DNA of 28,726 nucleotides from a virus, in the IMG/VR virus record IMGVR_UViG_3300033156_000660, positions 1 through 28,726 of that record; one strand, written 5' to 3'. Below the pieces are notes generated by a model. That model ran no database searches. It saw only the letters and a program-made list of their open reading frames with translations, and was not told the DNA's origin. Shown here in pieces: positions 1 to 28,726 of this stretch. A program made the position numbers and the translations under genes. Each line of letters begins with the position of its first letter. Position 1 is the stretch's first letter.

Positions 1-599
1 ATGCGCATCTGCACTATGCTGGGAACCAATCCTAGCACTCCTGCCAGCATGCCATACTGCCGGCTTGCGTCCAGGATAGGCTTCAGCTGCTGCTCACCCA
101 AACGCAGCTCGTTACCAACCACTTCCTTGACGTCTCCGGGAACTCTAACTAGAGTAACCTGAAAGAGCTCACGAGCGGCATCTACCAGCCCCTTGGTTTT
201 GGCTTCTTCTCGCTCGAATCGTCTACGTGCTTTCTCGTTATCGTAGGCGGTATCCACCGAAGGCACTCGGTTTATGCCTGCATCGGTAAACGCTTTCTCG
301 TACAGCCGACATGCCATGCGCAGGGCCGCTTCCTTCTCTGCATCGACCGACGTACCCTCAGCGAGTCGTTGTGCCTTCTCTACCTTATCGGCACGCAGGT
401 GCTGCTGAACGGCAGGGCTTAGAGCAGCCAACTTCTGCCACTCCGTAACCGCAGAGGTGAGACAGGCAATCCGGCTGAGTATGTTAGGAGAGGCACAGGC
501 GGTGTAATCGATTGTCTTCTGCAGCGTTCGCCTGTTAAGTTTGGGTACCTTAAACTTGATCTTCGGTACCTGCTTGGGACTGTAACTGTAGTGTGGCAT
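1..599 (-). CDS. Hypothetical protein, truncated by the left window edge
   Basis: An open frame starts at ATG 599-597, with AAAGGAGG at about 605-612 in good position, and stays open for 199 codons to the window edge, so the C-terminus is missing. The protein begins MPHYSYSPKQ. It then has a lysine-rich stretch and a mostly helical, charged body (KARRRFEREEAKTK near residue 130). I do not recognise the family. It is the last visible gene of the leftward arm, 99 bases downstream of a vWA gene. Phage vWA proteins often sit beside a MoxR/CobS-type AAA+ ATPase and helical partners, so this may belong to such a set. That is inference from context only. The long frame and good ribosome binding site make it a real gene. 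Confidence 0.75.
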   Translation of the reverse strand, partial: MPHYSYSPKQVPKIKFKVPKLNRRTLQKTIDYTACASPNILSRIACLTSAVTEWQKLAALSPAVQQHLRADKVEKAQRLAEGTSVDAEKEAALRMACRLYEKAFTDAGINRVPSVDTAYDNEKARRRFEREEAKTKGLVDAARELFQVTLVRVPGDVKEVVGNELRLGEQQLKPILDASRQYGMLAGVLGLVPSIVQMR

Positions 600-663
600 G
601 CGTGCCTCCTTTCTTCGATGGGTCCTGTCATCGTCAGGTACGGTAGGACCAGCTTCCGTACGA

Positions 664-689
664 CCTAAGACTCGTTGACGAGTCTTAGG
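664..689 (-). other. Perfect inverted repeat between two leftward genes
   Basis: Two 11-base arms (CCTAAGACTCG and its complement) flank a 4-base loop, just past the stop of the vWA gene at 699. The leftward transcript would form a stable hairpin here. No run of U follows on that strand, so it is not a classic intrinsic terminator. An mRNA-stabilising or processing hairpin is an alternative. Confidence 0.5.
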
Positions 690-698
690 TTTCGACTG

Positions 699-1655
699 TC
701 ATGCAGTAAGCAGCTTGCGACGTGCGGCTTCCACGAACCGTTCCTCGAACTCTCGCTCGTTCGTTACTACGACGAACTCACCCCCCGTCTTCTCGCAAAC
801 GGTTCGCAAAATACCGTTAGCCCAGTAGCTATTCCCAATATGTATGTAGTCGAGCACTACGTGGGCCTGCTTGAAGGCGCCTACCCATTTGCCCAAGCCG
901 CGCACGTTATCTTCACCGTCCGAGACGACGACGATGTGGTGCACGAAGATTTCCGACGGCCGCAGATTGATCGCGTCAAAGGCTGCGTGCAGTGCCCGCA
1001 GGATCTTCGTGCCACCGGAGATTTGCAGTGCATCAATGGCGCCATTGAGTTCGTCTTCGACACTGGAAGCCACGTTCCGGCTATCAAATATCATCGTCGG
1101 GTCGTGGTTGAACATAATCGCGACCACGTCCGCATCGGGATACTTGGTCAACCGGTGCATGATCTCTTGCCGTCCAAGTCGGCGGACGAGATCAATCTTC
1201 CTTGGCGGTTTCTTTGTATGCTTCTCCCACCGGATCTCGACCTTGTACCGACCGATCAGGTCCATAGCAATGATCTGATCCTTTGCCCAATCGGCAGGCC
1301 GACTTGCCAAGATGGTCGCATCGGCGCCCACAGCTGCTGCAGCTACCTTGCGAAGTACTGCATCGTTTGCCAGCTCCAGGACTGCCACGGGATCGCCTTG
1401 CTGTGCCGCCTCCCATGTGTCTCGTGCTTTGATGCAGTCATCGTAGAACTGATTGATGACTGCATCACTCCAAACGTATTGGTCCGTCAGGTTCTCGCCA
1501 ACACGATCACTCATCGACCACGAGATATCAAACAGGAAGACCAGCTTGGCCTTGCCTTCAAGGTCGCTTGCACCGAGCTTGGAAGTTGCCGTTTGTGGTT
1601 TCTCGTTGGTATGTAGTGTCAACGAGGTGTTGCGCAGATCTATTGCGTTCTCCAT
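699..1655 (-). CDS. von Willebrand factor A (vWA) domain protein
   Basis: This is a 318-residue protein when started at ATG 1655, which has GGGAGGT 7 bases upstream. An in-frame TTG at 1679 would add 8 residues but lacks such a site. The metal-ion-dependent adhesion site is complete: DxSxS at residues 43-47 (DISWS), a threonine in SGGTK at about 216, and the aspartate of VVVSDGEDN at about 246. About 110 residues separate DxSxS from the next core strand, much longer than in a minimal vWA domain, so there is probably an inserted helical subdomain. Bacterial and phage vWA proteins of this kind usually work with MoxR or CobS-like AAA+ ATPases as adaptors or chaperones. No such ATPase is in the window. 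The substrate is unknown. Confidence 0.82.
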   Translation of the reverse strand: MENAIDLRNTSLTLHTNEKPQTATSKLGASDLEGKAKLVFLFDISWSMSDRVGENLTDQYVWSDAVINQFYDDCIKARDTWEAAQQGDPVAVLELANDAVLRKVAAAAVGADATILASRPADWAKDQIIAMDLIGRYKVEIRWEKHTKKPPRKIDLVRRLGRQEIMHRLTKYPDADVVAIMFNHDPTMIFDSRNVASSVEDELNGAIDALQISGGTKILRALHAAFDAINLRPSEIFVHHIVVVSDGEDNVRGLGKWVGAFKQAHVVLDYIHIGNSYWANGILRTVCEKTGGEFVVVTNEREFEERFVEAARRKLLTA

Positions 1656-1679
1656 AGCTGTTACCTCCCGACGCCCCAA

Positions 1680-1871
1680 CTAACAGGGGCGTTTCGTCCC
1701 GGTCTCATCAGGGGAGGTCCGGGCATGAAGTACGTATCCGCACTCCCCGCAGACATCGGCATCTGCGTATCGCCAGACACGAACTTTCCACTTCCTGGCT
1801 CGTGCCCGACTCGGACATGCCGGCGAAGGGCACCACCGAAAGATGTTAGTCCTCTTCGGCTTTCTGATCAC
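1680..1871 (-). CDS. Small zinc-ribbon-like protein
   Basis: This 63-residue basic protein starts at GTG 1871. It overlaps the upstream stop in a GTGA arrangement and has GGGAGGTGG just upstream, so translation is probably coupled. Cysteines at 14 and 19 (CPSPAC) and at 41 and 44 (CGEC) form two knuckles about 21 residues apart, as in zinc ribbons. The N-terminus is rich in Lys and Arg. A nucleic-acid-binding or protein-contact role is plausible, but I cannot name the family. Confidence 0.65.
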   Translation of the reverse strand: MIRKPKRTNIFRWCPSPACPSRARARKWKVRVWRYADADVCGECGYVLHARTSPDETGTKRPC

Positions 1872-2227
1872 TTCACCACCTCCCGAAAATGCTCATCGAA
1901 AGCCCGCCCGGAGGGTAGATGGATCAACAGTTGATCCTTCCGGGCATCATAGGTAACCCGGAACGTTCTCGGGAGGGCATGGTATTGGGTTGCAACCGCT
2001 CGGATGAAATCAAAGACGGTAGACCCGATCCGCCAGTCCAGCGCTCTCTCGAAGATGGCCAATCCCAGATTGTTCTCGGCGCAGTCGCCATTGAAAGTAT
2101 CCTTCAACTGCTCTTCCGTGGTGGGGCTTTGGGTGATAAGCCAGTGGGTAAGGTCTTTGGCATGCCGAACGGTACCATCATGCATGGCGCTGAGCACAGC
2201 TTTCGGAGTGACCGTGATGTCTAGCAT
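1868..2227 (-). CDS. Hypothetical protein
   Basis: The protein has 119 residues from ATG 2227, which has GGAAAGGAGA 11 bases upstream. A longer frame to 2284 would run into the conserved leader repeat and is unlikely. The sequence begins MLDITVTPKAVLSAMHDGTV and ends in a strand-rich segment (FRVTYDARKDQLLIHLPSG). I see no catalytic motif or membrane segment. It is the third gene preceded by the repeated leader (2228-2303), and its stop overlaps the zinc-ribbon gene by four bases. Confidence 0.7.
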   Translation of the reverse strand: MLDITVTPKAVLSAMHDGTVRHAKDLTHWLITQSPTTEEQLKDTFNGDCAENNLGLAIFERALDWRIGSTVFDFIRAVATQYHALPRTFRVTYDARKDQLLIHLPSGRAFDEHFREVVK

Positions 2228-2303
2228 TTTGCTTCGTCTCCTTTCCGACTCTGTGTTTCTCATCCGGGGCTTGTCACCCGGCAATGGCCCATTAGGAAAG
2301 GAG
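2228..2303 (-). promoter_or_regulatory. Repeated structured leader, copy 3
   Basis: This copy of a 73-76 base leader lies directly upstream of the gene starting at 2227. In the leftward mRNA its 5' part, CUCCUUUCC (complement of 2295-2303), is perfectly complementary to the ribosome binding region GGAAAGGAG (complement of 2238-2246). Between them lies a small hairpin with arms at 2277-2281 and 2264-2268 (CCGGG/CCCGG) and an 8-base loop. The same 5' arm can instead pair with sequence further upstream (arms 2304-2310 and 2316-2322, extendable). That upstream arm overlaps the end of the previous gene. Two mutually exclusive folds are therefore possible, consistent with translational control. The function is inferred. 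Confidence 0.55.
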
Positions 2304-2311
2304 GTGCGGCG

Positions 2312-2731
2312 CTATGCCGTACTTCCTTTCAGGTTGTCAAACCGTGCTGCAACTCGCGGATAGAGGTCCTGGATAATCGTCCGTAGGAAGGTCGCCGGAA
2401 TGCTGAGCTCGTTGGCAGCACGATCGATCTCTTCCCAGGAGCGACACTTGTCGCCCCAAGTGCCCCGCCGCGGGTCCAACATCTGAATGCTATGCTGTGG
2501 GTCCAACATCCAAACGCCACGAACCTTGGGGGCCAGGACCAGACGGTAAGTGGTCCAATTCCACTTGTCCAGCCCCTCATGTTGCCTCTCGGCTATGGTG
2601 CACCAGTTGTCAACATCTTCCCCATAGAAGCGCATCCATTCCTCCTGATCCTCACGAAACAGGACCAGATATGGATAACGACCACCAGGGAGACGTCCCT
2701 CACGGTAGACGATCTTGTTCAGGCGGTTCAT
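2312..2731 (-). CDS. Hypothetical protein
   Basis: The protein has 139 residues from ATG 2731, with GGAAGGAGATCAAG just upstream. It is rich in Trp and Arg and contains EEWMRFYGEDVDNW, repeated MLDP motifs (VWMLDPQHSIQMLDPRRG, residues about 73-90) and a helical C-terminus. I recognise no domain. It is preceded by leader copy 2. Its own 3' end (GGAAGTACGGC) forms one arm of the alternative hairpin of leader copy 3. Confidence 0.7.
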   Translation of the reverse strand: MNRLNKIVYREGRLPGGRYPYLVLFREDQEEWMRFYGEDVDNWCTIAERQHEGLDKWNWTTYRLVLAPKVRGVWMLDPQHSIQMLDPRRGTWGDKCRSWEEIDRAANELSIPATFLRTIIQDLYPRVAARFDNLKGSTA

Positions 2732-2806
2732 CTTGATCTCCTTCCCGGCTCTGCATTTCCCATCCGAGACTTGCCACTCGGCAACGGTTGCATTAGGAAA
2801 GGGAGA
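2732..2806 (-). promoter_or_regulatory. Repeated structured leader, copy 2
   Basis: This is the second leader copy, upstream of the gene starting at 2731. The central hairpin arms are CCGAG/CTCGG (2777-2781 and 2764-2768) around an 8-base loop. The mRNA segment UCUCCCUUUCC (complement of 2796-2806) can pair with the ribosome binding region GGGAAGGAGA, with one G-U pair and one bulged C. An upstream alternative hairpin has arms at 2804-2811 and 2827-2834 (AGAGGCAC and its complement). Conserved blocks shared with the other copies include TAATG and CAGAGCC before the binding site. Confidence 0.55.
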
Positions 2807-2853
2807 GGCACGGCATTATTGTTCCAGTGCCTCTTCCAATCAGATCCAACTGC

Positions 2854-3207
2854 TCACTTCTTGGCGTTGAATTTCTTGGCTTCTTCAACCACGGTCTCCC
2901 ACGTAACCTCCGTAGGAGCCTCGGTACTAGGGATGCCTTGCAGCTGGCACAGGCAGGACTTGAGGGCAGCATACTTTGCTATCAGGTTATCGATTGTCGC
3001 CCCGCGCCCCTGAACGACTCCCAGCTCGTTGGGTACGTACGCGTCCAGGTTCCGAAGACGATTGGCTTCCTGACTTAGAGTCTCTGCCAAGTCGTACAAG
3101 ACGTTAATGAGTGTTTCACGCGTAGCAGCGATCTCGTTTGAGATGTTGTACTGTACCTGCAGCATCTGGCTTTGGGTGGTATGCCAGAGGGGTTGGTCCT
3201 TGTTCAT
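2854..3207 (-). CDS. Hypothetical helical protein
   Basis: The protein has 117 residues from ATG 3207, with AAAGGAGATCAAG upstream. An extension to 3267 would translate the leader repeat and is rejected. It begins MNKDQPLWHTTQSQMLQVQY and is mainly helical with heptad-like spacing (ETLINVLYDLAETLSQEANR, residues about 31-50), so a small coiled coil is likely. The end is lysine-rich. I do not recognise the family. It is the first gene downstream of the structured non-coding block and carries leader copy 1. Confidence 0.7.
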   Translation of the reverse strand: MNKDQPLWHTTQSQMLQVQYNISNEIAATRETLINVLYDLAETLSQEANRLRNLDAYVPNELGVVQGRGATIDNLIAKYAALKSCLCQLQGIPSTEAPTEVTWETVVEEAKKFNAKK

Positions 3208-3280
3208 CTTGATCTCCTTTCTGGCTCTGTGTTTCTCACTCGAGGCTTGCCACTCGACGACGGCCACATTAGGAAAGGAG
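3208..3280 (-). promoter_or_regulatory. Repeated structured leader, copy 1
   Basis: This is the first leader copy met by leftward transcription. The central hairpin arms are TCGAG/CTCGA (3253-3257 and 3240-3244) with an 8-base loop. Compared with the other copies the outer pair is T-A instead of C-G, which keeps pairing. CUCCUUUC (complement of 3273-3280) is complementary to GAAAGGAG (complement of 3214-3221), which contains the ribosome binding site of the gene at 3207. A competing upstream hairpin has arms at 3277-3282 and 3291-3296 (GGAGGC/GCCTCC). Confidence 0.55.
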
Positions 3281-3803
3281 GCAACTTCCTGCCTCCTCGC
3301 CGTAGGTCAGTATGATAGCGAATTCCGTGCAGCTTTGGCCGGTCCTTCGCTTTGGCCATACGGGTCCTGCCTACTCGCTATCTAGGATAACTCAGGGGAC
3401 GATGCCGACCGGGCTGGGTACCGGTGGTGTGCCGTCTCTCAGCAGGTCGCTCCCGTATGGGAGCTTCTCCGGCTCTCGCCTTACGGTTCGGCGGAAGGCC
3501 ACAACCTTCCGGCGGGCTTGGAGGCGGACGCGCCTCTTACTCCCCGACTCCCCGGGCGCTTAGTTCCGGCTCCTTCTCTCGCGGCGCCTACGATCACCGT
3601 ACCGCAACGGCTTTGGGCGGACCCGCCGGTCTTGCCGGCCATCGTCTTTCAAACCCGGTTGCCGATATTCGCGCTCACCGTCTGGGCAGCCTGACTGAGT
3701 TCCAGCCGGATATGCTGATGTCAAAGACCACTGGAGGCCCTGCAGGAGAGGAGGACCGCTCTTGAAGCGCCTCCTTGTCCTTCCTGACCTCCTGTCCTAC
3801 CAT
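3281..3803 (-). ncRNA. Candidate large structured RNA (GC-rich non-coding block)
   Basis: No convincing gene lies here. The block is more GC-rich than its surroundings and full of local inverted repeats: 3314-3321 with 3375-3382 (8 bp), 3449-3454 with 3459-3464, 3493-3498 with 3505-3510, 3521-3526 with 3531-3536, 3625-3629 with 3635-3639, and 3750-3754 with 3770-3774 with a nested 4 bp stem. Phages are known to carry large ornate RNAs such as GOLLD and ROOL, and this has that general character. I cannot match it to any family. The leftward strand is preferred because a TATAAT element lies just upstream and both flanking genes are leftward. Confidence 0.35.
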
Positions 3804-3809
3804 GCTTCT

Positions 3810-3815
3810 ATTATA
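3810..3815 (-). promoter_or_regulatory. Possible -10 element for the structured RNA or left-end genes
   Basis: TATAAT lies on the leftward strand inside the palindrome TATTATATAATA (3809-3820), in an AT-rich patch. A transcript would begin near 3803, at the edge of the GC-rich block. No good -35 hexamer is seen at 16-18 bases, so an activator or a phage-specific sigma would be needed. The palindrome also gives TATAAT on the other strand. Confidence 0.35.
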
Positions 3816-4121
3816 TAATACCCTGATTAACTTTTTCTCACCGATTTACTCGGTTGATAATAAAGGAGTTAGCCATCCTCCGTACCCGCCCATCGTGGCG
3901 TCAGCTCGCCCAAACAGCCCTATAACTCGTTGAAAACAAACATATTTATACACCCTCCAGGAAAACCCCGTAGCCGTCTGCATGGGAGAGTGGAGAACTT
4001 CCGGCACCTTGGCCCTCCAGGAGCCCGGTTCTAGGCGCTTATCTCCGCCTGAACGCCCGTTCCATGCGCGCCCGGTCTCTTTATGCCTGCGGGGGAGCTT
4101 GGGCGACTCTTAGCGGAGAAA
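3816..4121. other. Intergenic region with no gene recognised
   Basis: About 300 bases follow the QueC stop. They hold a short hairpin (ACCGA/TCGGT near 3840-3855), an AT-rich stretch around 3927-3952 and GC-rich sequence near 4020-4100. I find only short, poorly supported frames, no tRNA and no clear terminator. Confidence 0.4.
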
Positions 4122-5108
4122 TTACGCATCGGGTGCCCAGTAGATGAGCTCCTGTGGGGGCGTACGACCCTTCCGTCGTTCTCGCGCAACGGCTTCACGG
4201 AAGACCTCGGTTGTGTGGGGAGGCACCTCAAAACGATTGACCCACTGAACGTACTGACCTAGATGCATGTAGGCCAAGGCGAGTTTGGCACATGCGTAGC
4301 AGTTGCCACATTGCCGGCGATCTCTCGAGTAGCAGGTCGTGGTCTTGAGGAGGACCTGTTGCGCATCGTCGCAGTTTTCCAGGAACCATCGCATGGTGTC
4401 GGCTTTCGTCAGATGCTGAAACGGCGACTCGACACGCATGGGGCGCTTGTAGGCTTGTGAAAGCAGTTCGCTCATCCACCAGAAGAATTTACGACACTTA
4501 TCCAAGGCGGCACCTGGACCATCATCAACCTTACGGTAGTTTGCGATGATCCAGATTGTGTCGCCATAGCGTGCCGCCAGAGAAGCCAAGAAGGCATTGC
4601 GCGCCGGAACAATGTATCCTTCCGGAAGACGTTCATTCGGACGAACCAACGGTTTGGTCAGCTCCAGTTCTACCTGCGTACCCGTATGACGTACAAGGTA
4701 GTCTTGCAGCGATTTTACAACAGCTACCTCCTTCTCTGAACACCACCCATAGTTCACCGTAACGGTAACAAGGTTGTGGGGCATGTATTGCAGTTTGCGA
4801 AGTGCCCAGGCCAGCGCAATGGTAGAATCGACGCCGCCACTGTAGCAGACGGCTACACGGCCACCAGGTGGCGCCGTGATGCCTGACCAACGCTCCTGCA
4901 TGGGTATGTCCTGCGAGGAACCTGGTTCTAGTCTGACGTTTCTACCAAGTTGCCATTGAGCAAATGCTTCTACTTCCTTGTACAGCTCCTTAGGACAATC
5001 TGGCGCAACGAATGCCTCGTCTCCTGTAATCCCGGCCCGAACAACGTTGTAGAACGTCTCGGCAAGTTTAGGCTTTCGACAAGGAGCACTAGGACCTTCC
5101 TGCCACAT
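4122..5108 (-). CDS. queC: QueC-like 7-cyano-7-deazaguanine synthase
   Basis: QueC converts 7-carboxy-7-deazaguanine to preQ0 using ATP and ammonia. The 328-residue protein starts at ATG 5108, which has AAAGGAGGT upstream. It has the PP-loop SGGVDS at residues 90-95, a PARN motif at 168-171 and four C-terminal cysteines (259, 267, 270, 273; C-x7-C-x2-C-x2-C) matching the zinc site of QueC. It is about 100 residues longer than typical QueC, mainly through an N-terminal extension of about 85 residues of unknown role. A FolE and a DpdA-like enzyme lie on the other arm, which fits a DNA 7-deazaguanine pathway. Its start overlaps the HAD gene by 20 bases. Another PP-loop ATPase is possible, but the cysteine pattern argues for QueC. 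Confidence 0.8.
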   Translation of the reverse strand: MWQEGPSAPCRKPKLAETFYNVVRAGITGDEAFVAPDCPKELYKEVEAFAQWQLGRNVRLEPGSSQDIPMQERWSGITAPPGGRVAVCYSGGVDSTIALAWALRKLQYMPHNLVTVTVNYGWCSEKEVAVVKSLQDYLVRHTGTQVELELTKPLVRPNERLPEGYIVPARNAFLASLAARYGDTIWIIANYRKVDDGPGAALDKCRKFFWWMSELLSQAYKRPMRVESPFQHLTKADTMRWFLENCDDAQQVLLKTTTCYSRDRRQCGNCYACAKLALAYMHLGQYVQWVNRFEVPPHTTEVFREAVARERRKGRTPPQELIYWAPDA

Positions 5109-5574
5109 GTTGTGACCTCCTTTGAACGGTAATTCTCTCGCACCCGGATCGGTTACATAGGTAGATTTCCGTATCCGGTCTGATGGCATGATACGCTTCA
5201 AGGTATCTTTCCTGATCGTCGTAAGCCAGAACCTTCTTCCATGTACGTATCCCCAGCAGGATGTTGAATACTTGTTGCTTAAAGGCCGTACTCTTCTCGT
5301 AAGCAATTTGATCAGGACGCATCAACAACCATTGCACCCAATCCAACCCGTGCTTCTGCATCCAGCGTTGCGTGACGGCGCGTAAGCTTTCTACCCGTGC
5401 TGTCAACACTGCAACCTGATAGTCCTTGTTGCGTTGCCGTTGTAGACGTTCTAAGGCATGTGCTATGGGAAGGTCCTTCAACAATGCTTCTCCGTTGATT
5501 GGGAAATCCGGTTCCGTGCGTCGGTGATCATTATCGACTAAGCAGCCATCTAAATCCCAGCAGCTTAATATCAT
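5089..5574 (-). CDS. HAD-family phosphatase
   Basis: The 161-residue protein begins MILSCWDLDGCLVDND. The DxD motif (D7, D9) supplies the nucleophile and acid of HAD phosphatases. AVLTAR (motif II, about residues 54-59), later lysines and AYDDQERY (motif IV, near residue 117) complete the fold. The compact form with an LTAR motif resembles the 3'-phosphatase domain of phage polynucleotide kinase and small phage nucleotide phosphatases. DNA-end or nucleotide dephosphorylation is therefore plausible but unproven. It starts in an ATGA overlap with the nuclease gene upstream, which suggests co-translation with the repair cluster. Confidence 0.72.
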   Translation of the reverse strand: MILSCWDLDGCLVDNDHRRTEPDFPINGEALLKDLPIAHALERLQRQRNKDYQVAVLTARVESLRAVTQRWMQKHGLDWVQWLLMRPDQIAYEKSTAFKQQVFNILLGIRTWKKVLAYDDQERYLEAYHAIRPDTEIYLCNRSGCERITVQRRSQHVAGRS

Positions 5575-6038
5575 TCTACTGATTTGCTCCTAGCTAGGAA
5601 ATCCTCGAAGATCATCATGACCAGCGCTTTACCGCGCCAGTAGAACTGTAGATGCTCTAACGTATTGTGTAACCGGAACCCGTGGATCTGTGTCTTGGGA
5701 ACTACTACGTAGGTTGTTGTGTAGTTGCCCCGCAGCACAAGCAACGGCGTACGTTGCTCGATCTTTGCTTCCTCGAATGTCTGTTCCAGCCACTGGTTCA
5801 TTAGTTTGCTCATGGGTAACACATGCGCTAAGGTCCACGCCTTCGAGTGTTTGCACTCGACGAGGTAAGGAAACCTTCTGCGTAGGGCCTCCCCCATGAC
5901 GATATCTCCCTTCTCGTGATGGCCACCACTCAAAGGTGTCCGGTAACAATCTTTCGCTCCCGCTGAAAATGTCTTACGGATCATGGAAGCTACTTTGCGT
6001 TCGAAAGAGCTACCTTTTTGTTTTGAGTACCTTCCCAA
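5571..6038 (-). CDS. PD-(D/E)xK nuclease, Holliday-junction-resolvase-like
   Basis: The 155-residue protein starts at TTG 6038, with GGGAGGTG upstream inside the end of the SbcDC gene. Key residues are E13 in KGSSFERKV, D45 in GDIV, and E61 and K63 in VECK. This is the E...D...ExK pattern of PD-(D/E)xK nucleases. The N-terminal FERKV helix and the GDI/ECK spacing resemble archaeal Hjc and phage resolvases. Placed directly after the SbcDC fusion and with RecA and UvsW in the same arm, it probably resolves or trims recombination intermediates. The exact substrate cannot be read from the sequence. Confidence 0.68.
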   Translation of the reverse strand: MGRYSKQKGSSFERKVASMIRKTFSAGAKDCYRTPLSGGHHEKGDIVMGEALRRRFPYLVECKHSKAWTLAHVLPMSKLMNQWLEQTFEEAKIEQRTPLLVLRGNYTTTYVVVPKTQIHGFRLHNTLEHLQFYWRGKALVMMIFEDFLARSKSVE

Positions 6039-6040
6039 TG

Positions 6041-8782
6041 TTACACCTCCCGCAAAGTAGAAACTCCATTATGCTTGACTACTTCGTAACAACGGTCTGG
6101 CTCCAGTCCAGTGGCAATGTAAGGATTATGTGTAGTGACAACTACTCTGTCAAACCGTTTTACCACTTGTGGCAACGCAGCTGCAAAGAGTTGGGCATTG
6201 ACGCTATCCAAGCCGTCGCCGGGCTCATCGAGTATTAGCAAGTTGAAGCGCGTCAACACATCCCGTACGGCAAAGCCGGTGATCAGGCTAGCCATACGAA
6301 GTTCGCCTTCTGACTGTCCCTTCAAGCTAGCTGCTCCATGAGCGTTATGGACCTCCACATCGAGTTGCCCATCTTCAGTAATTGCAAAATCTACCTGAAT
6401 CTCACCTTCCGTAAACATGCTCGAGTAGAAAGCAGCCGCCGCATTAAGCTTAGGGCAGGTGTTAGTCATAAGGAAAGCCGGGATGCCTGTACGTGCCAGA
6501 ACTTTCACGGCCAACTTTTGCACTTCGAGCTGCATCTCCAACTTGCGTCGCTCCTCTTTCAAACGCTTTTGTTCTCGTCGCACGTCTTCCAGAGCTTTCT
6601 CATGAGATTGTCGTACTCGTACGATACTTTCATACATTTCTATCTCGTCGACAGTACGTCCCAGTTCGCTCAGCAACCGTTCAAGGGATTGGGAAGCCTG
6701 CTTACGCTGTTCAGCCTTCTCTTGTAAGACGTCCGCCAACTTTATAGCACGCAGGTCCAAGTGCTCAACCTGTGCGGCCAGGTACTTCCGTCGTTGTTCG
6801 AGACGGTCAATATCGTTAATCAGTTTTTGTTTGCAGGTCTGCACGAATGTTTTATCCACCGGCTGGTGACAAGTCGGGCAGCGATCTTTCAGTCCCTCAA
6901 GTTGTCTTAAATCGCGTCGTAGGGCGTAGAGTCGTTGTTCGATATTCGATAACTCGGCTTGCAGACGAGTATGTAAAGAGGTAAAAACTCCATGGAGTGC
7001 TTCCAGTTCAACATGATCAGAGAAATACCTTAACGTATAGTACTGAGCCAGAAGATTTCCTATCTGTCGTTGGTAGCTCCGCTCAGCTCGCACGAGTTGT
7101 TTGTTGCGCTGCGGAAGCTGCCGTAGAGATTCTTTGTGCGTCTTTAACAACTTGTTAGACTCGGCAAGCGAATGCTCGATAGCATCAAGTTGCTTTTGTG
7201 TGTCAGTAAGGCGTGCACGCGCTTCTACTACGGCTTCCTCAAAGCGATGAAGACCTAAAAACTGCGAGAGCAGGTCTTTACGTTGTTTTTCCGTTCCGGA
7301 TAACAATGTGTTGACTTCACGCTGATCGATGTAAAGGGAGTTCAACAGTGCGTCCAACGAAAGTCCTGTCAATTGTGCCAGTGCCTCTTGTGCGGATCTC
7401 GCGTTCCCGGGAAGCACGTTCTTCCCATCAACTATTGCCCGCAGGCCGACGGGCTTACGACTCCTGATGACTTCTATGGGTTTGTCATCTACCTTGATTT
7501 GCAATGATATCGTGCTAGCCCCGCGTGCTCCGTTTCTACGCCACTCATCATGGCTTTGGCCCTTTGAGTTGGCGCCAAACAATGCAAGGGCTGGAAGGCT
7601 GAGCAGATTTGTTTTGCCGGAACCATTACTACGATTCTTCCAGTCCAAACTTCTGCCAGTAATGAGCGTAAGCCCGGGCTTGTAAGTAAACTCTACTTTC
7701 TCGTAGGAAAGTACGTTGGTAGCTTTTACGAATTCGAAGCTTATGGGTTTCAATGCGCGGATGGGTTGCTGATCGAGTAGTTCAGTTAGGTAATCAATAA
7801 GTGCGTTTCGTTGCTTTGGCTGTTTCGAGAAGAACTGTTGGTGTGCTACGTATTCAGTGATTAAGTCTCTGTCGCTTTCCGGCGAGCCTCGCAACGGCAC
7901 ATGAATCTGCTCACCAGGTCGTTCAAACACTAGGTGTACTTGTGCTGGCGCGTACTCCTTACTGACTTTCTTACGAACCGTCTCTGCTCTTCGTAACAGA
8001 TCTTTGTGTTGGGTATAAGGAACTTTGATGCGTACTACATCCTGCGCACTAAGTTTGCGCTTAACGTAGCCTGGAGCAGTGGGGTCGACGTAGTTGCGAA
8101 TATGTAGTTGTTGCTCCGTTACGGTATCCTGATCTAGGTCAAGTATCAGAAAGCGTTTCGTTTGATTGACTTCGCCCCAGTCAATAGCAAATGGGCTTCC
8201 TACATACTGGATATTTGGTGCGATGAACTGCGGCTGATGAATATGCCCACCAAAGCATTTACGAAAACGCGTTGGTCGTAAGACGGCCTTCGGCAAACCC
8301 TCATGGGACTCAGAGTAGACATTGTAGTGGGCTCCTCGAACTTCGAAGTGAAAGAATAGATAATCTCCTTTGGCTTTTCGTACGGCACGTTCCAGGTTGC
8401 TCTGGTCTCGCAGAAACGGTACCATGGCTAAAAGCGCCCCGTTTTCAGTCGTCAATGTAACCGGTTCGGAAACCACAAGTGCACCGGTGGCTTCCACCAC
8501 CGGCTGACAAGAGGGCAGATCATCATCGACTCCCATACGATCGTGATTACCTAAGAGCAGTACAAACGGCACCTTCCGTACAATCGCCTTCACGCTCTCT
8601 ACCAGGAAGTTGGTAATGCGTTGGTCAACCGGGTTCCAAGGTTGCTTGATGTCTCCCAAGTGTATTACCATGCCAATATCTCGATCGTTCTGTAGTACGG
8701 AAATCACGTTCTCGACTACCAGATGACACAGATCAAGATTCTGCGGGGAAGCATGCCAGTCACTCGTTAACAGGATCTTCAT
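6041..8782 (-). CDS. SbcD-SbcC (Mre11-Rad50 / gp47-gp46) fusion protein
   Basis: One 913-residue chain carries both halves of the DNA-end processing nuclease. Residues 1 to about 340 are the Mre11/SbcD phosphoesterase, with SDWH (D8, H10), LGD (D44), GNHD (79-81), H145 and GGHIH (H180, H182). From about 345 comes a Rad50/SbcC ATPase: Walker A NGSGKT (386-391), a first coiled-coil arm of about 115 residues, a zinc hook CPTC (635-638), a second arm, the signature region KGQSEGE (821-827), Walker B LLILDEP (848-854) and an H-loop TTH (883-885). In T4 and bacteria the two are separate adjacent genes. All key residues are intact, so it should be active. Its ATG overlaps the clamp loader stop by four bases. 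Confidence 0.93.
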   Translation of the reverse strand: MKILLTSDWHASPQNLDLCHLVVENVISVLQNDRDIGMVIHLGDIKQPWNPVDQRITNFLVESVKAIVRKVPFVLLLGNHDRMGVDDDLPSCQPVVEATGALVVSEPVTLTTENGALLAMVPFLRDQSNLERAVRKAKGDYLFFHFEVRGAHYNVYSESHEGLPKAVLRPTRFRKCFGGHIHQPQFIAPNIQYVGSPFAIDWGEVNQTKRFLILDLDQDTVTEQQLHIRNYVDPTAPGYVKRKLSAQDVVRIKVPYTQHKDLLRRAETVRKKVSKEYAPAQVHLVFERPGEQIHVPLRGSPESDRDLITEYVAHQQFFSKQPKQRNALIDYLTELLDQQPIRALKPISFEFVKATNVLSYEKVEFTYKPGLTLITGRSLDWKNRSNGSGKTNLLSLPALALFGANSKGQSHDEWRRNGARGASTISLQIKVDDKPIEVIRSRKPVGLRAIVDGKNVLPGNARSAQEALAQLTGLSLDALLNSLYIDQREVNTLLSGTEKQRKDLLSQFLGLHRFEEAVVEARARLTDTQKQLDAIEHSLAESNKLLKTHKESLRQLPQRNKQLVRAERSYQRQIGNLLAQYYTLRYFSDHVELEALHGVFTSLHTRLQAELSNIEQRLYALRRDLRQLEGLKDRCPTCHQPVDKTFVQTCKQKLINDIDRLEQRRKYLAAQVEHLDLRAIKLADVLQEKAEQRKQASQSLERLLSELGRTVDEIEMYESIVRVRQSHEKALEDVRREQKRLKEERRKLEMQLEVQKLAVKVLARTGIPAFLMTNTCPKLNAAAAFYSSMFTEGEIQVDFAITEDGQLDVEVHNAHGAASLKGQSEGELRMASLITGFAVRDVLTRFNLLILDEPGDGLDSVNAQLFAAALPQVVKRFDRVVVTTHNPYIATGLEPDRCYEVVKHNGVSTLREV

Positions 8783-9786
8783 TTTCTATCTCCGAACTGC
8801 ATGCAAACGAGATACAGCGTTCCGGTCAGCCAGTACATAAGATTTTGATCTTCCAACGGCGCTGGCGCCATGAGCATTTGCAGTGAGGTAGCCAACGTTC
8901 TCCGACGAGTAGCATGTACTTCATGAAGCAATGCTTTTCGCAACCATCCAGCCACTGCTGCGCGTATCAGCCGAGAGTCTTCAGCGCCAACGTTCTCTAA
9001 GATTTTGCGTAATGTCTTCCAATCCCCACGTGTTACAGCTTTACAGATGGCCAGGGCAGACTGAGATTCTTCCGATAGTCCCCATACAGCTTCCTTGATG
9101 CTGGCTCCCGCAGCTAGTTTGTCCAATACCATCAAGAGAATTCCCGGAGCATGAATGCCGGCCATATGAATGGCATCAAAGAGTTCCGGTAGGTCAACCT
9201 TCAGGCGCAGTTGACGAGCTATCTTACGAACGAACGCTTCTGTGTTACTGAGTGATAATGGTCGGAGAGCATAGGTCATGCATCGTCGTCGTAGCGTAAG
9301 CAGGAGCTTGTTCGGTTCTGTTGTACAGATGATCCAAACGGTCGATGAGTTTGTTTGCTCCAAAGGCTTTAACAACAAGTTCTGTCCGGCAGTAGTAACT
9401 CGCTGTGCCTCGTCAAGGATAAACACTCTACGCTTCGACGGCAGTTGCGGTCGATATCGCGCCTGTTCTACGATTTCTCCAATCTGTTCCACCTTGTTCA
9501 CTTCAGAGGCGTTAATTTCGTGGATGGCAAATTCAGACCATCGAGACCAACATTCGTCACAAGGCTCTCCCCATGTTTCCTGATGTGAGCACTGATAAGA
9601 AAGCGCAACGATGCGAGCCATGGTGGTCTTACCACATCCAGAAGGTCCGTGGAACAGCCAAGCATGTGGTTCACGTTCGACAATCTGTTTACGGATAGTA
9701 CGGATTAGGTTGCGCTGTCCGATGACTTCCGAAAAGCGTTTGGGTCGTAATTTGAGTGCGAGTATTGCCGATTCTGGTATTTGCAT
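8779..9786 (-). CDS. DnaX-like clamp loader AAA+ subunit
   Basis: The 335-residue protein opens LRPKRFSEVIGQ, the usual start of clamp loader ATPases. Walker A GPSGCGKTT is at 47-55, Walker B VFILDEAQ at 121-128, sensor 1 CTTEPNK at about 154-160 and an arginine-finger-like RRRC at 166-169, in place of the usual SRC. Residues C66, H68, C76 and C79 form a small zinc site in the position of the DnaX four-cysteine module. The C-terminal 150 residues resemble a collar domain. It would load the probable sliding clamp encoded at 20994. Its start overlaps the RecA-like stop as TAATG. Confidence 0.85.
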   Translation of the reverse strand: MQIPESAILALKLRPKRFSEVIGQRNLIRTIRKQIVEREPHAWLFHGPSGCGKTTMARIVALSYQCSHQETWGEPCDECWSRWSEFAIHEINASEVNKVEQIGEIVEQARYRPQLPSKRRVFILDEAQRVTTAGQNLLLKPLEQTNSSTVWIICTTEPNKLLLTLRRRCMTYALRPLSLSNTEAFVRKIARQLRLKVDLPELFDAIHMAGIHAPGILLMVLDKLAAGASIKEAVWGLSEESQSALAICKAVTRGDWKTLRKILENVGAEDSRLIRAAVAGWLRKALLHEVHATRRRTLATSLQMLMAPAPLEDQNLMYWLTGTLYLVCMQFGDRK

Positions 9787-10679
9787 TACTGGCTCTTCTT
9801 GATTTCCTTGGGATCGAGAAACTCGGTGGGCCCATCGAAGAGGATTCTGTAGCCAATCTGGCTGCCTTCAAGGCCTCCTGCTTTGTTTTTGATGTTTGTC
9901 ATCACTCCTTGGATTCCGACTTGCTTACCCATGTGCATGACTCGACCACCTTTGGTTCTCTGCACGCGCACACGGCAGTGGCTATAGAACTTCAAGGCGT
10001 TGCCACCAGGAGTGTAATAAGGCGAACCGAACAACTGCATGGGGTTCTGACGCAGCTGGTTGATGAATATAAGCAGGATGTTGTAATTACGCGCCTTTGA
10101 GATCCACCGACGTAAGAGTGCTCCAAGAAACATGGGTAGCGCCATGTTGGTACGAAGGTTACGATCAGCGACGTCGGAGTCTGCTTCTTCAGTGAGCAAT
10201 ATGGCAGGCACGGAGTCGACGACCAGCACGATACGATTGGCATGTTTATGGATCAGTGGCAAGGCATCTTCTACTTCATCGCAAAGCTCATTGCCCGAGA
10301 TAATCCGAGGACTCTTTTCGTTGCCAAACATGCCCTCGTAAGGCTGAAAAAGTAAGAAGTCATTCTCGGTGTCGAGACCACGCTTCTTTACCCACTCTGG
10401 ATCGTAGGAGTTCTCGAAATCAATCCATACTACGTATGCGCCTTGCTGCTGCGCAATGGCAGCCAGAGTGGTCACCAAGGCTGTCTTGCCATGGCTTTCC
10501 ATGCCAGATACTTCCATTACCCGACCGTAGGGAATTCCTAGATCTGGATGTCCGAGTACGTTGTTGAGCATGGGATTTCCTGTATCAAGATAAGCCTGTG
10601 GTGTCCACTCCAGCTCTACATGCTTAAGCCGTCGGCGCACTTGAGATAGGATTTTGTCGGACCGACTGCTTTTGGCCAT
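9786..10679 (-). CDS. RecA/UvsX-like recombinase
   Basis: This 297-residue strand-exchange ATPase starts at ATG 10679 after TTGAGGTGAG. Walker A GMESHGKT is at 59-66, the catalytic glutamate lies in IDFENSYD (about 89), Walker B VLVVDS is at 151-156, and the loop L2 region FINQLRQNP is followed by YYTPGGNALKFYS. It is shorter than bacterial RecA (about 350) and lacks most of the C-terminal domain, as phage forms often do. The order SSB, RecA, clamp loader, SbcDC points to a recombination-driven replication module. Confidence 0.9.
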   Translation of the reverse strand: MAKSSRSDKILSQVRRRLKHVELEWTPQAYLDTGNPMLNNVLGHPDLGIPYGRVMEVSGMESHGKTALVTTLAAIAQQQGAYVVWIDFENSYDPEWVKKRGLDTENDFLLFQPYEGMFGNEKSPRIISGNELCDEVEDALPLIHKHANRIVLVVDSVPAILLTEEADSDVADRNLRTNMALPMFLGALLRRWISKARNYNILLIFINQLRQNPMQLFGSPYYTPGGNALKFYSHCRVRVQRTKGGRVMHMGKQVGIQGVMTNIKNKAGGLEGSQIGYRILFDGPTEFLDPKEIKKSQ

Positions 10680-10687
10680 TGCTCACC

Positions 10688-11845
10688 TCAACGCCGTTTG
10701 GTGCGCCGTCTTGTAGTCTTTTTCTTAGGTGCTGTTGTCTTCTTCTTGGTGGTAGTTTTGCTAGTTCTCCGTTTTCGCGAAGAGGCAGGAGTTTCTTCCT
10801 CTTCCTCTTCCTCCTCGTCTTCTTCCTCTTCCTCTTCCTCTTCCTCTTCCTCCTCGTCTTCTTCCTCTTCCTCTTCCTCTTCCTCCTCGTCTTCTTCCTC
10901 TTCCTCTTCCTCCTCGTCCTCTAACTCTTCCTCTTCCTCCTCGTCTTCGGCCTCTTCCTCTTCTTCCTCCTCGTCTTCGGCCTCTTCCTCTTCTTCCTCC
11001 TCGTCTTCTGCCTCTTCCTCGTCTTCGTCCTCTAACTCTTCCTCTTCCTCTTCTTCCTCCTCGTCTTCTGCCTCTTCCTCGTCTTCGTCCTCTAACTCTT
11101 CCTCTTCCTCTTCTTCCTCCTCGTCTTCTGCCTCTTCCTCTAACTCTTCCTCTTCGAGTGCCTCCTCGTCTTCTGGTTCTTCGTCTTCTGCAGCTTCTCT
11201 GATGTCACGACCGTAAAATGCTGCTTGTTGTACGCTCTTTGAATATTTCGGAAGCAGCTCGTCAAATGTTTTTGAAGCTGCCAAGATGCCCTTTGGTACT
11301 TTCGATGGAGCGTCGTCGGGAATAGCCGCGCTATATTCGGTATCTCGCATCTTGGTACCAGAGCGCATAATGGTAATGTTGTAGCCCTTTACCGGGTGGT
11401 CGTAGGAACGTTTGCTCGATATCAGCAACTGCAAAATGGCCAATACCAAACGCTTTGCGCTGACCCACCAAACCTTAGGTCTATCGAACTTTCCTGTCTC
11501 TGGATCTACAGATGCAACCTGAACTACAAAGGCAGGTTTGGCTTGAATCTCGTTTGCCATAAGATGCCGTCGTTGGTTTGCAGACTTGAGCAGCTCCGGT
11601 ATCTTCTTGTCACAAAGCCAACAAGAGCCCTGTCCGTCAATATCCTTACCACAGCGAACCGATATCTTGTCGGGGCCAACTCCATAGTGCATTCGAAGTT
11701 CGGCATAAGGAGGCTTATCCAGACCCTCCTTGTTAGGAAGAATCCGGAAGGTGTTGTCTCCTTCAGCAAGTTTGAATTTGTCACCCGCCTGACGGTCCTT
11801 GAGCCTCCGACGGGCTTGTGCTTTCCAATCAGCTTTCTTTGCCAT
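10688..11845 (-). CDS. gp32-like single-strand DNA binding protein with extreme acidic tail
   Basis: The N-terminal 215 residues resemble T4 gp32. A zinc site H53-x11-C65-x9-C75-x2-C78 almost matches the gp32 spacing (H-x12-C-x9-C-x2-C), and the N-terminus is basic. From about 218 to 350 the chain is almost only Glu and Asp with a few Ala and Leu. It then ends in about 35 residues rich in Lys, Arg and Thr (for example KTTTKKKTTAPKKK). T4 gp32 also has an acidic C-terminal arm that recruits partners, but a far shorter one and without a basic end. The acidic part is encoded by tandem DNA repeats. The start at ATG 11845 has AAGGAGAAC upstream. Confidence 0.82.
   Translation of the reverse strand: MAKKADWKAQARRRLKDRQAGDKFKLAEGDNTFRILPNKEGLDKPPYAELRMHYGVGPDKISVRCGKDIDGQGSCWLCDKKIPELLKSANQRRHLMANEIQAKPAFVVQVASVDPETGKFDRPKVWWVSAKRLVLAILQLLISSKRSYDHPVKGYNITIMRSGTKMRDTEYSAAIPDDAPSKVPKGILAASKTFDELLPKYSKSVQQAAFYGRDIREAAEDEEPEDEEALEEEELEEEAEDEEEEEEEEELEDEDEEEAEDEEEEEEEEELEDEDEEEAEDEEEEEEEAEDEEEEEEEAEDEEEEEELEDEEEEEEEEDEEEEEEEEEEDEEEEEEEEEEEEDEEEEEEEETPASSRKRRTSKTTTKKKTTAPKKKTTRRRTKRR
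10797..11160 (-). repeat. Tandem repeats encoding the acidic tail
   Basis: The DNA is built of TCTTCC and TCCTCG-type units. A 60-base unit at 10981-11040 is repeated exactly at 11041-11100, and its first 40 bases recur at 11101-11140. Related 30-base units lie at 10921-10980 and shorter ones at 10797-10920. In the coding frame all encode Glu, Asp and occasional Ala or Leu. Such arrays can change length by slippage or recombination. Confidence 0.92.
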
Positions 11846-12014
11846 GCGTGTTCTCCTTGTCCTTAACTGCGTAGTTAAACTGCTTATCCAACTTTTCGAG
11901 GTACTTTTGTTTCTCTCTGAAGTAGACCTTGAAAAGCCAACAACCTGTTACTACTAACAGGAGAAACAACAGTATCACGATAACACCAAAGAGTAAAATC
12001 TGTTCATACGCCAT
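11829..12014 (-). CDS. Small single-pass membrane protein
   Basis: The 61-residue protein has one strongly hydrophobic segment at about residues 6-29 (ILLFGVIVILLFLLLVVTGCW), followed by a charged tail (FREKQKYLEKLDKQ) with coiled-coil character. It starts at ATG 12014 after GAGGAAG, overlaps the upstream gene by 11 bases and runs 17 bases into the SSB gene, so it is translated within the operon. The positive charge after the segment suggests the tail is cytoplasmic. The function is unknown. A membrane anchor for replication proteins is one idea, and a holin is less likely given this position. Confidence 0.65.
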   Translation of the reverse strand: MAYEQILLFGVIVILLFLLLVVTGCWLFKVYFREKQKYLEKLDKQFNYAVKDKENTHGKES

Positions 12015-12552
12015 ACCGCTTCCTCAAACCCTTTCGTACTTCATCAATCTTCTGCCGGTAACTTTCAGAGGCCGCTTGTAGGGAGATTTCCGACGTTGCC
12101 ATATCGCTAACTACTTTCAGACAGCTTTGGCGTTGTCGGAATGCTTCGATTAAGAGTTTAGCCATCTCTTCCTCCGCTTCGACAGCTTGTTTTAGTTCCA
12201 GGGCTTTTCTCCATTGTGCGTTGCTGGTAATTACTTCCTCAACCTTGCGTTCCGTTACACGTTCGTCGTTAACAGAGAGCTGTTGGCGGGCTTTGGCGCC
12301 CAACTCGGCCCGGAGCGTGTCCAACGCCATACGTGCCTGCATTGCCTTACGGAGACAACGAACACGATATCGTGCTGCTTCGATAAACAGCCGAGGCTGC
12401 TCCATGGCGTCTTCTACTATTGTCTCGCCATCAAACCGTAGCCGGTCGATTAGTCGCAACACCTCAACGGATACCTCATCGTTTGGCACCGACGTTCGTT
12501 TGCTAAGAGTCTTCTTCTTCTTTCGTACAGCCACTGTGTCTCTTCTTTTCAT
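12004..12552 (-). CDS. Hypothetical coiled-coil protein, possible recombination mediator
   Basis: The 182-residue protein has a very basic N-terminus (RKKKKTLSKR at about 10-19) and then an almost fully helical body with many heptad-like stretches. I see no catalytic motif. It lies between the SSB and UvsW-like genes and starts in a TAATG overlap with the latter. In T4 the mediator gene uvsY sits next to uvsW and loads UvsX onto gp32-coated DNA. The location and helical make-up fit such a role, but there is no sequence match I can claim. Confidence 0.68.
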   Translation of the reverse strand: MKRRDTVAVRKKKKTLSKRTSVPNDEVSVEVLRLIDRLRFDGETIVEDAMEQPRLFIEAARYRVRCLRKAMQARMALDTLRAELGAKARQQLSVNDERVTERKVEEVITSNAQWRKALELKQAVEAEEEMAKLLIEAFRQRQSCLKVVSDMATSEISLQAASESYRQKIDEVRKGLRKRYGV

Positions 12553-14003
12553 TATTCTAAATCCAGACGTCGTTCGGCGAGCTGTAAGAGCTTTTGAGCA
12601 CTCATGGGTTTACTGACGACACAGATCGTTGTACGCAACTTGCGTAATGCCGCAAGACGCTCCTTGGTAGCAGGAAGACCAGGATCGCTGATATCGAAAT
12701 GCAATAACCCGGTTTTCCCAGGACTACTACGCGAGCCTCGACCGAATCGTTGCTGTGCCGCGTTGTGGGATTGACGTCCGGAAGCATCAATTACTACTTC
12801 AAGATTTGGGATGTCGATACCCTTGCCAAAGATGCGATCGGTCAGGATTAATTTGAGCTTGCCGTGCTTCATCCGCTCAATCGCGTCAAGGCGGCGCTCG
12901 TGAGGGTCTTCCCCTGAAAGTACGACAAACTGTTGCTTGCCTCCCATGAGCAGCTCTCTAAGGTTCTCCAAATGTTGTAGTCGGTCAACCAGGACAATGA
13001 CCGGCTTTCCAGAGGCAACGCATGCTTGAGCCAGCTCTACGACAAAACGGTTTCTCTCTACGTTGTTTACGACGATAAGATCGTAGCGCGTTTCAGCATT
13101 CAAACGTTTGTAGTAATGTGGCGCGATGATTCCCAATGGGAAGCGTACTGACACTACTAAACCTTTTGCCAAGTAGCCTTCTTTGATACCCTTTACTAGA
13201 GGATAGGTATAAACTATGGGACCTGCCAGCGCAATTGCTGGATAGCGGACGTACTTCTTACGAATCTGTAACGTAGCGGTCAACCCGAACACCGCCTTTG
13301 GCTTTAGGATTCGTAGTACGTTGCGTGTCCGGTCGTTGATTGCTTCATGGACTTCATCTAACACGACAACATCAGGCGCCAGCTTCGTTACTTCTGAGGT
13401 TTTACGGCGACTATGAAGCGTTTGTATCGTTGATACGGTAATACGTTCTGGTTCAAAGTGTCCAGCACCAATAATGCCGACCGGCTCGTCGAGAAGACGG
13501 TGAAGCTCTCTTCGTGCTTGCTCCAGCAGCGTCAGTTCATCGACAATGAACAAACCCTTGCCTTTCAACGCCGAGAAGTACAACCCGACAGTGAACGTCT
13601 TGCCCGAACCTGTTGCTTGAAGAACCAGGCCTCCTGTCTTGCTGGCCAGGACCATCTTGTCAAAGCAGGTACGCTGATAGTGTCGAGCCTGTTTCCATAT
13701 ATGGGAGTTCGGTTTATGAAACTCGGGGCTGATACGACGATCAGTTACTGTTACCTTAAATTCCTTTTCAAGCTGGGGCAACAGCTCGAGAACCAATCCG
13801 GTGGCGACCTGACCCCAACGTATCAGGCTGATATAGCCGTCCCACATGCCGTTGATATACTTCGGCATGAACCGGTAGCCTTTTGGGTGGAAGCGGAAGA
13901 ACTTCCGAATGCGATCCGTGGCGTCGATATCGTTGTGGACATCGAGACGGGTCATCCGGTTTCGCATTAGGATGTCGAGCTTGGGTCGTCGCGCTTCCGT
14001 CAT
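12552..14003 (-). CDS. UvsW-like superfamily 2 helicase
   Basis: This 483-residue ATPase has Walker A QATGSGKT (129-136), DEVH (216-219), TAT (242-244) and a C-terminal motif VI QQRFGRGSR. The N-terminal 100 residues contain PKYINGMWDGYISL (47-60). This matches the small DNA-binding domain of T4 UvsW, which has a conserved WDG. UvsW remodels branched recombination intermediates and stalled forks and unwinds R-loops. It is the first gene of the leftward arm. A TATAAT element ends 14 bases upstream of its ATG, so the mRNA leader is very short. Confidence 0.87.
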   Translation of the reverse strand: MTEARRPKLDILMRNRMTRLDVHNDIDATDRIRKFFRFHPKGYRFMPKYINGMWDGYISLIRWGQVATGLVLELLPQLEKEFKVTVTDRRISPEFHKPNSHIWKQARHYQRTCFDKMVLASKTGGLVLQATGSGKTFTVGLYFSALKGKGLFIVDELTLLEQARRELHRLLDEPVGIIGAGHFEPERITVSTIQTLHSRRKTSEVTKLAPDVVVLDEVHEAINDRTRNVLRILKPKAVFGLTATLQIRKKYVRYPAIALAGPIVYTYPLVKGIKEGYLAKGLVVSVRFPLGIIAPHYYKRLNAETRYDLIVVNNVERNRFVVELAQACVASGKPVIVLVDRLQHLENLRELLMGGKQQFVVLSGEDPHERRLDAIERMKHGKLKLILTDRIFGKGIDIPNLEVVIDASGRQSHNAAQQRFGRGSRSSPGKTGLLHFDISDPGLPATKERLAALRKLRTTICVVSKPMSAQKLLQLAERRLDLE

Positions 14004-14017
14004 ACCGTTCTATCTTC

Positions 14018-14023
14018 ATTATA
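14018..14023 (-). promoter_or_regulatory. -10 element of the leftward arm
   Basis: TATAAT on the leftward strand lies 14 bases before the UvsW-like ATG (14003). The candidate -35 region is poor, but two 20-base direct repeats lie just upstream, at the right distance for an activator. The same 14-base gap occurs at the rightward promoter. Confidence 0.6.
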
Positions 14024-14036
14024 CATAATTTACTGT

Positions 14037-14081
14037 GCAGTGAAATGTATAAACTAGCCACGCAGCGAAATACATAAACTA
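14037..14081 (-). repeat. Two 20-base direct repeats upstream of the leftward promoter
   Basis: The copies lie at 14037-14056 and 14062-14081, with a period of 25 bases and 17 of 20 positions identical. On the leftward strand the consensus is TAGTTTATnnATTTCnCTGC. The position just upstream of the -10 element suggests binding sites for an activator or repressor, or an origin-binding protein. Confidence 0.6.
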
Positions 14082-14119
14082 ACTGCTCTGCGAAGGCGGT
14101 TTTTACCTTTTTTTGTAAG

Positions 14120-14157
14120 GGCTCTTATACTTCGTATAAGAGCCATTGTTTTTTTTT
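14120..14157 (+). terminator. Intrinsic terminator, rightward strand
   Basis: A perfect 11-bp stem (GGCTCTTATAC at 14120-14130 and its complement at 14134-14144) with loop TTC is followed after four bases by nine T at 14149-14157. This is a textbook intrinsic terminator for rightward transcription, yet no rightward gene lies upstream of it. It may end a short RNA starting near 14060, or block antisense transcription from the left arm. Confidence 0.8.
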
Positions 14158-14205
14158 ATCTCTTAGAAAGAGAGAGAAAGAGCCCTTTATAACTTAACGT
14201 CCCCC

Positions 14206-14331
14206 AAAGTTCGAAAGTTCGTAGTGTGGGTAAACGTTCTCTGTTCACATCGTTGCTATCACTCCGTTCACTCCGTTGCTTACGTTGTCGTCGAAACTTT
14301 ACTGATGCATCACACCGTTTACATCGTTGCT
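14206..14331. repeat. Iteron-like repeats in the divergent region
   Basis: Three 15-base direct repeats with consensus GTTyACwyCGTTGCT lie at 14243-14257, 14266-14280 and 14317-14331. An inverted piece of the same motif, AACGATGT, is at 14367-14374. A tandem pair of AAAGTTCG occupies 14206-14221. Repeats like these between divergent replication operons suggest a replication origin or binding sites for an initiator or regulator. No gene lies in 14004-14482. Confidence 0.5.
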
Positions 14332-14439
14332 CACAACACTGGCCGTAACCGACATCTAGATCTCGTAACGATGTTATCCGCTTCATATCCCAAACGGTTA
14401 AACGTAGGGACGGTTATATCGCGTCGGCGAAAGTTTGTC

Positions 14440-14468
14440 TTGACCTGTGCCTCGGGATTGCCTATAAT
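14440..14468 (+). promoter_or_regulatory. Sigma70-type promoter of the rightward arm
   Basis: TTGACC at 14440-14445, a 17-base spacer and a perfect TATAAT at 14463-14468 match the bacterial housekeeping consensus. Transcription would start near 14475, only about 8 bases before ATG 14483. This should be a strong early promoter, read by host RNA polymerase, for the replication operon. Confidence 0.85.
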
Positions 14469-14482
14469 GGATGATAGGCAGC

Positions 14483-15007
14483 ATGAGAGAGCCACGCCTA
14501 GAGCTTGAACACAAAATCCTGCGCTTCCTGAAGCCATCGGGACCTTTCGCCCGGGCCTTGGCCACAGTGGATCAGCGTCCTATCGAGGAGATCAACGAGC
14601 TCCTAGGTTTCCTTAGCCCACAAGATCGAATGCGTCTGCTCAACTTGCAGATCTGGTCCATGCGCTATCACGTCTCATTGTCCTACCTGCTTCATGTGCT
14701 ACTGCAGCAGCACTTCGTCAAGCATCGAAAAACAGGCAAGCGACTCATTGGTATCCGCATCGACAGTCTGACGAGCCGCAAGGTGGAGGAGTACATTGAA
14801 GAGCGAATCATGCAGGACTTTCCTAACGGCGAGCTGGAACAGCAATACCGAGTAGAATGCGAGCAGCGCATTATACAAGGTCGACCAGAGCTGCAGGACA
14901 TTGATGACCTGGAGGGTTATGAAGATCAATTGGTTAAGCTGGAAGCACAACGGCAACGAATGCAGAAACGATTGCGACGACCTTGGCGGAACAACCCATG
15001 GCGTTAA
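14483..15007 (+). CDS. Hypothetical early protein upstream of the helicase
   Basis: The protein has 174 residues if started at ATG 14483. The in-frame ATG at 14471 would lie before the predicted transcription start. It is helical and charged, with a hydrophobic helix (SLSYLLHVLLQQHF, about 65-78) and an Arg-rich C-terminus (QRMQKRLRRPWR). I recognise no domain. It is the first gene after the strong promoter and overlaps the DnaB-like helicase gene by 10 bases. A helicase loader or other helicase partner is plausible from position alone. Confidence 0.65.
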   Translation: MREPRLELEHKILRFLKPSGPFARALATVDQRPIEEINELLGFLSPQDRMRLLNLQIWSMRYHVSLSYLLHVLLQQHFVKHRKTGKRLIGIRIDSLTSRKVEEYIEERIMQDFPNGELEQQYRVECEQRIIQGRPELQDIDDLEGYEDQLVKLEAQRQRMQKRLRRPWRNNPWR

Positions 15008-16353
15008 CGATATTTAACGACGTAGACTTCCTTGAAGCGCTGGTGGCTTTGCTTTGCCGTGATTTGAAGACACTACGCTCTTGTTCCAATTACTTGAGGC
15101 CAGATGATTTTAAACCCCTGCAGCATGATCCGACCGGAAGGAGCCGATGGATCGTTGCAGAGCGTGCTCTCGAGTACTATCAAAAGTATCAGCGTCCAAT
15201 ACAACGTTTGCTTGTATCAGACTTGATATCCTACGCCGATGAGCTTTCCCTAGGACAACGTACAGCCGAAAACTTGATCTCCTACGCCAAACGTTTACTT
15301 AAGCGGCGTCTCCCGGCTCCTGATAGCGTTGTCGACAAGGTAATCCGGTATAAGCAAGAGATCCTCCAAGCCAAGGCAATCGAAGAACTGATCCAGCTGC
15401 AAACATCAGGAAAGCTATCCAGCGACAAGTGGCTTGAAATCACCCACCGGGTCGTTGGTACGTCGTCAAGAAACGGAAGTGAGCCAATACCGTTCTTTCG
15501 TAAACTTGATGATCGGATCTACCGACGGGCCCGCCAACAGCGCTATCAAAACTGTCCGTTCTTTCTAATTGAGCCTCTTGATCGTTTGGTACATGGGATC
15601 GGTAGGGGGAATCTTGGGATGATCTTGGCTCCATACAAGCGAGGAAAGTCTCTGATGCTGTTGCATGTGGCTTTAGCGTTTACGATTCAGCATCTGAACG
15701 TCATGTTTGTTTCCATGGAAGATCCGATCGACGTAGTCGAGGACCGGTTGGATGCAATGGTAGCCAGCTTGCCCATGAAATCGTTGGCAGACCAGCCAAA
15801 ATTACTGAAGCGCAGATTTCGTCAAGTCGCTCGGCTAACGAGAGATCGTTTGCGCCTTGTAGATCTTACCGGAGAGGGAGCTACGGTAAGTCATATTGAA
15901 AGTCAGGTGCTACGAGAACGAGACAAAGGCTTTCTTACGGACGCTCTTATCATTGACTACGACGAAGAGATTTTGCCTTCGAAACGCTACGAACAGAAGC
16001 GTCTGGAGTTTTCGGACATCTACCGGGATCTCCGACGCCTTGCAGCACGACATCAAATGATCGTGTGGACGGCTTCTCAGACGCAGGCGAACACGCAGAG
16101 CCTACGAATCGTTGATGGAGACCGTACAGCAGAGGATAAATCGAAAGTACGAAAAGTGGGAATGGCAATTGGCATGGGACAAGGCGATTGGGGACCAGAT
16201 TCGATCTACCTATGGGTGGCTGCACACAAGTTTGATAGGATGAAAGTAGGCTGCAACATTATGTCTAACAAAGAACGGATGCTTATTTACGATCGCGAAC
16301 GCACCCGAAGAGCTGAGGAGCAAGCCGCATGGGAGCAAACCGACAACTCGTAA
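14998..16353 (+). CDS. DnaB-like replicative helicase
   Basis: The 451-residue protein starts at ATG 14998. The N-terminal 160 residues are helical, and the C-terminal RecA-fold ATPase contains a P-loop APYKRGKS (211-218), a glutamate in VSMEDP (about 240) where DnaB-type helicases have their catalytic Glu, Walker B ALIIDYDE (about 316-323) and IVWTASQTQ, a DnaB motif H3-like sequence. The P-loop has Ala in place of the first Gly, but the GKS core is kept. The next gene is a DnaG-like primase, overlapping by 25 bases, as expected for a helicase-primase pair. It is closest in style to gp41/DnaB-type phage helicases. Confidence 0.82.
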   Translation: MALTIFNDVDFLEALVALLCRDLKTLRSCSNYLRPDDFKPLQHDPTGRSRWIVAERALEYYQKYQRPIQRLLVSDLISYADELSLGQRTAENLISYAKRLLKRRLPAPDSVVDKVIRYKQEILQAKAIEELIQLQTSGKLSSDKWLEITHRVVGTSSRNGSEPIPFFRKLDDRIYRRARQQRYQNCPFFLIEPLDRLVHGIGRGNLGMILAPYKRGKSLMLLHVALAFTIQHLNVMFVSMEDPIDVVEDRLDAMVASLPMKSLADQPKLLKRRFRQVARLTRDRLRLVDLTGEGATVSHIESQVLRERDKGFLTDALIIDYDEEILPSKRYEQKRLEFSDIYRDLRRLAARHQMIVWTASQTQANTQSLRIVDGDRTAEDKSKVRKVGMAIGMGQGDWGPDSIYLWVAAHKFDRMKVGCNIMSNKERMLIYDRERTRRAEEQAAWEQTDNS

Positions 16354-17315
16354 ACAGTAATGCAATTGTAGAGCTGTTCGACCGGCAGGGAGTTGCCTAC
16401 CGAATGGTTGCTGCTGCCTCCGACGAGGTGTACGTTTGCTGCCCGTTTTGCTTGGAGCGTGGGGAATCGGAAGATACGCGATTTCGACTGGGAATCAACC
16501 TAAAGAGTGGTATCGGACATTGTTTCAATTGTGGTTGGGCTAGCCGTTATGCGCTACAGAAGTTCCTGAAGAAGACCATGAGCGCTCACGTACTTCAGGC
16601 TATGGCGCCGTTCATTGAAGTAACTGTTCCAGAGAAGTTCGTTAAGCCTGCTGTCGAGATTACGCTCCCATCAGATTATCAGCCACTACCTGTTAAACGT
16701 AAGCTTGATGAGCTGGAACGCCGGGCATTGAACTACCTGCTTTCTCGAGGTTTGACACGACGGCAGATTGTCAAGAATAAGATAGGCACCAGCTTAGTTG
16801 GTGAGTATGCTTTTCGAGTAATCTTTCCTAACTGGTTTCGTGGGAAGTTGCAGGGCTTTGTTGGTCGTGACTTCACCGGGAGGCAGACACGACGGTATTT
16901 GAATGCCCATGGAATGCAGAAGATCCTCTACCATTTGCCAGACAAGGTTAATAGCGTGATCTTGTTTGAAGGTATCTTTAAAGCCCTGCGTGCTGAGCGT
17001 GTCTTGCGACATGCTTGTGTAGCAATGCTAGGCAATCGGCTGACGGAGCATCAAGTTGAACTGTTACTGCAAGCCGGGTGCCGGCGTGTATACCTGTGGC
17101 CTGATCCCGACAAAGCTGGCGTCACGGGGGCATTGGAATCTGCGAAGCTTTTACATAGCTATGGGTTTAGAGTATTCATTGTCTGGCCCAGCGAGGTTGC
17201 CGACGAAGCTCCGCTTGAAAGTATCCGAGAGGCTTGGAAGAACCATAGGCGTTATGATTTGGCACATGTAACATTGGCATGGATGCTGCAGCTGTCAGCG
17301 AGGAAGTTGGCATGA
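16329..17315 (+). CDS. DnaG-like primase
   Basis: The 328-residue protein makes RNA primers. An N-terminal zinc finger has CPFC (C38, C41) and CFNC (C65, C68). The TOPRIM catalytic core has E214 in VILFEGIFKAL and D259/D261 in LWPDPDKAG. It is much shorter than bacterial DnaG (about 580) and lacks a long C-terminal helicase-binding domain. The start at ATG 16329 follows GAGGAGC inside the helicase gene. The downstream HTH gene starts in an ATGA overlap. Confidence 0.88.
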   Translation: MGANRQLVNSNAIVELFDRQGVAYRMVAAASDEVYVCCPFCLERGESEDTRFRLGINLKSGIGHCFNCGWASRYALQKFLKKTMSAHVLQAMAPFIEVTVPEKFVKPAVEITLPSDYQPLPVKRKLDELERRALNYLLSRGLTRRQIVKNKIGTSLVGEYAFRVIFPNWFRGKLQGFVGRDFTGRQTRRYLNAHGMQKILYHLPDKVNSVILFEGIFKALRAERVLRHACVAMLGNRLTEHQVELLLQAGCRRVYLWPDPDKAGVTGALESAKLLHSYGFRVFIVWPSEVADEAPLESIREAWKNHRRYDLAHVTLAWMLQLSARKLA

Positions 17316-17668
17316 GGAGACAGAGGGTCAACAAACGTACGGTCTTCAATATCGTGCGAAAGTATCATCAAGGTTACACGCAATGCCAACTGGCACAGGA
17401 GTACGGTCTTTCGCAAGCACGAATAAGTTACATTTTGCGGGACGTCCGAGTGGATGATTCCCAAACTGTTAGGAGGAAGTCTATGAAGAGTAAACGTAAT
17501 GGTAAGCGGAAGGTTAGTTGGTTGGCTAAACTGACGCCTGCACAAGTACGCAGGATTCGACAAGCTTATGCTCAAGGGACTACCATGATGAAACTTGCTG
17601 CGAGGTATGGTGTGTCGCAAGCTACCATCTCGAACATCGTGCGTTGGAAGACCTACAGGACGATTTAG
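17312..17668 (+). CDS. DNA-binding protein with two helix-turn-helix repeats
   Basis: The 118-residue basic protein has two similar HTH units. The first contains QLAQEYGLSQARISYIL (about 26-42), and the second KLAARYGVSQATISNIV near the C-terminus. The two share the pattern LAxxYGxSQAxIS and are joined by a Lys/Arg-rich linker, so the gene arose by internal duplication. Two fused recognition units suggest binding to direct repeats, and the repeats in the divergent region are obvious candidate targets. The role could be regulator or origin binder. This is inferred. Confidence 0.75.
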   Translation: MRRQRVNKRTVFNIVRKYHQGYTQCQLAQEYGLSQARISYILRDVRVDDSQTVRRKSMKSKRNGKRKVSWLAKLTPAQVRRIRQAYAQGTTMMKLAARYGVSQATISNIVRWKTYRTI

Positions 17669-17669
17669 C

Positions 17670-18587
17670 GTGAGCAATGATTTAAAACCTTTGGTGCTTG
17701 TCGATGCTACAAACCTGGCATTCCGTGCCTTGTTTGCCCATCGCAAACTTCAGAGCTCTGGTCAGCCTACAAGCATTTTGTTTGGGGTGCTGCAATCTTT
17801 GCTATCGATCCGTAAACAGGTTGGCGATCGTATCGTTTTCTGCTGGGATCATGGAGTGCCGGGCATAACAACACATCGGCGTAAGCCTTGGAGGCTACGG
17901 TACTATAAGCCTTACAAAGCGACGCGAAGGAAAGATCCTTCGGTCGTCGAGGAGTTTCGGAAGCAGGTTCCTGCGCTGCGACGAATACTCCGTCGGCTGG
18001 GCTACCAGAGCGTCGGTATTCCTGGTATGGAAGCGGATGATGTGATTGGCTTGATTACAGCCAATTCAGCCAAGCCCGTTGTAATCTGTTCATCGGATCG
18101 TGATTTCTATCAGTTGCTTCGTATCGGTGTTACGATCTTGCATCCTGGCAAGTGGCGTTTGGTAACACAATCTCAAGTAGAGCGGGAGTATGGCTTCTCC
18201 ATAACACGTTTTCCTGTGTTTCTTAGCCTGGGAGGGGATTCGTCGGACAACATCCGACCAATGCCCGGCGTCGGTCCGCGTACGGCAATTCGCATGGTAC
18301 AAGCGGGCGTACAGCCGAAGCGGAAACATCCAGAAGCTGCTTGGTTGGAGAAGTTTCCGGTTTTGGCACAACATTGGCGTGCTGTGCGTCAGACCTATAA
18401 GGTTTGCCTAATTCCTACAAGCCCTAAGGATAAACGCATTGTCGGATACCTTGACGACAAACAGGATTTTGACTACAGCGACTATCAGAGGCTTCCTGAT
18501 AACGGTAAACGGATGCAAGAGTTTTTACGATTTTGTGGAAAGTACAGCTTGCAATATTTCGTTAGCATAAGGAGACAGTTTCAGTGA
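17670..18587 (+). CDS. FEN-type 5'-3' exonuclease
   Basis: The 305-residue nuclease starts at GTG 17670, one base after the preceding stop. It has the acidic residues of PolA-N/FEN nucleases: D12 in LVDATNLAFRA, D60 in FCWDHG, GMEADDVIG (E121, D123, D124), SSDRDF (D143, D145) and GGDSSDNI (D190, D193), followed by the helix-hairpin-helix PGVGPRTA. It would remove RNA primers and flaps. The polymerase of this phage has no 5' nuclease domain, so this separate gene supplies that activity. Confidence 0.88.
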   Translation: MSNDLKPLVLVDATNLAFRALFAHRKLQSSGQPTSILFGVLQSLLSIRKQVGDRIVFCWDHGVPGITTHRRKPWRLRYYKPYKATRRKDPSVVEEFRKQVPALRRILRRLGYQSVGIPGMEADDVIGLITANSAKPVVICSSDRDFYQLLRIGVTILHPGKWRLVTQSQVEREYGFSITRFPVFLSLGGDSSDNIRPMPGVGPRTAIRMVQAGVQPKRKHPEAAWLEKFPVLAQHWRAVRQTYKVCLIPTSPKDKRIVGYLDDKQDFDYSDYQRLPDNGKRMQEFLRFCGKYSLQYFVSIRRQFQ

Positions 18588-19096
18588 CGGAAGAGTTATA
18601 TCGTAAGTATGAACGCCTGCTGTGGAACATGGTAGGCAAGTACTGGCATAAGTTCCCGTCCTACGTGCGGGACTTCATGAGCCCCGATGATCTGTTTGAG
18701 GAGCTGCTAGTTACAGTTATTCAGGCTGTCGATCGCTTCTACGATCCTGACCGCGCCATGTTGAGTACGTATATCTATAATGTGGCACGTAATCACTGTC
18801 AGTCGCTGATGATTCGCTACACTGCACAGAAGCGCAACGGCATTAAGGTGGATTCTGACAACGTGTTTCCTTGTTTGGCTACTCCTACTAAGATGGCCGA
18901 AGAGCAATGCGCCGCCGTAAGCACTTTGGAGGAGATCGTTAATGCGGGTTCCGATGAGTTACGGCAAACGGTCTCGGATTGGATTCATAAAGGAAATCGT
19001 AGAATTAGTAAACGCTGCGCTTCAGAGTTTCGCACCCTGGCGCGTCGTTGGAATTTCAACGCTGCTGATCTTGGCGTAGTTCTCAGTATGATATGA
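18584..19096 (+). CDS. Sigma-factor-like protein
   Basis: The 170-residue protein starts at GTG 18584 in a GTGA overlap, with AAGGAGAC upstream. Residues about 33-76 (DDLFEELLVTVIQAVDRFYD, then STYIYNVARNHCQSLM) resemble sigma70 region 2, which contacts the core polymerase and melts the -10 element. I see no clear region 4; the C-terminus (EFRTLARRWNFNAADLGVVL) is only faintly HTH-like. Phages such as T4 (gp55) and SPO1 (gp28) use small divergent sigma factors for late genes. A similar role in switching to structural genes fits, with moderate certainty. Confidence 0.6.
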   Translation: MTEELYRKYERLLWNMVGKYWHKFPSYVRDFMSPDDLFEELLVTVIQAVDRFYDPDRAMLSTYIYNVARNHCQSLMIRYTAQKRNGIKVDSDNVFPCLATPTKMAEEQCAAVSTLEEIVNAGSDELRQTVSDWIHKGNRRISKRCASEFRTLARRWNFNAADLGVVLSMI

Positions 19097-19413
19097 GTAC
19101 GAAACCTATCTTGAGCTGCTTGTTGTGCAAAAGGCGCTACTCAGAGGAGGATGTACGGCACGGACTTTACTGGCCGCAGACCTACATCTGTTCTCGGTGC
19201 TATGGGAGGATGCAGGCAGCTCCGTATGAGGTGTCCTGTTTTGGCAAGCCCACGGAGGTCGATATGTGTACCGGGAGGAAGCGACTAGGCTATGATTCTC
19301 GGTCCCTCGAATGCAATCGTCTATGCCCGGATCGTGACATTTGTGCGTTGGTGTTTGCTGCCATAGAAGAGGAGGAAGATACCGGTGAAAGAAGTTCCAG
19401 GATGGGTAGGTAG
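19093..19413 (+). CDS. Cysteine-rich putative zinc protein
   Basis: The 106-residue protein starts in an ATGA overlap with the sigma-like gene. Cysteines at 9 and 12 (CLLC) and at 33 and 36 (CSRC) form a likely zinc finger. Further cysteines near 49, 59, 74, 78 and 84 could form a second metal site. The end is acidic (EEEEDTGE). Its last 29 bases overlap the DpdA-like gene, so it may assist or regulate DNA modification. I do not recognise the family. Confidence 0.7.
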   Translation: MSTKPILSCLLCKRRYSEEDVRHGLYWPQTYICSRCYGRMQAAPYEVSCFGKPTEVDMCTGRKRLGYDSRSLECNRLCPDRDICALVFAAIEEEEDTGERSSRMGR

Positions 19414-20410
19414 ACGTCCGGAAGATCCCTGGCCGATTATATACCACGGCACTACCATGGGGGTGAATGCAGACAATCGAACGTTCTTTGAGGTAGGGAT
19501 TCGTTACTTTTGTTTAAGCTACTATACCTACTACGACTACTACCAGCAGCACCCTACGGGCTCGCCAGACTATAACCCATGGAGAGCACATTTGGAGGCA
19601 CTTCGGAAGATTAACGCTCGTGTGATGTTGGACTCTGGTGCCTTCAGTTTTCTGGTCATGGGGTACAACAAGAAGATACCTGAGAAGGAACTTGAGCGAT
19701 TGATTGATAGCTACCTCTATGGGCCACAACTGCCTCGGCAAAAGAAGAGCGACGGCACGCATCCATTCTCGTTTGTCGACTGGCTACACCGTTGGCCTTA
19801 TCCTTTTGACTTTTACGTTACCTTTGATTATCGAGTACATGCACCTACGGTTTATCGGGTGACCAAGATGTTAAAGAAAGCCGGACTGCATCCGGTTCCT
19901 GTTTACCATGGTGACAGCTCAATCGACTGGTTGAAACGGTATATTGATGAGGGGCATAGATTGATAGGAGTATCGAAAAGATTCTTTCTCAACGGTCCTA
20001 GAGATCGCCTATGGCATTACTATGATCAAGTGTTTCGGGTGACGGAGGCAGCGGGTGTTTACTGCCATGGGTTCGCATGTACAGGTCCGGAGATGTGGGA
20101 TTACCCTTGGCACTCAGTCGATTCGACTACCTTTCAGAAAAGTGTCGGTTTGGGCACGATTTGGTATTATGTGCCGTCCGAAGGTAAGAACGGTCTACGT
20201 AAGGTTGAGGTGGCTCGTCGTAGGAGAGGAAGACTGCCAGGGGAGCTTATAGATCAACTCCGCGAGCGGGGTTTGACGTTGGGGGATGTGCAACATAAGC
20301 GTACTGCTCGCCTTGGGTTTAGTCTAAAAGCTTTGATGGCGTTTCAGGAAGATCTGAACAAGAAGAAAGGAAGGAAAGTAGCATGGAAACAAAGGAAGAC
20401 ACTGTTTTGA
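19385..20410 (+). CDS. dpdA: DpdA-like DNA guanine transglycosylase
   Basis: DpdA enzymes belong to the tRNA-guanine transglycosylase fold and swap guanine in DNA for a 7-deazaguanine. This 341-residue protein starts at GTG 19385 after GAGGAGGAAG. It has MLDSGAFSF (D83), the counterpart of the DSGG catalytic motif, and PWHSVDSTTF with D246 as the likely nucleophile. Between them a TIM-barrel pattern is visible (DFYVTFDYR, VPVYHGD, LIGVSKR, CHGFACTGP). The short length and the SVDSTTF motif are those of phage DpdA forms rather than tRNA enzymes. FolE follows with a 28-base overlap, and QueC is on the left arm, which supports the pathway. Confidence 0.8.
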   Translation: MKEVPGWVGRRPEDPWPIIYHGTTMGVNADNRTFFEVGIRYFCLSYYTYYDYYQQHPTGSPDYNPWRAHLEALRKINARVMLDSGAFSFLVMGYNKKIPEKELERLIDSYLYGPQLPRQKKSDGTHPFSFVDWLHRWPYPFDFYVTFDYRVHAPTVYRVTKMLKKAGLHPVPVYHGDSSIDWLKRYIDEGHRLIGVSKRFFLNGPRDRLWHYYDQVFRVTEAAGVYCHGFACTGPEMWDYPWHSVDSTTFQKSVGLGTIWYYVPSEGKNGLRKVEVARRRRGRLPGELIDQLRERGLTLGDVQHKRTARLGFSLKALMAFQEDLNKKKGRKVAWKQRKTLF

Positions 20411-20994
20411 GTGCGAAGACACGTGAGAAGTTGCAGGTAGGTGTTGCGGCTCTGGTAGATGAGTTACGGGGATATGTAGATCTTGACGGATCTAACTTCG
20501 ACCATACCGCCAAGCGGGTGGTACGGATGTATGAAGAGCTCTTTGAAGGAGTAAAGCAAGATCCTGCCAAATTGCTGCAAGTTCATTTCCCTGCACAGCA
20601 CTATGATGAGCTGATTACTGTATGCAATATTGATTTCGTAAGCATGTGTGCTCATCACTTGCTACCGTTCGTTGGCTATGCACATTTTGCGTATCTGCCG
20701 GATGAAGGAGTAGTCGGACTGTCTAAAATTCCCAGGATGATACGTGCTCTGGCACGACGGCCGCAGATTCAGGAGAAGCTAACGCAGGACATCGTTAACT
20801 TGTTTCAGCGTGTCGTACGCCCGCATGGTTGCGCGGTACTGGTAGATGCTTGGCATTCCTGTGTGGCAGTACGGGGAGTACGAGAACCGCGAGCTATGAT
20901 GCGCACTACGGCATTAGCAGGAAGCTTTCAACTGAATCCGTCTTTGAAGCGCGAGTTCTTCGATACGATTGCTCTGGAGGTACGGAGGTTCTGA
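20383..20994 (+). CDS. folE: GTP cyclohydrolase I
   Basis: FolE converts GTP to dihydroneopterin triphosphate, the first step of both folate and 7-deazaguanine synthesis. The 203-residue protein has SMCAHHLLPF, with zinc ligands C89 and H92; the usual Glu between Cys and His is Ala here. GLSKIPR is at 113-119, and HSCVAVRGV carries the third zinc ligand C161. ATG 20383 follows GGAAGGAAAG. Overlap with the DpdA-like gene points to a role in making the modified base. Confidence 0.9.
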   Translation: METKEDTVLSAKTREKLQVGVAALVDELRGYVDLDGSNFDHTAKRVVRMYEELFEGVKQDPAKLLQVHFPAQHYDELITVCNIDFVSMCAHHLLPFVGYAHFAYLPDEGVVGLSKIPRMIRALARRPQIQEKLTQDIVNLFQRVVRPHGCAVLVDAWHSCVAVRGVREPRAMMRTTALAGSFQLNPSLKREFFDTIALEVRRF

Positions 20995-22106
20995 TGCTGA
21001 TTCCCATGGATGTGTTTCAGAGGGCCTACCAAGTAGCCACGTTAGTAGGTACGCATGCTGGATTGCTTTCAAGCCAGTTTATACGAATACAGCTTTTGAA
21101 GAGGGCGCTGTCTATGAATCTATCCGGACTGGTGATCAGTGAGGCAACGATACCACGTAGTGCTACCAGTTCCGAGAACGGTGATCCGGAAGAAGGAATA
21201 TGGTATGTAGATAGGAATTTGGTAGGAGGGTTTCTATCGGGACATCCGCGAGCGAAAAGCATTCGTTGCACGTTTCGTAAAGACCATATGCAACTAAGTT
21301 GTCGGCGACACCGACTACGTTTGTTGAGTACCGAGGTAACTGGTTATCAGACCTGGAAGCGCGGGAAATCGGATAAGCTGGTCAGTTTCGATAAAGGTAC
21401 CTTAGAGCGGCTCGATACTCTGGAAGCTTATGTTTCGGGAACAGCGGCTGCTGACCATCTTAACGCAATTCGTATCATAAAGGGCTATGGGGCGTTGGCG
21501 ACTAACTCGTTTGTCTTGGGCGCTATTTTGGACAAGAGCCTGAAGACTACAATGTTTGCGCCTCCTAGACTGCCTCGTATCGCGGTTATGACGGATGCTA
21601 CTAAGGTCGTAGCAAGTCGTCATGGGGCAGCTGTAGTGTTCGCAGACGGTTATGCATACCAGGAGGTCAGCGAAAATTGCTATACACAGTTTCCAGATAA
21701 ACAGTTGCGGAGTCTTATTGATGGACTGCAGCGTGGGACACCTGAAATTTGTATCCCTTTTGGTGTGTTCCATGAGGTAATCTCTCAGTTGAGCAGTTTG
21801 GTGTTTGATGTAGGAGTACGGAATACTGCAGTATTCGAATGTACCGGTACACAGTCCAAAGGCAAGGTTACCATAAAATTGCGCTTGCCGCAAGGTTCTA
21901 CAGAACGTACGTTTAAGCACACGTTGCAGCAGGATTTTCAATTACAGTGGCCGCTTCGGTGGACTCAACATTGGGTTCTTAACTTACCACGCGATGACAT
22001 CAACGAAGTAGCTTGCTACAAGACTTCTGTGGGTTCGGGTTTTGTGGCAGCGACTTCCGATGGAAAGCGGTCCTATGTATTGCTGGTGGCTGGTATTGAA
22101 ACATGA
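20994..22106 (+). CDS. Probable sliding clamp
   Basis: The 370-residue protein starts at ATG 20994 in a TGATG overlap with folE, with GGAGGT nearby. It has no enzyme motif. It is rich in beta strands (CRRHRLRLLSTEV, SFVLGAILD, GKVTIKLRLP) and ends GKRSYVLLVAGIET, which recalls the C-terminal strand of beta clamps. The length equals that of bacterial DnaN, and the gene lies directly before the polymerase. A clamp loader is encoded on the left arm, so a clamp should exist. The assignment rests on context and strand pattern rather than a recognised motif. Confidence 0.72.
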   Translation: MLIPMDVFQRAYQVATLVGTHAGLLSSQFIRIQLLKRALSMNLSGLVISEATIPRSATSSENGDPEEGIWYVDRNLVGGFLSGHPRAKSIRCTFRKDHMQLSCRRHRLRLLSTEVTGYQTWKRGKSDKLVSFDKGTLERLDTLEAYVSGTAAADHLNAIRIIKGYGALATNSFVLGAILDKSLKTTMFAPPRLPRIAVMTDATKVVASRHGAAVVFADGYAYQEVSENCYTQFPDKQLRSLIDGLQRGTPEICIPFGVFHEVISQLSSLVFDVGVRNTAVFECTGTQSKGKVTIKLRLPQGSTERTFKHTLQQDFQLQWPLRWTQHWVLNLPRDDINEVACYKTSVGSGFVAATSDGKRSYVLLVAGIET

Positions 22107-24814
22107 CAAAAACGACCTTTCGTAAGAATCTTTTTGGAGAGCGCGTAACAGTAGTTGCGAAACCTACAAGGACTACGACCAAATCCAATGATTCTATGCC
22201 TCGCGGGTGTGCACATTGTCCATTGAACCGTGTTCCGGATGTTCGTAAGGTTAAGGGTCTAAGTCGCATTCGTGGTCGGAAGGCAATGTTGTGGGCACAG
22301 AATCCTGGTAGGGAAGAAAATGCCAGGGGTCTTGAGTTGGTTGGTCCTGCGGGACAGCTGCTCTGGGATGCCGCAGCTCAGGTTGGTCTGACGCGAGAAG
22401 ACTTTGATATACAAAACGTGGTACGCTGCTGGACAGTTGATGCTTCCGGCGAGGTTCATAACCCTACCACCGAAGAGCTGCACTGCTGTTCGATTTACAA
22501 CGAGGAAGCATTACGTCGTAATGCGGGTAAGGCAGTAGTTCATGTCATTCTAGGTAAGGTAGCGGGCAAACAGCTCTTGGGTAGTGCATACAACAAGAGT
22601 ACGCCTATTCTATGGTATGCTCCCTGGAAGGCATACGTAGTATTGTTGGAGCATCCCAGTTACTTGCTGCGATTGGGAGGTGCACATGGTGCGGGTTGGA
22701 AGTACTATCATTTTCGTGACTTGCTCGGAGCCGTGAAGAGCATCTTGGCTTGCCCTGGTAGATATGGTTATGTTTACGGACAGCGTTATTCTATCATTAC
22801 TACCCGAAGCGCGCTCGATCGTCTCGAACGACGGCTACGAAAGGAGGCGGAGCAAGGAAGGCGCATTGCGGTGGATATCGAAGACGCTGTAGTTGATGGC
22901 CATCCAGCAGTGCTTGTTTGTGGTTTTTCATGGGGCCGAGCTTCCCACGGTCAGGACTGGTCTAGGTATGTTGGTAAGGCAGCTACAGTTGTACTGGAAC
23001 ATCCGCAAGCACGTATATCGAAGTCGTTGAAGGAGGAGTTCCGACAACGGGTGGGCGAGCTGTTGGCTGACAAAAACATCAAGAAAGTGTTTCAGCATGG
23101 CTCTTACGATGTTCCGGTATGTGAAGAGTACTTTGGTCGGCCAGTTCGCGGCTACGATTTCGATTCCCAGTATGGAGCTTATTTACGATTTCCCCATCTG
23201 CGCGCTTACTCACTGGCCAGCCTATGTAGTAACTTCTTTCCGGATTTTGCCGACTATAAGACCATGGTGCAGCCTTACTTCAAGGACGACAAATGTGACA
23301 TGGCTCAGGTGCCATTGAAAGTCTTGGCATACTATAACTGTGCAGATGCTGATTTGACGAAACGAGTAGAGTTGAAGCTGGCCAGCCAAGTGAACACAAC
23401 ACTGGTAAAAGTGTACATTCAGTCGGCCTTTACTTTGGAGGAAATGGAACAGCGCGGACCTTGGTTGGATCGTCAGGGAATTGAGGAAGTACAAACATGG
23501 CTGCCTTTAGAGTTAAAACGTATCCGTCGGCAGTTGTTACATATATCGGGAGATCCGAACTTCAATCCAAACTCCTCGCGACAGGTGGCCAAATTGCTTT
23601 ATGATCAACTGGGGCTATCCGACGTAGGCTATGGGCGTTCGACGGCTAAGGAGGCTTTACATACTCTAGCTACACAAACAGGGCATAAAGCGCCTGAGTT
23701 GCTCGCACGTTACCGTTTCCTCTACAAGATCGACTCGACCTACTTACGGGGCTGGCTCCGGTCGGCAGAGGCCCATGGAGGACAACTGCGTACTCGATGG
23801 TACTTGACAGGTACGGCTACGGGACGCTTACGCAGCGGAGGGGGCGACGATAAGAAGGAATCCCACCTGGTCAACTTTCAAAACTTTCATGGTAACTATC
23901 TGTTGCTGAACCTGCTGGTATCAGATCCTCGGTGGCGCCGCGCGTTGGATGGTAAGCACGTGAGCGAGCTGGAAGACTTGCAGGTCTTCCTTGCAGCTGA
24001 CTACTCGCAGATTGAAATTCGTATGCTGGCCGAGCTGTCGGGAGATTCGTTGTTGATTTCTCAGCTAAACTCTTCCGAGGATATCCATTCGTTGGTCGGG
24101 GCAGAGATCACCGGCTGGCCCGTTGAACGGATCGCGAAAGATAAGGAAACACGACGACTGGTAAAGAACATCCACTTCGGTATCATCTTTGGGCTTGGTC
24201 GTAACGAGAGCTTATACAACTACTTGGTCGCTCGCGGGGTCCGCACCAGCAAGAAAAAATGCTTTCAGTTCTATGATCGTTACTTTGAACGCTATCGAGG
24301 AGTAACGGAATTCATTCGTAAGCAACGACGTCAGGCTGAACGTAAAGGTTACGTGGAAACTTTGTTTGGATTTCGCCGGGAGATTGGCGAGTGGGAAGAT
24401 CGCAGTACCTACTGGGGGAATCAGGCAATCAACTCTCCGGTGCAAGGTACAGCACATCAGCTAATGCTCATGGCCTTGGCAGTATTGCATCAGAAACCTC
24501 GTACCTACGACCTGCTGCGTTATCCGGTAGTAGAACTTCACGATGCGCTTTACTTCTTTATACCCCTACGGGACTTGCGCCGGGCACAGCATCAGCTAAA
24601 GCAACTCTTGGAACATGAGGTTGCTCGTTACGCTGCGAAGCATTTTCATCGGAAGCTTCATGTTCCGTTGCTGGCAGAGACGGAGGCCGGATTTACCTTG
24701 GGTAGCATGACGGAATGCGAAGACTTGCCAGTTCGTGAGTTTCTGAAACGTTGGAGGAAAGTCTATGAAGAGCGGAGGAAGCTGGGGTGGGAAGGTTTAG
24801 GAAAGAAGGATTGA
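22103..24814 (+). CDS. Uracil-DNA glycosylase / 3'-5' exonuclease / family A DNA polymerase fusion
   Basis: The 903-residue replicative polymerase has three parts. Residues 30-215 resemble family 4 uracil-DNA glycosylase: candidate Fe-S cysteines C36, C39, C109 and C128, AQNPGREE at 65-72 and HPSYLLR at 184-190. Residues 250-430 are a DnaQ-type exonuclease with D258 and E260, D336, and Y411 and D415. Residues 440-903 are the polymerase: TGTATGRLRSGG (569-580), motif A DYSQIEIR (D633), motif B R684, K688, F692, F696, and motif C HDAL (813-816). Two changes stand out. The O-helix Tyr is Phe696, and the motif C glutamate is Ala815. SPO1-type phage polymerases also carry a glycosylase-like N-terminus. 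The start overlaps the clamp gene as ATGA. Confidence 0.92.
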   Translation: MTKTTFRKNLFGERVTVVAKPTRTTTKSNDSMPRGCAHCPLNRVPDVRKVKGLSRIRGRKAMLWAQNPGREENARGLELVGPAGQLLWDAAAQVGLTREDFDIQNVVRCWTVDASGEVHNPTTEELHCCSIYNEEALRRNAGKAVVHVILGKVAGKQLLGSAYNKSTPILWYAPWKAYVVLLEHPSYLLRLGGAHGAGWKYYHFRDLLGAVKSILACPGRYGYVYGQRYSIITTRSALDRLERRLRKEAEQGRRIAVDIEDAVVDGHPAVLVCGFSWGRASHGQDWSRYVGKAATVVLEHPQARISKSLKEEFRQRVGELLADKNIKKVFQHGSYDVPVCEEYFGRPVRGYDFDSQYGAYLRFPHLRAYSLASLCSNFFPDFADYKTMVQPYFKDDKCDMAQVPLKVLAYYNCADADLTKRVELKLASQVNTTLVKVYIQSAFTLEEMEQRGPWLDRQGIEEVQTWLPLELKRIRRQLLHISGDPNFNPNSSRQVAKLLYDQLGLSDVGYGRSTAKEALHTLATQTGHKAPELLARYRFLYKIDSTYLRGWLRSAEAHGGQLRTRWYLTGTATGRLRSGGGDDKKESHLVNFQNFHGNYLLLNLLVSDPRWRRALDGKHVSELEDLQVFLAADYSQIEIRMLAELSGDSLLISQLNSSEDIHSLVGAEITGWPVERIAKDKETRRLVKNIHFGIIFGLGRNESLYNYLVARGVRTSKKKCFQFYDRYFERYRGVTEFIRKQRRQAERKGYVETLFGFRREIGEWEDRSTYWGNQAINSPVQGTAHQLMLMALAVLHQKPRTYDLLRYPVVELHDALYFFIPLRDLRRAQHQLKQLLEHEVARYAAKHFHRKLHVPLLAETEAGFTLGSMTECEDLPVREFLKRWRKVYEERRKLGWEGLGKKD

Positions 24815-24840
24815 CGATGGTTGAGGGATGCATATATAAT
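24811..24840 (+). promoter_or_regulatory. Possible promoter after the polymerase gene
   Basis: TTGACG at 24811-24816 and TATAAT at 24835-24840 are 18 bases apart, close to the sigma70 consensus. However, the -10 overlaps the predicted start codon of the next gene (24839), so either the promoter serves only later genes or the match is accidental. Confidence 0.25.
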
Positions 24841-25324
24841 GAAAGAGAGTCGGCGCAGCCCCACGTCGTTGGGTAGCCCGGGACCAAAACCCGGGAGGGG
24901 GCCTGGCAAGCGATCTCGTTTTCTGTCCAAAGTACAGGTTTGGACAACCACCGGATACTTCCTTTGCGGTATTCACAGGGAAGAAGCTCATCGGCTATGC
25001 CGGATCGGAGCTGCCGAGGTTCCGGAAGAGGATCGTAAGCGGGATAAGAAGTATTGGCGGGTCATTCTCTTACGTCCGACTACAACTTGGGCCGGTCGGC
25101 CCATCGGACTTCCAAGGTTCGGAATTCATTGTTACCAAGGTCAACGCTACACCTATCGTGAGCATGTCGCAAACCGTTACTACATTGTCCAACACAAAAG
25201 AATCCACCCGGATGATCGCTGGGCCTTCTATCTCGCCATCCGGGAGAACTTGCGAACTGGTCGAGCTCGTTCCGGAAAGCGAGATAAAGACGATCGTAAA
25301 AACCATGGCCGCGGCGATTCATGA
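24839..25324 (+). CDS. Hypothetical basic protein
   Basis: The protein has 161 residues from ATG 24839, with GAGGG about 9 bases upstream; a TTG at 24821 would add six. A Gly/Pro/Arg-rich N-terminus (SPGPKPGRGPGKRSR) is followed by a folded-looking centre (VQVWTTTGYFLCGIHREEA; YWRVILLRPTTTW) and a charged tail. I recognise no domain. The last 110 or so bases also encode the start of the phosphoribosyltransferase in another frame, an unusually long overlap in this operon. The tail (GRARSGKRDKDDRK) may therefore be loosely constrained. Confidence 0.55.
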   Translation: MKESRRSPTSLGSPGPKPGRGPGKRSRFLSKVQVWTTTGYFLCGIHREEAHRLCRIGAAEVPEEDRKRDKKYWRVILLRPTTTWAGRPIGLPRFGIHCYQGQRYTYREHVANRYYIVQHKRIHPDDRWAFYLAIRENLRTGRARSGKRDKDDRKNHGRGDS

Positions 25325-25751
25325 ACGTCACCCCTATGGGCCGTTGCATCTTGTCGGTGTGCTCAATGGAAGCTTTGTTTTCCTCGCCGATCTGCTTCGT
25401 GCACTGGAATTCCGGGATCAGGTTACTGTAAGGTTCCTGCGGGCACAGTCCTATGAGGGCACGGAATCCACACGGATGCCCAAGATTGAGTTACTTTTTG
25501 AACGATTGCCATTGCATGGAACGACCATCCTGGTCGAAGACATTGTCGATACCGGCTACACGATTCAAGCCATCGGACGGCGACTCGGACGGTTTGAAGT
25601 AGCGACACTGCTCGACAAGCCCCTCCGAAGGAAGGTCCCGGTACGGTTGGACTATGTAGGAAAGCATATCGAGGATCTGTTTGTCGTCGGCTACGGCATG
25701 GACTATTGGGGTATGGGCCGGGAACTACGATCGATCTATTATGTCCGTTAA
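25212..25751 (+). CDS. Hypoxanthine/guanine phosphoribosyltransferase-like protein
   Basis: This protein would join a purine base to PRPP. It shows LVGVLNGSFVFLADL (about residues 46-60 from ATG 25212), the PRPP loop ILVEDIVDTGYT and VVGYGMDYWGMGREL, which matches the VGYGLDY signature of HPRT enzymes. From ATG 25212 it has 179 residues, the usual bacterial length. GTG 25158 and ATG 25164 are alternative starts, and none has a strong binding site. It could recycle guanine for GTP and thus for FolE, or act on the guanine released by the transglycosylase. Both are inferences. Confidence 0.8.
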   Translation: MIAGPSISPSGRTCELVELVPESEIKTIVKTMAAAIHERHPYGPLHLVGVLNGSFVFLADLLRALEFRDQVTVRFLRAQSYEGTESTRMPKIELLFERLPLHGTTILVEDIVDTGYTIQAIGRRLGRFEVATLLDKPLRRKVPVRLDYVGKHIEDLFVVGYGMDYWGMGRELRSIYYVR

Positions 25752-26388
25752 GCAGGGACAATGTGAAGCTTACTCGTCTACCACCGGCAAACGGTGTCGA
25801 CGTTTGGCCAAGAAGAAGGTACGCGGGCATTGGCTTTGCATGATTCATGTGAAGCAAGGAAAGCGGACGTTGTTCGAGCCTCCGGAAAGGAAACAACGGT
25901 CGGCGCATATGTTTCAGTCGATTAAGCAACCCAACTTGGATCGTCCGAAGATTGTATACAAGCCCGTGCCTCCTGGTCAGAAGCGTCGTGGAAGGAAACC
26001 TATCCCGGTTGATTGGAAGAAGGCGGAGAAGATGTTTGAGGAGCACGCAACAGTACAGGAGGTGGCCGATTACTTCGGGTTGACGATTACGGCGCTGACC
26101 CGCCGTAACGAATTCGTTGAATGCTACAAAAGAGCTTACGCCAAGGGGAAGCTGTCCTTACGGAGGTTACAGTGGGCGTTGGCCAACCGTGGAGATCGCA
26201 CAATGCTCATCTGGCTCGGCAAACAGTACTTGGGTCAAAGTGACCAATTGGATCAGCGATTGTCGGGGCCGGATGGCGGGCCGGTGCGCGTTCAGACAGC
26301 CAATTTGAGTGTGCTGAGTACTACAGAGTTGGAGACGTTGAGCCGATTACTGGAGAAGGCTTCTGCTCCCGACGGAGGCTCTTCTTGA
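25741..26388 (+). CDS. Terminase small subunit-like protein with N-terminal zinc motif
   Basis: The protein has 215 residues from ATG 25741. The N-terminus has QCEAYSSTTGKRC then WLCMIH, a Cys/Cys/Cys/His pattern likely to bind zinc. The centre holds an HTH (ATVQEVADYFGLTITALTRR), and after it comes RGDRTMLIWLGKQYLGQSD, a stretch typical of phage small terminase and packaging-type DNA-binding proteins. It would recognise the packaging site. The large subunit is not in the window, so this call relies on the HTH plus the LGKQYLGQ motif. Confidence 0.65.
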   Translation: MSVKQGQCEAYSSTTGKRCRRLAKKKVRGHWLCMIHVKQGKRTLFEPPERKQRSAHMFQSIKQPNLDRPKIVYKPVPPGQKRRGRKPIPVDWKKAEKMFEEHATVQEVADYFGLTITALTRRNEFVECYKRAYAKGKLSLRRLQWALANRGDRTMLIWLGKQYLGQSDQLDQRLSGPDGGPVRVQTANLSVLSTTELETLSRLLEKASAPDGGSS

Positions 26389-26400
26389 GCTGCAAGTTTG

Positions 26401-26406
26401 TATAAT
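26401..26406 (+). promoter_or_regulatory. Possible -10 element before the small-gene cluster
   Basis: A perfect TATAAT lies 8 bases upstream of ATG 26415, in the gap after the terminase-like gene. There is no good -35 at standard spacing. The gene has no clear ribosome binding site, so a nearly leaderless transcript is possible. Confidence 0.35.
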
Positions 26407-26414
26407 GTAGTGTG

Positions 26415-26609
26415 ATGCCTAACTACAAGCCTTATTATCCTTGGGATGAAATTCCGTACGAGGTGCCTCGCTTGTACAGGGCACCAAAGAAGATTATGAG
26501 CCATCGTCACCCTATCCGAGTAAGGCGTAGCTTGGATGATGATCCAGCCCGCGCCAAGTACATTGACGAGTTGTGTAAGAGGCTGGAGTCGAAGGATTCG
26601 GTTCGATGA
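26415..26609 (+). CDS. Small hypothetical protein
   Basis: The protein has 64 residues from ATG 26415; GTG 26412 is an alternative. It begins with a Pro/Tyr-rich segment (YKPYYPWDEIPYEVPRLYRAP), followed by a basic stretch and a charged helix (ARAKYIDELCKRLESK). No family is recognised. Its place in a row of small tight genes and the lack of a better frame support it. Confidence 0.55.
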   Translation: MPNYKPYYPWDEIPYEVPRLYRAPKKIMSHRHPIRVRRSLDDDPARAKYIDELCKRLESKDSVR

Positions 26610-26628
26610 TGCTTAAGAGGTACTGCCA

Positions 26629-26769
26629 ATGGCTCCTCAACAGGTGATAGAACTTTCGCTTGCGTTTGTTGTATGCCTGATCGTAGTAGGTACTACCGTT
26701 GGGCTCGTCGTTGTAGGCCTTTACTGGTTTGTGGGCTGGCTGGTCCGCACCTGGGAGGTGTTTCGATGA
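26629..26769 (+). CDS. Very small membrane protein
   Basis: The 46-residue protein starts at ATG 26629, preceded by AAGAGG, and begins MAPQQVIELSLAFVV. A long hydrophobic segment spans about residues 9-38 (Val, Leu, Gly, Trp-rich), and the C-terminus is RTWEVFR. Its stop overlaps the next start as ATGA, strong evidence that it is translated. A holin-like or membrane-anchored accessory role is possible. The function is unknown. Confidence 0.6.
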   Translation: MAPQQVIELSLAFVVCLIVVGTTVGLVVVGLYWFVGWLVRTWEVFR

Positions 26770-26990
26770 CGCAAGGTAAATCAAAGCGCTGTAAGGACTG
26801 TGAGTGGTTCGAGCAGTTAGGCGTTCGTTGGGGCCACTGCCTTGCTCCGCTACCAAAGTGGGTACTTGCTAACGAGTATCTAAATACCTCTGGAGTGGTA
26901 CAGATCGATGACTTTGGGGACAATGACTGTGACTGCTTTCAGCCGCGCAAAGATCGGAAGGAGAAACATACAGCATGCTTGTTAATCTGA
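26766..26990 (+). CDS. Small cysteine-rich protein
   Basis: The 74-residue protein starts at ATG 26766 in an ATGA overlap. It has CKDCEWFEQ (C9, C12), WGHCLAPLPKW (C25) and NDCDCFQPR (two Cys near 55-57), a pattern seen in small phage proteins that probably bind zinc. The tail is basic. I cannot assign a role. Confidence 0.65.
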   Translation: MTQGKSKRCKDCEWFEQLGVRWGHCLAPLPKWVLANEYLNTSGVVQIDDFGDNDCDCFQPRKDRKEKHTACLLI

Positions 26991-27382
26991 AGAGCCGTAC
27001 TAACTACTTGTCCCTCTCGCTGTTCGCGGACAACGTAGTGGGTGCGCTTTACCAGTATACCAAGGACCAGACAATCGGGAAGCCGCTGAGAGATGTGCTC
27101 AACGCACTCAAGGTCCTCCAAGAGGGGGACATGCCACAGGACCCAGCGCTCCCGTTTCGGTCCTACGAGCAGATTCACGCCCTTGAGCAAGCATGGTCAC
27201 AAGAGGAACGGGCTCAGGTATTGTGGACGATCTCGCGGGTCCTGAACGGCATTGCTTACCCAACGGATGTCTACTGGTTGGTGGGCATGTTCCTTCGATT
27301 GGCCAACCACGCCAGATGGGGCTACGAGAAGCCCAGTACACCTCCGCCCCAAGTAATCCAAGAGATGTGTGGATTGGATTAG
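26975..27382 (+). CDS. Hypothetical protein, possible tail assembly protein
   Basis: The 135-residue protein starts at ATG 26975 after AAGGAGAAAC. It is helical, with SLFADNVVGALYQYTKDQ near the N-terminus and SQEERAQVLWTISRVLNG in the middle, and ends EMCGLD. It is the last full gene before the tape-measure gene, where siphophages usually encode tail assembly chaperones. No slippery frameshift site was evident at its end, so that idea is weak. Confidence 0.65.
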   Translation: MLVNLKSRTNYLSLSLFADNVVGALYQYTKDQTIGKPLRDVLNALKVLQEGDMPQDPALPFRSYEQIHALEQAWSQEERAQVLWTISRVLNGIAYPTDVYWLVGMFLRLANHARWGYEKPSTPPPQVIQEMCGLD

Positions 27383-27392
27383 AGGAACGAGT

Positions 27393-27482
27393 ATGAGTTT
27401 GGCCGACGGTTCCTTCCCGAGCCTCATAACCCTCCATTTGCAACCAGCCAGAACTGGGCTCAACCGTCGGCCAACTCTCTAA
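27393..27482 (+). CDS. Possible 29-residue leader peptide
   Basis: ATG 27393 follows AGAGGAACG at good spacing and opens a 29-codon frame beginning MSLADGSFPS and ending NRRPTL, with TAA at 27480-27482. The frame spans the large inverted repeat at 27399-27474, so its translation would unfold that hairpin. It may be a real small protein, a regulatory leader or chance. Confidence 0.25.
   Translation: MSLADGSFPSLITLHLQPARTGLNRRPTL
27399..27474 (+). other. Long inverted repeat before the tape-measure gene
   Basis: Perfect 13-base arms (TTGGCCGACGGTT at 27399-27411 and its complement at 27462-27474) enclose 50 bases, which contain a small inner hairpin (CCAG/CTGG). A second hairpin (CTCTAA/TTAGAG) follows near 27477-27495. 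There is no T run, so simple termination is unlikely. Regulation of tape-measure translation or mRNA processing is possible. Confidence 0.6.
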
Positions 27483-27523
27483 AAGTGCATTAGAGGCAAA
27501 TTTCCTAGTAATGGATACACGTA

Positions 27524-28726
27524 ATGGTACTTGGTGAGCTGCTCGTCAACTTGAAGATGAACGCGGCGAACTTCACGTCTGCCTTGGATCGTGCGTCTGC
27601 GCGGTTTGAGCAGATGTCTGGCAAGATGCTCGCCGGCGGTGCCGCACTTAGTGCCGGTGTTACGGCTCCGTTGGCGATGTTGGGCAATGCCGCTGTCGGT
27701 ATGGCTTCTCAACTCCAGACGGCGGAGATCGGCTTTACGACCATGTTGGGTAGCGCCGAGCGAGCCGGTTCCTTCTTGGAGGAGTTGAAGGACTTTGCTG
27801 CCCGGACGCCGTTTGAGTTCCCGGACTTGGTCACTGCTGCCCAGCGGATGATGGCGTTGGGATTCGAGGCGAAGGACGTTGTTCCAACGATGACCGCCGT
27901 TGGGAACGCCGCAGCCGGTCTTGGAGGCGGCGCGGACCTGATCAACCGGATCACTTTGGCATTAGGGCAAATGCGCGCCAAAGGCAAAGTCTCTGGTGAG
28001 GAAATGCGCCAGTTGGCCGAGGCCGGTATTCCGGCTTGGGGTATTCTCGCCAAAGCCATTGGCAAGACCGAAGCCGAGGCAATGAAACTAGCCCAGAAAG
28101 GCGCGTTTACGGTTGGTGAAGTCTTGCCTGTTTTGATTCAGGGGATCAACCAACGGTTCGCCGGCTTGATGGAGAACTTCTCCACAACGGTCATGGGACG
28201 GTGGTCGAACTTGAAGGACTCGTTGAGCTATATCCTGGGCGATATTGGTGCGGCGTTGTTCCCGCTGATTAACGAGTTGTTGGAGAAGCTTGTCATTCCG
28301 GCTACCGAAGCCTTGAAGAACTTGGTCGCTTGGTTCGCCAAACTTCCAGATCCAATCAAGTACGCCGCGGTTGCTGTTGGCGCATTGGCTGCTGCTATTG
28401 GGCCACTATTGCTGGCGTTTGGTGGCATGTCGATGGCGTTGACGAGTATTGGAACTCTCCTGGGAACAACGGGGTTGGCGGCGACTATTGGTGCACTTCT
28501 CCCAGTCCTCGGCATAGCGGCGGGGGCTGTGGCTGCGGTTGCGGCGGCTTGGGGGTTGTGGCAGCTGGAACCTGTCCAGAACACTGTTAAGGCGATTGGT
28601 TCGGCGCTGTCCGACCTTTGGCACAATACGTTAGAGCCAGTCGTTGATGCCATTGGCGCTTTGGGCTCTGCGTTCTTGGATGCCGCGGCAAATGTGGTGT
28701 CCTCTGGGTTCCGCGACCTTTGGGAT
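27524..28726 (+). CDS. Tail tape measure protein, N-terminal part
   Basis: The open frame runs 401 codons from ATG 27524 to the right edge without a stop, so the C-terminus is missing. It contains the conserved tape-measure N-terminal domain: FTTMLGS (about 71-77), FAARTPFEFPDLVTAAQRM (about 91-109), ALGQMRAKGKVSGEEMRQL (about 146-164) and EAGIPAWGILA. Hydrophobic Ala/Gly-rich segments near 280-350 are the usual membrane-like stretches. The protein sets tail length in long-tailed phages. There is no strong ribosome binding site before ATG 27524, and the only nearby alternative ATG (27511) opens a nine-codon frame. Confidence 0.9.
   Translation, partial: MVLGELLVNLKMNAANFTSALDRASARFEQMSGKMLAGGAALSAGVTAPLAMLGNAAVGMASQLQTAEIGFTTMLGSAERAGSFLEELKDFAARTPFEFPDLVTAAQRMMALGFEAKDVVPTMTAVGNAAAGLGGGADLINRITLALGQMRAKGKVSGEEMRQLAEAGIPAWGILAKAIGKTEAEAMKLAQKGAFTVGEVLPVLIQGINQRFAGLMENFSTTVMGRWSNLKDSLSYILGDIGAALFPLINELLEKLVIPATEALKNLVAWFAKLPDPIKYAAVAVGALAAAIGPLLLAFGGMSMALTSIGTLLGTTGLAATIGALLPVLGIAAGAVAAVAAAWGLWQLEPVQNTVKAIGSALSDLWHNTLEPVVDAIGALGSAFLDAAANVVSSGFRDLWD

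Follow-up and report, generated by a model that had tools for sequence, protein, structure and literature searches.

Predicted twister and hammerhead ribozymes between the genes of a phage operon carry the Shine-Dalgarno sequence of the next gene in their closing stems

Introduction

Small self-cleaving ribozymes are common in bacteria and phages, and ever since this was discovered their role there has been an open question. In 2011, clustered hammerheads flanking single prophage genes were described, for which processing of the transcript into gene-length messages was suggested, and tandem hammerheads from prophage operons proved to be active self-cleavers both in vitro and in E. coli (PMC3088659). 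A word search of the text of that study returned no mention of Shine-Dalgarno (SD) or ribosome binding site. An SD sequence has been placed inside a closing stem by engineering: passages of a report on a twister ribozyme with the SD in stem P1 give 5-fold more expression when the ribozyme is active, and describe the gain of this P1 format as only modest, for which its authors hold residual structure directly 5′ of the SD responsible (PMC5052635). In searches of an open literature library, no natural phage ribozyme was described as having an SD in its closing stem; since the library covers mostly papers outside subscription journals, this is weak evidence.

Here, a viral sequence of 28,726 nucleotides (IMG/VR record IMGVR_UViG_3300033156_000660; hereafter the window, meaning the whole stretch analysed) was examined around three repeats, which the original prediction had described as copies of a structured leader preceding different small genes.

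Three twister ribozymes before unrelated genes

The positions reported for the three repeats were confirmed; the repeats lie on the minus strand, however, and this is the strand that codes for the genes of the region. Copy c1 (2238-2303, minus strand) comprises a P1 5′ arm at 2303-2295, the L4 loop at 2276-2269, the 3′ side of pseudoknot T1 at 2248-2247 and a P1 3′ arm at 2246-2238 (GGAAAGGAG, with the SD inside), and its expected cleavage site is U2294/A2293. Copy c2 (2738-2806, minus) has its L4 loop at 2776-2769, the T1 3′ side at 2748-2747, the P1 3′ arm at 2746-2738 (GGGAAGGAG, again with the SD inside) and expected cleavage at U2795/A2794. In c3 (3214-3280, minus), the corresponding parts are the P1 5′ arm at 3280-3272, the L4 loop at 3252-3245, the T1 3′ side at 3224-3223 and the SD-containing P1 3′ arm at 3222-3214 (AGAAAGGAG), with cleavage expected at U3271/A3270.

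Each copy precedes a small minus-strand open reading frame with no assigned function: g1 (1868-2227, 119 aa) follows c1, g2 (2312-2731, 139 aa) follows c2, and g3 (2854-3207, 117 aa, start ATG at 3207) follows c3. No mutual similarity and no strong family match was detected for the three proteins, in agreement with the view that one structured RNA is repeated before unrelated genes. In a related viral contig, L003, the homologue of g1 is 77% identical and that of g3 likewise lies directly downstream of a twister; no homologue of g2 was found in this contig, and protein searches of the viral contigs for relatives of g2 and of an SbcCD-like protein returned no matches.

A conserved stretch of ~180 nt without a recognised gene lies upstream (3551-3727, minus), is 81% identical in L003, and is located between the first twister and a conserved TATAAT-like stretch (3795-3821, minus). 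No Rfam family matched this stretch, which may form a structured RNA to be released by cleavage at the first twister. Neither a promoter, in a sigma-70 scan, nor an intrinsic terminator on the minus strand was found.

A DNA pattern that followed the repeat too exactly recovered no viral contig, whereas a loose one recovered two. The repeats and their viral relatives had a core in common, UUUCCUAAUGCGGCC..GGUGGCAAGCCC..AAACGCAGAG, which led to the suspicion of a twister. All three copies contain the elements UAA, GCC, CAAGC, AAA and GAG together with two pseudoknots, as well as the sequence CCU^AAUG, in which the conserved U-A cleavage step falls in the UAA between P1 and P2. Helices P1, P2 and P4 form in every copy, and the pseudoknots L4-L1 (T1) and L4-L2 (T2) pair in all three and covary. 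The defects are small: P2 of c1 is one base short, P1 of c3 has one terminal mismatch and P1 of c2 has one bulge.

The compensatory changes extend beyond those first reported. The P4 stem does change as CCGGG/CCCGG, CCGAG/CTCGG and TCGAG/CTCGA in c1, c2 and c3, around a constant 8-base loop (UGRCAAGY), so that the two-pair covariation originally noticed is real; it is incomplete, since P2 is UGCA/UGCA in c2 and UGUG/CACA in c3, T1 is GA/UC in c1 and GG/CC in c2 and c3, and T2, for which the GC/GC pairing is an assignment of the present analysis, is GC/GC in c1 and c3 and AC/GU in c2.

A covariance model derived from 47 phage twisters, none of them from the window, matched exactly c1 (45.1 bits, E 3.6e-13), c2 (42.4 bits, E 3.2e-12) and c3 (45.0 bits, E 3.9e-13) and nothing else in the window, that is, with E 3.2e-12 or better throughout. 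The Rfam twister-P1 model (RF03160) also matched c1, L003 and a further contig, L002, although all below its cut-off (24.3 bits for c1, and 31.8 and 37.4 for the two contigs, vs 67.2), and it did not list c2 and c3. This cut-off was passed by only one of 16 scanned twister loci, and so overlooks most of a large phage family. As the window-free model finds only the copies, and as compensatory changes occur in P2, P4, T1 and T2, the assignment of the three copies to type-P1 twister ribozymes is firm at the level of sequence. The suggestion of an undescribed RNA is therefore replaced by a known class, in view of the core, the pseudoknots, the model E-values and the Rfam matches.

No riboswitch or thermometer family of Rfam matched at the three copies, and these identities were dropped, the conservation being explained by the twister core. 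The start-associated sequences of mycobacteriophages were considered and set aside, the repeat being accounted for by its catalytic core. An Rfam match to BjrC68 over c1 lay on the plus strand, opposite to the genes, with 24.2 bits against a cut-off of 39, and was taken as chance.

A hammerhead ribozyme at a further junction

RAGATH RNAs were identified because they are associated with genes that occur near twisters and hammerheads, and co-occurrence of these two classes is therefore expected. In the window, a RAGATH-1-like hammerhead with an open stem I (1664-1717, minus; 36.2 bits with RF03152) lies in the same minus-strand operon as the twisters, directly upstream of a gene for a VWA-domain protein (699-1655, minus), whose ATG at 1655 is 8 nt past the SD. 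It has the CUGANGA...GAAA core (here CUGAUGA...GAAA), the A15.1-U16.1 pair, an NUH^ cleavage site and stems I and III. The core is intact, as are stem III and stem I; the latter has 7 pairs and contains CCUCCC/GGGAGG, and cleavage is expected after C1670 (C1670/G1669). The 3′ strand of stem I, GGGAGG at 1669-1664, serves as SD for the VWA gene. A model built from nine other hammerheads from other phages, the window being excluded, matched 1662-1720 with 60 bits (E 2.3e-16); no DNA match to this hammerhead was found among named phages.

The relative L003 holds one twister and one hammerhead, and its hammerhead is placed at another gene junction than in the window, before a gene whose own SD lies further downstream. 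Hence, ribozymes have been gained, lost or moved between junctions. In addition, a truncated hammerhead remnant was observed in L003 (9568-9601, plus), consisting of the stem I 5′ strand and CUGAUGAG, without GAAAC or stem III.

The SD in the closing stem and the upstream hairpin

In all four ribozymes of the window, belonging to two classes, the closing stem (P1 or stem I) has the SD of the following gene as its 3′ strand. In the twisters, the CUCCUUUCC segment pairs with the SD region at 9/9 positions in c1, at 8/9 in c3 and with one bulge in c2. The complementarity to the ribosome binding region and the alternative pairing upstream, both part of the original prediction, are thus present, a hairpin being possible in each copy. 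Upstream of c3, the hairpin GGAGGCAGGAAGUUGCCUCC (3272-3320, minus; minimum free energy -17 to -20 kcal/mol, z -4.1), the 3′ half of which overlaps with the 5′ arm of P1, stops 1 nt short of the cleavage U. The one upstream of c2 (2796-2842, minus; GAGGCAC...GUGCCUC, z -3.5) stops 9 nt short of the respective U, and the one upstream of c1 (2296-2331, minus; z -3.8), which contains the g2 stop codon, 2 nt short of it. Since no intrinsic terminator was found on the minus strand, these hairpins are not simple terminators. They compete for the P1 5′ arm, leaving the re-association of the cleavage products at only -1.8 to -4.2 kcal/mol.

This hairpin is a property of the wider family. When the 40 nt preceding the cut were folded in 98 elements, the mean z against base shuffles was -2.5, with 73% below -1.5, while the downstream control, the 40 nt past the cut, had a mean z of -0.1; in nearly all of them the hairpin ended 0-6 nt before the cut. 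The position of the SD is less constant, as it lies within P1 in eight of the 66 twisters with a recognisable start, among them the three window copies and one in L003, and outside P1 in the other 58. Where the SD adjoins the element, P1 extends over 6.2 bp, compared with 3.4 for swapped arms.

A hammerhead pattern with GGGAGG directly after the cut, in which no start codon was required, recovered ten viral contigs, one of which (L131) looks like chance; most of the others have a start codon 6-8 nt past the SD. In L136 (320-1020, minus), three successive hammerheads each carry GUC^GGGAGG 7 nt before an ATG and have their own small open reading frame, an array that parallels the triple twister of the window. 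SD masking is therefore a recurring arrangement and a trait of this lineage; because the SD lies outside the stem in most relatives, it is neither the rule nor the general purpose of the twister.

Occurrence in other genomes and further genes of the window

A relaxed twister pattern, in which the T1 and inner P2 pairs were left free, recovered 101 distinct viral elements, of which 97 pair at T1, 97 at P2 and 96 at both, with covariation at T1 across the set. The 96 further twisters of viral contigs mostly have an upstream hairpin and usually the SD outside P1. The covariation score of the whole structure was 0.425 over 47 elements, rows preselected for paired T1 and P2, compared with 0.117 for shuffled and at most 0.09 for slid alignments. 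In bacterial genomes, the strict pattern had no matches, whereas the relaxed one yielded 49 stretches, 24 of which pass both pairing tests, mostly in Clostridia. Two human faecal phage records were also matched by a twister query. The genes that follow the twisters are diverse, including an exonuclease, FtsK-like and Mu Gam-like proteins and others without assigned function, and pistol and hammerhead II ribozymes occur near phage twisters. Tandem twisters recur in phages: four matches, two strong and two weaker, were observed at 4581-9353 (minus) of the 12.8 kb stretch L013, while L016, L017 and L031 contain two apiece.

Elsewhere in the window, a QueC-like gene (4122-5219, minus), a queuine tRNA-ribosyltransferase-like gene (19385-20410, plus) and a GTP cyclohydrolase I gene (20383-20994, plus) were observed, on account of which the phage may make 7-deazaguanine-modified DNA. 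The product of another gene (10688-11845, minus) has a very long tail rich in Glu and Asp, for which a degenerate tandem repeat codes.

Proposed mechanism and alternative explanations

Given the twister class, transcript cutting, and not only a reversible masking switch, is the natural reading of the repeats. The ribozymes would fold during transcription and cut the polycistronic RNA between the phage genes, the twisters at the U-A step of CCU^AAUG and the hammerhead after GUC. Since the closing stem consists of the SD of the downstream gene and its complementary strand, the uncut RNA would hold the SD in a helix. After the cut, the complementary strand would stay on the upstream RNA and fold into or beside the stable hairpin, which would cap its 3′ end. 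The products would then part, giving an upstream RNA with a hairpin-protected 3′ end and a downstream RNA with a 5′-OH and a free SD. That the twisters and the hammerhead cut this operon, and that the cut also strips the strand masking the next SD, is given a probability of about 0.6; the 5-fold effect of the engineered twister was counted in its favour, and the shortened P2 of c1, the low Rfam twister scores, the small share of twisters with the SD inside P1 (eight of 66), the separate SD of the hammerhead's gene in L003 and the modest gain of the engineered P1 format were counted against it. Cutting in the cell is expected from class membership, and it may raise translation or set message stability.

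A bolder version may tentatively be put forward, although the odds are rather against it, in which twister and hammerhead are interchangeable cut-to-translate punctuation and a gene stays silent until its own ribozyme removes the SD-masking strand. If so, the expression of each gene would depend on co-transcriptional self-cleavage, not on a ligand or protein. An unmasking role is weakened mainly by simple folding: in predictions without pseudoknots, the unpaired fraction of the SD changed from uncut to cut from 0.46 to 0.78 in c1, from 0.28 to 0.24 in c2 and from 0.53 to 0.53 in c3, a clear release for c1 only. This slight effect in c2 and c3 is what would be expected if the ribozymes served processing only, generating single-gene messages whose hairpin-capped 3′ and 5′-OH ends alter stability, with the SD falling in P1 merely because the gene is close. 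The 58 of 66 twisters with the SD outside P1, and the upstream hairpin that the relatives nonetheless have, point the same way, as does the operon processing proposed for clustered prophage hammerheads (PMC3088659). Mere closeness, however, accounts poorly for an SD that coincides exactly with the closing-stem strand in four of four window ribozymes of two classes, for the same arrangement in independent hammerheads of other phages, and for a P1 that is longer where it meets the SD; processing alone is thus rather unlikely.

A reversible leader of the kind originally predicted, which could be an RNA thermometer or a protein- or ligand-sensing switch and would mask the SD without cutting, would explain the SD inside P1 and its alternative upstream partner. 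It is improbable, because a plain masking stem needs neither the catalytic core nor the two pseudoknots, which are kept with compensatory changes, and because the next junction has a ribozyme of an unrelated class with an intact core. Even less credence is given to the copies being duplication leftovers that have stopped cutting: the shortened P2 of c1, the low Rfam scores and the hammerhead remnant at 9568 in L003 are what decay would leave, but the changes between copies at P2, P4, T1 and T2 compensate each other, indicating selection on the fold after duplication, and the homologous gene of L003 is still preceded by a twister that is intact.

Comparison with known systems

Ribozyme cutting coupled to SD release would make this operon a concrete and testable answer to what such ribozymes do in phages, with two unrelated classes in one transcript and a cut built to release the next SD. 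The window twisters share with RF03160 the order P1-UAA-P2-GCC-P4-CAAGC-AAA-P2-GAG-NN-P1, both pseudoknots and a cut expected at U^A; they differ in scoring under its cut-off, in lacking P3, in a P4 longer by one pair, in a long P1 made of SD and anti-SD, and in occurring three in tandem. Similarly, the hammerhead has the core and stems of RAGATH-1 (RF03152), but reaches 36.2 bits against a cut-off of 56.3, and the SD of the VWA gene makes up the 3′ strand of its stem I. The engineered twister follows the same logic, as SD and anti-SD form P1 and cleavage frees the SD, whereas it is artificial and based on env-9, and no upstream capture hairpin is reported in those passages of the paper (PMC5052635). 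As in the prophage hammerheads, several ribozymes lie between the genes of one phage transcript, presumably cutting it into gene-length messages (PMC3088659); unlike them, the window combines two ribozyme classes in one operon and places an SD in each closing stem.
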